64,000 bases of DNA from Acephala macrosclerotiorum (Eukaryota > Ascomycota > Leotiomycetes > Helotiales > Mollisiaceae). The DNA lies in the NCBI GenBank assembly GCA_014904845.1, contig MU119253.1:217419-281418 (forward strand), given 5' to 3'. The notes under the pieces were generated by a model that made no database searches, was not told the origin of the DNA, and saw only the letters and a list, made by a program, of their open reading frames with translations. Shown here piece after piece: positions 1 through 64,000 of this stretch (the stretch's first letter is position 1; every line of letters begins with the position of its first letter). The position numbers and the translations under genes were made by a program.

Positions 1-496
1 CTACAGACCCAGCACTTGCGAATGGATGAGCGTCGATATCTAGGTAGCGTAACGTTGATTTTTCTCTCACGGTTCTGGGCATTCTGATCTTCCTGAGAAT
101 AAATATTCTGAATCGCTGTGGTACATCGGCCACAAATCGCCATGGCAAACTAATTACTCGAGGTGACGAGGAGAGATTGGAAGGCAGTAAAACGCTAATA
201 TCGGTGTGTAGAAGGCGAAGTTTGTCCTCTTGTTTAGGTTTTAGCATACATTTGAGGCATATAGACGGAGTAAAATTGATGATTTACCTTAGCAATGAAG
301 AATTAAACGCCGATCCAGTGATGACATCATACTAGCGATTGAAACAGTGAGAGAGGTCAAGATTGAGTCTGGGCCTTGAAATCTTATTCGACTTTACCCG
401 TTGGAAAGAATTCGAATAATGAGAGAGAAAGCAGGTTGGCGCCACTGCCTTGCGGGGTATGATTGAAAGGCGATTATTAGCGCCAAGCTAGTCGCT
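1..496. other. Intergenic, no gene seen
   Basis: No open reading frame, RNA gene or repeat that I can support. The stretch lies downstream of the minus-strand gene that ends at 497. Confidence 0.5.
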
Positions 497-1510
497 TTAG
501 CTCCGCACGTGGCCGACATCGGAAGCGAACCAATTAAGAAATATCATCCGAGATGCCCATAAACTCAGGATTAACTTTCGTGTTTTTTGTATCTGTATTC
601 TGTTAGCGACTTGAATCCAAACGGTAATTAACACGGAAAACGAACCAAAAGAAATTCCGGAGCCATTCTGATACCGCGAACCCAGATCCAAATTCTTCAA
701 GTCAAGCACACCCTTACCGCCAAACTGCGGTCCAAACTCCCTCTGCGGGTCAATCAATCTCTTATACTTCGTTTCCCGCCGCGATATCATTTTTCGCGAA
801 AAGCTTCCCGCCCCGACCTCCGCCTCTGTCTTGAAAGTCGCAAAAAAAGGCCCATCGCAAGAGACAATCACCGCAAAAGCACAATCATGAGGTAACCCCT
901 CCTTCACCAATTTCTTTTCACTCAACGTCCACCATACAATGAAAGGCTTGGACGGGGGTTTCGTCGCCCCTTGAACAATCATCTTGTGTTCTGCTGTATA
1001 ACTACTTGATTTCGACACTGACAGGTTGAGCTCGGGAGTCACGGGTGCTAGTGGTATACTAGCCGTGATTCCGGTTTTGGTTTCCCATGCTTTCTTTTCT
1101 GGAGTTATCTCCCCGGTTGCACGCATGGGAGCATAAGACAATACACGCGGCTGAGAGGAATATGGTACAAATTCTGTCTGTTTCTGGAACGTGATCTCGA
1201 AGCGGGCGGATTTGAAACGGTATCTCTGTGGTGTGTAGGGTTGGAAGATGACATCGAAGATAAGAAGAGCGGATTGGAAATCGTTGTAGGTTCCTCGCTG
1301 GATCGATCGCAGGCGTACTGTCATGTGTGATTTAGAGATAATGAGCTCCAAGACCCCTTCTTCTTCTTCTTCTTCTTCTGCTTCCGGTCCAGGGTCTTCG
1401 GAAAGCGGTGGTCCAGCGAGAGAAATGGACGAGACGATTTGACCTAGGGTCTTTCGTCGGCTTTCCAATGCTTCGAACTCAAGCTGAAGCGGCTCATCTT
1501 GAGGATCCAT
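497..1510 (-). CDS. Conserved-looking unknown protein, beta-rich, divergent partner of the CHAT protease gene
   Basis: A single open frame of 337 residues. I start it at the ATG at 1510 (MDPQDEP...), which lies next to the divergent promoter. The frame stays open upstream to 1645, but those residues look like 5' UTR. The protein has an acidic run of glutamates near residue 50, encoded by a TTC/GAA microsatellite. The rest alternates polar and hydrophobic residues as beta strands do, for example the stretch GITASIPLAPVTPELNLSVS. There is no signal peptide, obvious membrane helix or catalytic motif. I do not recognise the family. It starts 304 bp from a CHAT-protease gene on the other strand, so shared regulation is likely and a protease-target relation is possible, but that is inference. 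The last 30 residues are less convincing and may hide an unrecognised intron. Confidence 0.6.
   Translation of the reverse strand: MDPQDEPLQLEFEALESRRKTLGQIVSSISLAGPPLSEDPGPEAEEEEEEEGVLELIISKSHMTVRLRSIQRGTYNDFQSALLIFDVIFQPYTPQRYRFKSARFEITFQKQTEFVPYSSQPRVLSYAPMRATGEITPEKKAWETKTGITASIPLAPVTPELNLSVSKSSSYTAEHKMIVQGATKPPSKPFIVWWTLSEKKLVKEGLPHDCAFAVIVSCDGPFFATFKTEAEVGAGSFSRKMISRRETKYKRLIDPQREFGPQFGGKGVLDLKNLDLGSRYQNGSGISFGSFSVLITVWIQVANRIQIQKTRKLILSLWASRMIFLNWFASDVGHVRS
1358..1379. repeat. TTC/GAA microsatellite coding poly-Glu
   Basis: About seven tandem TTC units on the plus strand are read as GAA codons in the minus-strand gene. Replication slippage here would change the length of the acidic run without breaking the frame. 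Confidence 0.85.
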
Positions 1511-1814
1511 GCGAAAAATGGTTATCTTAGTAGACGTTTTGTTGTCCGAAAATTGTGAACAAAGGAGAGCGTTGAGACAATTTTCGTCGAAGGGAAATGA
1601 ATGAAGTCGTGATACGGTGATGAAACATCGTGGAAAGCACAGCAATCTCGTGTCAGAAGCTTACTGGCTGGGCTGGCCTCGCTTGTGTTCTTCTCGCAGG
1701 CTCAGCTTCAGCTTCAGCCTCAATGCGCATCCCCGCTTCGTCGCAATCGTCAGATCACTCATACTTCAAGGAGAACCTCAAAGTCTGAAAGAATCATTCT
1801 GAAATTCTCCAAAG
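1511..1814. promoter_or_regulatory. Divergent promoter region between the unknown protein and the CHAT gene
   Basis: 304 bp separate the two start codons. No TATA box stands out. The segment must hold both core promoters, so co-regulation is plausible. Confidence 0.5.
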
Positions 1815-4800
1815 ATGGATGAACAAGTCAATTCTTACGATAATCACCTTCTCGGCAGCGTCACCAACGATGGCGACCAAAAAATCCTCCTAAAAGCAAC
1901 GGAACTGCGAGGTAGCGGGCGTCTACACGATGCAGCTCTTCAGTACGATAGCCTTCAAGAGTCTCGCGATATACCAGGTGTTGTCATCTACGAAACACGT
2001 CTCCTGCTCATGAAAGGAGACTTCCGGAAGGCATCTTCACGACTTGACAACATAATTGGTCGCGACACAAATATTGCTTCGTCTCCTATTGAGGCTTTGA
2101 TACTACTGATGAAAGTGTACTGCAATGTGTTTTTGTATCTTGAACTTCAAGAAGCAATAGATGCAGCGCGTAAAGTGCGGCAGATCTGGTTGGAGCCGGA
2201 AGCGGCAGAGAGAGAGCTATTCACAGATACTTATGTGTGTGCCTCAAGTTCATGAAGGAAGTCTGACAGAATTGCCTCTGACCTTGACAGGTTCTGCTTG
2301 AGTATTACTACCAAGGTATCATCACAATGAAACAAATGCTTCAGGAGCGGCACGTTGTTGAGGCAGAGTCCGCAGCCGTTCTCAAGCAACGAAGAGAACG
2401 ACTTTACAAGAGTTTGATATTGCAGGGGAGGGTCTACGAGGCTTCGGAGGTCGCCATAATGGAGATGAAGTTTGGTAAACCAACCCTCGAGCAGCTGAAT
2501 ATCTTTGAGAATTATCTGGAGATGTTCGATAAAGGTAAAGTACAAAGGTGTAGAGAGTCTTACGAGCCTGACTTTTGATATCTAGATGCCTCAGCAGCCG
2601 TTGCAGACACTATGCCCCCTTATGCACTGGGCTTTTATGAATACTGTATGCCATTTTATGCAGCGCATATTCAGATATCGATCGGCAAGACCCTTTGCAG
2701 AATTGATCGTCCAACGGAAGGGGTGGAAAGTTTCAGAATTGCACTCGAATTGTTTGGTGGACTCGATTCGATCAACGGACAAGCACTCGCCAGGCTTCAG
2801 ATCGCTATTCTCGATAAGACAGCAATGACGGATCCAATGAAGACTTGCGAGGACCTCAGAAGAATAGCAGATGATCTAATAAGCTGCGAAGACTGGATCG
2901 GGACTAATTCGGCTCTATGTGAACTATCGGAAATGCTTCAGTGCGGTCCACCCTCTTTTCAACCCCAATTTCAAGCTTGCCAGAAAGAAATAAAGGAGGT
3001 TTATAAACAAACGGGGAACAGGTTCAACTTCTGGCACATGCAGTCACAGGTCTGGATGTTCGAATTCATGAAGCCAACTTCTTTTGGAAAGGGCATTGAG
3101 ATGTGTGAAGCTTTCTTCGAAGAAAACAGAAATACCTGCTCAATTCGGCTATACAAGGAAAATTTCGCAACTATGTTAGTAGTTGCGTATCAAGCAATCG
3201 GAGATGGCATTAAGGCGACAGAGTACGCCGAACTTTGTCTTTCTCTCACAAAGGAGGTTGGTGATAGAAAGCTTATCATAGCCAATGAAGTAACCGTTGC
3301 TGGGCTTCGGCGGGAGCAGCTGAGAACTTCTGCGCCAATCTCAGAAATTCAAGATCGCATATTGTCTCTAGCCGAGCTATTCCGTGAGAGTAGCGAGAGC
3401 GACAGTAGGCAGCGACTTGCTGAATTCCACACACTAGTTGCTATGGCTGTTTATCTGGCAGATCTTTGGGTTGTCCGATGGGACAGGTCCAGCGTCGAGG
3501 AACACAATCGGGAGAGCTACCTGAAAAATGCCATTCAATGGATCGAAGCCGGACTGGAGATTCTACCACACGTACACATCGATAACAAGAGCTCTTCCCG
3601 AGCATCGCTCGATTTTGTCCACGCCGGAATTTTGCAACGGATGGATCGAACGGCGGAGACTGTTAAGCTTTGCGAGAATATGCTTTCATCCCAAGGCGAT
3701 AACATGCCGAAACGAGATAGAGCTAACGTTCAACATTTGCTGGCAACTACCTTCATGACACAAAGTGCTCGAACTTCCTCTTCGGAAAACTTCAACAGTG
3801 CCAAAGTTGCGTATCTTGAAGCTATAAATGCGGCACGGGAGCTTGGAGATATGTTAATGGCAGCTAGATGCCTGAAAGCATTGGTGCAAATGTGTTCTTT
3901 CTGGCGCCAAAGTTCTGTCGCTATGACTTTTGTTCTGGCTGATGTTCTGGGCTGGATACAGGAATGGGAAGAGATATGGGAAGAGATACTGAGTGAGGCT
4001 TCTGCTTACCGTGGATTACAAGGATTGGAAGTGCGACAACGACTTCGAAAAAACAACTCTACTGATCTCTACAAAATTGCTATCGAGCTGTGCAAAAACG
4101 ACAACAATAATCTCCAAGCTTGGAAATGGACGCAAAAGGCGAAAGCAAGAGCTGTTGCCACTTCACTGGGATTGAGTCGCTTGATACCCTCCAACCTTTC
4201 ACAACATCTGTCACAAAATTCGCTCGCTCTGCTTGAACGAGAGCACGCCTTGTTGAATGACATAGAAAGTGCGGATGAAGGGTGGAGATTCCATTTGCGG
4301 ATGGAACATCTTGACCTGCGCAGGGAAATGAATTCGATTCCGGATTTGCGTTCGATCCAGGCAATTAGGCAAGGTGGATATCTTGATATCAGCGATTTAG
4401 ATTCCATGTTTGGGGGAAGAAAAAACGTCCTCTGCGTCGACTGGGTGGAGCTAGAAGATGGAGCTTACCACATGATTACAGTTCGACCTGGGGAACTTCC
4501 ACAATACTTTGCTACTGAGGTCGCTACTGCAGATGTTCAGGAGTGGCTGGAGTGTTACATATACGCTGAAGATAGTGTGGAAAAACTAGAAGACGCAATC
4601 CCCGAAGAACTGGAAGTGCTAGAGGGACTTGTTTCTCACCTTTCCAATATCGCGGCTGAAGGAGAACTTCTTGTTTTCGTTCCCACTGGGTTACTCTGCG
4701 CTATTCCTCTTCATGCCTTGAATTTGACACGAGGAGGAGACACTCGTCCGATCATCGAATGGAATCCAGTTGTATACAGCAATGCATTGGCCATATTCCG

Positions 4801-5555
4801 CCAAGTCCTTGCCCGCGCAACGAACATAGCGCCCTCCGAATCAAGCAAAGAATTCAAAGTCGCTGTGTTCGGAGATCCAACACCTGCTGACAAGGCCGAA
4901 AGCAGGATGGTGATTGAGATAGGAGAATATTTAAAAGCTGATGTTTTTGTTGGCGAAAATGCGACATCGCACGCTCTCATTGGGGCGATACAAAGACACA
5001 GCTTAATTCATTATCAGGGGCACGCCGAATTTCACTCCTCTGACATTCTCGAAGAAAGTGTACTGAAAATGTACGATAAAGATGTCACAGTCAAGAAACT
5101 CTTTGAAACTCCAGTCCTTCAATCACCTCACATATCACTTGTTGCCTGTCAGTCTGGGCAGCAGAAGTTAACGCTTGGAGATGAACCACTAGGTTTCTTG
5201 ACTGCGTTGACGATTGCTGGGGCTGGCTCCGTCTTGGGGACTCTCTGGGAACTGGACGATGTATACGCCAGTTCTACTTTCACAGAACACTTCTATAAGG
5301 ATCTGAGCAACAACATCCAGACAGGAAAGAAAGCCTTTGTATTCGATCTTGCTACGGCTTATCAGAAGGCAGTGCGTGCAATGCGAGAGAGAGATGAAAC
5401 AAAAGGGTTGTACTTTTGGGTAAGCTTTTTCCATGGATTTTCCTTTTCCTAATATGCAAGCTCTAGACTCTAACGGTATGTACATACAGGCGCCGTTTAT
5501 TCTCTATGGCTCACCGTGGCTTCTGTTCAACTCGGACCTTGGTTCAACTAAGTAG
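1815..5555 (+). CDS. TPR-CHAT protease (caspase-like)
   Basis: Four exons: 1815-2234, 2291-2534, 2586-5419 and 5490-5555, with 51-70 bp introns. Frames join cleanly to give about 1187 residues. The N-terminal two thirds are helical with TPR-like repeats and acidic/amphipathic helices. The last 300 residues form a CHAT domain. The catalytic histidine lies in HYQGHAEFH (near residue 1034) and the cysteine in LVACQSGQ (near residue 1076), followed by GDEPLGFLTALTIAGAGSVLGTLW and the typical end WAPFILYG, which is completed only by the short last exon. CHAT proteins are caspase/separase-clan cysteine proteases. In fungi and bacteria they often act in regulated cell death or cleave a dedicated partner. 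Both catalytic residues are present and the gene looks intact. The divergent neighbour is a candidate partner, which is my inference. Confidence 0.88.
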
Positions 5556-5712
5556 ATCTATTGGTAGAGTGTGAAATAGATTTTCTTTGCATCTCAAAAT
5601 GAATGCTTTTCGTCGGTAGGAATAACCAAAGAAAAGACAGCGACTGTGTGACCTACTTTGCAGAAAAGTGCATAGAAATGAAGTTCTGCCACTTTTTGCG
5701 CGTGAAAATAAG

Positions 5713-6895
5713 CTAATCCTTTTGTCCTATAACCATTATTAATGGAATGCTTGGGAATCCCCCTTTTTTATACCATTTTTCCAGAGTCATCACGGCATTT
5801 TGAACCATAGCATTGATTTCTTCTGCGCTCCTCGGCTTTCCATCTGCCGTCTTTGCATATTGAATCGGCAGTAAGGTCTTTGTGGATTCCGTCCACCCCA
5901 CTCTAGAAACCTCTCTCGTCCTCTACTTTGTCTCTTCATCCCTCAGAGAATAGAACTCGGGTCTAGAAACACTCGCCAACCCAGAATTTTCGAACAATGA
6001 ATAGAGGACGCTTAGGATGTCGTTTGCAAAGCTGAGTTATTTCGTGAATTCGATGAATTCGGTGTAGAGTTTTTTGCTTCCGGCTGGCATTTCCAGAATT
6101 CGACGCGGTTGAAATCCCACTCGTCCCATTGGATGTAGCCACCGGGAGCTCTGTTCCTGCCAATACTCTATGGGGATATTGAGGCAGCGCACATGACATA
6201 CACAAGAGTTTAAGCAAATTCTACACAGCCGTGGGAATCTCAACTTTCTTCAATGCAGCGATAAGAATATGGACACGGACGAGGTCATAGCAGCCGTGAA
6301 ACTCCTTAGGGAAAGGTTGCAGGATGTTGTGAGTAATGTACTTGACATCCGGCTTTGATTCCTTGTGGAAAAAACTAGGCTGCTCGTTTTCCCCCCAAAT
6401 GGGGCCCCACGACATGTTAAGATCCTTGCATCAATTAAAAATCCGCAAGTAATTTTACTAAAAAGCTCGGTTTTTAATTATTTAAGCCCGGGCCTTTTTT
6501 TTTTACCTCTTTACCGAAGCTCATATTATTCAAGCTTCCTCCCGCCGCACGTCCTCGTGGGGCCCCATGGGGGAAAAAACGAGCAGCCTAGGAAAAAACC
6601 ATCTGAAATTCGAAACCGTCGTATTTTTGAGGTTTTCTGTTGTGAGTTGGCATGCTTGACATCGCTTTTGCCGACTCGTCTATCCAGATTCTAGAGAGAA
6701 TTAATGCCAAGACGTTTGGGGCGCTGAGAGAGTATACCCTGTTCCTGTTGCCACATCTGCTATTCTGATGAGCTTATTCTTTGGAAGTGATGGATGAATG
6801 GTTTCGGGGAATTCGTAAAGCGATGCAGTATCAGTCGGTGATTGAAAGCCTTCGGTTTGACTACAAACCGCCATGTTTGGCGTTGCTGTGATCAA
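5713..6895 (-). pseudogene. Class I SAM methyltransferase (UMTA/LaeA-like), inactivated
   Basis: Fragments on the minus strand read as a fungal secondary-metabolism-type methyltransferase. The N-terminal piece (6895-6701) carries motif I as IADVATGTG. A middle piece (near 6415-6230) reads ILQPFPKEFHGCYDLVRVH, the usual motif region after the MITE. A C-terminal piece (5901-5713) ends in PSIPLIMVIGQKD. A 215-bp MITE sits between the first two. Bridging the MITE across its target duplication gives a good reading (ISDGFFHKESKPDV). However, stops near 6700 and a 1-bp frame slip near 6605, just upstream of the insertion, show other lesions as well. Further frame changes occur between 6220 and 5960. 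The gene is dead and was probably decaying apart from the insertion. Confidence 0.75.
6376..6590. mobile_element. MITE (215 bp) with about 35-bp TIRs and 9-bp target duplication
   Basis: Terminal inverted repeats start TAGGCTGCTCGTTTT and run on through a C-rich tract into GGGGCCCCAC, with a few mismatches. The flanks are perfect direct repeats GGAAAAAAC at 6367-6375 and 6591-6599. The interior has no coding capacity. A 9-bp duplication is typical of Mutator-like elements, so a MULE-derived MITE is my best guess. TIRs that begin with TA would also allow a TA-target reading, but the 9-bp match is stronger. Confidence 0.85.
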
Positions 6896-7483
6896 GTAAG
6901 AATTTTCAAGATCGTTAGATCAGAACAAGGCTTTCACGCCACGTGATCATCCCAAATAAATTTAATACTTTACCAAAAAAAAAAAAAAAGGGTTAGACTT
7001 GAACACAAATGTCATCAAATCTTCTAGATCATTTTAATTTCAGAGCCCAAAGCGTAATAAATCTTACGGCATTTGAAACAAGCGTCCCTTGCAGTTCCTG
7101 CCAAGTAGCAACAGTTCAACTTCTCCCCCTATCCTATCTTCGCTTGTTTCTCAGCAATCGTCTGCGCATTTCTGCAGCCTGAGACTTAGATTAACCTTCA
7201 AAATATCTGACGTCGCTTTTAATACTTCCATATCCTATTTTGCCTTAAAACTGGGATTGATGCACGAAGCAACTGCTGCAACCTTGTTCCTTGAGGTCAA
7301 AGCCTCATCTGCAGACTTGGTTTCGCACAGATTCACAGATTCAGGCGTTCTCTCTCTTGTGCGTCGCATTCGGTTAGCAGCTTGCCGCTTTACTTAGGCC
7401 GGTGACCGCCCTCGGCTCACCATCGGCCCAGCTCCCAGTACTTTCTGGTAAGCAGGGTAAGCAAAAAAAAATTTCAATCTTGC

Positions 7484-7590
7484 TGTCCTCGGTGAGACTC
7501 GAACTCACGACCTTTGGATGGCCAAATTGTTAACAATCTTGTCATATATGTGTATATGAGACCAACGCTCTAACCACTGCTTCAAATTAG
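7484..7590 (-). tRNA. tRNA-Met(CAU)-like sequence with an intron, probably a relic
   Basis: Read on the minus strand, the 3' half is a good tRNA: anticodon stem TTGGT, CTCATA loop with anticodon CAT, a roughly 35-nt intron after position 37, stem TCCAA, variable AGGTC, T-arm GTGAG-TTCGAGT-CTCAC and acceptor strand CGAGGAC plus A. The B box is intact. The 5' side is not: the sequence before AGTGGTTAGAGCG lacks part of the D-arm/A box and does not pair with CGAGGAC. The T-T mismatch at the base of the anticodon loop also occurs in yeast elongator tRNA-Met. I therefore call a tRNA-Met relic rather than a working gene. Confidence 0.55.
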
Positions 7591-7917
7591 GGTTTTGAGA
7601 TATTTTCTAGAATTGTTGGAAAGCTTACACTGAGCCACGAAGACTTTGCATAGAGCAACTTTAGATCGATGCCAGAAACTTCTAATTTAAAATTATACGT
7701 GTTGCAACATAGAGTGGGTCTCTAACAGTTCCGATTGGTGACGGAGAAACCATCGGACCGTCCCTTCTGAGAACACGAAAAGTACGATCGAAAGACCGCC
7801 AGGAACCCTTTGGAACTTCTCAAAATATTACAAGTGTCTTAAGTATTACTTATGCCATTTTTCGTTTCCTAATTTCGTTCATCATTGACGCAAAATCCCC
7901 AATCTGGTTCGATTGCA

Positions 7918-7982
7918 TGAGCGCAGCTCAGTGGGCTGAGCTTTCCTATGTCGAAAGTCAGAGGTCAATGCCCCACTCTTTA
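7918..7982 (+). repeat. tRNA-like / SINE-head-like segment
   Basis: A GCTCAGTGGGCTGAGC D-arm-like hairpin is followed by a perfect 5-bp anticodon-like stem (CTTTC/GAAAG) with a 7-nt loop, and then a weak T-arm. Acceptor pairing is poor. It could be a decayed tRNA or a tRNA-derived SINE head. Confidence 0.35.
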
Positions 7983-8129
7983 AATGATTATCGGCAGAAC
8001 ATGATAAAAGAGAGCATTTGGACTATAAAATAATGCTTTAGTCAATCAAGATTGTTTACTTATAGCACCTCCGTTTGACATCTTATCGGCATCTGTTAAG
8101 TCCGTGGACGCTAAGCCTAATAAAGCGAG

Positions 8130-8450
8130 CATAGACAAAGTTATATTTTTTTATTAAAAATCGATTATTTCTTTTTGTATTTTAATAATTAGAAAAACGT
8201 AAAAGTTTAAATATTGAACTTATTAAATTATTTATTTTATTTATATTAATATATTTCAAATTTTTTTAAATTTGTTTAATATTTATAATATATTATAAAA
8301 AAAAAAATTTATTTTATAATAATAAATAATATATAAAATATAATTAAAAATTTAATAATTAATTTAAATTTTTTTAACTTTGTTTTTAACTTTTTTTTAA
8401 TTAAATACTAAGTTAAAAAAAAAGTGTAATTATATAGTTTTGTAATAAGT
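8130..8450. repeat. AT-rich island (probable RIP-degraded repeat)
   Basis: Nearly all bases are A or T, and the few remaining C residues are not mainly followed by A. No coding capacity and no clear terminal repeats. Confidence 0.7.
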
Positions 8451-8830
8451 CCGTCTGCTTGCGAGCTACTATTGGCGGGCTAGGAAATCGGTGACAGCAA
8501 ATGAGTAGCCATTCACGGATAGGAACGGTCACAGCCATGTTTACAAAACGGGTTAGATAGCACAGCCACGTCCAAGTCTGCCTTCAAAAAAGCCTCACAT
8601 CTAAACCTCAATTGCAACAGTACTCCTTTTTTTTAAAAGCCGTTCATCACACGCGATATTCTTTTCCCAGAATTGAGATCATTATACAGATATACACGTT
8701 CGATATTACTCCACCTGACTTAATTAGACCTAGCTATTGATACTGGGCGTCGAGAAAGAAATCGAGGCTTGTGACGCCCAAGATTTAACCGTAGCCTCGC
8801 CTCTATTTGTTATGCTAGCAGAGGAGCAAT
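8451..8830. other. Upstream region of the HeLo-like gene
   Basis: Composition returns to normal. No RNA gene or clear TATA box is seen. It presumably contains the promoter of the gene starting at 8831. Confidence 0.4.
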
Positions 8831-11249
8831 ATGGATGGTCTGTCAAGCGCTGCTAGTGCTTTTGCTGTAGTGTCTTTGGCAGCTCAAGTTGCAAGCGGGA
8901 TCCAGAAGCTTTGCGACTTTTGGCAATCAGTTCGAGATGGGCCGAAAGATGTTCTTTGCATTGTGAGGGATCTGGAAGTAGTTTCAATCATTCTAGATGA
9001 GATGCGACAAGAGGCGCACGGCGAAAGGCCTCATTCGCGAGCTCTGGCAACAACAATAGAAGCACTCGAGAGCTGTAATGGTAGCGTGGCTGCTTTGAAC
9101 CACCTAATTGATGAGCTCCAGCCAGGATTCACTTCAAAGAAGCGGGCTCTCAAGAAGCGGGCAGCTTTGAAAGCTGCATGGAAAGGCGACATGATTCGGA
9201 AGTTTCGAGAAACCTTGAAAGACATGAAATTAACATTACTTTTGGCTAAACAAAACTCTATCGAGTATGCTCCCTACTATCTGAATTACATATCTAGCGA
9301 GTATTTCTGACATTTGCAGGCACTCAACTACCATTCGGGATAATGATCGTCAACTTGATCTGGAAGCTATTGCTCACGGGATGAGACTTCTATTGATGCA
9401 GAAGAGCCAAACAATGAACGCGATGGCTTCTACAAATTCTCTCAATTATAAAGAGCACATCCAAGCCCTGAGAGAGGAGTGTCAAATCATGTCAGCTCGC
9501 ATTGCAAACCCAGTTGGCCGATATGGTGCCCAAAGCTTAACAGATTCAGCACTGTCAGAGTTCTCAGCCGAATCAGCCACCGACAAGATTGAAGACTTGG
9601 TTCAAAACAAGCTTAGAGTCCCACTGCCGAAGAAAACTCCAGCAGTTAAGTATTCCCGCGTGAGAGCCAGAGGCAATTTCGCAATCACTGGCCTATTTGG
9701 TACACTGCATATGACATCCTCGGTCATTACCAATGTCACTACTAGTTCAACAAGTGTAGCAGAGGAAGGAAGTGATGATGAAGGTCGAAGTCAGCTTCAG
9801 ACCATTATCACTATTCACCCATCTCGATGGCTCTCGACAATTGGTTTGATGTTAGGTATTCAAATCATCATGTCACAATCGCTTAGAGGACTTGATTGCA
9901 GAGCGAGAACATATCGCGCAGTCCCTGATGATTCGCGAGTTTTCAGCCTTTGTCGGAGTGGTGATATTGATATGATCCAGCAGCTTTTCGACCGCGGGCA
10001 AGCTTCGCCATGGGATACTGATTCGAGAGGCCTGACTCCTTTGTTTGTAAGTCCTAGTATGTTGTATTAGTCTGTTAAAATATTGTCCCGGTCATCCTTT
10101 TTTTTAGCTAACGTGTTCATGTTAGTTTGCAGCACGCGCAAGACAGTTGGATGTATGTAAACTTTTGATCAATCAAGGGGCTGACGTCGATGCACGCACT
10201 CTTACTAATGAGTAAGTTACATTGGTTGAACTGGCTGATAGACTCGACTCCCTGACATATTTCAAAGCTCTGTGGCCTCGTATGCTTGTCTGAAAGAGTG
10301 TCAACTCAGCGAAAAGAAATCTTGTGAAGAGCACATTGAGGTCCTGAGACTCTTCCTCGACAACTTAGATTTCTCAGATGACATCAATTGCACAGGTCTC
10401 TGGGGATTGCGACGTCTTCTGATCACTGCTAAATGCAACCATGGATCGTGTTCTCATGCACGCGACCACCCCACAGCATTCCTATGGGCCTTTTCACTTC
10501 TCAAAAGTGATATCTCGCTTGCGATACCTGCCATGGCCCGTGGAATTGCTCAACTTATTAATCAGGCCGTCAAGCTGGACGATGTTGGCCTCCTTTCACT
10601 GTTGATCAGAGTTGCTGGAAATATTAATTCGAGAGAGCTACTTAAATGGTTCTCTCCGGCACACAATCTCGTCATGAGTAAGCCACAACATGAAATACGT
10701 CAATCTGACCGATTTTTGATATCCCATGGCTTGGATCTTCATGTTGTCATGGATGAGGAGTTTAAGGAGAGCGCGCAGTACCATTATAGCTCAGGCGAGA
10801 GTCCTCTATCATGCGCTATGAGGCACTCATTTTCATTCTCTCTCTTTCGAAGCCTTCTTCGAGATATGGATATCTATATTGAGCACTTTATAGACCAAGA
10901 GTTGAAAGAGCATTGTTTACAAGAGGCTAGTTGGACACGAACAACTCTTCTGCGACTTTTTGCTCTCGACTATCCACCTCTCGAGATGCCGATGATAGTA
11001 TGTCGAACTTGCGGATGGGATGATGTCGCCGCAGAATCAACATGGCTTTCCGTGCTCGAAAAGCTAAAGTCTACACCTGAAACCATCTACAATGCCGAAG
11101 AAATTGTCTTAGCGAGGAAAATGGAAATTAGCAAGAGTGAAGATATCGTTGGAACGACTTGCCACTTGTGTAAAGCGGCAGAGTCGAGGACTACCTTCGA
11201 GAATTCTGATGAAGAGGATTCAATGTTTCTATTTCCTCTAACCTTGTAG
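8831..11249 (+). CDS. HeLo-like N-terminal domain protein with ankyrin repeat
   Basis: Four exons: 8831-9264, 9320-10046, 10126-10211 and 10268-11249, giving about 742 residues with clean frame joins. Residues 1-150 read DGLSSAASAFAVVSLAAQVA...LCDFW, the pattern of the fungal N-terminal (HeLo-like) domain found on STAND and ankyrin death-related proteins. It opens with a hydrophobic helix that can act on membranes in related families. A central basic and Ser/Thr-rich linker follows. Then one clear ankyrin unit spans the second intron (TPLF/FAARARQLDVCKLLINQGADVDAR). The C-terminal half (from about residue 420) is helical, with paired cysteines in CRTCGW and CHLCKAAE, and is not recognised. 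The nucleotide-binding domain usual in STAND proteins is absent. A role in self/non-self or injury signalling is inferred from the domain only. Confidence 0.75.
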
Positions 11250-11551
11250 ATCTTTGCCCAAGTTTGGGTTTGGCGCTTTTCTACTGAAGGGAAAATAGAG
11301 CTTAGCAAGAAAAGTCGTCTTTGATACCGATGGCGTGACTGATGTCTGAATGGTTTTGCGATAATCACAGCAGCAGCAAAATTTCATTTTCCCCACCTGA
11401 TACCGTCTGGTCCAGGTTATTGTTCAAGATTTATAAGCTTTGAGCACAGAGTTTAGATGATTCCATCGAGATTTAGTAGATGAAGCAGTGCAAACCAACG
11501 GGCGAGTTCTGTGTCTGATCAAGTGTTGCGTCCACTGTGTTAAAATGCCCC
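11250..11551. other. Convergent intergenic spacer
   Basis: Lies between the 3' ends of the HeLo-like gene and the zinc-ribbon gene. No feature seen. Confidence 0.4.
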
Positions 11552-12113
11552 TTATAGATATGTACAATAGTGATCGCATTTGCAGTGCCCGCAATCTGGG
11601 CAAACATCTCCATAAACTGCTGGATTTACCTCTCTTCCACAAGTGCACTTTTATCATTTCAGTGTACAGTAAATTATTAAGAGCTTCACAAGAACTTACA
11701 CATATCCACCAGCCCCGCGTCTGTGGTGCCGCTGGTCTGTCTACAATCCATCGTGAAGATTTGGGATCTTTGAATATTAGCTGACAGAACTATTCTTATT
11801 GTCGAAATGACTTACCGTTGAACGTTGGAAACCAAGCACTTAAAGCTCGATGGCAAGTTTTAAAGCTGTCCGCAAGTATAATTCCATGTCGACCCACTAA
11901 AGCAGTCTCCGACAGACTAACAGCCGTCTCGATAGCTGGAATAGGGATGCCGTGAGGCGTTGCGCAGCATTCTCCCGTGGATTGGAACTCATCTGCCACA
12001 TTCCTCTCTGGAAAAGGATTAGGATTCTGCGAGTTCATCTCCTTGACTTGGAATAAGTTATTTAAACTCAATCGATATGCGGAGCTTGTGGTACAGTACT
12101 GAAGCCTTTGCAT
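11552..12113 (-). CDS. Small zinc-ribbon-like protein, unknown function
   Basis: Three exons (12113-11816, 11767-11700, 11647-11552) join in frame to 153 residues. Introns are 48 and 52 bp with GTAAGT donors. The first exon is low-complexity. The protein ends in a compact zinc-binding module: WWIC|CTCGREVNP...CPDCGHCKCDHYC, where the second intron falls inside the first Cys pair. Similar short 'W-C-x-C ... CPDCGH-x-C-x-C' tails occur in many small ascomycete proteins of unknown role. A later ATG at 12038 is an alternative start. Without the introns the module is split between frames, so it is easily missed. Confidence 0.6.
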
Positions 12114-12400
12114 TTGAGATACTATGGTTAGTCTTTAACAGGCTTGGCATGTGACACTAGATAAGCCACAATATACACTATTGAATAGTAGAAGTAGAGG
12201 TAAAGAAGGTTTTTGGGAGGAGAATAAAAGTTGGCACAGCCGGGAATACAATCAAATAATGATTTCCCGCTGATAATAAAAAGAAAAATTAGTAAAAACC
12301 TCTTTTTACGTGTTCTCCTCTGATTTGCTTTCATATTCGGGGGTCAGACAAGGCTGCAGTTTATAAGTCACGTTATATATCATTCGATCGTTTGCTCCAA
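12114..12400. other. Spacer upstream of the zinc-ribbon gene
   Basis: No gene supported; presumably holds its promoter. The minus-strand ORF at 12128-12334 lacks features. Confidence 0.4.
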
Positions 12401-12409
12401 CGCAGATAT

Positions 12410-12725
12410 AATTTTAACTTTATAATTTATTATTCAAAATTGCTACAAATATATAATAAATTAATTTAATAGTATATATTAATTAATATTAAATTAATTT
12501 TTATTTTAAAAAAATTAAAAATTAAATAATAAATTAATTTTTATAAAAATATTCAAATAAAATATAATTATAAATTATAATATACGTTTTAAATTAATTA
12601 TAAACGTTATTTTTATTCAATTGAATAATATTTAATAATTATTCAAATAATTAAATAAAAAAAATTTATATTATGAAAATATAAAAATTTAAACTTTTAA
12701 TTAAATAACTAGTTAATATCCCAAA
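12410..12725. repeat. AT-rich island (probable RIP-degraded repeat)
   Basis: About 300 bp of almost pure A/T with isolated ACG or GCG. No terminal repeats found. Confidence 0.7.
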
Positions 12726-12773
12726 GAAGTTCAATAAAAGGGAGGAGATCAGATTTTAGGGAAGATCCCAGTG

Positions 12774-14159
12774 TTACGCAATCATCATGAGCTGTTTCCA
12801 ATCCAGTCCCCGGCAAATTTCAAGGATCAAATCTGTGCGGGAATTCTGGGCCTGAGAAGTGGGTTGCGTAATATGTGCTGCAAATATTCTTGCTGCCAAG
12901 AGATTGTTCGACTCCAGTGCATTAATAAGGGCTTTGTCAAGTTCATTTTCGTTAAGGGTCGGGCCATATTTGAGCATGATCTTGATCGATTCCTCGTAGC
13001 TAGTTGAGCACTTGTTGGTGAACGATTGGAATCTGTAGCCAATCTCTCCGTCATACCTAAAGAAACAGACTGATAATCTTGAAGGCAAATCTTCTTCAGG
13101 TATTCGTTCGGGTTTGAACAGGTTAGTGAATACCTCGTTCACGATAGTGTTTAACAATGCTGACGAGTACAAGTGCTTCTCCAGTGAGTAATGCTGTAAT
13201 AGAAGCTGCTCAGATCTCTCGGAAAATACGAGAAGAGTGAGAAAGATGTTTGCAATCCGTGGATCCCGCACGAGTTCGAAGACTTGTTGATTTTCACCTT
13301 GGTAGCCAGCTAATTGGAGTGAAAATAGACAGGGCTCCAGAATTAACTCCCCTCGGTCGAGGAAATAATGTAGAGCAGCAAAATTTTCAGCAACGGTAGC
13401 CAGAAACACCAAATCACGGAAGTTCTTGGGTGGGCTGAAGAAAATAGACAGATCCGGAGCATTGGGAACGTCCCGAGATAATTTAGACGACCTCCAGCGT
13501 ATATCACCACAAGAACTCCTGTTCGGATTGTCTGCATAGCGCTCCAACAACGTACCTGTGCTCGGTGCACAACAACCTCGGTTGCACGACCACGGCAGGT
13601 AGAGCATCGGACCATATCCTCAGATCGGAGGTTTGACCAAGCAAAGATCAGGTTTACGGTACCCGAATCGATCAATAGATTCCAATTCGCGCTTCAGATC
13701 TTCAGCTAGAATCTCGACCTGGGTATATTCACTCGTCCAGAGATCTCGCTGAGCGTGTCCCGGAAATATGTCGATCAAGATGAAAGACGTTTTCGGTAGA
13801 TCCGTAAATGCTTGTGCTGGTAAAGCCTTCGCGTCCAAAATTGTGTATAGTGTACTCTAGGCTTTCAACAGCCACCATCTTGCAGCACGGACCCATTCAT
13901 CGAACCCGATTGCCACCCATGGTCTGGATACCTCAGCCTCCGTCATGAAAGCTTGTGACAATAAAAGTTGATAGCCTCTGTTAGTTACGTCGCTCAATTT
14001 GGGAGTGCCAATCATGTCTTGGATGCTGTCGACATTGCGAAGCATTCGATTGCTAAGGTTCTCGATTCGTTCTAACGAAGAACAGCGGTTAGGTGCTTGG
14101 TAATTTGATATCGAAGGAAGTCGAGAGATGCGAGCTGGAAACTGCGGGAGTCTGCAGCT
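12774..14159 (-). pseudogene. Conserved fungal protein with two in-frame nonsense codons
   Basis: One reading frame continues from about 14159 to the stop at 12774, broken only by TAG at 13857-13859 and TGA at 13620-13622. The first part (RIENLSNR, then DSIQDMIGTPKLSDVTNRGY) and the motif WVAIGFDEWVRAARWWLLKA resemble a large ascomycete family of unknown function in which the next residue is usually Gln. CAG to TAG is the change RIP favours; CGA to TGA could explain the second stop. No ATG is seen before 14045 in this frame and a stop lies at 14160, so the 5' part is also missing or sits behind an intron. The second half (residues after GYGPMLY) is not recognised. Intron removal does not rescue the TAG. 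Confidence 0.65.
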
Positions 14160-14170
14160 TTACGTGTCAT

Positions 14171-14713
14171 CCTAGGCATTATGCAGCTACATATGCTCTG
14201 CTCCAATAACGCGAAGCCCAATGATAACGCCTTGGGAGTTTACAACTTCGCGTAAAATCTTACGAATAAAAAAGTCCTGTATAAAATTGAAAATTAATTA
14301 TATTTTTATTCTTATTGCCTTTACTTGAGCTGAGGGCGAGCAAGCCTTGACGGAGCCTGAGCACGCCTTTGAGTCAGCTTGCCCTGCGCACCATCGTGCG
14401 GGTCCTATTTTGGCGCCCTGTACGCCCTGTGCGCCCCAGCTACAGTTTCCTAGCTGAGTTCGCCAGGGCACCCAATCTGCTGCCCTCCAGAAGCGCCCCT
14501 CCCTGCCAGCGCGAAGCGCTGCGTAAATCGTTCCACATCGCCAATACCTGCCATAATAGGCCTAAAACCCGCTGGGAGATAAGACATAGGCAGGGATGCA
14601 GCGTGAAATCAACTTCAACTTATATAACTCTCTGGCCCGCACGTCGGAGGCTGTTAACTTCTCACTTGCTCTCCTCTTATTCTTTTACACACACTCGTCT
14701 CTACTGTGAACCC
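14171..14713 (+). promoter_or_regulatory. Upstream region of the MazG/helicase cassette
   Basis: GC-richer than the flanking DNA from about 14330. The last 100 bp look like a fungal core promoter: a TATATAA at 14620, a long pyrimidine-rich run (14659-14700), then GAACCC before ATGG. The frame is open from 14369, but the family match begins only at 14714. Confidence 0.55.
14620..14627 (+). promoter_or_regulatory. TATA box (TTATATAA)
   Basis: 94 bp before the ATG at 14714 and followed by a CT-rich tract, as in many filamentous-fungal promoters. Confidence 0.5.
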
Positions 14714-15034
14714 ATGGTTAGCAAGGCAGTCCACGACACCCTCGCGGCATTTGTCGCTGAACGCGATTGGGCAAAGTTCCACACTCCGGAGAACCTCGCC
14801 AAGAGCGTTGCGATCGAAGCCGGCGAACTCCTCGAGTGCTTTCAGTGGGGTGCAGAAGCCGACCCGAAGCGCGTACGCGAAGAACTTGCAGACGTACTGA
14901 CCTACTGTCTGCTTCTCGCAGATCGCATCGGAGCCGATCCTGAGCAGATCGTGCTGGAGAAGCTCGAAATCACGCGCAAGAAGTATCCCGTTGACAAGGC
15001 CCGAGGAAGCAGCAAAAAGTACGATGAGCTCTAA
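14714..15034 (+). CDS. MazG-like nucleotide pyrophosphohydrolase, bacterial-type
   Basis: A 106-residue intronless protein. The first helix pair carries ELLE (residues 38-41, with E35 before it) and the second ELAD (57-60), the ExxE...ExxD metal-binding motif of all-alpha NTP pyrophosphatases. The end KKYPVDKARGSSKKY is the usual tail of the short bacterial MazG-like family. Such enzymes hydrolyse (d)NTPs to monophosphates and pyrophosphate. The start at 14714 has a good fungal context (CCCATGG) and matches the family length; the longer open frame from 14369 is rejected. Its stop codon overlaps the start of the next gene by 11 nt, an arrangement normal in bacterial operons and abnormal in fungi. 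Composition is GC-richer than its neighbours. Horizontal origin is inferred. Confidence 0.85.
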   Translation: MVSKAVHDTLAAFVAERDWAKFHTPENLAKSVAIEAGELLECFQWGAEADPKRVREELADVLTYCLLLADRIGADPEQIVLEKLEITRKKYPVDKARGSSKKYDEL

Positions 15035-16790
15035 AATGGTGCAGCTAGAATTCTCCAAAGCTGCCGTTACAACGTGGAAGTTCCACGACGAGAAACATGG
15101 CAACTGGCCTGTCGTATATGTATTGGATGACGGCCGTGATACTACTCAGGCCAATCCGAACCAACTGAGGGACATCTACGTTGGAGAATCGCTCAACGCC
15201 GCAGGCCGACTGCGTCAGCACCTCGAAACACCTGAAAAACAGCACCTCAAGAATATTCGCGTCATCATCGATGAAAAGTTTAACAAATCGGTCTGCCTGG
15301 ACTTGGAGTCCTACCTCATCAAAATGTTGGCCGGCGACGGTACCAATCGGGTGCTCAACCGAAACAACGGGATCACCGAGTGCAAATACTACCAACGGGA
15401 GGTGTATCGCGAGGGCTTCCGTAATATCTTCGAACGACTCAAGGCCGATGGTGTCTTCACGCGAAGTATCCCGGAAATCGAAAACAGCGACCTCTTCAAG
15501 TTGTCACCGTTCAAAGCGCTGACGGAAGATCAAGCAACTTCGGTAGAGGAAATCGTCCAGGGGTTCCTCATTGACGTCGAGAGAGGCGTCAAAAGCATGA
15601 TCGTGATCCAGGGCGATCCAGGCACTGGCAAGACGGTCGTGGCCATATATATGATCAAATTGCTCGTCGACATTAAGACATTCACTTCACTTGAGGATCT
15701 AGATAGTGACTCGCGATTCTCTAACTTCTTCACCAAAACCAATCAGAGGCTACTCCAGGGTCTCCGCGTCGGCCTGGTCGTGCCGCAGCAATCGTTGCGA
15801 GAGTCTATCAAGAAGGTCTTTCGGAAGACGCCTGGGCTTAACCCGTCAATGGTCATGACACCCTTCAACGTGGGACAAGCAGATGGAACTTTCGATCTGC
15901 TCTTGGTTGACGAGACTCATCGGCTCAATCAACGTGCTAACCAACCATCGGGAGTACTCAACGCCAAGTTCGCAACCATCACAAGAGAGCTCTTTGGCAG
16001 CGATGATATCAGCAAGACTCAACTTGATTGGATACGGGCGAAGAGCCAACATCAGATCTTCCTTTTAGACGAAGCGCAGAGTGTTCGACCAGCAGACCTG
16101 CCCCCGGAGCTGCTGTCGGCCCTCGTTGCTGACACTCGTGCGTCAGGGCGGCATTTCCAGCTTCGGACTCAGATGCGCGTACAAGCGGGATCCGACTTCG
16201 TGTCTTACGTTCGCTGTATTCTCGATCCTCGACCTCTCTCGGCTCCATGCGTGAGACGAGATTTTGGGGAATATGATTTCCGCTCGTTCGACAACGTTGC
16301 ACACATGCGAGACGAAATTTTCCGCCGCAATGCCGAAGTGGGCCTTTCACGCATCGTCGCTGGCTACGCATGGGAGTGGAAGACCAAAAGGGACAAAAAC
16401 GCGTTCGATATCGAAATCGACCAGACGCGGCTCTGCTGGAACAGCACCCCGACCGACTGGATTGCTTCTAGCAATGCGCTGGCGGAAGTGGGATCTATTC
16501 ATACTGTTCAGGGATACGACCTAAACTACGTTGGCGTCATCATTGGTCTTGATCTGCGATTTGACCCTGAGCGAAGGCGTCTTTTCATTAATCGCGACTC
16601 GTACTTTGACAAGAAGGGCAAGGAGAACAACCCGGCTCTCGGCAGGACCTACTCGAACGATGACCTGCTGCGATTCATCACGCAGATCTATGCCGTGCTC
16701 ATGACGCGCGGGATGCGGGGAACGTACGTTTATGCGTGCGATCCCGGTTTGAGGGAGTATCTCAAAGCTTTCATCCCATCTCCTTCTTGA
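15024..16790 (+). CDS. GIY-YIG nuclease / Schlafen-group-3 (DUF2075) helicase, bacterial-type
   Basis: Intronless, 588 residues from ATG 15024; ATG 15036 is the alternative. Residues 28-115 are a GIY-YIG nuclease: VVYVL, DIYVGES, R64, H66 and the catalytic Glu in DLESYL (E95). Residues about 165-585 are a P-loop DNA/RNA helicase of the DUF2075/Schlafen-g3 type (PF09848). It has Walker A GDPGTGKT (197-204), DETH (296-299), FLLDEAQ (346-352), QLRTQMR (379-385), HTVQGYD (493-499) and LMTRGMRG (559-566). Every key motif is intact. In bacteria such proteins occur beside MazG-like genes and in mobile or defence loci. The reading frame overlaps MazG by 11 nt, and an AGGAAG sits about 15 nt upstream, as a Shine-Dalgarno relic would. 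How a fungus translates this second frame is unclear. Confidence 0.88.
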   Translation: MSSKMVQLEFSKAAVTTWKFHDEKHGNWPVVYVLDDGRDTTQANPNQLRDIYVGESLNAAGRLRQHLETPEKQHLKNIRVIIDEKFNKSVCLDLESYLIKMLAGDGTNRVLNRNNGITECKYYQREVYREGFRNIFERLKADGVFTRSIPEIENSDLFKLSPFKALTEDQATSVEEIVQGFLIDVERGVKSMIVIQGDPGTGKTVVAIYMIKLLVDIKTFTSLEDLDSDSRFSNFFTKTNQRLLQGLRVGLVVPQQSLRESIKKVFRKTPGLNPSMVMTPFNVGQADGTFDLLLVDETHRLNQRANQPSGVLNAKFATITRELFGSDDISKTQLDWIRAKSQHQIFLLDEAQSVRPADLPPELLSALVADTRASGRHFQLRTQMRVQAGSDFVSYVRCILDPRPLSAPCVRRDFGEYDFRSFDNVAHMRDEIFRRNAEVGLSRIVAGYAWEWKTKRDKNAFDIEIDQTRLCWNSTPTDWIASSNALAEVGSIHTVQGYDLNYVGVIIGLDLRFDPERRRLFINRDSYFDKKGKENNPALGRTYSNDDLLRFITQIYAVLMTRGMRGTYVYACDPGLREYLKAFIPSPS

Positions 16791-17348
16791 AGTCATGTAA
16801 ACTCTGCGGTAAACTTAAGACTGAAACATTAACTCGAATTTTTTTTTTTTGGGAAAGTTTTAAATAAAATTGAAATAAAATAAATCCACTTTTTGTATCG
16901 AGAAGTAGTAGACCAGCGAATAGAAAGGAATATTGCGATAAAAACATTCGAGGCCGCGGTAAAAGAGTATTTGAAATAATAATCGTTTTGATCTTGTAAA
17001 GAATAGTAAGGGGGTCGATTGCTTGCTGCTTCATCAAAAAGGGGAAAGGGACGCGGGGTTACTATCTCTTTGACGTTGGAATATATCTCCGTGGTAGTCT
17101 TCGCGTGCTGTGCGATTTGTGATTTACTAGCCGGGAGCATGTCGACATGATCGGCGAGACTCCAGATATTTATTATTCGAGGAGTCGAACCCAGGCTTTG
17201 AATTCACCTTGTACATATCTTGTGACCGGCAAATATAGCTCATGATCTACATCTCTTCATACTTATAGGAGGCGAGAGTATTCGGGCACAAGGTCCGGCC
17301 AGACATGTCTCAAGCCATCTTTACTTATGACCGGATGCAACGCAGCGC
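16791..17348. other. Intergenic, A/T-skewed, no gene
   Basis: A poly-T run near 16840 and short spurious ORFs. Nothing else supported. Confidence 0.45.
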
Positions 17349-18200
17349 CTAGCGACTGGAGCCATCCTTCCAGAAGCTGGTCGGTGAAACGAAGTGTGCT
17401 TTTGGAGTTGATATTCCCATAGAGAGGAGGCCATGCTCAGGACTGGCTCCGGCACTTGCTGCTGGGTCACGTAATATTTTGAATAAGCTTCTGACATCTT
17501 CGACGCTTCTCATTCCCAATCTTTTTATCGTCCTGTAAGATGCAAAGCGAATCAATCCGGAGATACGGGATACTGAGTGCTCTTATAATCTGCATAGCAT
17601 CTTGAAATGTTTTTGGAGCATCATCGAAAGAGATTCGTTTCATCCGATCGGCAAGGGTTGTGGAGGTCGTTTGGAGCGAAATTCTCTGAGCCCCAGCAAT
17701 AACTTAAAGCGACGTATCTGCCTGACGCTCCGTTATTGACCAGGAGCTTGAAATCGTGATCATCGTTGGATGTGCTGAGATCAAGAACTCGTGTGGGAAG
17801 TAAAGGGCAATCCTGTGGTACAGAGCGTATGGCTGGAGCAATCAAACATCCAGCGGGCTATAATGTCCACCGTGTACACAATGTTAAGTGTTTGCAAAAT
17901 CGTTGGGGGCACAACGAAATCTGATTCTCGATTAGCTCGTTATTTGTGGTGGGTATCAAATGGTCGCACCTTCTTGGTGGTCGAAAATTTCCAGGTTGTA
18001 TTCCAGATGTTTCCTGCCTGAGAACAACTGTACCGAAAGGCAACCTTCTCGAGGACGAGCAAGAGTAATTTCGTCAGTTGTTGTAAACATGTAGAGTTGC
18101 TGCGAACTGGCATTCATGAAATCGTTGAAAGCTGATATGCCGTGGTGAATGAGTGTGCAGACGGGACAACCCTCGAGGAACGACTTCACAAGCTCGGAAT
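17349..18200 (-). pseudogene. HET-domain gene relic
   Basis: Minus-strand fragments follow the order of a heterokaryon-incompatibility protein. First comes FLEGCPVCTLI (near 18185), then a W-C-H-C motif (ARWMFDCSSHTLC, near 17850). PLLPTRVLDL and YVALSYCWG follow (17810-17700), and last TFQDAMQIIRAL and IDSLCILQDD (17620-17530). These lie in three different frames. A slip separates the W-C-H-C motif from PLLPTRVLDL, and another occurs just after SYCWGSENFA. No full-length reading is possible. HET proteins trigger incompatibility cell death; this copy cannot work. Confidence 0.75.
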
Positions 18201-18862
18201 ACTCAATCCAACAGAGCGTTCATGGCGAAGTCTCATCTAAATCATAATAATCAAGATATTGAGGTCATGAAAGGCGCTGACAGCTTGAGCGTCATGGAGT
18301 TGAGTCATGATTGAGTTTTGAGAGCGGGGTACTGCCGAGTGGGATTCTGCTACCCGAATCTAGATGTTCGAGTTTGAATTTCCTTGAAAGTCGTAATATC
18401 TCTCAAATGTGTTGAACTCGAGACTGTCAAGGTCCGAATATGTGTTGCCTGTAGCCAAAGCAACCTAACGTTGGTTCAGGGTTGGCAACCCGGTGTGCTG
18501 CTTTGGATATCGATGAAGGTCAACAGAATTCAGTTTCGTTGGAGAACCCATAACAACGAGCGAACTTCGACGCTTTCATGTCGTCCACTGGTATCTTCGG
18601 AATGCTGACGCACTAATGAAGGGTCGAGTGAAAAGTTGAGAGGTTGAAAGCGAGGCATTCACGTGGTTCTCTGCTAGGCTGAAATGGACACGGCAGACTA
18701 CCCCCTTCCCACATCTGTGAGTCTTCACACGTAATTCCCCCCTCTTATACATATATTTTGTCATTAAGGAGTCCGGCATGTGAAGTTTCATTCGCTTCAA
18801 GATACTTTCTCTTGGCAGCGCTCTTGCTCTCGCGACCTCGCCTGGAAATGAACCACATTAAT
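18201..18862. other. Intergenic, nothing recognised
   Basis: Short ORFs on both strands without features. Confidence 0.4.
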
Positions 18863-19588
18863 TCAAACATTCTCTTCAACCTCGCTCGAGTCCTCCAATA
18901 GTGTCTTTCCATCCAAATCACAAGTGAGCAATAAGTCTCTCGTCAACTTTCCCTCTCTGTTATACCCTTTCACAAACATATCACCCCAATCACCCACCGT
19001 ATTGTCCATGGTCGTCTCCGGTTTCGTCTCACAAAAATAACACATTTGGCTTTTCAACCCCTTCATCAGATTGAGGCGAGGTAATTCGGCCACAACCGTA
19101 TTGTACTCGTCCCAGGTTAGGAGATTGTTGGCCATGCGATCAGGTCCCTGGAAGTCAGCCCAGATACCGTAGGCTACTGCTTGCACTTCGGGTTCTTTGT
19201 GAAAGACGATGGAGCCGATCGTGTGGAGGGCTATAGCGTCCCAGACTAGTTGCAATCGATGCTCATCCCAATCTGGCGCCTCCTCTCTCAGAAAGTCCCT
19301 CGCAGCGTCCGCGCCATCGACCTCAAACCTCTTATCCTTGCTCACCAACTCTCCCGTAGGATCCCAGCCAAGATCATGCATCAAGGCTGCAATGGCATGG
19401 ACTTCCTGATCTCTTTCAGCAAGAGCTGGGAGCTTAGAAGCGATGATGAAGCCGAAGAGCATAGAGCGCTGGATGTGATTGAAAGCGAAATCGGTCGAGT
19501 GTACTCTGGTGAAGGAGAGTGCTTTGGTGATGAGCGGGGTATCTGGGATAGTGACTCCAGCGAAAAGGCGGGTTTGTAGAGGAGCCAT
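18863..19588 (-). CDS. HD-domain metal-dependent hydrolase-like protein
   Basis: Single exon of 241 residues from the ATG at 19588 (MAPLQTRLF); the frame is open to 19699, but family proteins begin here. An HD domain is visible: the first His in FNHIQRS, the HD pair in AALMHDLGWD, then RFEVDGADAARDFL and a later His in AIALHT. This arrangement matches the cyanamide-hydratase-like and related fungal HD proteins, so hydrolysis or hydration of a small molecule is likely, but the substrate cannot be told. The C-terminal part (EYNTVVAELPRLNL onward) is also typical. No signal peptide, no introns and no visible damage. Confidence 0.8.
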   Translation of the reverse strand: MAPLQTRLFAGVTIPDTPLITKALSFTRVHSTDFAFNHIQRSMLFGFIIASKLPALAERDQEVHAIAALMHDLGWDPTGELVSKDKRFEVDGADAARDFLREEAPDWDEHRLQLVWDAIALHTIGSIVFHKEPEVQAVAYGIWADFQGPDRMANNLLTWDEYNTVVAELPRLNLMKGLKSQMCYFCETKPETTMDNTVGDWGDMFVKGYNREGKLTRDLLLTCDLDGKTLLEDSSEVEENV

Positions 19589-20426
19589 CTTGGACACACT
19601 ATTCGGAAATGACTGCGCTTGGTGTTGGACTGATTGATACGATTCTTCGAGGATGGTGAAGTTATGATGCTGCTTCAGATTCGCTCCCCACCAAAGCACT
19701 GTTCGAAGCCCATTTCATCACTGCAGGGTGTACTAGACTATAGGATTTAGCCGACAGGCTGCAGAAGGTCCAAAGCAGACTGACTTTTGTATCCTAGTAG
19801 AGGTCGCACAGCTGTAGGTATCTGACGCTTGCCACATCTTATTGACGAAATCAGCACCCTGAGCAAAACCTGTCGCTTTCATATGGTTCATTGAAGTCTA
19901 TCGTCCAAGGGTCACATTGCGACATATATTATGTCGAGCTTGACGCGTCAAGGAAGAGGAAAGTTAGGTAGGAGGAACGAAAGGCACTCTCACGTGGTTA
20001 GGAACTAGGCTCAAAGCGGGGGACCGAGGTTTGCCAACCTCTCGAGCTCCCACCTTCTCAAATCCACGAGTTCTCACATCAACACGGACATCCACCACCT
20101 ACAACCAGATTCGGGGGTCTCGGAAGCATCAGCTCTAGCATCAGAGACTACGGTGCCTTCTAATCTGCCGGTCCCCTATCATACGCGCTGCCCCTCCATT
20201 GGAGCGCAAGACGAGATTCTCCGTATGCGGGGTCTCGTTTCCCCTGGCTTCGCAACCACATTGAGCCGACAGCTACCCCAGAACACGGTTATGGAGAATC
20301 TTTTGGGATAACCTCAGCAGGCAGATGATCAGTCAGATCTCATTGATGCGTTTTGCACAAGCCGCGGTAGGTACGGGATGAAGTGAGCTTATATAATTCA
20401 CTCTCCCGAGATCATTGTGTTGACAA
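19589..20426. other. Divergent intergenic region
   Basis: Separates the HD-domain gene and the alpha-galactosidase gene. A TATATAA lies at about 20390, some 37 bp before the galactosidase ATG, and is a likely TATA box. No other gene. Confidence 0.5.
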
Positions 20427-22623
20427 GTGTCTGCAATGTTTGCCATTATGTCGTTCTCTCATGGTCTCTTGGCAGTCGTTGCCTGTATTTCTTCCGTTTA
20501 TGCGCTACCTGCGGAATTGACTCGACGGCTAGACAATGGGCTCGCAATTACACCGCCGATGGGGTATGTCCTCTCCCAGAAACTTACATTTTGCCCTACT
20601 AACTATCGCAGATGGAATTCGTACAATCACTACTCCTGCGCACCGAACCAAAGTATTGTTCATTCGAATGCACAAGCATTGGTGGACCTAGGACTGAAAG
20701 CTCGAGGATACAGTTTTGCAACAGTTGATTGTGGATGGACTCTGCCAAATCGAACTGCGAATGGAAGTCTAACATGGAACCCCGATCGATTCCCAGATGG
20801 CTACTTTGCATTGGGGGACTTCATACATTCACTGGGCTTAGGGTTCGGTGTATACTCTGATGCAGGGATTCAAATGTGCATGACTGGAGAACCTGCTCAA
20901 GTTGGCGGATTATGTACGGAGAATGTCCCAAACTAAGATTCTCCATAACACGCTAATATATGCTTAGTCCACGAGACACAAGACGCGGAGACCTTTGCGT
21001 CCTGGGGAGCGGATCTTCTGAAATGTACGTTCTTTGATTAAGGAAGATTGCCATAGCTAATATGTCCAGACGATAACTGCTATTCCGAAGCTGCCGCTGG
21101 TTACCCAAATACAGATTATACGCCAGTCGTATCTCCATCTGGCCGCTATGCCAACATGACGGCCGCTCTCGCTTCTCTCAGCCGAAAAATCCTGTTCCAG
21201 ATCTGTGATTGGGGTGTAGACTTTCCTTCTGCATGGGCGCCGGCGCTTGGAAATACGTGGCGAATCACCAACGACATCATACCTGCCTATCGAACTATAC
21301 CTCGGATCCTGAATCAAGCAGCACCGCAGACTGATTTTGCTGGACCTGGGCATTGGTTGGATCTTGATATGCTTGAGGTTGGGAATAATATCTTCACAAT
21401 TCCGGAAGAGCAGACTCATTTCTCGCTATGGGCAATCTTGAAAAGCCCTTTGGTAATCGGAGCTGCTTTGAAGGATACTTATACGAGCATTGCTCAAGCT
21501 TCGCTGGATATTCTTATGAACGAGGATGTCATTGGGTACAACCAAGATAGTCTGGGTATTGCTGCAAGCTTCAAAAGGAGATGGACAGAAGAGGGGTATG
21601 AAGTTTGGGCAGGTCCATTGAGTGGCAGCAGAACCGTTGTAGCGCTGATCAATCTCGAGGACTCGGCGAGAGAGCTCACACTGAACTTTCCGGACGTTGG
21701 AATACAGAAAGCAGCATCGATCAAGGATATCTGGAACAACATTACCACGGAGAACGTCCTAACTTCGTACACCGCATCCGTCCAAGCTCACGGAACCATT
21801 CTTCTCGAACTTGGAGGCACAACTGCTGCAGGAACATTTTCTGCCAGCGACGCTACCACTTCTGGGTAAGATTCCTCCACTCAAATATCCCACCCGAAAC
21901 TAACCATCCAGGCAAACCACAACATTCACCAAAATCTATGGATCAACAACAAGCAACAATTACACCCTAACCATCAATTTCTCCTCCGCCACGGACGCAG
22001 CAAGCACAATCCATATCAACAGCACGCCTTACACTCTTCCCGCTGGCTCCTCAACCCTCACCGTTCCCATTTCGCTCGCGGCAGCAAACAACAATACCAT
22101 TTCAATAATCTCCCCAACTGCTCCCTCATCCCTCACAATCGCAAACCCACCACCGACTCTATACCCTTCAACCTCGTTCACCACCCTCGGCTCCTCCTCC
22201 CGCACAACTTGCTCAAGCGGTCTCTGCACCCCCGTAGGCTCAAAAATAGGCTACCTCTCCCCCACCGGCACCGCTGCCCTCAACCTAACATCCCCATCCA
22301 CCTCTCTCACCGGACCAAAATTCCTCAACATCTATTTCTGCAATAACGATATAGCGTTAAGCACTTCTTGGACCACAGGCACGAACACGAGGAATCTGAC
22401 CCTGACTGTTAATGGGGTTACGGAGAGGGTTGAGGTACCGTTGAGTGGGAGGAGTAGTGAGTTGTTCAGTCCGGGGCTTGGGTGGGAAGATACGGGTGTT
22501 TTTGGTGTTTTGACAGAGGGGTGGAAGGAGGGGGCGAATGAGGTTGTGGTGGGGAATGTTTATGGGAGTGAGGGGGTGGTTAATTATGGGGCGGATTTTG
22601 TGGGGTTGGAGGTCTTTTGGTGA
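20427..22623 (+). CDS. Secreted alpha-galactosidase, GH27
   Basis: Five exons: 20427-20563, 20612-20913, 20968-21024, 21070-21865 and 21912-22623. They give 667 residues in one frame. A signal peptide covers about residues 1-26 (ends SSVYA). The GH27 barrel starts LDNGLAITPPMGWNSYNHY, with the join across intron 1. The nucleophile Asp is in LLKYDNC, split by intron 3. The acid/base Asp is in DFAGPGHWLDLDMLEVGN. ICDWGVD is also present. After the C-terminal beta domain a Thr/Ser-rich linker leads to a carbohydrate-binding, CBM35-like beta sandwich of about 230 residues. The enzyme removes terminal alpha-galactose from plant galactomannan and raffinose-type sugars outside the cell. ATGs at 20436 and 20448 are alternative starts. 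No lesions. Confidence 0.9.
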
Positions 22624-23048
22624 GTGAGGAGGGAAGTGAATGGTATATGTGGAGTAGGTTGTGGGTGAGTAGTTTTTATTCATATTTTGCAGTCATATAT
22701 ATTTTGGTATTACAATACATATTGGATGGGTCATGTTCATCCTCGAGATAACCTAAACCAACACCTCCCCCCACCACCCCCAAAAATTCCATCCATTCCT
22801 TGACGCCTGATCCCATGCCTGATTCCTTCCATCCCAATATCTAAAATTCTTTCCTCCCAAGATCCGTTTTCTCCATTATTCCTCCCTCACGCCTTTCATC
22901 TCACTCTCATTCTCTTTCATGCCAACTCCTGTTTCCTCCCAGGATACTTGCTCAGCATTTCCACCTCCGCCTCGGCAACATCGTACCGTACTTTCCACTT
23001 CTTCAGCCTCTTTCCTTCTAACATTCTCATCCCGATGACTTCAGACCC
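22624..23048. other. Convergent spacer
   Basis: 3' ends of the galactosidase and of the small secreted protein gene face each other here. C/T-rich stretch, no gene. Confidence 0.45.
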
Positions 23049-23842
23049 TCAGTCACAGAAAAACAAAAAATTCTCATCACTACTATGCAACGTCCCCTGC
23101 ACCACAAAACTGCTCGTCGTACTCGTACTCTGCACCACCGCCACACTAATACTACTAGCCTGTACCGTTTGTGCTGCAGCTGAAGCAGAGACTACGACTG
23201 CGGCTGAGGTTGCAACTGATGCTACGGAGGCGGAGGCGCTGGATGAATGAGATGAGGAGGCGCCGGAGGCGGCTGCTGCTTCGCATTGTGCTTTTGATGA
23301 ATGTCAGCTTATCGGTTTATGATATTGATTTTGAAAAAGAGAGGGAGGAAAGGGGAAGAACGTACTCTGTTGTGTATCACACTGACCCACGGTCAACCCA
23401 TTAGCACTACCCCCATTCGCAACATCCGCACACGCATTATGCTGATCGTTACAACTCCTCGTCGCTGCGCTGTCGAAATCTGTAAATGTGTTTGTTCCCA
23501 CGGCGAAGGGGCGCGTGGAATCGCCTGTTGAGGTTACGGGCTCTGCGGCGGCGCCTCCAAGGGCGCTTGAGAATGCCTTTGGGTCGTTAGAAAGAGAAGA
23601 TGGGAGGGAGGGGTGGGAGAGAAGGGAGAAAGGGCGATGTGAGAGGGGGAGAGGAGTGGGAGAGGGAAGTAATGAGAGGGGATAGGTACGAAGAGGTTGG
23701 TGGAGGAAGCTGCAGCTACGGCGCTGGCTCGTGGTCGCAGGAGGCCGGGGAAATCGATTATCATGTCGCCTGGATTTGCTGCTACCATTTTGAGCATGCC
23801 GAGTGCTGCTATCGCGACAGCAGTTTTTATGGATAGCTTCAT
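23049..23842 (-). CDS. Small secreted cysteine-containing protein (effector-like)
   Basis: Three exons: 23842-23690, 23576-23366 and 23290-23049, giving 201 residues. It starts MKLSIKTAVAIAALGMLKMVAA, a good signal peptide. The mature protein has an Ala/Ser-rich lead, a conserved-looking core FAVGTNTFTDFDSAATRSC followed by a second, NACADVANGG, element and a CDTQQTQC segment across intron 2, then a Ser/Ala-rich tail ending NFLFFCD. Proteins with this Cys spacing and a 'FDFFC'-like end are common secreted proteins of ascomycetes. The function is not known. The 113-bp first intron is longer than its neighbours. Three-exon structure inferred by eye. Confidence 0.7.
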
Positions 23843-25033
23843 CTTGAATATCTTCCTCTCTTCGATGGATCGTCTTGGATGAGGGCTGCGTGGTGCCGTT
23901 GGGATCTTGTTCCCCACAATTGATCGCAGGTATGCAAACAGCAAGGAAACAAATAGTGGAAATGCAATCTCAATCCCTCAACGCCTCGCGGAGAAAATTC
24001 GAAAGTATCGTAAGATTAAAAGAAGATAGTAACAGGAGTTTAACTTCGTAGACTGAGATCTTGACATCTCGAGATTGAGTTCAGGCGACAGACACTCGGG
24101 CTCACCCATCTTGGTCGTGGTGCAGCGATCTTGAAACGCGACCCCTTCGAGCCTCAAACCGTGATGCTACAATGGCAATTTATGCGCCGCGCTCCTTTTT
24201 GACTCTCCCCGAAGATTCCCCATTCACTCGAATAGAGATCTCCTTCAGGAAAGAGTGTCGAAGGGGAAATGGGAGAAAGATGCAGGAGGATAGAGACGAG
24301 GGTTGTGATGGCGGTTGGAAGAATGTGTTTGTTGGGGTTTGGATGAACGAACGGTTTTGGAACTCGAATCCAATCGAGTGCCGAGGATTTCCCATTTCGA
24401 TTTTCTGGTGTTAAATGGAAATCTGACTGGAGAAAAATAAAGAAATAGCTCCGGTAGTGGCTGCGGGTAAGTACAGCATGCAAGTCATCTATTCGTTGAG
24501 CGTATGGATGAAATGCTGATGGAGGTAGCACGGAATCGGGAGTCAGCCGAACCGATCGGGTCGAGCGATTTCGATGAAAAGTTAGAAGGCTTTTACTATT
24601 AATATATCTAGCGGAAACCAATATATTTGATAACGGGTGATGTGGCCTGTCTAGTGGGGAAGTTTGAGGGGTTAAACCTCGAAGCATCAATGTTTCCATT
24701 TCATTTTTGAATATTGGGATCGAGGCACAACAGGAAAACGTCTCGTCAAGGAGGTTTTTATGTATTAAGCTACAGACAGTATTCGTAAACAATATTGCAT
24801 ACGTTGCAACGTAGTATTCCGCTCTCGCTCTCCCATCCTTCAGTCAAATTGTGAAAGGAAACGAAAAAGTAACTCTGCGCCATTCTAATGCAAATGCGTT
24901 CAGATTCCAATCCTGAAATCGAACATGAGTATCTCACCCATCTCTCCTATGGCACGTATGCAAGTCGACCGCTAGAAAAACACAAAGAAACAAAGATTAA
25001 AATCATATTCTCAACTCCTCTAAAACGTATGCT
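23843..25033. other. Intergenic, one unsupported long ORF
   Basis: A 212-codon minus ORF at 24154-24792 has no recognisable motif, signal or intron and I do not call it. Nothing else. Confidence 0.4.
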
Positions 25034-25900
25034 TTAAAAGTTCGATGAAGCATTAACGTTCTGTCTCGCCGGGTTATGATAATTCTCCAACGTGCTCTGG
25101 AAAGGATTTGGTTGTCCAGCCGCAGAAATACTGTTGTTCTTCTCGTGTCCATGTCCTGCACTGCCAGCCCTGAAGCCCATCAATCCATCATCGTCATCTT
25201 GTTCCTTCTTGCGGCCCCAGATTCTCCATGCTACGACGAATAGGCCAGCGAGGATGGCTGCTCCGCCAATGCCGACGACGACACCGATGACGGTGTTCTT
25301 GGTCTTGGTGCTCATGCCAGATGAAGAGGAGGTGCTGTCGCTAGAGAGAGCAGCGGTTCCAGTTGATATAGTAGCGCCGATGGTGGTAGAAGAGGATACG
25401 GAGGTGACGAGTGAACCGGAAACGGTCATGACCGAGGTGATGAGGTCAACGCTTGTGTAAGATGAGGTGGAGGTCACCAAGGTCGATGAACTCGGCTCTG
25501 GGGTGGAGGTGGAGGTCTTCGAGTCCGAGGTTGTCTTCGCCGCTGGTGTGCTTGTACTGCTCGATGGGGGTGTAGAAGTCGATGATGCCGGGGGGGTAGA
25601 ACTTGGCTCTGTTGATGAAGGGGTACTGCTGGGAATGCTGCTCGGGCTCGCAGATGAAGAGGTTTGGGAGGTAGGTGTAGAAGATGGCGTCGAAGAGGCC
25701 GGTGTAGATGAAGGCGTATTGCTCGTTGTCGACGCAGCACTGTTTGTATTCGACGCGCTTGAGTTGGTTGTCGAGTCCGACACGGCCTTCTTGCCAATGT
25801 CCTGCCTGCCAAAGATGTTGACATCGAACCAGCTGGCCTGCGCAATGGCAAGGAAGATGGTGATGACCGCGAACAGTCGTAATTGCCGTCGTGAAAACAT
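25034..25900 (-). CDS. Mid2/WSC-like cell-surface sensor, Ser/Thr-rich, single-pass
   Basis: Single exon of 288 residues from ATG 25900 (MFSRRQLRLFAVI); upstream in-frame codons look like UTR. A signal peptide at 1-24 (ends AQA) is followed by a 170-residue Ser/Thr/Pro-rich stalk that would be heavily O-mannosylated. One transmembrane helix follows, VIGVVVGIGGAAILAGLFVV. Next come a basic stop-transfer (WGRKKE), an acidic DDDD and a short cytoplasmic tail with NPF. This layout is that of the Mid2/Wsc class that reports wall stress to Rho1 signalling. No Cys-rich WSC domain is present, so Mid2-like is the better label. The long Ser/Thr ORF on the opposite strand is a shadow. Confidence 0.75.
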   Translation of the reverse strand: MFSRRQLRLFAVITIFLAIAQASWFDVNIFGRQDIGKKAVSDSTTNSSASNTNSAASTTSNTPSSTPASSTPSSTPTSQTSSSASPSSIPSSTPSSTEPSSTPPASSTSTPPSSSTSTPAAKTTSDSKTSTSTPEPSSSTLVTSTSSYTSVDLITSVMTVSGSLVTSVSSSTTIGATISTGTAALSSDSTSSSSGMSTKTKNTVIGVVVGIGGAAILAGLFVVAWRIWGRKKEQDDDDGLMGFRAGSAGHGHEKNNSISAAGQPNPFQSTLENYHNPARQNVNASSNF

Positions 25901-26477
25901 CGTTGACGGTGTGGTGTTGAAGTTGGAAAGGAGAAGGGAATGTGGTGTCCCCTCGTATTTGATGTGACCAGGTGCGACAGATATATTACCTCTCGCTCGT
26001 GTGGCTGTGCAGATGTTTTCGTTATAATGGTATGCGAGTATCGGTGAAGCGAATGAAGTCGGAAGTCGATAAAGTTGTCCTGAACGAATGGATGGGTAAA
26101 ATAAAAGGGTCGTGAGTCGAAGAGAAGTTGGAAGTTGGAAGTTGATCGTGTGTTTGTAGATTCCAGGGAGAAGCCCAGATCGGTGTCGGCCACTTTGCGA
26201 AGATTTCAGAGTTACGCTTAGCGACACTACGGCAGCCTGAAAATAGCTCTTAGTGCCCGATTAGGATGAACATTGACAGGCGGCCAGCTCAAAATGTGCA
26301 TAAGCCCAGGCACATTTCTGCACAACTAGAACTGATGGAGAATAGGAATAGTTATCTGCATCGCGAGAACGTCCATAAAGTCAGACAATTCTAGAAGTAC
26401 ACTCCTGCTCCAATTTAAAGAGGTTATTCACGATAACCTTCAACTTCTGTCTCACTTGGAATAATCTCGTATTACCG
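25901..26477. other. Upstream region of the Mid2-like gene
   Basis: No further gene supported. Confidence 0.4.
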
Positions 26478-27020
26478 TCAACGATCAACGGCGGATCTTT
26501 GCGACTCCATTCGCCTCGCAGCTCGTCTCTTCTTCATGTCTCCTCTTTTTCTCGTATCACGGTCTTGTCCGCCCTCCTTCACACCAATCAACACCGCCTC
26601 AGTAGCACGGCAGTCAGAAAATGAAACCTGACAGCACCAAGCTCGCGCACCCTCCTCCGGATCGTCCGAACATAGGCTCAAAGTTCTCAGACGTGACATG
26701 AACTGGTCACTCGTACTTAAAGTCCTGTCGATCTTCCTTATGCATAAAGCAAGGGACATGGAACAAGAAACATGCCCTGACAAATGACGTCGAAGATCAT
26801 CGATTGCATAAGGATATACTTGGTTCTTGCAGCATTCCCTATCAGGATTCATTCCCATGCAGAGAGATGGACGTGTTCGTTTGATGGTCTGCGAGGTGTC
26901 AAGATGCGGAAAAGGGACGCGTTCGGATGCTGAAGGCATAAGAGCTCGAGATATCTTTATCTGACCGAGTTTAACCTGGGAGATCTGTCGGATGATCTTT
27001 GGAACCGATGACTTGCTCAA
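26478..27020 (-). CDS. Hypothetical protein with a C2H2-like Cys/His cluster
   Basis: A 180-codon uninterrupted frame. Near residues 54-82 it reads CMGMNPDRECC...DDLRRHLSGH, compatible with one zinc finger, though the spacing is loose. The C-terminal 40 residues are very basic (RKRGDMKKRRAARR). No family recognised and no paralogue in the window. It could be a real small nuclear protein or a chance ORF. Confidence 0.35.
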   Translation of the reverse strand: MSKSSVPKIIRQISQVKLGQIKISRALMPSASERVPFPHLDTSQTIKRTRPSLCMGMNPDRECCKNQVYPYAIDDLRRHLSGHVSCSMSLALCIRKIDRTLSTSDQFMSRLRTLSLCSDDPEEGARAWCCQVSFSDCRATEAVLIGVKEGGQDRDTRKRGDMKKRRAARRMESQRSAVDR

Positions 27021-28095
27021 AATGGCCCAAAGAAAATCTGCTTAGTTGCTGTGAAGATATACTATCACGTGACTATCAGCTGATGCTCTCCATGAAACTG
27101 AGTTTGATGACGTGGTGGAGGATTATCTAGGAGAGCAGAGTGTTCCAAGTGCGGAGATTATTGCAACATGCAGAAATTAGGAGTTCGGATGAACTTCACC
27201 GACAGTCCAAGTCGAAACTGTATGGTCGAGCTTCATGACTCGATGCTCGAGACATTCTCTCACAGTATGAGAGCACAAAGTAGACCCGATCATCCTGAGT
27301 TCATTTCCTTTCTAGTCCTTCTTTATGCTTGAGCTTACTTTGCTGTCACTTTCACACAAGGGACTAAGGCGGCTTCTCCGGATTCTGCAACTTATAGGTG
27401 CGGATTGCCTGACAGCACTTCATCTCATCCGCCTCTCCGACTTCTGCAGGTAGTGTCATTGTTTCAACTCACAGTTGCGCACATTTTGGATGAGATTTTC
27501 GTTCTTGTTGCGCTCCATTCTTTTCCTCGTCTTCCTCCTCTCCGCCACTTTCTTCCGCCCTTTAAGCGGAGCGGAAATCCCCACCAAGATCCAGTCACCA
27601 AAATCTTACTACCATACAAGCCCAAAAGTTGGACCGAGATTCTAGTCCACCTCTCAGAACAGCCACAGCCAAGCTCGATAGTTCAGCACGACAACCATCT
27701 AGCCAATGTTGACATCTTCTTCGCGTCTTCTAGTGTTCTTTAGTATGACGTCTCAACAAGAGTTGAGATTGTATGTGATATGTATGCCGATGTACCAAGA
27801 AGTCTAATACATTTTGAGAGCAACATTTGTTGTTTTCATTAGGTCTTTTCTCTTGCTCGCGTGCGTAGCATGGCAATTGGCTTTCAACATCTCGGAGGAC
27901 AAGAACTTCAGTGACGATGTTCAAGACAAAAATAAGGGGAACCCATGGGGTCGGTGGCGGGAGTTTCTTGTCCCAGATGTCTGGGGTGAGGGTAGTGCAT
28001 GGCTCGAATTGAGGTACGAGGTGATATAAAGGGACTTCCTTGAAACATTGAAGGAATCAGCAACACTTCTGTCTTCTCAAGCTTTTATTACCACA
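27021..28095. other. Intergenic, promoter side of the transporter
   Basis: ORFs at 27405-27743 and 27814-28029 have no features. A TATAAA lies at 28025-28030. Confidence 0.4.
28025..28030 (+). promoter_or_regulatory. TATA box (TATAAA) of the sugar transporter
   Basis: About 70 bp before codon 28096, where the conserved reading begins. Confidence 0.5.
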
Positions 28096-30075
28096 ATAGA
28101 CGGAACCCAACGATCTGCAGATTCCCTGTCCAATTCTGGGACAGCAGTCAACAATGCTCCAGCGACAGCTCAACCTCCCAGCACTGCACGAATCGAGAAA
28201 GGAACCTACGATAACTCCAAAATTCCTTTTCTCCTGATGCGCACCTTCTTCATGTGCATCCTCGTGAGAATGGGAGGTATCTGCTTCGGCTATGACACCG
28301 GACAAGTGACCATCGACACCTTACCTCTCCCCTCGACATCTAACATCCAGCAGATCAGTGGATTCCTCAAAATGCAAAACTTTCTCTACCAGTTCGCAGA
28401 TGACAGACCACCCGTCTACGAGTTCACATGGAGACGTTCAGGCTTAATAGTCGGCATTGTAAATTCCCTTTCTCTCCCATCCCTACCACTTCCTAACTCA
28501 CACACCAGCTCTCCGTCGGCACGCTCTTTGGTGCTCTAATCTTAACACCTATTGCCGACCACCATCTTATCGGCCGTCGACTCAGAATCTGTTTCTGGTG
28601 CATCATCTTCATGGTTGAGAATATCGTCCAAATAGCAGCGACTTACCCTAAATGGTATGAGATGATGGTTGGGTACGTCTCTTCCCCTTTCTCCCTCCCC
28701 CCCCTTTTCCCCCATTGATATACTAATGTAAAATTGCAGACGCATCATATCCGGTTTCGCTATCGGAGGTCTTTTTGTTCTGGTACCTATGCATCAAGAC
28801 GAATCCTCACCAGCACACATCCGTGGCGCTATCGTCTACTATTACCAGCTGTTCATCACAATCGGCATTCTTCTTGCTAATTTGATTAATTTTAGCACTG
28901 AATCCCAGACCTCCACGGATTCCTGGCGTATCCCGCTCGGGATCGGTTTTTTATGGGCCATAATTCTCTGTTTGGGCATTTCATTTTTTCCTGAAACTCA
29001 GAGGTTCGATTTCCGAAATGGTAAAATTGAAGCCGCTTTTCACGGGGTTTCCGAGAATCATCGTGTGATGAAGGAGCAACTGGTTGAGCTGCAGGAAAAG
29101 CTAGCTGCGGAAGATCAAGGTGCGAGATGGCATGAAGTGTTCACTGGGCCGAGGATGCGATATCGAATCTTGTTGGGCATTTGGATCCAAGCTTTTCAGC
29201 TGTTGACGGGGACGGATTATTTTTTCTAGTAAGTTTCCCCTTTTCTCCCCTCTCATATACAAAATCACAACCTAATAGCATAAGAGTTACGGAACAACAA
29301 TCTTCTCCTCTGTTGGAGTCCCTAACTCCTTCATAACTCGAATAATACTCGGCTCCGTAAACGTCCTCTGCACCTTCCCCGGTCTTTGGATGATCGAGAA
29401 ATGGAGTCGCCGCTCCTGTCTCACCTTCGGCGCTTTGTGGCAATGTATGTGTTTCCTCGTCTTCGCTTCTCTTGAGCATTTTAGACTGCGAGAGGGGGGA
29501 GAGGAGAATCAGACGGTGGGGTATGTGATGATTGTTTTTGCTAGCTTGTTTATTGCTAGTTTTGCAAGTACTTGGTGAGTGCTTCTTTCCTGGAGATTTG
29601 ATGATAAGTGTGGGGTGAGGCTGATGAGAATAGAGGTCCGATGGCTTGGGCCTGTGTTGCGGAGATGTATCCGGGACGGTATAGAAGTAAAAGTATCGCG
29701 TTTTGTAGTGCTTCGAACTGGGTACGTCATTCATTCCCTCTCCTTCCCTTCCCTTCCCTCCTCTCCCTTCCCACTTCCATTTATCCGCCGCAATGCTCAC
29801 AGGTTTAAAGCTGTTCAACTTCTACCTCGCCTTCCTCACACCCCTCAGAACAGACCAAATCGGCTTCGCATACGGCTATATCTTTGCAGGTTGCAACTTG
29901 GCTGCTGCGTTTATGATTTATTTTTTCCTCGTGGAGAGTAATGGGAAGACGTTGGAGGAGATTGATACTATGTATTTGATGCATGTTCCTCCGTAAGTGC
30001 TTAGTTTCCTAAAGTTAGGTAAGGGTAAGGGAACCGTGGCTAATGATATTTAGGAGACAAAGTAGCAAATTCTAA
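28096..30075 (+). pseudogene. MFS sugar (hexose-type) transporter, probably damaged
   Basis: Exons 28096-28305, 28354-28458, 28509-28672, 28740-29228, 29287-29574, 29634/5-29721, 29811-29992 and 30054-30075 give a 12-helix sugar porter. Key motifs are FGYDTGQ|ISGFL, GRRLR, PETQRF, QLLTGTDYFF|YYGT, GPMAWACVAEMYPGRYRSKS, NWLFNFYLAFLTP and the end DTMYLMHVPPRQSSKF. Two faults are visible. The conserved reading has no ATG where the protein should begin: codon 28096 is ATA (the ORF first meets ATG at 28237, just before helix 1). At the 29575 intron the Trp codon split TG|G is read TG|A with the best acceptor (after 29633), and the alternative acceptor shifts the frame. Either use of 28237 and another splice rescues it, or it is a recent pseudogene. 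Confidence 0.7.
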
Positions 30076-30459
30076 TTTCCTGTTGGAGAGGATCTCGTTA
30101 TTGCCGATAGTCTTGTGAGAAAGGGGGGAATGTCGATTACTGGTGCTGGGGAGAAGTCGGTTGAGGTGAAGGAGGTGCAATGTTCGTGGAGAGACGGAAT
30201 TGAGCACGAGAATATCCCTTAAACTCGTCAATCTTTCTGGAGCAGTCAATTCGGAGAATACATGTAAAAATAAATTATATCAAGACGAGTAACAGGGGAC
30301 TTCCATCGGACTTTCGTTCATGGTAATCTTCATTTCACGTGATTCATTCATGTCTCACCTCCGCATCCTTAGCACTTCCCTCACTCACCCTTCTTCTCAT
30401 TTTCACTCATTCTCTCCCCCATTTGGTACACTCTCGACTTCACCTCCGTCACATCCCCC
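30076..30459. other. Intergenic, nothing recognised
   Basis: Short spacer with a CT-rich run before the GNAT start. Confidence 0.4.
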
Positions 30460-31194
30460 ATGATGACAACTGCAACCCCACGGTTCACAATCCTTCCCGT
30501 AGATCTCGCAACTGATTATACCACTTTCATCTCCATCTCCCTAGAGGCCTTCAAATCTAACCCTTTACATTATTTGACTTTCCGCACTTCCGCCCAGATT
30601 CCAGAGGATGTAGTTTTCAATTTTCATCCCAAGACAAGGATCGAGCTACTGGGTGAAGGCAGTGCGGTTCAGACCTTCAAGGTTGTGGACAACTTACCCG
30701 ACGATGGAGAGCAAGGAAAGATCGTCGGTTTCGTGAGTTGGGTTTTTGAGTCTAGCTGGCCGAAGGTACGCCAGGGCGTGAAAGAGCCTGAAGGAGTGGA
30801 TAAGAGGTTTGTGAATGCTTTTCGGGAGAAGATGGGAGAGTTGGTGAAGGAACATTAGGATATATCATCAGACGCCATAGGTACCCCTCCTCTTCCCTTC
30901 CCCATCCCCTTTCCCCTTTCCCCTTCCCTCTTCACAAGCTAACGCACAACAGAGCTCCACTTGGTGAGAGTCCTCCCCTCATATCAAGGCAAAGGTCTCG
31001 GCTCTGTCCTCCTAAACTGGCGCATCTCAGGGGCTCGTCGCCAAAACAAAAAAGTCTTCCTAACGGCTAGTCCTCAAGGCAGAGGATTGTACTTGAAATG
31101 GGGATTCAAGGTGTTGGGGGAGGTGAGGTTGTCGCTGAGGGAGTTTATGGATGAGGAGGAGTGGGAGAGTTGGAGAGGAAGAGGAATGAGGTAG
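30460..31194 (+). pseudogene. GNAT N-acetyltransferase with an in-frame TAG
   Basis: Exon 1 is 30460-30880 and exon 2 is 30953-31194 (intron 72 bp, GCTAAC branch). The acetyl-CoA loop is clear in exon 2 as LHLVRVLPSYQGKGLGSVLLNW, with RGLYLKWGFKVLGEV after it, as in the GNAT fold. Exon 1 supplies the N-terminal strands. The only fault is TAG at 30856-30858, between ...MGELVKEH and DISSDAIE; the frame is otherwise open to the splice donor. TGG (or CAG) to TAG is a single RIP-type change. The lesion would remove the whole CoA site. Sequencing error or rare readthrough are the alternatives. Confidence 0.75.
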
Positions 31195-32023
31195 AGAGAG
31201 GGAAGGAAAGGGTTTATGTGCAGAGTGTGATGGTTTGGGATCCTAATGATGGGGGAAAAGGCGGGAATCGATGAGATAGAAAGGTGGCGGGAGGGGGAGA
31301 TGGGGAACTTAATGTCCTAGATTTACTAGGACTTTGAGGTCATAAAGCAGGTTACCTAGGTACTCGCCCGCATAAGAAGCTTTCAAGCATCAAGAATAGA
31401 CGTTTAGCAGAGAAAGAGATCGAAAGGATGTCCGACTACTCAAACCTGCATAGACGTCCGTTGAGCAGCTGCTAGTCATCGGTGGAACGTGCTTCCCAGT
31501 GTCCCATTCTTTTGGGCTGACAATTTGGAGGTGAATGTGCTAAACTTGTGAGTTCAAGAGCAGGGACATTGGCCTGATTAGAACTTTCTCTGCATGCCAA
31601 AGTCAGGCATCAAAGGCTACGAGAGCACGAAAGAAAGATGCCAAGAATCCCACTAACGCCACTCAGCGAAAGGACTAATGCTCAGGTCCTAGCTAAGCAA
31701 TATCACCCGCCAGCTGAGGAGGGGCCATTTCGCCTGGAAGGATACTTGAGCCTTGCTTCAAAGCACGTCCCATATTAGAATATTTTGTTGCTAAGAATAC
31801 AGCTTCCCAAGTGTTAACTATGTCGTACATCGCCCTTCGTCCGCCAGGAATTTGATCATATCCAAATTGACATTTGCATAAAAAACTTCTCCTTTTGTTT
31901 CTCCCCATCGGCTTGAATTTCCCAGCCTTGCCTAGACTTTCTCGGAGCCAAATTGACCGCAGTACCCAAGCTCATCTTTGCCCTCCCGAATGTCCACGCC
32001 AAGATGGGATGCTGGGACGTTGT
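31195..32023. other. Intergenic, nothing recognised
   Basis: The ORFs here lack features. Confidence 0.4.
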
Positions 32024-32853
32024 TTATTCCTCGCCCGCCACCTCTACAGGCTTCGCCTTAGGAGGACGTCCGCGCCCACGTCCGCTCTTTGGCTTTGGAG
32101 GAGGTGCGTTGGGATCCTTTGGCTTGGGAGGCCTGCCACGTCCACGCTTAGCAGGACGATCAACATCCACAGATACCTTGCTATCCTCCTCTTGATCCTC
32201 GTCCTCGCCGTCTCTGTTTCGCTTTGTAGGAGTGGGCTCGGTCGACTTGGCAGACTTAGGAGTCTTCGCCTCCTCATCTGACTTCGCCTCCTTCGGCGTC
32301 TTAGACGCTTTCTCGGCAGCCTTCTTTTTCTTCGCCTCCTCCTTCTCTTTCTTAGCGGCCTCCTTGGCCTCCTCTTTCTCCTTCTTAGCCTTCTCCTTCG
32401 CCTCCTCCTTATCCTTCTTCTCCTGCGCCTTTTTCTCCTCCGCAACTTTAGCTCTCTCCTCAACTTCTTCAACCAAATACCAGCGACGATCAGGGCCACC
32501 GAGGAAAACGGGCTTGGGTTCAGAAGCAGTTTTCAGACCTTCGAGATCTTCGTCTTTGAGTTTGTATTGGGATTTGATGTCTGAGACGCCGATTATGGAG
32601 GCAGAGCGGCATTCTTCGCATTGTTCGGCGTCAGTGAATGGATTGGGGCGGAGTTTGACATCTTCTGCGGAGCAGGTGTCGCATGAGCCTAGAGAAAGGG
32701 GTCAGCCATTGTCTCTCTGATGTTTCCAACCAGCAGAGCCTTGTTGCATAGGTGTAGAAGCAGAGGCGCGATTTGCAAACACAATGTCCCGTATACAGAG
32801 GGACATTGAAATCTAGGACTCGATCATTACTTACCAGTCTTGAGAGGAGCCAT
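32024..32853 (-). CDS. AT-hook protein with XPA-like zinc module
   Basis: Exon 1 is only 19 nt (32853-32835). Exon 2 is 32688-32024; the intron of 146 bp has GTAAGT. 227 residues. The N-terminal part has CDTC...CEEC and then SASIIGVSDIKSQYKLKDEDL, the pattern of the XPA C-terminal DNA-binding domain. A long Lys/Glu/Ala coiled-coil (about residues 80-140) follows. Two AT-hooks with GRGRPPK cores are close to the end (residues about 190-222). Such proteins bind AT-rich DNA and may work in repair or chromatin. No full XPA structure is present, so a nucleotide-excision-repair role is not certain. A large antisense ORF over the Lys-rich part is a shadow. Confidence 0.75.
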
Positions 32854-33357
32854 TTTGGATTGTTGCTCGTTGTTGTGTTCTGTCCAAAATGTTGAAGATT
32901 GAAGTTTGCACAAATCAGGATTTGAGACGCGACGCGTTGGAATTTAAAAGGTTCACTCCCGATGCTCCGTGCATCGCCCTAATTTAACCTAAATGGCACG
33001 AGCACTAGAATACCCCTCTTTTGGATACCCTTGTCCCTGGCGTTAATCAATTTTCACTTGCTTTTTCAAACTTCTAATTTGGTGGAGAATTCTCTCAGAA
33101 ATAAATAATTAGAGAATATTTTTGCTATAACTAGAGATGTTGGCTCAGAAGGGAGGGGTTATGACAATGGATTTGCATGAGAGTAAGGAGAATCAGGCGT
33201 CATTGAAGAGAAGGAGGCTCCCGGAATTGAACTTGTAAAGCATTGATATCAATCTATAAACTAGAATTACAAAAGCACCGTCGCGGTCGTGATCTCATGA
33301 AAGCAGCGCTAGTCCTCGAACCCTCAATGTCCTATGTCAGAAACACAATTACGCCGC
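32854..33357. other. Intergenic between XPA-like and SYLF genes
   Basis: No gene or repeat supported. Confidence 0.4.
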
Positions 33358-34720
33358 TCAAGCATATCTCGGTGGTCCGTCAGGATCCTGCTTCCCTTGA
33401 CTAGGAGGAGGTCCCGGCGGAGCGGGGAATCCTGAGTCTGTCCTGTGAGGAGGCGGACCCGGTGGAGGAGTAGGGAAACCGGAATCGGTTCTATGTGGAG
33501 GTTTTTCTTGCGGATATTGTCCTTGTGGAGGTTGATACGCGCCTGCCCCATAAGCCGCTCCGGAAGACGAGGCAGCAGCATACGCGCCTTCCGTCCCAGG
33601 TCTTGGTGGTTGCGGCGGAGCCTGTTCATGTGCGTACCCTGGCGGAGGGGCGAAGAAAACCTTCTGCTCATTTGTCGGCTCGCTCATCTTCTCCACCTCG
33701 ACGTCGCCTGGAGGAGGCATGGAATCTGCTTGCGCCATGATGCCGCTATCGACGTCTGTTCGTCCTTCTGCTGCTTTGACCACTTCCATTAACATTCTGA
33801 CTTCTTGTGGGACGTGTTTGACATGTCCAGCTAGGATCTGGCCAACTGGTATCCTCTCGTTGTAAAACTTCGCATTCTCGTCGTTCCGCTCAACGATGAT
33901 CGTTCCATCGATTTGGAGACCACCGTAAAGTCCTCGACTCTTGACATAAGTCCAAATTGGTTTTCTGTCCTTCATGACCTCTGATTCCAAAATTCCGCCG
34001 ACTCCGACTGGTCCAGCAACAACGCTCAATTCTCCTCCGAGTGAAACCCTCAGTTTCGAGAATGCTTCAAGTGCTTTGCGGTTGTTGATAACGACCACGC
34101 AGTCGTAGATGTCGATTCCGGCCATGAATCCAACACCGAGAGTATGAATCAGGATACCAGAAGGAGGCGACCACGATCCATCTTCTTTCTTAGCGATCAG
34201 GACGCCTGATCCACCTGCGCCGCTGACCCATAACCCAGTACGCATCACAGTAAAGATTGCCAGACCGACACAATTCTGAATGACCTTCTGAGGAATTTTG
34301 ACGAGAACCTTGGGCTTTCCTTTTGGTCCTGTAGGAGTTCCTGTGGGAGAGGGAGGCTGCTCTTTGTAGAATCCATCTTCTGTCAAAATGGTTAGCACGT
34401 GATTCAATCAAACTTGGCAGGAGCGAGGACGTACTGCAGAACGACTTGAGGATGCGTGCAGCTTTATCAGATTCTGGACCTAGACCTGTAGGCCAGAAAG
34501 CTTCAGAGCCGATCTTGTGTGTGAGCTTGTTCACGGGAGCACCGAGCTTCTCGAACCCCGCCCAGGCCTTATCGAATGCGCCTTTGCTGCCATGCTTCGC
34601 TTTATCCCAGAATACCGAACCCTTCTTGGGAGGATGTCCTTCTGTTAGCTTCGCTGGTAGAGCACCGCTGGCCTGAGGAGCGGTTTGTTGGTAGGGAGGG
34701 TTTTGTTGATATGGATCCAT
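33358..34720 (-). CDS. SYLF-domain (Ysc84/Lsb3-like) protein
   Basis: Exons 34720-34435 and 34379-33358 (55-bp intron) give 435 residues. The N-terminus is Gln/Pro-rich. Residues 50-280 are the SYLF lipid/actin-binding domain: AFDKAWAGFEKLG, then VIQNCVGLAIFTVMRTGLW, SGAGGSGVLIAKKEDGSWSPP, GVGFMAGIDIYDCVVVINN and LSVVAGPVGVGG. The tail is proline-rich with two copies of PPHRTDSGFP, likely SH3-binding. The Ysc84 family binds membranes and actin at endocytic patches through Las17/WASP. The yeast C-terminal SH3 domain is lacking, as in many filamentous-fungal homologues. The gene looks intact. Confidence 0.85.
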
Positions 34721-34928
34721 GATTGCTGATTGTTCTTCGGTCGTGACTGAGGTTTTGTGTTTATAAGGAGAAGAAGACGGGCAAGAGAAGTTTGTTATAT
34801 CTGGTTCGAATGTGCAACGAAGAACAAGGTTACAGACTCAGCCACGTGTGAATTGCGACATCGTGTGAGGTGAAGGTCGGCGTCGCATGAGTTGCGAGGT
34901 TCATTTGTGGCGATGCAAAGATGCACGC

Positions 34929-35675
34929 TACGGCACACCATGTGGTCGAGGTGTGCAACTTTCGAAAAATCGAAAAACCGAAAAATAATTAAAATATCGT
35001 TTTTTTTTAAATTAAATTATAATAATAATTTTTATTTTTTTTATTTAATATATATTTTATTTTATATTAAATTATATTTGTATTTTTAATTATATATTAA
35101 TAAATAATAAAAAGTTTAATTTAATTAAAAAATATTATTATAAATTATATAATTCGTAATATATAATTAAATTAATATTTAAAATATTAATATATAAAAA
35201 AAAAACTTTTTATAATATAAAATTTTATATTAAATTTTTTTTAAATTTTTATAATTAATTTAATTAATTATAAATAATTATTAAATAATAAAAATAATTT
35301 ATAATTTTAATTTAAATAATTTAAAAATTATATATTTTTTTTAATTATTAATAAAATAAAATAAAAATAATTATAAAGTTTAAAAAAAAATTTATAATTT
35401 TTTATTATTATTATTATTTTATTTAATTATTATTATAATTTTTTAATTTTTCGATTTTTTAAAAATTATATATTTTAATTATATAATATATTATAAATTG
35501 TAATTACTTTTAATAAAAAATAAAGCTTTAAAATTTTTAAATAAAAAGAATTAAAAGAAAAAAAAAATGATTATTATTATAATTTAATGCAAAAACGATG
35601 TTTTGATTATTTTTCGAAAACATCGATTTTTCGATTTTTCGAAAGTTGCACACCTCGACCACATGGTGTGCCGTA
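34929..35675. mobile_element. AT-rich TIR transposon (about 750 bp) with about 110-bp inverted repeats
   Basis: The outer 49 nt of both ends (TACGGCACACCATGTGGTCG...) are perfect inverted repeats. After a 9-nt gap they continue for about 60 nt with mostly C/T differences. Direct repeats CACGC flank both sides (34924-34928 and 35676-35680); alternatively TA dinucleotides are duplicated. The interior is nearly all A/T and non-coding, so it is a RIP-degraded or MITE-like derivative. The ends themselves hold CACACC...GGTGTG inner palindromes. Confidence 0.85.
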
Positions 35676-35727
35676 CACGCTGCGGGTGGATGACGAGAAC
35701 GCGAATTCCCGAAAGAGGCCAATGACA

Positions 35728-36407
35728 TCATTTTTCGCTTGTGACTAACCACCCCCCTATTCGCTGACTCATCCCTCTGTGAATAAATAGCAGGGAATTT
35801 AATTTAGACTTCTGAGCCATGTTTGCGAGAACGCTCCGATAAACGATTGGGATGCGAGCTGACAATGGAAATATGTCGAGGCTTAGATCAAGACAAGCTT
35901 TCGGCAGAGCGGAGGCCATCGCCCACTTAAACGGATATGCCAATAAGGAGCGAACCCCCCTTTTAACTCGCTTGTAAGATTTCCATTGACCGTAAGGCTC
36001 TCCAAAACGGGAATAGTCTACGAGCATTGTCCTTTTGATTTCCATGCGAGATCGCCTCTCAATGTTCCAAGCATCATGAGAATCTGACAACCACCGCATT
36101 TCAAGCTCAAAGTCAGCCACGCTTAATTAGGATAGTGAGCATATGATATGTCCTGAGGAGATTGCAAAATACGATACAACACGATGGAACGGAGACCAGC
36201 TTCTGGTCCAAAAGACTCAATATCCATTCTTCTGACCTCACAAAATATTTTTTGATGAGTGCTCAGGAAAGGAGCGTGTCTCGCTTGTGATATTAAAGCA
36301 GATCTTGACACTGTGAAGGAAAGTTCGAGATGGCTAGATACTAGGCGGACATTCGAATTCAAAACTTTGACCATGATCGGATTATACAAAATTGGGTCTT
36401 CGTACAC
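35728..36407 (-). pseudogene. Unrecognised two-part ORF remnant
   Basis: Two minus-strand frames (36407-36123, 95 codons, then 36120-35728, 130 codons) lie end to end but in different frames. The second has no ATG at its start. Composition is protein-like (helical, mixed charge), with no known motif. It may be a decayed gene truncated by the neighbouring transposon, or chance. Confidence 0.25.
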
Positions 36408-36820
36408 TCTCGTTATCTCAGTCTACCGGAATTCGTGGAACATTCATTCAGCCTTCGATTGAGACGCGCTCCGACGTTCGTGATCGTCATGCATTTGAGA
36501 CCGCCAACTCCTCCTTTTTTGGCATATACTCTTGCCCTTGTGTGTCAAGTATGAATGTACTTCAAGTTACTGGTTATTTCGACTTGCTATTCTTCGGGTA
36601 TTTCACGAACAGCCTGACCCATAGGTCCACCAAACTAGTAATTTGGGTGGCATGGCTGCAAAAGAGAAGTTTTTACACAGGATTCCACGATTTTGATTAA
36701 ACTAAAGCTACGCAATCTAAAAGTAAATGATAACAGAGAGGTTGAGTACCAACATAAAGCCAAGCATCCACCCAAGGAACCTAGTCCGGCTTCTCCGACC
36801 TCAACCACCCGCTTGATATT
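36408..36820. other. Intergenic, nothing recognised
   Basis: Downstream of the C2H2 gene; no features. Confidence 0.4.
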
Positions 36821-37879
36821 CTACTCTAAGTACTTGTCCCAGATTGTGTCATGTCCTTCTTCTGCTACATCTGGCAAAGGCATGAAAGGATTATCATGTG
36901 AGCCTCGTGAAGTATCCCCAGACGCCTCCAAATATCCCACTCCCAACACAACGTTCTCGCTCGGTAGGTACTGCATATGTGCCATATCTCTTGAGCCATA
37001 GCCTGGATGCTCAAAGCTGCTCAGAACTTGGTGGGGCTGGCTATGTGCCGAGCCGGAGACAGAATCTGACGCCGCCAAAGTCCCAAGTGGATGTCGGGTA
37101 GCATCTGGCGCAAAGCCATTGTATGTCGAGGATGAGGATGTTGGTTGGAATGAGTAGCCTTGAGTTATTGTAGGCTGCGCATGCCCATAGGACAAGTGAG
37201 GATAAGTTGCATTTGCATCATCCTTCCATTGGCCATTGCCCGAGTAAGAGCTCGGGGGCCTCGATGGAAGACCTGAGGAGACAGCCGCGTCGTCATGTAA
37301 GGTGTTTATGGTGGCATAGTGGCCTAGGATCGGATAGCGAGGAGAGTAAGAGGTCATGCCCGGTACATAGCCGACCGAGGATGTTGTGCTTGATGGCAAG
37401 GCGCTTGCTGGAGCGCCTGGCGTGGAGTCTGTGACGAGTGAGCTTAGCTTCATTATTTATAAACGGTAGAATGATGAGCTGCTACCTGCTTGCATGCGTC
37501 TCAGGTCCTCAATCACCATTTCCGTTGACTCCTTCAAGTCTATCCCACGAGTCAGCAACCAGCCGAGTCTCATACTTGACGACTTTATCCTACCTGAGCC
37601 ATAATTATCTAACCCTTCAATACCATGATCCTCTCTCAAGTGATCTTGCAGTCTCTGTAGCCTTGGAACATCGTATTCGCAGTAGGGACAGTGCTTTCGA
37701 GGCTGGTGCATCTCTCTCTTGTGTCGCAGCATGTCGGATCTCCTGGAGAACGTTTTCATGCACCCGAATCCATGATCACAGGCAACTCGAAGCCCGTCGC
37801 GAGTAGAGAGTTTGCTTGCTGCAACCATCTCGTCAGCAGATGATAGGAAGCCCACAGGAAACAAGATGAGAGAATTCAA
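36821..37879 (-). CDS. C2H2 zinc-finger transcription factor
   Basis: Exons 37879-37594, 37539-37486 and 37428-36821 (introns 54 and 57 bp) give 315 residues. Starting at the inner ATG 37828 gives 298. Two fingers are near the N-terminus: CDHGFGCMKTFSRRSDMLRH...MH and CPYCEYDV...LQDHLREDH. A Ser/Pro/Tyr-rich, poorly structured activation-like region fills the rest, ending DTIWDKYLE. The fungal arrangement of two close fingers followed by a long tail suggests a regulator, but the target is not known. A further upstream stretch (37948-38253) could hold a 5' exon. Confidence 0.75.
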
Positions 37880-37947
37880 ACCATCTTATTTATACAGCCC
37901 GCAGGCCAGTGCGAACGACGCTTTCAACGGATACCTGCAGTTTTCCG

Positions 37948-38253
37948 TTATTGACCGAATGGTGCAAACGACGGCATATTGCAGTTGGTCTCTGGGGTAT
38001 CGCCCATTCCAAGGTAAGGGTTGCCGGTCTGTTCGAGCAAAGCATCCGAGTAACTCTGCGTTGGGTTATTGGAAGAAGCTGTTGTATTTGATTTCGGCGA
38101 TGATATATCACGATAGATCTCGATGTCTGCAAGGCTGGTTGTCCCCCACTTGGACCTCAGGCATCTACAGTTGACGGAGCTTAGAATGCTGCCCATGAAG
38201 TGCGTACTATCCCGGAATGGGAAGAGCATTGTCCGCAGAGTCCTCATCCTCAC
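37948..38253 (-). other. Possible 5' exon of the C2H2 gene
   Basis: A 101-codon frame with Ser/Asn/Pro-rich sequence ending NMPSFAPFGQ, a segment type often found before the fingers in this family. I could not find a splice pair that links it confidently to 37879. Confidence 0.3.
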
Positions 38254-41200
38254 GAGTCTTCTATGAGCGTGCAGCTAGTGGTATTCAACGTGGCATTGGG
38301 ATGGGCGGAGTGCCTCCTCGTGCACGAATAGGATAATAGAAAGCACGAGGGTATGTGATATGGGCTTGCCAACGCCCATTTGGCGAACTCTAGCTCGCCC
38401 TGCTTCAGTATAATGGAACGCGGTTAAGCGCAGTATGAGCTGTCAAGGAGCTGAGACGCTCCGAGACTCTGGGGACATTGGCGTGGTCTTCCCAGAAGAT
38501 GGTGTACCGATTATTCAAAACCCTGTGCTCAAGAAGTGCGATGATATTAAAAGACTTGACTTCACTAGCCATGTGGAAAGCTTTGGAGTTTTGTTTTCGA
38601 TGGCTGCAGCTGATGATCACGGTGATCACAGGGATAATGCCAATAGATCCGGGGGCGCAGGTCCCAAAACAGATTGAGTTTCGAGTTCATTTCGCCATTG
38701 TTGTCTGATGAGCCACTCGGTGAGGAATAATAAGTGCACTGGCCTGTTATAGGCCTGTGTGAGCAAAGCTTATCTAAGACAGTTCTGCTTTTGCGATGAG
38801 AATAAAGATTGTTCGTCCAACATTATTGCAAACCACGAAAACGTACTGCGATTTAAATATTCAATGAATCATCATCGAAATAACGACTCGCACCTTGCCC
38901 AGATCTTCTCGACCTCCACCATGCTTGTCTGCGCATGCGCAGAACGGATTGAGCGAGACCACGACGTCCCGAAGGCAAGTCTAATGGAAATCATCAGCAC
39001 GCTGGCAAAACAACAAGATCGAAGCTCATTAGAGCTACATTTAGTTGCTGAGTACTCGCGGACACGATACTGAGAACCGAACTTCGGCCGGAATGCCATC
39101 TCAGGTCGGACATGCTCTGCGTCGCTGTGAAGGGATCTAACGACGAAGGCAACAATGTGGAGCTCGACCACGGTGTGCTTGATTGCACAATTGCGCTAAG
39201 GGCTATCAAAACGATGTTGTCATAGGACAGATTTGGGTAGCAATGGCACAAGTGCTTCATCTCTGGCTTGACACCCTTGAGACTATTTTTGGCTGAGTCC
39301 AGGCTGAGAGAATGTCCCAGGTCTGCCCAGACTAGCCGTAGTCTACGTCGTAAGGTCCTCCTACTTCGCACGAATTCGGAAATTCAAATTCGCAGGCTCG
39401 AATTGTTTTGACGGACTCAAAAACACATCTCTTTCATCCTTCGAAACTTGATATTGGACGCTTGCCAATCGAAGACTCCTCCCCGCGAACGTTCACTTGG
39501 ACGAACAATACGAGACTTGCCCCTCGCCAATGTGCATACAAATAAATTTCGGAAGTTCGGGATCGGCTGTTGAAAATGCAAACGAAAGATTCAAGATAGA
39601 TAATACGCGGGAGGCATATTGGACCTTTTGGGTTGCGACATTGTTCGTGGGATCTAGGGAAGGATACATATGTGCTGGACTCCTTGCTTGCAGTAATACT
39701 GTTCCGTTCAGAGGCTTAGCTTCCTCTATTCATTCAAGATCACTGTTTGGAAGCTCAAACGGGGAAGTACGAGAAGGCTATGGACCTCGACCATTCTCTA
39801 TACACTAGAACCAAATCTTGATCTTGAACCCTGTTTGCTGCGCTGTCCGTTTTTGGGAAAGAGAGATGTATGTTTCTTTGCTTATTCTGTGGGAGCCACA
39901 CAATTTCCTGCTATATGAACGGGAAAGTCTTCTTGTTGGGTTTTCTTCCAATATTTCAGTGTTGTGCAAAGCGCCTCAATTCAATGGTACTTATTGCTGA
40001 GTTGAGTGAACACCAAAAATCCGTTGTAGAGAAGTAAACTCTGGCTCCATCTTCCATTAATTTACTCTTGAGTCCACGAGATCTTTGGCATCGAAACGCA
40101 CATGTGCTATTCCCAATGTTTGCTACGAGGTTGGCGTTGACTTGTCGACCAATCCACAGCCTTGGCGAACGCCCGCAGTCTAAAGAAGCCATTGATTGGG
40201 AGCCTCTGCAGACGGATACTTGTATGAACCTTGAAAAATCCAGCCTTATGTTTGATTGGATGATCTGAGAGTCAACAGCGAGGACTCTCAATACCTCATA
40301 TATCTTGTGACTTTAAGATCCGAGTTCAACGTTTCAGACATTCAATCTTGTAGTGCCTTTCGCTTCTCTTCCATTTTTTTAGCCGAGACTAACAGCGGCG
40401 TAGACCTTAGTACGTTACGAAGGTCGCGATCACAGGTCACCGGACTACAGGCATTAGGCTAGTTCTCACAAAGTGCGCGGTGTAGCGTGCGCAACCCTAT
40501 TGTCACAGCGACGAGATGCCTGGAACCTCTGAGAACATAGCGACTGGGAGCCTGGGGATCTCCTTCCAGGTGGTTTGGCGATTAAAGCCCTGTAGTCCTG
40601 TGGCCTTTGACGGGGACATTCGTGCATTGCGTCTTTGACCACATCCCCAATAGTGACGGACGTTTCGGTAGTTCGAAAGCAGACTGGGATGCCGTCATTA
40701 TTCATTATTATCCCTTCAGATGAGGAACAATATGGTGTGAAATAATTGTGATGTCTGATTGCGAGAGAGGTTCTCCAAACTCGCCTCTTTGGTGTTCGGC
40801 TCGGCCTCGGAACCGGGTATCACCACATCAAGAATCGTCTAATCTCTTGTGAAGTCAATTCTTCCAATGTCCCAGAGATCGCACAGACTTGGGAGTCGTT
40901 TTCTTGCAAAGTCAACTTCGGCCACTTTCAAGAATGGGTAAATCGAGAAATACGGCACATTCTTACACTGCTCTGGTATTTCAATTAATTGGGCTTGAAG
41001 GATATGTTCCAGGGACTTGTCTATCTTGATGTGCTAGTAATCGTAGTGTTGTGTTCAAGTATATTCTCGATAAGCTTGCAGGAAGTCTCTCACTGCGACC
41101 AAACCTGGAAAAGTTCCGAGTAAATGACCCTCGGTGATAAGATGTCGACACTTTTCAGTGTTTGAAGGTTTGAGGAACATTTAATTTCGAAAACCAAACG

Positions 41201-41642
41201 TTACAAAAAGGTAAAACAGATAGCCGCTGAAGTCCCGCAGCAGCAGATTGAAAAATTGAAACCTCAGAGTAGCCACGACACCTGGCTTGGAATGCGCAAA
41301 AAGTGGAGATTGTGAGATGATAACAGTTACAATCTGGACAGTATGACAAAACAGGATAAAAATAATAAATCAAGAAGGTGCTGTGGGCCCCAATTTTGCA
41401 CAACATAACCAAAGCTTTAATGACCTCAACCCTCCACTCCACTCTTTAACCCGTATATTCCCCTGAAATTGACCTGGATTGTGTCCGAACTACCAGGTCC
41501 ACCTTCCACTTGATGATGGTTGAGGGAGGTAAGGAGGGTCACTAGATCCTAGTGGGCGAGTGCCGGTCGACACTTCGCCGGCGATCCCACTCGACTGAGT
41601 GTTCCCTTCTAGTTGCATGGCAACAGTGTCTTCTGCTCTACT
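38254..41642. other. Gene-poor decay zone
   Basis: 3.4 kb with only short, broken ORFs in all frames. One piece on the minus strand (about 40840-41150) reads like coding remains (FPGLVAVRDFLQAYREY, PYFSIYPFLKVAEVDFARK) with stops between, and I cannot assign it. No TIR or tRNA seen. Probably old pseudogenes. Confidence 0.4.
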
Positions 41643-42382
41643 CTATGGAGTCAGATCCTCCATCCGGAGCACATATTGAGAGTACTGTGCAGAACTGTAG
41701 ACCGAAGCCATCTGCATTGGACCTCCTACCGGTCGATGTGGAAAGGATACGGTGTAACTGGCATATGGTGGCACAGCTTGCAGACCTTCTTGGTCATAGT
41801 ATGGAAGTTGAACGCCCGATGGTGCTGCAGATGGTGACAGCCGTGCTGGAGTACGCATCGAGTTCAATGGCATCAGAGACATAGATGCCTGCTGTGGAAG
41901 AGGAATAGCGTAGCCGGCAGATAATACGTGAGATGATTGGTGTTGATAGTCTTGCCTAGCTATGGTAGTTAATGGGTAGACGGCGAAATGGGGTCCTGTA
42001 TAGCTAGCACCACTCCAGGTTGTCAATGGATCGTCAGGAAAGGCATTCGTGGTAGTAGTTGGTGTTTGCGTCGGAAGATTCTGACTTTGAGTTGAGTATT
42101 GCGGAGAGTGTTGTAGGTGTAGGTGGTAATTTGATGCAGCGTACGCTTTTGCCTGATTTTTCTTGCTAAGCCAAGCAATCTTAACTATCTTGACATTGTT
42201 TTCCTTCCCACCATCTCTACAGCTCCAGGTAACACATTCCCTTCGAGATCGAGGATACCTGTTCGGTTCGCATTGTCCACTTTCACCGGGTAAAGCTGGT
42301 CTCGTAAAGCTCTAGCGCCAGCCACTACTACTTTCCGAGCTACATCCTTAACTTGCTGGAGTTCGGTCTCGTTGCGGCACAC
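41643..42382 (-). pseudogene. Possible gene remnant, unknown
   Basis: Two minus frames follow one another. The first (42382-42185) reads ETELQQVKDVARKVVVAGAR... and DLEGNVLPGAVEMVG, helix-rich. The second (42026-41643) is Ser/Pro/Tyr-rich like a disordered tail. The first has no ATG; the frames differ and the join between them is not clear. It may be a decayed gene. Confidence 0.3.
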
Positions 42383-43094
42383 TATTCAGATGCATGCGGT
42401 GTTTCTCGGGCCCTTGTTGACCACACACATCTCCAGCCTTGGTGTCCTCCGGATATGCGTATCTCTTTCTCAATTGCTTGTCTAATTGTCCCTGGTTGTG
42501 TGTGTGTCTCGTTCTCGTTCCCTTCTACCCTGGATGTGTCGATTGTACAGAACAAGGTGCTAGTTGTGGGCGCAGGACTGGTCGAGGCTATTGGGTTCAT
42601 TGCTCTTGCAGTGACAACGGCATATGACTGTGGCGAAAATCCCCTTGATGGGCCCCCTGTGCCCGGTCGACTTCAGTTCATAACACTCAATAATGTCTGC
42701 CCCATATTTATAACTGCACTAGTACTATTATGGCCGATGACCTGCATTGGCTTACTTACCCCGCTCCTTGGTTGCCGTACAATAGATTACTGCCTGAGAA
42801 TCTAGTCCACCGGCGGAACTAGCTTTACTATCATGTGAAGATAAATTATGAACTTCAACATCTGCTGATCCTTTTTTGGCGTCTTGCCTTTGCGCTATCC
42901 GACCTTTGGCTTCTCCTAGATAGATTCAAATTGACTATTCTAGCTCCTCAAATTCTACTACTCTCTGTACGTTCAACAAATTGCACTCATGATTTTATGA
43001 ACTTATGTAAATCCTAGGCTACAAATCTACCATAGTACAATCCCGCCCGGTCCTAACGGCAGAGTCCACCTCTGAGCCACGATTATTCGATCCA
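42383..43094. other. Intergenic, no supported gene
   Basis: A plus ORF at 42353-42805 contains hydrophobic runs but no recognisable family. Confidence 0.35.
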
Positions 43095-43313
43095 ATGTCG
43101 TCACAGTTTGATATCGCCAAGGAATTTCCTCAACGTGGCTCTTTACGCCTCTGTCGACTTTCCAAGCTCACTAAATTCACATGCACTCGCTGTGGTCTTG
43201 AAAAGTCATCAAAGCTCATGGCCTTCAAAATCGACAAAGGCGACGAGCCTTTGTGCAATGGCTGCTATGGCTTCTTGCTTTCGAATCCGAGAGGGAAAAG
43301 CGAAGCACCGTGA
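43095..43313 (+). CDS. Small protein with a CxxC...CxxC zinc module
   Basis: 72 residues from ATG 43095. CTRCGLEKSSKLMAF...LCNGCYGFLLS has two CxxC pairs spaced as in a treble-clef or GATA-like knuckle. Short ascomycete proteins carry a similar block. It may be complete, or the surviving end of a longer gene, since the surroundings are decayed. No introns. Function unknown. Confidence 0.45.
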   Translation: MSSQFDIAKEFPQRGSLRLCRLSKLTKFTCTRCGLEKSSKLMAFKIDKGDEPLCNGCYGFLLSNPRGKSEAP

Positions 43314-43512
43314 CGCCATTGTACTTAGAGTATCACAAATTGAGGGTTTGCGTGTGGTGGAGGAAAAGGACAGGGTCGGGTCATCTCCTGATAATGTAGC
43401 AAGCACTTGGACACATACGCTGTAACGTTTTGCGACTTGATAGCCTGAAAATCACACTTTTCTTGGAATTAGTTTTATGCGCGACTATTTAAATCTACCT
43501 TTGATATACAGG

Positions 43513-44656
43513 TCAGCAGTCGGGAAGGCCAGACTCAGACCCCTGTTTTGTCATGCATTCCAAATCCTTAGAGAAAAATTCTGGGCTGTAATTCTTGAGC
43601 TCTCGGATACAATCGAATGCTTTTTGCTCTATTTGAGAAGTGCCTTTCATATTGAAGTGCGATGAGATGACACTTTCCCGAAACTCTAGAAGTTCAGCAG
43701 TACGGAGCACAAGAATGTACTCGAGTGTCGTTGCCATTTTCGCGACGTCCGTAGGTTCGAAGTAAGCCAGCAAGGCAAAGAAAAGCGCGGGACGACTAAG
43801 ACTGTCAATAATTTCTTTCTCCTTCCCCTCACAGTCTGAAGCGAGGGAGACAAGTGCGAACACTCGATTCCGGACGTCGGTCGACTCTGTGTTGCGGTAC
43901 CTGTGTAATAGACCTTCGAGCATTTCTCGCTTGGGTTCAATATGTGTCTATAGTGTTGATGTTTGAAAAGGTTCCAGGTATAGTCGTTCCTAAGTGCGTC
44001 ATCGGATTGGCTGGTTCTGGACTGGATAAGTGTAAAAAGCCGGACCACCAAAAGAAGTTAACCCCATTTACAGATCTGGATCCGCAGTATAAGCTAATGC
44101 TCCTTGCGAGGACGATCTCTTGTTTGATCCAAACGCGGCGCCAGTACGGTCTTGCGTTCAAGTAGGTGAAGGTGTGCTTGACTGCCTCGAAACTTAGGAC
44201 CCCGTCGCCACCTTTCAGATAGTCGAACACTAGATCACTATCGTCTGCTTCTAGGCCAAGCCACGCTAGAACGGACTCTGCATTTCTGTAGATGTCGCCC
44301 ATTAACGAGGCCTGATGGTTGCGCTCTAGCGTTTCCGGATGATTGATGCAAATAGCGTCAGTCCACACAAGCAACGGGCCGTCATGTCTTCAGACAGCTC
44401 TAAGAGCTTGCATCAGGTTGGGCTGAACGTGGAATGGCTTTTTGTTGAGTCGAATTCATCTTCGTTCCTTCGGCTTTCCCCAGGTATATGAAAATGCTGA
44501 GAAGAGTCCTATTTGGGAAGATAGGAGCTCGTTGGTAAGCTCGCATTCGACTTGGGCTGCATAAATCTCGGCCGGCGGGAGCTTACGAAGACGAACTGAC
44601 TGTTGTGATCTGTCGAGGAGTTGGTAGCGAAAGAAGAGCTGCGCCTTGGACGCCAT
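43513..44656 (-). pseudogene. HET-domain gene with two TGA stops and a frameshift
   Basis: From ATG 44656 the frame reads SAFSYTWGKP (HET motif 1), then LVWTDAICINHPETLERN and NAESVLAWLGLE (motif 2), and RPYWRRVWIKQEI (motif 3). TGA at 44456-44458 and TGA at 44390-44392 interrupt the same frame; both fit CGA to TGA. After 43937 the C-terminal part (MLEGLLHRYRNTESTDVRNRVFAL, about 43923-43513) is in another frame. HET proteins trigger cell death when hyphae of different genotype fuse. This copy is disabled, though recently enough that motifs are intact. Confidence 0.85.
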
Positions 44657-44698
44657 GGCATAGCTGTTAACGGAGAGAAGCTCTTGTGGTAGTGACTA

Positions 44699-45013
44699 TT
44701 GAGAACGCTGGACTAGATGAACTTTCGACTCTAAAGGATTTATCGAGGCGGGGAGGGTTTTTAAGTCACATTCAGCGTGGCGGTGTTTTACTTGGTGGCT
44801 TCGTATTGCAAACGTAGCTGCACTCCTTGCTTCGCGGTTATGCAGAATCGAAGCACATACCAACCAGCTCTTCTCTCGTCTACTTTTCACAAGCTGTAAG
44901 CCATCGCCTCCGGCTCGTTCTCCATAGAGCCTGATCTTCTCATAGCCTGGTTTTCTCTTGCCAGAATCATCCATCAGATCTTTGAAGGTGATCTCTTCAC
45001 CCTCCGTCTAAGA
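44699..45013 (-). pseudogene. HET-E-type HET domain fragment
   Basis: The minus strand reads TEGEEITFKDLMDDSGK, then GYEKIRLYGERAGGDGLQ. This is the first part of the HET domain in HET-E/NWD2-type incompatibility proteins ('EE..F.D...G..GY.KI..C...A..DGL'). The expected next block ('VDTCCIDK') is absent; the following sequence is unrelated. A truncated relic adjoining the HET pseudogene, but of a different HET subfamily. Confidence 0.6.
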
Positions 45014-45741
45014 AAGAATCGAAAACAAGACAACCAAACCTTGTATAATTTTTGAGCAGCAGTATTTCGCTTCGCAGGGACGTGGTTTTACAATACCGAA
45101 AACCCTCTCTGCAAGCAATCGCCATATTTCGCAACTGCGTTCGAAGGAAACTTCAAGGAGGGCAACTTTGAAAGAGATAGATGGCATTGTTTCAACTCGA
45201 AGCTTTCAGATGTTGTCGCAGTAGTTATGCTTTAGTCGAGTCGTCCCATCGTACATTGTTCGTGCGGATTGCGAGAATTAATATGCTTGACCTTCTTCGA
45301 CGTGACTTTGTTGATCATCCAACTTGCGGGAAGCTATGAGAGCATCTGTTGACACTCTATTTGCTTCGTCTCCAAAGCCAAGCTTCAAGACTCTGGCCCC
45401 CCAGCATCTCCGGGATCATCCTTTCAGACAATCTCCATCTATTCGACGTCCGAAGGCAGAACAATTCTATCACGGACCAGACGGACTAGACACTTGCAGG
45501 TCCAGCACGACCATCCCGAGCTTGTTAGTGCCTTGGTCGAAGACTCGTAGGTAGAAAAGCAAGGTAAACAGCATATGTCTAATGGGGTTATCACGAGCTA
45601 CTCGTTGATTATTTCGAACTTTGGATCTCCACCCTTTTATTATATAACAACGCGAAGTGAACTTATGACCGCATTGGATCTACAAACCGCGGGTATCGAT
45701 TCCCACAAGCGCTCCTCTGCAAACAGCTGCCATGCAATTTG
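45014..45741. other. Intergenic, nothing recognised
   Basis: A plus ORF at 45324-45554 has no features. Confidence 0.35.
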
Positions 45742-45960
45742 CTAACGGCAATCCTCTTCTTGCATCGCTTTCAGAATAGTATTCCCTTCCTTTAAGTATT
45801 CAAGTGCCGTCTTCAATCCGTACGAGGCCTGAAACGTGCGATGGCTGCCCCAGCCTTTTGTAACAATGCGGGATTTGTTGGGTGTCGCACTGCCATAGAT
45901 ACAGATTAGTAAAGGGAAGAAATAGGCAAGAACAAGCTGGTGATTCTCTATAAGATCCAT
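45742..45960 (-). CDS. Unknown short ORF cut by a transposon
   Basis: 72 residues from ATG 45960, with a hydrophobic start (LVLAYFFPLLICIYG) and a helical tail (ALEYLKEGNTILKAMQ). The frame continues upstream to the edge of the AT-rich element at 46041, so it may be the 3' part of a gene interrupted there. Family not recognised. Confidence 0.3.
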   Translation of the reverse strand: MDLIENHQLVLAYFFPLLICIYGSATPNKSRIVTKGWGSHRTFQASYGLKTALEYLKEGNTILKAMQEEDCR

Positions 45961-46040
45961 AGTCCCAGTGAGATATGAGACATTCTTTGCTGGAGGATTA
46001 GAGGGATAAGTCGTAGTATAAGGCCTACCAGGGGGTGCAG

Positions 46041-47467
46041 CATTTCGTGACACACAAAAATTAAGCGAAAAACCTCATAAATACACTATATATTCTTTAA
46101 ATTACTACAAATCACTTTTAAGAGGCTTTTTACCAAATTTTGCGATTTGTTTACACTTTTTTAATATCTCAACTATTTTAGTTCGTATTTTTTTCATTGT
46201 AATTTTACTTTATTCGTTTTATAGAACTTTTTTAAATTGATTTAACGTATTTTATTATTTTTTGCGCATTTATTTTTTTTAAAATATATTAATACTTTTT
46301 AATCGAATTTAAATTTGAGAATTATAGAAAATAAATATAAAAGCGTATTTTAATTTCGTTTTGAATAGTTTAAACGAATAATGTAATTTTCTCAATAAAA
46401 AGTTTGTACTCGTAATTTTAATCGTTGTTTTTTTATAAAATTTAAAATAAATCGTAGTACTTAGAGACGAAATTGATAATTGCTATATAAACAAACAATA
46501 AGCGCTTTATGTAGTACTTTTAAATCATAGAATTGCTTTTGATTTTGATTTCTACGAAATGTAATATATCGATATTTTATTGTTTTAAACGATTATTAAA
46601 TTTCTTTTTAAACTCGGATTTCTTTTTTTTAAATTTTTTAAATTTCTTGGATTACTTCGTATGATTTTTTTCGTTGTAATAGAATTTTAATTTTTCGCAT
46701 TTAATGTATTAATTGATTTATTTCGCAATATGCAATTAATTGTTTTATTTTTTTGATTTTTTTTAAATATTATTTGAATTTATACGCGTTTTTTTTTTTT
46801 TCAAAATTTTTTTAGTTTTTATTAATAATAAATCAATATATGTTTCGTTTGTAAAAAAATATAAATACTAATAATTTTTTATAAATTTTTTTTTATATTC
46901 GTTATTAAAAATTTTTTTTTTAATTTTATTTGTAGACGAGATTTTTTTTTTAACGTATATTATTTTGTAGTACTAAGCGTTTTTTGTATACTTTTTGAGT
47001 TGTATTTATAAAATTTTTTTTTTAATAAAAATATTGTATTTTTCGATTTAATATTCGAATAATTAATCGCGTAGTAAATTTCGTTTACTAATTAGAAATC
47101 AATACGTCGCTTTCGTGATTTGAGACTTTCGTTTAAATATTTTTGACTTTTTGCGATTTCGACGATACGCGTTTAACTCAATATTACGTCGTTCTCGTAA
47201 TTATTTATAGTTTATTTCGCGAGATATTTCAATTTATTTGTAAATACAAATAAACGACTTTATGCGATTATCGCGATCGAAATCTCTAAAGAAATTTGAT
47301 TTCTTTAAAATAGTATATTTTTTAATTTTGATTTCGTAATTAAAAATATTTAAACGAAGTCGTAAACGTAATTATAGTACTATAATTAATAATTTAAAAA
47401 GTTGTTTACGTATATTAATGAGATTATTGATAATGCGCACGGACTATTTTTGGTGTGTCACGAAATG
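46041..47467. mobile_element. AT-rich TIR element (1.4 kb), RIP-degraded
   Basis: Terminal inverted repeats CATTTCGTGACACAC(C)AAAAAT at 46041-46061 and 47446-47467 differ by one inserted C. The interior is A/T-rich with no ORF. Remaining cytosines are mostly in CG, hardly ever in CA, the signature of RIP. I see no target duplication. It may descend from a DNA transposon, but no transposase can be read. Confidence 0.75.
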
Positions 47468-47505
47468 TTACAACTTTTAGTAGTTTTATTTTTTACTTTG
47501 AACTA

Positions 47506-48234
47506 TTTTTTGCTTTGAATTACTTTTTATATTGAAAACATCGATTTTAAATTTTTATTATTTTTACAAATAATTAATAAAAATAAAAAGTATTTAATAA
47601 ATAATATATTTTAAACTTAAAATATTATCGTAAAATTTCGCTTTTTTTATTTAAAACTTTTTAAATTTTTTAATTAAATCTCGAAACTCTAAAAATAATT
47701 TTTATATAATTTATATATATTTTTTAAATTTTTAATTTTTTTTAAATAACTTTTGTAAATATTATAATATTATAATAAAAATTTATATTTGTATTTTTTA
47801 TATTAATATACTATTCGCCGTTTAATATTTAAAAGTTTTTATTAATAATGATTTTTTTAATTAATAATAATAAAAACTTTTATATAAAAAAATTATATAA
47901 AATTTATTTAAAATTTAATAAAAATTAAACTAATTAATAACTTTTTATAAACTTTTTTAAATCGAATTTTTATTTAATAAATTAAATTCTTTTAATAGCG
48001 AATATTATAAAAAGGTATTAAAGTTTAAAAAAGTAGAAAATTAATATATATATATTTTTTAAGTTTAATTAAAAAATATTACGTAATTTAAATTTAAAAA
48101 AAATTCGTAAATTTTTTAGTTTTTATATAAAAAATTTAATTTTTTAATTTTAAGTATTTTTAATAATTATTCGTAGAAATAATAAAGGTCCAAAATCGGT
48201 GTTTTTAGTGTAAAAGGTGGCCCAAAGCAGGTGG
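47506..48234. mobile_element. AT-rich TIR element (about 730 bp) whose arms differ only by RIP-type changes
   Basis: The left arm (47506-47548, reverse-complemented) and the right arm (48192-48234) align over about 43 nt. Almost every difference is a G/A or C/T transition, with the right arm keeping the G. The interior is almost pure A/T. It abuts the previous element. Confidence 0.65.
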
Positions 48235-48263
48235 GGCCTTATCGGAAGCTTACCTTTTGGAAT

Positions 48264-48377
48264 CTAGGCTATTGCCCGCTTGTGATTATTCACGGCACCT
48301 TCATATTTAAAATACTTTTCACAGATGTCGCAATATGAAGTGCGGAAGCAACGGGAGCAATCATTGCAGGAGGCCAT
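48264..48377 (-). pseudogene. C2H2 zinc-finger gene fragment
   Basis: The minus strand reads MASCNDCSRCFRTSY and then CDICEKYFKYEGAVNNHKRA before a stop. CxxC...H fits the first part of a fungal C2H2 finger array; an in-frame stop lies just upstream of the ATG. Only a fragment remains beside the transposon. Confidence 0.45.
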
Positions 48378-49271
48378 GGTGAGCAGTTCGAGAGCTTCAA
48401 GTGCGATATCGCGTTATTTGTGTCGTTATCTCTGCGTAGTTTTCGAGAAAGAGGGGTGTTTCGATTCCCCGAAATGCTTCTGTTTTCAAGGCTCTGGTGT
48501 GGCTGAACTACTGTAGAATATGTCGGCCAGTACGATTGCGATTCCTCAACACCTTCTCGAATCGATCTGCAGCGATCTGATTACTGCAGACTCTCATAGT
48601 TTGCGCCCAATCAGCTGCGACCGCAAAATCTGCCGTTGGACTAAGTCAATCGTCGGATCAATTTCACTTCACAACGGTCCTTTCATATGCGATCATCCGA
48701 GAGCATAATTGATAGGAAGACAGATCTGCTGGCGTTGAATGGCGTCCAATTCTGGCCCCCCTTCTCGCATCAAATGCTCTGGTACGAGAGAACTAGAATT
48801 GGACACTCTAATTTGCAAGGTCGCTAGTGACTCGAAGCATTATCGTCGTTCTATGCTAATATGACAGCCTTTCTCCACATTACGATTCGCATCGACTTTA
48901 GTACTCTCGAAAGTTGTATATAAGGCTGGTGCTGACTGGCTGGCCAATAATAGAATAAAATTGATATTAACAAGCAAAGAAAAATAATAAATTTAAAGTT
49001 TAATTAAAATAAAAAAACTTAACGCTCGGTATTTAAAAAAGCCCTTACCCCCGTTCCATGGGCTAAATTAAAATCTTTTAAATTTCAATCATTTCAACTA
49101 ATGGGAAAGGGTTCATGGGAAACGCTATAGTTTATTAAGGGTGGTAGAAATCGACGAAATAAGCTATTATCCTATGAGCTGACTTAGCCGATGAATGGAC
49201 TGCAACAAATCCACTCGCTAAGATTCTGCATTCTCGCCAGAAGAGCAGCCCAGCATAAGTAATAGGCCCCC
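48378..49271. other. Intergenic; small inverted repeat only
   Basis: GTCCAATTCT at 48745-48754 and AGAATTGGAC near 48794-48803 form an inverted pair around about 40 nt. ORFs at 48325-48708 lack features. Confidence 0.35.
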
Positions 49272-49433
49272 AAAATTTTCTCTATCGGCGCCCGCTATCA
49301 ATGGGCCAGCATCGCCTACTTCATCTGCTTCCTCGTCTCTGTCCCATTCTACTTCATGAACAAGTTTTTCCCACACCAAAGGATATGGTCTAACCTCAAC
49401 CTCTCTATCATCTTGTGGTACTGGGATGGATGA
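49272..49433 (+). pseudogene. Oligopeptide transporter (OPT) C-terminal fragment
   Basis: The plus strand reads SIGARYQWASIAYFICF, then VPFYFMNKFFPHQRIWSNLN and IILWYWDG before a stop. This is the penultimate region of fungal OPT transporters, where a membrane helix precedes 'P.w...kyFP..r.W..lN'. No upstream part is visible within several hundred bases. A small relic. Confidence 0.6.
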
Positions 49434-50089
49434 GAGATAGCTTCGTCAGGCCGAAGATGGCTGGGGAGTATGTGTGCAGCGTAGTTATCGTTGTATATAG
49501 TCGTAAGGCGAGTGAAATGCCTCTTACATGCGCTCTCCGCCGGAGAAAAAAGTTGCCAGAATTGTACATCCCAGAATATTAGTATTTGCTTGCAAGATCT
49601 CAGCCTTTTCTATTCTTCTAAAGTCCCAAAGCTACTAGGACAATCTCTCAAGTACTACAAAGCTAGGAATCAACCTTTTATTAAATTACAATTATTTAAA
49701 GATTGAGTTTAGTTTTAGGGGGGCTCTTTTTGAGATTGCGCACGAGCTATTTTATTTCTCGGGCGGAGAGATGCAGATCTGCTTTTGTGTTGCATCTTTT
49801 GCCCTGAAGTATGTTTTGGTAACGTGTTTCTCCATTCTCTCATTATCCAAATAAACTTGAAGGTACGAATATTCATATGTCATTCTAAGAAGAAAATCAA
49901 GCATCCATGCAATTCACAGCACTCTGTCCATGGCCCCGAGATAGCAGTTCGTTGTAGGAGTATATCACGTGAAGTCTCAGACAAGAGTAAGGGCGTACCG
50001 TGGTATGCCATCTTCATCGAATCCGAAAACTTCTTGGTAAAGACTTGTGTTCACCAGAAGAGTCTCATGATCTATTCGGAGTAGTTCCG
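49434..50089. other. Intergenic, nothing recognised
   Basis: Short ORFs (49491-49706, 49785-50084) without features. Confidence 0.35.
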
Positions 50090-51530
50090 TCACTTTTCGT
50101 AGCACGCCACGTTCGGCTCGATATCTAGAACTCCCACCCGAGTAAAATGACCACGACTTCTCGAAGTAATAGTGAATCTTGTCCCGGGACCGTCGCCAGT
50201 GGTCATAATCAACCCACGTAACTGAAGGGATTTTGAACCTTCGACCGGATTAGTTACCTTGAAATAATGTGATCCTGGACCGTTCAAGACTGGCATGAAG
50301 AAGATATTGCTTTTCGTTCTAGCAAGGTCATGTTTTGTATCGTAATAGACGTAGCCGAGGCTCTGCAGTTGGAACGCTCCAGCTCTCCATAAGAACACCC
50401 GGAGGTTAGTTATGGTGAGATCATTGACGTGGAAGAACATAGGAACCTTGATCAGCGGCCCAGTTTTTGCCTTGAGGCTTGCATATTTGAGTTGACCTAA
50501 ATGATTTTCGCTGACAGGCACCGTGGCAATTTCCAGAACGGAAATCAGAGGACTCACGTTTGTGTCAACGATGGTGCTCGATATGCATTTGACTTCATCA
50601 CCTTGCGATAGCTCGTGACTCGCCAACACAACAGTCGTTCGATGTCCCGTCGCCACAGACCACCAACATATTGATCTTTAAAAATATCTTGGAAGTGCTG
50701 AGCGATACCCGAAAATGCTACCAGTTTATCCATACCATAAGTTAGATTCGTATGGGAGTAGAGAACGACTGCTTGAAACCATGATTGCGTGTCATCTCTA
50801 TCATTTGGGAATTTGAAGCGAAGCATTTGTGCTCTCTGGATACCTTCTGGCATCACTTCACTGATCATACCAGACCGGCACTCGCAGAAAAGCTGCTCGT
50901 TGGTGAAATGCAGGGTACGGGCTGCCAGAAATCTTTCTTGGAAAACCCAACCGCGGGTAGATAATGGGGCTTTGACGACACAACGATTGTATGATTCGTT
51001 GTCCAGTACTTCGAAAGTATCCGACGTAGTTGATTGAATGAAATGTCTGTCTATTTTGACAGTATCTCTCTCTACGAACAATCCGGCTGACCCATTTCCG
51101 CCTCTGCTCGCAGCGGTATTGACAGCCGTATTGCTGTAGACTTGGCTCATCAGGGTGGATTCTTGCCGCTAGTCGTCTTCATCGTCCTGAATAATGCATA
51201 AGGAGTCGATCCAAATAAAACTGAAACCTAAACGCTGGGTGATCATGATAGCGTCTTGAAATGTTTTACAAAGACTGCGGACTGGAATCGATTGGTGGAG
51301 AGATGAGATGTTGCTCTGCTTCAGTGTGAAAAATGGAATGGTTCCCCAGCAGTGACTTAAAGTCACGTAATGTGGATGTATTCCCCTTTCCCTAGTACTA
51401 CGAAGTCGAACGCCCCCACTGAAAATCTCTAGGAGGCGTGTTGGGGGTTCCTTTGCCATGGTTAAGGGACATTGACACCTTTCGAGCCATTCTACAGCGA
51501 GTCTAAGTGTATCGTCCGATGCTGTGGAGG
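50090..51530 (-). pseudogene. HET-domain gene with a TAG stop and a deletion at the SWSWAS motif
   Basis: The frame starts upstream of ATG 51459 (VEWLERCQC...) and reads PTRLLEI, YVTLSHCWGTIPF, TFQDAIMITQRLGFSFIW and DSLCIIQDDEDD, the HET core. TAG at 51169-51171 follows, where the family has Trp (QDDEDDW); the same frame continues RQESTLMSQVYSNTA, RGWVFQERFLAARTLHF and GLWRRDIERLLCW. At about 50575 the frame ends in YRAPSL. The usual SWSWAS block is missing and the C-terminal domain (VSPLISVLEIATV...) continues in another frame to 50090. One nonsense change and one deletion/frameshift thus disable it. Confidence 0.85.
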
Positions 51531-52841
51531 AAGCTAGGTTTGGACGGGAAGCGGTTATCAGAAAAGTGAGCTTTGAGTTGTGATATTAGACGCTCCGTCT
51601 CTTACCTACTGACTCCGGTACGACTTGCAACGTAACCCTAAAATATTGGTGCCTCGGCGTGGATTAAATTGAAGTTGCGGGGGCCCGCAAAACAATGGAC
51701 AACACAAGATGTTTGCCTTCACTAGATTTATTGCCAAGTGATGGAGGCCAATCTGAAATGATTCTCATGGCACTTTGCCATACTTGAACAATTTTTCCAG
51801 CTTTAAAGCCTTCCGAATAGTTTGCTACTTCGATGAATCGTGAACAAACAATACATCCTTCATTTGCGAATTTAATGATTGCAGAAACGTGTGTATGGTA
51901 AGGTAACTCAAGGTAGCCTGAGCGACTTTAAGTTTCTTCTTGATCTCGTTCTCATGATCAAAGATATTGCGGCACACAAGATACAGCTTAGAGAGCATCC
52001 ATTCTGTGGCCGCAGGGGTCTCCATTCGCAGACAGCCCGGCCCGGTTAGCTTTCGTCGTGTCCACTGTAAGCTGGAGTTGGAGCATTTGAACTTGACGAA
52101 GAGAAGATATAATGACGAGGCTCTTATCCTCGTGAGAAGATGGATGTCTTATCTAGGACGTGGCTCCGCATGTCTGACGAATCATGACATGATTGGATCG
52201 GCTGTGCAACTGCTGGTTACATCTAGGCAGAGATTTTTGATACACAATTTCAATGTATCATGGAACATACGCTTGTTTCTTGAAATATTGCAAGAGTACG
52301 GATAGCGAACTTACACGGGATAAAGACTACAGGAGATAGGGTGATATTAACAGTAGAGAGAAATATGCTCACGTAACTATTCGCCCCGCAATTACCCCTC
52401 CAAGCCCTCTTTAATAGTGGGATATCCCTCGTACCTTACGCTATGCCCTGCTTTTGACGATTGGAATTTATTATAAAACTTTTATTATATAGATTTTTTA
52501 TTCGCACCGGCTCCGCCAGCGCGAATAATAACGTCCCCCTTTTACAACTTCCTCTACGTAGAGCTAGAACTAAAGCTTTACGAAGAGCTTTAAACTACGG
52601 GAGCGCTAAATATTAAAAGCGATATATTTTAGCGTTTTTTGACAAAACCTTTGTGCAAAAATGTGACTTAAATATCACGTTTTATTACGTAATCTCAAAG
52701 CAAACCCTTTTTTCCCTAGTAAAATACCTTTAACCATCGTCAGAGGCAAAGAGGCCAGCCTCTGAAATATTTTCTTTGGGCTATTTTCACGTGACCCTCC
52801 GAATTAAGCTCGCCACCACGTGACGAGCCGAAGGAAGTGGT
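51531..52841. other. Intergenic with a small repeat remnant
   Basis: Apart from the short ORF listed separately, 52480-52640 is repeat-like: a GC-rich CCGGCTCCGCCAGCGC piece, then A/T-rich DNA with the inverted pair CGCTAAATAT / ATATTTTAGCG near 52600-52635. Confidence 0.35.
51825..52025 (-). CDS. Short unknown ORF
   Basis: 66 residues, METPAATEWMLSKLYLVCR... then LKVAQATLSYLTIHTFLQSL, strongly helical and protein-like. No family recognised. It may be one exon of a decayed gene. Confidence 0.3.
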   Translation of the reverse strand: METPAATEWMLSKLYLVCRNIFDHENEIKKKLKVAQATLSYLTIHTFLQSLNSQMKDVLFVHDSSK

Positions 52842-55800
52842 GTGATGATCGAATCAAATGACAAGCAGACGATATCCTTGCCTAGGTTTCTGAACATATG
52901 CATTTCGGAGACTTCTATTCAAAGATCAAAACCTTATTCCAGCATGACTTCTCCCACGAACGGCCAGGGCCGGAACTGGGCACGCGAGTCTCGGCGAAGC
53001 GCTCCTGCACGATTGGTAAATGCTTACCTCTCGCCAAGCGGAGCTGCAATTACACCGCATGGACGGCACCCCGTATTGAAGCGTGTGAGCAGACGCAACA
53101 CCGAGCTCAGCAATCGAGACTTGCTCTCAGACCTCATCCGTAAGCAGCGGACGCGCGTAGAGGGGATCGAAGACCAGGAGGAGCGGGAGTTGGAGGAAGA
53201 GGAGGTGCTGAGCCCCATCACTGAGAGGTCCAAAATAACTCTTGTCTCATCAGGAGATTTGAGGCTTGAAGACTATGACTCGGACTCTAGTTATAACAGC
53301 TTCAAACTCTCGTTGGAAAAGAAAGACCTCTTAGCGCCTGAGCCAGAGCCTTCGAACCACGATCAGTACTTGTCTACGGAAGACTATCTCGCGAGGCCGC
53401 AGTCCTCCGCTTCGAGGAGGGACTCTGCGAAATCGGCGGCGGAGAGAGATCGTCTCGTCACCGTTTATAGAGCCTACAGATCCGGCTTCAAAGGAGATGT
53501 GTTTCAGGATGGGAACTTGTTTGCCGAGTTGAATATTGGCACAAACAGAAAATTGTTTCAAAGGGAATTTTCGAAACCACTTTTCAGATGGGTGTCAGTA
53601 CCAAAGCTTTCTTTTGGGGGCCCCTTAGCAGGTTCAATATTGAACTAACCCCGGCATCTAGTCACGTCGAAAATCCAACAATGAACTTCAGTGTTGGTCT
53701 ATCCATTCTATGCCAGATTGTCTTTACTGATTGGGTATTAGACATTTGTGGTAATCTCCTATTCTAGAAGCATTTGTCCGCCAAACTCACCAATCTAGCC
53801 CATTGTGCTCGAATGTCCTTGGTTGGATGCCTTCGAAAAGGAAAAGCTTGCATCCATTTTGAAGGCTGCACGCCAAAAATCCGAGCGCTCATTGCGGAAA
53901 CCACAAGGAGAGAAAATCAACTATCTAGAGCCCGAATACTATGAAGAAACAATTGAAGAGACCATTTACCCCAACTTTCGTTCTCGCCGACACAAGATCG
54001 AAAACCTCCGATGGATATGCGTTCCGTACTTTGCCCTGAACGATATGCCGACAGTGAAGATAACGGATGCGGAAGAACTTGAATTCGAGCGAGTGACAGC
54101 GTTCTTGAAGTCAGGATATGTGGCGGAGGGAAATCATTTTCAGGTAGCCCAACTTTGGGTTCTTATGATAGGAGATGGTAAGGCTTGGAATGATTTAACA
54201 GGTTGCGGATAGTAATAACTGAGATTAGGTTTCCTTATTACATGTTCTAGGAGAGCAATACCGGACATTCCAGGAAATCTGATTAGGGTCAAAACCCTCC
54301 CGCCAGAGAGCCAGGAATCTCGAGATACCGGTGATAGAGCTCCCGTTATTTTCGTGTGTGATGGCGGGATCCGAAGATGGCTGCTTCCGGTCAAGAATTG
54401 CAGAACTTGGCCTGTATGCTTTGCTTCTGATCTTTCCGCTCGCGGAAAATCCTAATCTGTGCATGTCTTGATAGAGGGGGAACGACGAAACTGACCTATG
54501 GCCAGGAATTCACTGCAAATCTTGCCGAACTCAGTGTCGATTTCGCCAATGGATGGGATCTGGTATACGAAGATGTGAAGATAAAGCGCACAGATTGGCC
54601 GCGGGTGATTTCGCTTGCGCAGAAGACTTCAATTCGACTAATCTTGAAGCTCACGTAAGTGTTCTCCAGTTGATCTTGAGAGAAGACCGTTAATACCTTG
54701 TAGAGAAGGGGAAGAAGATAGCGATGAAGATGCACCAGCTGAACCCTCAGATAAGGAAAGTGATTCAGAAGATGAGGTCGGATCGGGTACAGCAGTTGAT
54801 GAACAGGGGGCCGAAACGGTGAAAAGCCCAAAGAATACGCCCAGCAAGATTCTTTCGACCTTGATACCCAAGGTCTCCTCACCCAAGAGCAACGGAGCCG
54901 ATAACAAGGCACTCCGTTCAGTCCATTTAGGATATGCCTGGCATGTTTTCACGCTTCTTGCAAGTAGGATTGATGTAGAGGAAGTCTCTAAGTCCTTGAC
55001 CCCATCCTCATCGTCCCAAATTCGAACAACCGGAGACACCCTCATAGTTGACAAGCAGTTACTAAATGAAGACTCGGACGAAATGGACCAATATTTTCGA
55101 TCCATTAATAATCGCAGGGGGGAGAGAGAGGCCTACCAACAATGTCTCACGCGTATACAAGAGGATGTAAGATCATATGTCAACTCTCTTGATTTAGGGG
55201 ACGCATGCGAGCTGCGTGACTTCAACAGCGCTCGAGTACACTTTTATCAAGCTGCGAAAGAGATATTCACCTTCTTCTATCCTTTACACTACACTCACGC
55301 GATAACCTGGAAATACTGGGGAGCAGTTGACAGCATACTGTGCAGTGATCAGAGCAGGAAGAGTCTGTCACAGTTCCTACAAATGCTGCATGACGTACGC
55401 CGTCTAGCTCGTGTTGTAGAGGACTTAAAAGAAGAATTGTTCTCGAAACGGACGCCCACGACACACAACCAAACCAATGTGCCTCACGAATTCATTCAGG
55501 CATTCATGCTCTGCCTTATGTTCTTCATTCTATACACAACGGACCAGGCCACTCGTTCTAGCAACTATCTCTCCCGATGCAGGGCTCTTCTCACGCAAGG
55601 CAAAATCAAGGTCATTCAGCGCTTGCAAACAATCACACTGCGAGATAGAGAGGCAGTGTTGCCACTTGGTGTTGCCACTCTACTTATTGGGCAGCTAGTA
55701 CATGATGTAGGCGGCGGGTCACTGTTTCCCGATCGTCATAGGTTGATAAACCTATATCTAAAGGACTTGCAACATTTGGTAAGTTGTCTCAAGAAATTCC

Positions 55801-56551
55801 CGCAGATCCATTCAAAGCGTGCTTTTCGTTAGGATATACTGCACTCTCTCAACCGTAGAACCCCTCGCTGATCTCAGCCCTGCAGACCGATGAAGTTCAC
55901 AACCACCCACTCAGCCGCCGCTACCAAGAATCTTTCGTTTCCCTTAAATCAGAGCTTGAAACTATCATCACGACCCTCACAGATCAGCAGCGCGTGCTGG
56001 TGGCACTGGACAACAGTATCAGTGAGGGCGAGGCCAAGTCGGTGTGCAGCGTGCTCGCTCAAAAAGAGCAGGGCCGCGAAGCGTCAATTGTCGAGTCTGC
56101 GCTGCAAAGCACCGAAGAGACCCTTGCCAACTTCGGGGAGATGTTCAGGAGGACTTCAGAGTTGGAGAGCTGGGTATGTAAATACTCCCCTCTTGACTAG
56201 TGTCCAATTCTCCCCTGGCTTGACTCCAGATTGACTCCAGATTGCTGATCTCGTGGGTTCATCTAGCATTTCTGTATCATAGATACAGCCAAAGACCGCC
56301 AGGAAAAAGCTGCCTTGACTTTTACCACTGTAACTGTGTTTTTCCTGCCGCTTACTATGTTGGCTTCCGTCTTCGGCATGAACACCAATGATATTCGCAA
56401 CATGGACCAGAACCAATGGCTGTTTTGGGTGATAGCCGGCCCGCTGTGTGCAACGGGGCTGGTGATGTGGCTGGTATATTTGGGAAGTGTGCCGTTGGGG
56501 CAGTGGTTCAAGCGACTGACGAGTCGAAAAAGGAAGGGAGGAGGAGAGTGA
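52842..56551 (+). CDS. CorA-type Mg2+ transporter-like protein, many exons
   Basis: Exons by eye: 52842-53593, 53662-about 53734, about 53796-54177, 54256-54413, 54506-54654, 54704-55778, 55886-56173 and 56267-56551. All but the second and third joins are firm. More than 1000 residues. The long N-terminal soluble part includes FRWVHVENPTMNF, CPWLDAFEKEKL, DGGIRRWLLPVKNCRTW and LSVDFANGWDLVYED, a pattern of large fungal CorA relatives. An acidic linker follows (SDEDAPAEPSDKESDSED). The C-terminus is CorA: a helix ending TFTTVTVFFLPLTMLASVFGMN with the GMN selectivity motif, then a second membrane helix. GMN and both helices are intact. ATG 52944 is an alternative start. Likely divalent-cation channel or a receptor derived from one. 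Confidence 0.82.
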
Positions 56552-57029
56552 GGGCAGGTGTTGGCGCTTTGAAGAGCTGATAACCAGTCACGAGCGAGGA
56601 AAGGGCTGTGAGATGATTGGTCTCGATTGATAACCTCTTGGAGTTGAGGTTGCTGTTTGTATAAAGTATCTTAATATGTTACTTAAATTCGTCTCTTTGC
56701 TGACTAGGTACTCCAAAATCTTAGGGCCGTCACTGCTGGGCTGGCTTAAGCGAATGTAGTGGACTCGTATAACGGCCCTTTCTACTTATGGAACCAAGTC
56801 TTGACCAAATCGTTTGTAAGGAGGCCCTGGCATTGACATCCGGATGTCATCCTCATTGACCCAAGCATGGTACCTGTTGGGATATTCCCCATATGACTCT
56901 ATACTAGTCGGTATTCGTCTTGCTTCCAGCAAGCTCCCGGGTGCGTATGCCACGAAGTCGTAAATGGCACTTGTTGATCTCGAGTTGCATGGCTAATAAT
57001 AAAGTAAGATTGTAATGCTGTTTAAAAGA
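56552..57029. other. Intergenic, nothing recognised
   Basis: Downstream of the CorA-type gene. Confidence 0.4.
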
Positions 57030-57360
57030 TGTATTTGGTCTATGGTTACGATATTAATTAAAAGGGTAAAAGGAATAATATTATAATATTAATTTGTTTA
57101 TTTAATTAAATAAAAATATTTTTTTAATAAAGTAAATTTATTAATAAATTTAATTTATATAAACCGATATTCGATTAAATATAAAATTTTATTTTTATAT
57201 TACATATTATTTATATATAATTAATATAATTAATATAATTAATTTTTTTATTAATTTATTAATAAAAATTAACCTTTTAAAACTTTTAAACGGCAAATTA
57301 TTTATTGTTTTTAACGATTTATATTGTTATTTTTCGTAGTCGATTTATTAAAATTTCCCG
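57030..57360. repeat. AT-rich island (probable RIP-degraded repeat)
   Basis: Almost pure A/T with a few ACG/TCG. It lies 400 bp upstream of the DUF3435 relic. Confidence 0.65.
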
Positions 57361-57761
57361 TTGTTTTAAAGCTCGCGTACTTGCTTGCTAAGGCGGCAAG
57401 GCCCAGGGACCCTAGCCGCGGCTGCGCGCTAGGAACACCAAAAGGATAACCTTGAGGTTCCTAGTACTAGGATTATCTTTCCTAATTCCCGTTTGCGACT
57501 TTCTTAGGGAGCAGAAAATGGACCCTCCCTCTTATCCCCTTCCTGAACCACGATGGCAGCCATCAGATTTCGGCAACCCTAATATGTCTTTCGCGCATCC
57601 TCTTCCTTTCCCTTCTTAGCTCTCCCATTCCTCCCACACCTCTCATTCTCAACTATCCTCTCCACACTCCATTTCTCCTTGCCTGTCTTCCTTCTCCTGT
57701 CACTCAGCAGACTCCTCGTAACACCTCTAGCTTTTCCAGTCTACCTTAGTCGTCGTCGTCG
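57361..57761. other. GC-normal upstream region of the DUF3435 relic
   Basis: A GCGGCAAGGCCC...CCGCGGCTGCGCGC stretch (about 57390-57430) and a CT-rich tract before the relic ATG. No gene. Confidence 0.4.
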
Positions 57762-58432
57762 ATGCCACCGTCATCCTTTCACTCCCCAAGTCAAGCCAAC
57801 ATGCACCGTCATCAACCGGCTGACTGCTCTTCTTCTGACGACAGCGATGAGTCCGACATGGAGAGCTGCGTCGAGAAGGAGAGCGAGGAGGGCGACTTCG
57901 AGACCGACCTGATCTGATGTTAATACCGATATCGATATCGAGAGAGATGACGAGGCAGATGCGCCGTGGCTTTTTGACGAGGACAAAACCTACCCGCCAG
58001 AATACTACCTCAACCAAGAGGAGGTGTTCGACGAGGACGAGTTTACAGACGAGGACTACGGCGATAGTAGCATGCTCCTCCTCGACTTCTTTAAGGAACG
58101 CTTACACTAGTAAGTACCTTGTTCTCTTGATCCCCGTCGTCTCGCGCAATCGGATCGTTAATCTAACTCTCTTACAGACACTGCAAATACACAAGGAAGG
58201 ATCCTAACACGACACTCCAAGCCATCTCTCTCCCCATTCTCAAAGCCTTCTTCGACTAGCTCCTGAATCAGCGCCGGGGAAATGAAGGAGAAAGCTCCCT
58301 GGTGTCAAGTCAGCCAGCACACTTGGTACATATTGGAAGGTGTTTCGGCTTGTGTACGACGGGGCGATTTGGGAGAAAATCGGCGGCAAGTCCGCCAAGT
58401 CCGCTGGCAAGTTCAACCGTAAAATGCATCGG
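57762..58432 (+). pseudogene. DUF3435 (Starship-captain-like tyrosine recombinase) N-terminal relic
   Basis: From ATG 57762 an acidic N-terminus is read (SDDSDESDMESC), with a one-base slip near 57915. Then DEADAPWLFDEDKTYPPEYY and NQEEVFDEDEFTDEDYGDSS follow. Beyond an intron (about 58112-58177) come YTRKDPN, ILKAFFD, TAG at 58257-58259 (expected Trp), LLNQRRG, another slip, and TLGTYWKVFRLVYD...KFNRKMHRV. These blocks match the N-terminal part of DUF3435 proteins as I know them. The recombinase catalytic half is absent after 58432. A dead, truncated captain-like gene. Assignment is by motif memory and should be searched. Confidence 0.65.
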
Positions 58433-59192
58433 GTAAGTTGCATTTCTTATACATGCCTCTTGAGCCTATCCTGAAACATAGAGTGAACTAAGGGCTAATA
58501 AACGTTTGCTTTCTTCTTCTAGGTAAGGGGGTTACTACTCGCCTCCTCTTTTGTTGATTCCGTTTCTGCCTTCTCCATTTCTCATGGACCTTTTCAATTG
58601 CGCTCCTCTCATTCGGTGAGCGACCTTCGAGGGGCCGGGCCACGTTGGATATCGAGCCCACTAGACAATGTAATTAGAGAGCGTATGAAGTCGATCTGAA
58701 CTCAAAGTATATTAATTAACCAAGAGCAACGTAGATCAACGGTCCTTAAAAGCGGAAGTTAGGTGGATTCTGCGGCGCAGCCCCGTTACCCAGGTAATTG
58801 CTGCACAGGAGTTCCCGCCCTTTTCCACCCCCATGGAAATGGTGCTTCCTCAGCCACGCAGCCTTCATGCTGCGCGAGGAATTCTCGCCTCTTTCCACTT
58901 CAACCACCATGGAAATGACGCAGCACCCGCAAATGATGCCGACCGGAACAACTCTTACAAATACAAGTGGGGAATTCCAAGAACACTACCAAATTTACGC
59001 TTACCGATTTCAGGAAACTGTTCTAACGTGAAGATGTCTCAAGGCAGATGCTTACGAGGAAGAGAGATGCAAGCTGATTAAATAGGATAGTGTCCTTGAT
59101 TGGATGGGCCTTGTCCATAAGACGAGGAGTGCTCGCAATAGTATTAAATAACCCCAGGCGACTCCAAGACAGCCCAAGCATAGACTGTCCGC
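58433..59192. other. Intergenic, nothing recognised
   Basis: Overlapping short plus ORFs at 58798-59081 have no features. Confidence 0.35.
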
Positions 59193-60415
59193 TCATTTAC
59201 GCTTCTTGTGGAACCCCGGGAGCCAACTCGCCTGAGCACCATGCCAGGCAAGATTGCGATCTCGATCTCGATTCCCTTCCTGCCTTCTGTGATGGCCATG
59301 TTCTGCCTCAGCCATATTCCTTCTCTCAACACGTTTCAACTGGGCTTGGGTCTCAGCAACTTGTGCTTGCAACAATCTTTCTTCCTCTTCGTCCTCCTCT
59401 TGTTCCCGTCGTCTCTTCTCCTCTCTTCTTCGCAGCTCGGCAGTCAACACACGGCCCGCTGTTGTGTTCTCAAGTTCAACTCCGCGTTGTAATTCAAGTA
59501 CAATTCCCAACGCAGGAGCCTGATGCTTCTTGCAAAGCACATCCACTATGTCAATGCCTGAGCCCCGCTCTCCATTGTATCGCATCATGGTCGCTCCTTT
59601 ATCAATCAGATCGCCCCAGAATTCGGCGGACCTAAGCTCAGCCTCTCGAGATTCGTACTCTATTAGTGGTCGACTTGTAGGAATAGTATCCCACATGCTA
59701 GTCACAAGCAGAACGTTTTGAAAGTAATGCTCTCCGCAAAGGGCTCGCAGCATGTCCAGATTCATTCGAGAAGCACCCGTCAATTTCTTGTCGGTAATGC
59801 GGTGCATGTAGATGATGCCAACAAGAGGAGGGTGGCGTCGATCTTGTAGACAGGAGACAATGGATGCGAGTATTTCCATGTCAGGTCGGGTGGTGTCGTC
59901 GAATCCTGGAGAGTCAATGAGGGTAATGGCTTCGTTGCCGTGGGTGAGTTGCCAGCCCTGGCATACGGCTGTACCTATAGAGATTATAAGCATGAGCAAC
60001 AGCTCATTATCGTATCATATATCTTACATGATTTGAGACTATGGCCTATCTTCACTGGCGATCCCGTGGCGCGCTTGATGAGAGATGACTTCCCAGCTCC
60101 TGTTTCACCCAAGACCAGAATTGAGATCTCCCTTCGAGTTTGAATGCCTTCGATTTGCTTCAATGCCACATTGCTTGTTGGATGTTTGCCAGCTTCCATT
60201 GGAACTGCTGCATATGATCCTGAAGTATCAGCCGTGATGAGTTGCGTCGACTGCCTTGCTTCCAAGTCATCTCTTGACGGTTGTGCGGCGTCCGAGTGAG
60301 AAGACATCCCTGCCTCATCACGATAGTAAGGCTGCACGTCCACGGTCCTGACTCCTGAGCGATCTGTTGTTATCGTAGAGATATAGTGCTTCGTAGTAGT
60401 ATTGTTATTTGCCAT
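59193..60415 (-). CDS. AIG1/GIMAP-like P-loop GTPase with coiled-coil tail
   Basis: Exons 60415-60028 and 59974-59193 (53-bp intron) give 389 residues. An N-terminal disordered part of about 95 residues is followed by the G domain: G1 VLGETGAGKSSLIKRATG (with KIGHSLKSC after it), G3 LIDSPGFDDTT and a G4-like VTSMWD. The standard NKxD/TKxD is replaced by TSMWD, as in its neighbour and in similar fungal proteins. The C-terminal 80 residues form a charged coiled coil (RRREEKRRREQEEDEEEERLL). No membrane helix. AIG1-type GTPases in animals and plants act in immunity and on membranes; the fungal role is open. It is divergent to a paralogue at 61128. Confidence 0.82.
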
Positions 60416-61127
60416 GTTCTCAGACTTTGAAAATCAAGCAGATGGAGTTGCTACCGGCTTCAAAGGGGGGTCCGAGGTAGCTTTCTTTGGACGGGAAGTA
60501 CCCCCTATGTTTGTGGCTTGGGAGAAGTGAGTTCTCGGAATCCTTTGGGTCTACTTACTTGGTTGCTTAATATTGTTGCCTATGCTCTATTGTGCGTAGT
60601 CATCGGGCTCTGCACCTGCAGCCTCAACGTGGTTGTCAGCTATTGGTACTGGGCATGTTACACAACGAGATGCTACGCCCGGCTGCAGACTCAAAAACCC
60701 AGCGCCCTATTTGAAAGGGACCTTCATGCATATGGATTTGAGGCCTGACGCGGAACTAGTCTTGATCATCCAGAAGTTGGATTCTAAGTGGCAGTAGGGT
60801 TGCATATCATACCAGAGCCTTACGCCCTGCTTTGGTGTCGTTCAAATGCTTTGGTGACAGCAGCGTTGAGATTGCATGGATGAGCCCGACAAGCATTCTC
60901 GGAGCCTCTGCTCCAGCTTACGAGCCTGACAAGTCGCGAGTAGGACATCGGAAAGTTACAGGGATGTTATAGTTCAAATTCGTTTTGCTGCCCCGTTTCG
61001 AAGTGTCTCTGGCTTTGTTGAAAACTTCGACGAACTTCTTAGGCACAGCGACCATTCCTATTATCTTAGGAAGTGCTGTACATTCTTCTCCTTTTTCCAC
61101 CCTAATAACCCCGTTGCCGTCATTGAA
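60416..61127. promoter_or_regulatory. Divergent region between the two GTPase genes
   Basis: 712 bp between the start codons. A plus ORF at 60518-60748 with a hydrophobic stretch is not convincing. No TATA box stands out. Confidence 0.4.
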
Positions 61128-62165
61128 ATGGGCTCAAGCTCGAGCAATGACCTTTTGATCGCAGTCCTTGGCGTCACGGGAGCTGGAAAGACGACATTCA
61201 TTTCGAAGGCAACGGGACGCAGTGACATGAAGATCGGGCATGGCCTCACATCCTGTAAGTCAACATTTTTGTCATAGCGAAGCTTGTCGCCTGCTGATTT
61301 TCCATTGCAGGTACCCAGGAGATCTCGCTCTCTCGTCTCAAGTTCGGCGGCAAAAACGTGGCTTTGATCGACACCCCAGGATTCGACGATACATACAAAA
61401 GCGATGCCGAGATCTTAGAACTGATCGCAAAGTTTCTCGCAGAGACATACTCCCAGGATATGCTGCTCTCAGGGATTATCCTCTTGCAACCCATCAGCGG
61501 AAACAGAGTCCAAGGCAACGAGCGCAAGCGAACTCGCCTCTTTGAGAAGGTCTGCGGTCCTGGCGCCTTCTCCAAGGTCGTCATTGCGACGACCATGTGG
61601 GATGATCTCAAGAATCAATCTCAGGGGAACCAGCGTGTCGAAGAGCGGCGCACCTCGAACGACTTTTGGGGAAAGATGGTCGAACATGGAGCGCAAATTG
61701 CGCGCCATGACAACAATCCCACCTCAGCACGAAAGATCATTGGCATGCTGTTGAAAAATGTCAAGCCGGTAGTTCTGCAGATGCAGACAGAACTCGCTCA
61801 GAATGATGGGAGGGTGGCGGCCACTTCCGCTGGCCGCCAGCTTGACAGTGATCTGGATGAGACGAGTCGGAAACTTTTGGTCGAGCTTCAGGATCTGAAG
61901 AAAGAGTCTGCGAGGAATACTGCTGCGCTTCGAGCTGAGATGCAAGAACTGCAGCAGAAACTGGAGGACGCACAGAACGAGAGAGACAGGCTAAGAGAAT
62001 CAAAGGTATGTGTATCTCTGTCTCTATTCTATATCTCCCTCTTCATTCATACACTGAGTCTCCCTCAAGGTGTCACTTGACGGCACGCCGAATTGGCCTT
62101 CAGCTCTCGCAGGACTAGCATCTGTTGGCATCGCGCTTCTTCCTTTCGGGTGTATCGTCATGTAA
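61128..62165 (+). CDS. Tail-anchored AIG1/GIMAP-like GTPase
   Basis: Exons 61128-61254, 61311-62005 and 62070-62165 (introns 56 and 64 bp) give 305 residues. G1 is VLGVTGAGKTTFISKATG, then KIGHGLTSC|TQE, G3 LIDTPGFDDTYKS and the G4-like TTMWD. A long helix/coiled coil (about residues 200-275) follows. The last exon adds PSALAGLASVGIALLPFGCIVM, a C-terminal membrane anchor, so the protein should sit on a cytoplasmic membrane face. If the second intron were retained the anchor would be lost, which offers a simple switch in location, but this is speculation. The first splice site falls at the same place in the paralogue (SC|T), showing common descent. Confidence 0.85.
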
Positions 62166-62600
62166 TGAGAATTGGCGTGCTGAATTCTTCTTAGAGTTCC
62201 TCGCGTCGATCAAGTTGTGTAATATTGTGAGGTGTTGTGCATACTAATATGTCTAAGATTTCTTGGTGCCCAATACTCTGAAACCATGAGGGCGCTTTTG
62301 GGAATGAACGAACATCGTGTACATGACCAGGGGATAGAAATCAGGGTTCGCAGGTCGGGAGAATTCAGAATATGTATCCCTTCCTAGTTGAGAAATGATA
62401 GAATACAGTATAAACATAACGAAAGAAGCAAAACTCGAATGTCGCAAATGTTCAGAGAGCAGAATAACTTGCCCAAGAAGTAGAAACAGCGCCAAATGTA
62501 TGTGTGAAGAGGGGCCGTAGGGGCATATGGAATCGGACTTCGAAGTCCCTTTTTCGGCAAAAAGTTATAAGCGCAAATCCATTTCCAATTTTTTTTTTTT
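62166..62600. other. Downstream region, nothing recognised
   Basis: Leads into the terminal AT-rich block; the minus ORF at 62253-62495 lacks features. Confidence 0.4.
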
Positions 62601-64000
62601 AATTCGCCATTTGTCGAAATTAAAAAAAGGGGCTGAAATTGATAAATCGATAGCTATTTTTAAATTAAATTTTTATATTAAAAATAAATAAACAATTTAA
62701 TACATATATTAATATATTTAAATATTATAATATTATTAATATTAATAAAATTTAAATTAAAAAAACTTTTTATATAATTTTTTTTTAAAATTTAAAAATT
62801 ATTTATTTAAAAATTTTTTTTTTTTTTTTAAAATTTTTAAAATTTTTATTAAATTATTATAATTAAAATAATTTGTATTATATAAATAATACGTAATTTA
62901 ATAAAAATTAATATTAATTTTTAAAATAAACAATTTATAATAATTTTAAATAATATTAATTAATAATTTTTTTTAAAATAAAATCGTTTTAAAATTAAAA
63001 TTAAAAAATTTTAAAATTAATTTATTATAAAATTTAAATTTAATAAAATAATTAACGTATAATATATTTTATATATATAATCGAATAAAATAAAATAAAT
63101 TATTTATTATTATTAAATTAAATTTTATTAATATTATTAAAAATACGTTTATATTTAAAACGTTAAAATAATAAAATATTAAAATATATTTTATTTTAAT
63201 TTTATAATTATATAATTTTTAAAAAAAAGTTTAAAAAGATTTTTTTTTAAAATTATATATTAAATAAAATAATTTAAATTAATTAAATTAATCGTAATAA
63301 TTTAATAAAAAATTTAAAAAATTTAAAAAAAAAATTTTTATTAATATTTTTTTAATATAAAATTTTATTAAAAATTAATTTTTATTTTAAATATTATTTT
63401 ATAATTATATAATTTTAAAATTTAAATTAATTAAATTAATTATAATAATTAAATATAAAAACGAAAATTTTTAAAAAATTTTTTTAATAATATAAAATTT
63501 ATTAATTTTTATTATTTAATAAATTTTAAATTTTTATAAAATATTTAAATTAAATATTTTCAATTTAAAATTTAAAATAAAAATAAATTATTAAAATTAA
63601 AAATTTTATAATTTTTTATAAAAACGTTTTTTTAAAACTTATAAAATAATTTTTTTTATATATTTAATTTATAAATTTAATATTATATAATAATTAATAA
63701 ATTGAAAATAGTTTTTAATTAATAAATAAATATAATTTATAATATATAATAAATTAATAAATTAATAAATTCGTTAAATATTAAAATTATTATTAATATA
63801 TATATAATTAAAATATTTTTTTACGTTTTATAATCGTTTATAATATTTAAATTAAATAATTATTATTATAATATTTTTAATTTTTTAATTTTTTAATATT
63901 TTATAAAATAATTATATAATATATTTTTTATTTATAATTATTAATAATTTATATATAATATTTTTATTATTTTTATTAATATAAAAATATTTATATTAAA
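62601..64000. repeat. Long AT-rich block (RIP-degraded DNA), continues past the window
   Basis: About 1.4 kb almost free of G and C, with only isolated ACG/TCG. Homopolymer and TTAAAT-type runs throughout. No ORF, no readable terminal repeat. Confidence 0.75.

Follow-up and report, generated by a model that had tools for sequence, protein, structure and literature searches.

Two intact genes of bacterial type, one for a MazG-like nucleotide pyrophosphatase and one for a nuclease-helicase, overlap by 11 nt in the genome of the fungus Acephala macrosclerotiorum. The best explanation for the observations as a whole, which we favour with modest confidence, is that a transferred operon has been kept as a bicistron and is read by leaky scanning. 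In kind, this appears to be a horizontal operon transfer in which the overlap was kept instead of split: both genes nest among bacterial sequences with the same donor, and they are adjacent and co-oriented in the donor relatives as well as in the recipient. The pair lies in a stretch of 64,000 nucleotides (contig MU119253.1, positions 217,419 to 281,418), here called the window, and positions are counted from its first letter.

The gene pair and its surroundings

ORF1 (14714..15034, forward strand) runs from an ATG at 14714 to a TAA at 15032-15034 and, from the ORF calls and profile matches, encodes a predicted MazG-like all-alpha NTP pyrophosphatase of 106 aa, of the DCTPP1/RS21-C6 (dCTPase) type. 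ORF2 (15024..16790), on the same strand in the +1 frame relative to ORF1, extends from an ATG at 15024 to a TGA at 16788-16790 and encodes 588 aa, comprising a GIY-YIG nuclease-like region (residues ~28-116) and a Schlafen-group-3 SF1 helicase (residues 190-573). The two share the 11 nt ATGAGCTCTAA at 15024..15034 of the forward strand, and a second in-frame ATG of ORF2, in the context AAAATGG, is located at 15036..15038, 1 base past the ORF1 stop. Upstream on the same strand, TATATAA at 14621..14627, 93 nt ahead of ORF1, is the sole TATA-like element in 14401-14720; the leader after it is rich in pyrimidines and has no ATG. Downstream, AATAAA poly(A)-signal-like hexamers start at 16863, 16874 and 16879 (16863..16884, forward strand), the first of them 73 nt past the ORF2 stop. 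Both ORFs are intronless and single copy, with one match each at E ≤0.001 in the genome (69.7 Mb, 778 contigs).

Profile comparison of ORF1 gave 76.6 bits with PF12643, which passes the cut-off, and 24.4 bits with PF03819, together with a match to 2a3q and 6sqw (E 2.4e-23), and the MazG residues E38, E41, E57 and D60 (EXXE-EXXD) are intact and conserved. ORF2 scored 213.6 bits with PF09848, above the cut-off, and an AF2 model supported the SF1 helicase fold; the GIY-YIG profile (PF01541) fell short of its cut-off of 22.6 bits with a score of 18.3. A first AF2 model from 24 fungal rows was poor (pLDDT 65) and was replaced by one from 81 rows, for which the VIA-align structural matches hardly cover residues 1-102 and so bear little on the GIY-YIG fold. 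A PDB sequence search with ORF2 returned nothing significant (best E 0.27). Residues Y32, Y52, G54, R62, H66 and E95 and the GDPGTGKT and DETH motifs of ORF2 are intact and conserved, the GIY-YIG catalytic residues being kept in 80-81 of 81 aligned rows, and for each protein almost every one of 121 rows retains the catalytic residues. These results bear out the preliminary description of the locus, made from the letters of the sequence, according to which the catalytic motifs of both proteins are complete. The Schlafen core RNase (AlbA_2-type) was absent from the 17 profile matches at E up to 1. By its predicted domains, ORF2 is not a member of the Schlafen family proper, and a GIY-YIG-like region replaces the Schlafen core.

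In composition the two genes come close to native ones, their codon composition being almost ameliorated: GC3 is 0.66 and 0.62 for the two genes, compared with 0.51-0.61 for six native TCP-1-family loci and with means of 0.78 and 0.81 for the bacterial homologues. The flanks had been described as eroded fungal DNA, which is right insofar as remnants are present, but the neighbours also include fungal genes with a long open frame or with two exons (CHAT, alpha-galactosidase, HD). RIP erosion of these flanks was ruled out, as no RIP signature was found from 9 to 20 kb. Starship cargo was also rejected: of 40 matches to PF11917 (the DUF3435 captain), a count that is a lower bound, none was on contig C52.

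Bacterial origin and the conserved junction

Among 84,980 prokaryote species genomes scanned, 170 relatives were found, and the best 80 of these 170 were all titled Actinomycetota. Within the same 80, the closest were mostly cold-adapted Microbacteriaceae (65-69% identity); identity within the matched parts was 54-69% for the helicases and 52-80% for the MazG proteins. No relative was detected in two scans of viral contigs; 38 plasmid records had a match, 10 of them covering at least 80% of ORF2, with a best identity of 31.4%. A protein search covered the best 120 of 4228 matches, and the distribution obtained is a minimum. Among the matches listed, those named by organism were all fungi, namely Cenococcum, Fusarium, Bisporella, Cadophora, Ilyonectria, Neonectria, Stachybotrys, Westerdykella, Clohesyomyces, Alternaria, Monosporascus, Trypethelium, Bathelium and Mycena. 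A Mycena query (best 120 of 4549 matches) added more Mycena and Roridomyces, and another protein search covered the best 120 of 7999 matches; lineages were verified for six taxa.

In an IQ-TREE phylogeny of ORF2 from 63 chosen rows (30 bacterial and 33 fungal-side), the 33 fungal-side rows, from Ascomycota and Mycenaceae, formed one clade (100/100) inside Microbacteriaceae, with a Mycenaceae subclade (100/99) and with the window sequence grouped with Cenococcum (97/90). A FastTree analysis of 201 rows, which omits L027 and L031 for an early stop in their helicase frames, left Mycenaceae unresolved beside the ascomycetes, and the single fungal entry therefore rests on the 63-row tree. The MazG tree of 111 rows (omitting L027, L039 and L083) placed 32 fungal-side rows in one clade (100/93) adjoining Subtercola (90/84), from few columns and with rough bootstraps. 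The donor group was thus Microbacteriaceae for both genes, in the MazG case on few columns. Both genes were almost certainly transferred from bacteria to fungi, as had been proposed for them at the outset, since both trees nest the fungal copies in the actinobacterial donor group. A joint single transfer, then inheritance with some fungus-to-fungus transfer, would fit these trees. Monosporascus, a member of the Sordariomycetes, was placed inside Pleosporales-type sequences, and the Mycenaceae copies may represent a second step from ascomycetes.

A recent arrival, which the preliminary description had offered as one reason for the intact frames, was ruled out by the near-native GC3 and by the breadth of the clade, which takes in several ascomycete classes as well as Mycenaceae. 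That description had also named a broad fungal clade with introns in relatives as a finding that would speak against its reading. The broad clade was recovered, but in many relatives among the best 120 of 4228 matches, ORF2 is a single uninterrupted frame of 585-611 residues, which makes real introns unlikely.

The junction itself has a clear bacterial counterpart. MazG is directly upstream of the helicase in 78 of the 80 actinobacterial loci (the L039 MazG being a partial match), and the two genes overlap in 76, by 14 nt in 60 loci, by 4 nt in 13, by 20 nt in two and by 11 nt in one. The remaining four comprise two unclassed loci, one with MazG apart (L027, whose helicase frame also carries an early stop) and one without MazG (L048). 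The 11 nt of the window correspond to the bacterial 14-nt junction with the start one codon later. As the order of the two genes and their overlap recur in this way, the two intact, overlapping frames first noted in the window go beyond chance, and their operon-like overlap and joint acquisition agree with the shared order in bacteria and with the common donor group in the trees.

The fungal relatives were available as proteins only. MazG and helicase clusters were matched through contigs of the same size (n=19 pairs), and we asked whether one DNA could encode both protein ends, so that the overlap in relatives is deduced. Thirteen of the 19 fungal-side pairs were codon-compatible with an overlap of 11 or 14 nt, compared with 1 of 2000 random cut points, any Met within the first 25 residues being allowed for the pairs and one Met for the control draws. 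Four further pairs fit 26 or 29 nt, with a MazG five residues longer, and two fit only a trivial 4-nt overlap, with the helicase called from a later Met. In the Mycena capillaripes model P0244, which has an upstream extension, the other frame could encode the MazG residues ARG...KYD immediately ahead of the ORF2 Met (controls 0 of 5000), which was also true for one of ten A2 rows (P0041); the nine negative A2 rows consisted of six fused models, two unrelated N-termini and one displaced Met (P0064). The junction is altered in the Cadophora-type group (P0061 N-terminus; P0064). In F. ambrosium, MazG (P0161) and helicase (P0060) are on different contigs, and some lineages may for this reason have separated the two genes. 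As read from the protein ends, the bacterial operon junction has persisted in different ascomycete classes and in a basidiomycete, a conservation established at the protein level.

Expression of the pair

We propose that the coupled genes would have entered fungi once and together, from an operon of soil actinobacteria, of Microbacteriaceae type, and would have been retained unsplit. With one promoter 5' of ORF1 and one poly(A) region 3' of ORF2, both ORFs would then lie on a single bicistronic mRNA. The pyrophosphatase would come from those ribosomes that initiate at the weak ORF1 ATG while scanning. Others would bypass this ATG and, finding no further one over the next 310 nt, would initiate at 15024 or 15036 and produce the nuclease-helicase, perhaps with a contribution from termination-reinitiation across the overlap. 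That one bicistronic mRNA carries both ORFs is probable from the arrangement of the signals. Leaky scanning as the main route to ORF2 is a plausible proposal that falls a little short of probable.

Several features of the window bear on this. No ATG occurs in any frame in 14717-15023, nor in 14597-14713. Among 80 bacterial MazG genes, three had an ATG-free stretch of that size, as did two of 47 other coding windows, and synonymous shuffling gave a probability of zero ATGs of 0.14 with the gene's own codons, 0.045 with ORF2 codon usage and 0.03 with uniform usage. At this one locus, the absence of ATG from ORF1 is suggestive of leaky scanning. The ORF1 ATG stands in the context CCCATGG, with C at -3; both ORF2 ATGs have A at -3, and the second also has G at +4. 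By the usual rules, the ORF1 start context would count as weak and that of the second ORF2 ATG as strong. No AATAAA was found inside ORF1 or ORF2 and no TATA-like element in the pair. Taken together, an ATG-free ORF1 with a weak start, a strong second ORF2 ATG, and TATA and AATAAA elements placed only at the ends suggest one leaky-scanned mRNA.

The relatives temper this picture. Of the five Fusarium MazG proteins annotated separately, four (P0161, P0186, P0226 and P0227; not P0212) contained an internal Met (at 72, 74 or 81), and the ATG-free ORF1 is therefore not universal and leaky scanning less likely; the Fusarium models with both parts (P0081, P0106 and P0119) had no internal Met. Across the A3 rows, 110 of 121 had no in-frame Met inside MazG, a count biased by ranking on likeness to a Met-free query, and such a Met was present in 30 of 80 bacterial rows.

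The internal Met of the Fusarium proteins would be no obstacle if the genes were expressed from two monocistronic transcripts, with ORF1 on an mRNA of its own, ORF2 driven by a cryptic promoter inside ORF1 and the overlap a harmless relic. In agaricomycetes, genes that occur in polycistronic transcripts are transcribed on their own as well, according to PMC4503453, and coding constraint on both proteins could by itself hold the overlap in place. However, ORF1 contains neither a TATA element nor an AATAAA or ATTAAA hexamer, and a relic overlap might vanish through indels or start shifts, whereas the same start was found in 17 of the 19 pairs and in the Mycena model. We regard separate transcripts as unlikely.

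Coupled termination-reinitiation at the overlap, in place of leaky scanning, is likewise indifferent to ATGs within ORF1, and the overlap it would use is conserved. Victoriviruses employ stop-start reinitiation of this kind. The ATG at 15036 is one base past the TAA (TAAAATGG), which reproduces the UAAAAUG junction tested in activated yeast in the sections of PMC11952965 on that system; in yeast, the same sections indicate, the process requires unusual termination conditions. RNA around the junction had no unusual structure (z 0.06), which rules out an RNA structure steering reinitiation there and leaves the junction without a structural element for it. In four of the 19 pairs, moreover, the ORF1 stop is 15 nt further on, a longer way back to the start. 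As the source of ORF2, reinitiation is rather improbable.

Database gene models point to another product, a spliced or frameshifted MazG-GIY-YIG-helicase fusion: eight of 11 inspected fungal models join both parts, and in the window the ORF2 frame is already open from 14901, ahead of its ATG. Measured by BLAST ends, the stretch skipped by these eight models is 16-229 nt long, or ~25-244 nt after correction for query residues that overlap or stay unaligned; it differs in every model, and one skip, of 25 nt, is too short for an intron. They come from different species, which could have differing real introns, but none of the nine GT-AG candidates (45-120 nt) in the window had a CTRAY branch site, and both ORF starts stay conserved. 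The fused models look like predictors forcing one gene, and a true fusion seems very improbable. Since gene predictors join the ORFs at differing places, databases are likely to misannotate or hide the pair. Finally, an assembly chimera or bacterial contamination, suggested by bacterial families within a draft assembly, is hardly credible and was rejected in view of the fungal-type genes on both sides, the single contig of at least 281 kb, the clade with Cenococcum, the TATA and poly(A)-like elements and the near-native GC3.

Possible role and relation to known systems

The neighbours of the bacterial copies offer a hint of function. Among 94 nearest neighbours at 47 of the 80 bacterial loci, matches at E ≤1e-8 included mad3 (4), type IV restriction (3), Mokosh (3), PbeA (3), Vsr (3) and type I restriction (3). 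For 20 of the 80 bacterial genomes, the number of PADLOC families matched at 1e-15 was 74 for 80 neighbours and 35 for 80 ORFs ~100 kb away, both counts being swollen by redundant models. On the control side, 20 of the 25 families shown were PD-T4-6 with one member each, and two control ORFs matched MkoA; on the neighbour side, most families shown were methyltransferase models matched by two members. Defence genes are modestly enriched near the bacterial copies. In PADLOC-DB 2.0.0, ORF1 had no match and ORF2 partial ones only (best 2.4e-7, AbiO, 50 residues), so that by these searches the pair is not a listed defence system of that release.

An ancestral defence role in bacteria is, on balance, likely. 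There, the GIY-YIG/SF1 protein would process foreign or damaged nucleic acid, and the pyrophosphatase would remove dCTP or modified dCTP. Defence or nucleotide depletion is an inference, with modest support from the bacterial neighbourhood. In fungi, the pair would probably have been retained for nucleic-acid defence or quality control; a specifically antiviral or anti-element role there is doubtful. The genomic surroundings of the pair hold CHAT, NLR-N-terminal-like and HET-like sequences, and such an accessory-type region hints weakly at an immune role. A wider reading, which we put forward tentatively, is that the pair may be an obligate bicistron inherited natively across Pezizomycotina and Mycenaceae, in which the overlap and the ATG-poor ORF1 would suit leaky scanning, no promoter or spacer would be needed, and the module would serve fungal nucleic-acid immunity.

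Two proteins from one message are rare for eukaryotic genes, and our analysis suggests that these fungi may make them. The case bears on the way eukaryotes express transferred operons, as an overlapping junction has seemingly been kept in many mould and mushroom genomes through long divergence. With it, fungi have gained a nuclease-helicase and a nucleotide hydrolase whose origin probably lies in defence. In the open-licence literature searched, we found no paper on an overlap retained over such wide fungal divergence or on this MazG/helicase pair. Laboratory yeast is normally unable to translate a second cistron, and activated yeast performs 80S stop-start reinitiation at junctions including UAAAAUG, as passages of PMC11952965 describe.

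One close parallel is the actinobacterial MazG/GIY-YIG-DUF2075 (PF09848) pair, unnamed and with weak partial PADLOC matches to PDC-S14 and PDC-S41, which has the same genes, order and overlap; its host domain differs, and hence its translation mechanism. As to the single proteins, ORF1 shares with the dCTP pyrophosphatase DCTPP1/RS21-C6 the profile match and the EXXE-EXXD residues but is a shorter, bacterial-type protein, with dCTP or a modified dCTP as its putative substrate. ORF2, unlike human SLFN11 and SLFN14 of Schlafen group III, has a GIY-YIG-like region in place of the Schlafen core RNase, which was not detected.

Green-algal bicistrons read by leaky scanning, in the parts of PMC11892635 that deal with them, have first ORFs with median lengths of 357 and 291 nt, a weak first start and few AUGs ahead of ORF2. 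The fungal locus, for which leaky scanning is a proposal, resembles them in its short first ORF (321 nt), in the scarcity of ATGs before ORF2 and in a first start that appears weak, whereas the algal ORFs are separated by median spacers of 183 and 40 nt in the same parts of that source, and ours overlap and would be of bacterial operon origin. Among fungi, the yeasts Wickerhamiella/Starmerella have an enterobactin operon (Kominek 2019) and a thiamine salvage operon (Goncalves 2019), both as cited in portions of PMC13376923, where these cases are described as an operon turned into a eukaryotic gene cluster. There, as here, bacterial neighbours were acquired jointly by fungi and kept clustered. 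The present case differs in its Microbacteriaceae-like donor and its Pezizomycotina and Mycenaceae recipients, in carrying a nuclease-helicase and a nucleotide hydrolase in place of metabolic genes, and in overlapping ORFs that have stayed unseparated.

Relatives of the pair in bacteria and in Fusarium

At locus L083 (MT836409.1, 6661-8689), a MazG-helicase pair with a 20-nt overlap was found, and its helicase paired with Nocardioides in the FastTree tree. The contig carrying this locus was deposited under the label of an unverified bacteriophage. In Micropruina, identical helicase copies were present on two contigs of a single genome (L049 and L050), possibly as the outcome of a duplication or of an assembly end repeat. 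At the Herbiconiux locus (L027), MazG and helicase matches at 2994-3311 and 4383-6155 are separated by about 1 kb and the matched stretch is broken by a stop at its codon 17; the helicase of a further bacterial locus (L031, 6001-7764) is interrupted by a stop at codon 187. Both L027 and L031 are bacterial copies in decay.

On the fungal side, MazG (P0161) and helicase (P0060) of Fusarium ambrosium do not lie on the same contig, and several separately annotated Fusarium MazG proteins, P0186, P0226 and P0227 among them, have gained an internal Met. This contig split and the internal Met may represent a natural separation of the pair.

Surroundings of the pair in the window

Upstream of the pair, a CHAT-domain frame (95 bits) stays open over 957 codons at 2579-5449 +. 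On the same side, at 8819-9307 +, lies an NLR N-terminal piece of the PigL_N/SesA type. Directly to the right of the pair, frames with an RYVALSYCWG and a CPVCTLIHHG stretch (17349-18189 -) resemble a decayed HET gene; a Pfam scan of two pieces from these frames gave no match.

Extreme AT islands were detected at 35001-36000 (20.6% GC) and, both without N, at 46001-48000 (16-20% GC) and 62801-64000 (2.7% GC), the last adjoined by weak AIG1/dynamin-type GTPase matches (59196-60014 -, 61298-62077 +).

Starship captains in the genome

A search for the DUF3435 captain across the Acephala macrosclerotiorum genome gave at least 40 matches, none of those listed on the window's contig and many interrupted by stops. 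They include loci L084-L091, on contigs C227, C87, C409, C48, C450 and C115 of the window's own assembly (G000), and the matches constitute traces of Starships in this genome.
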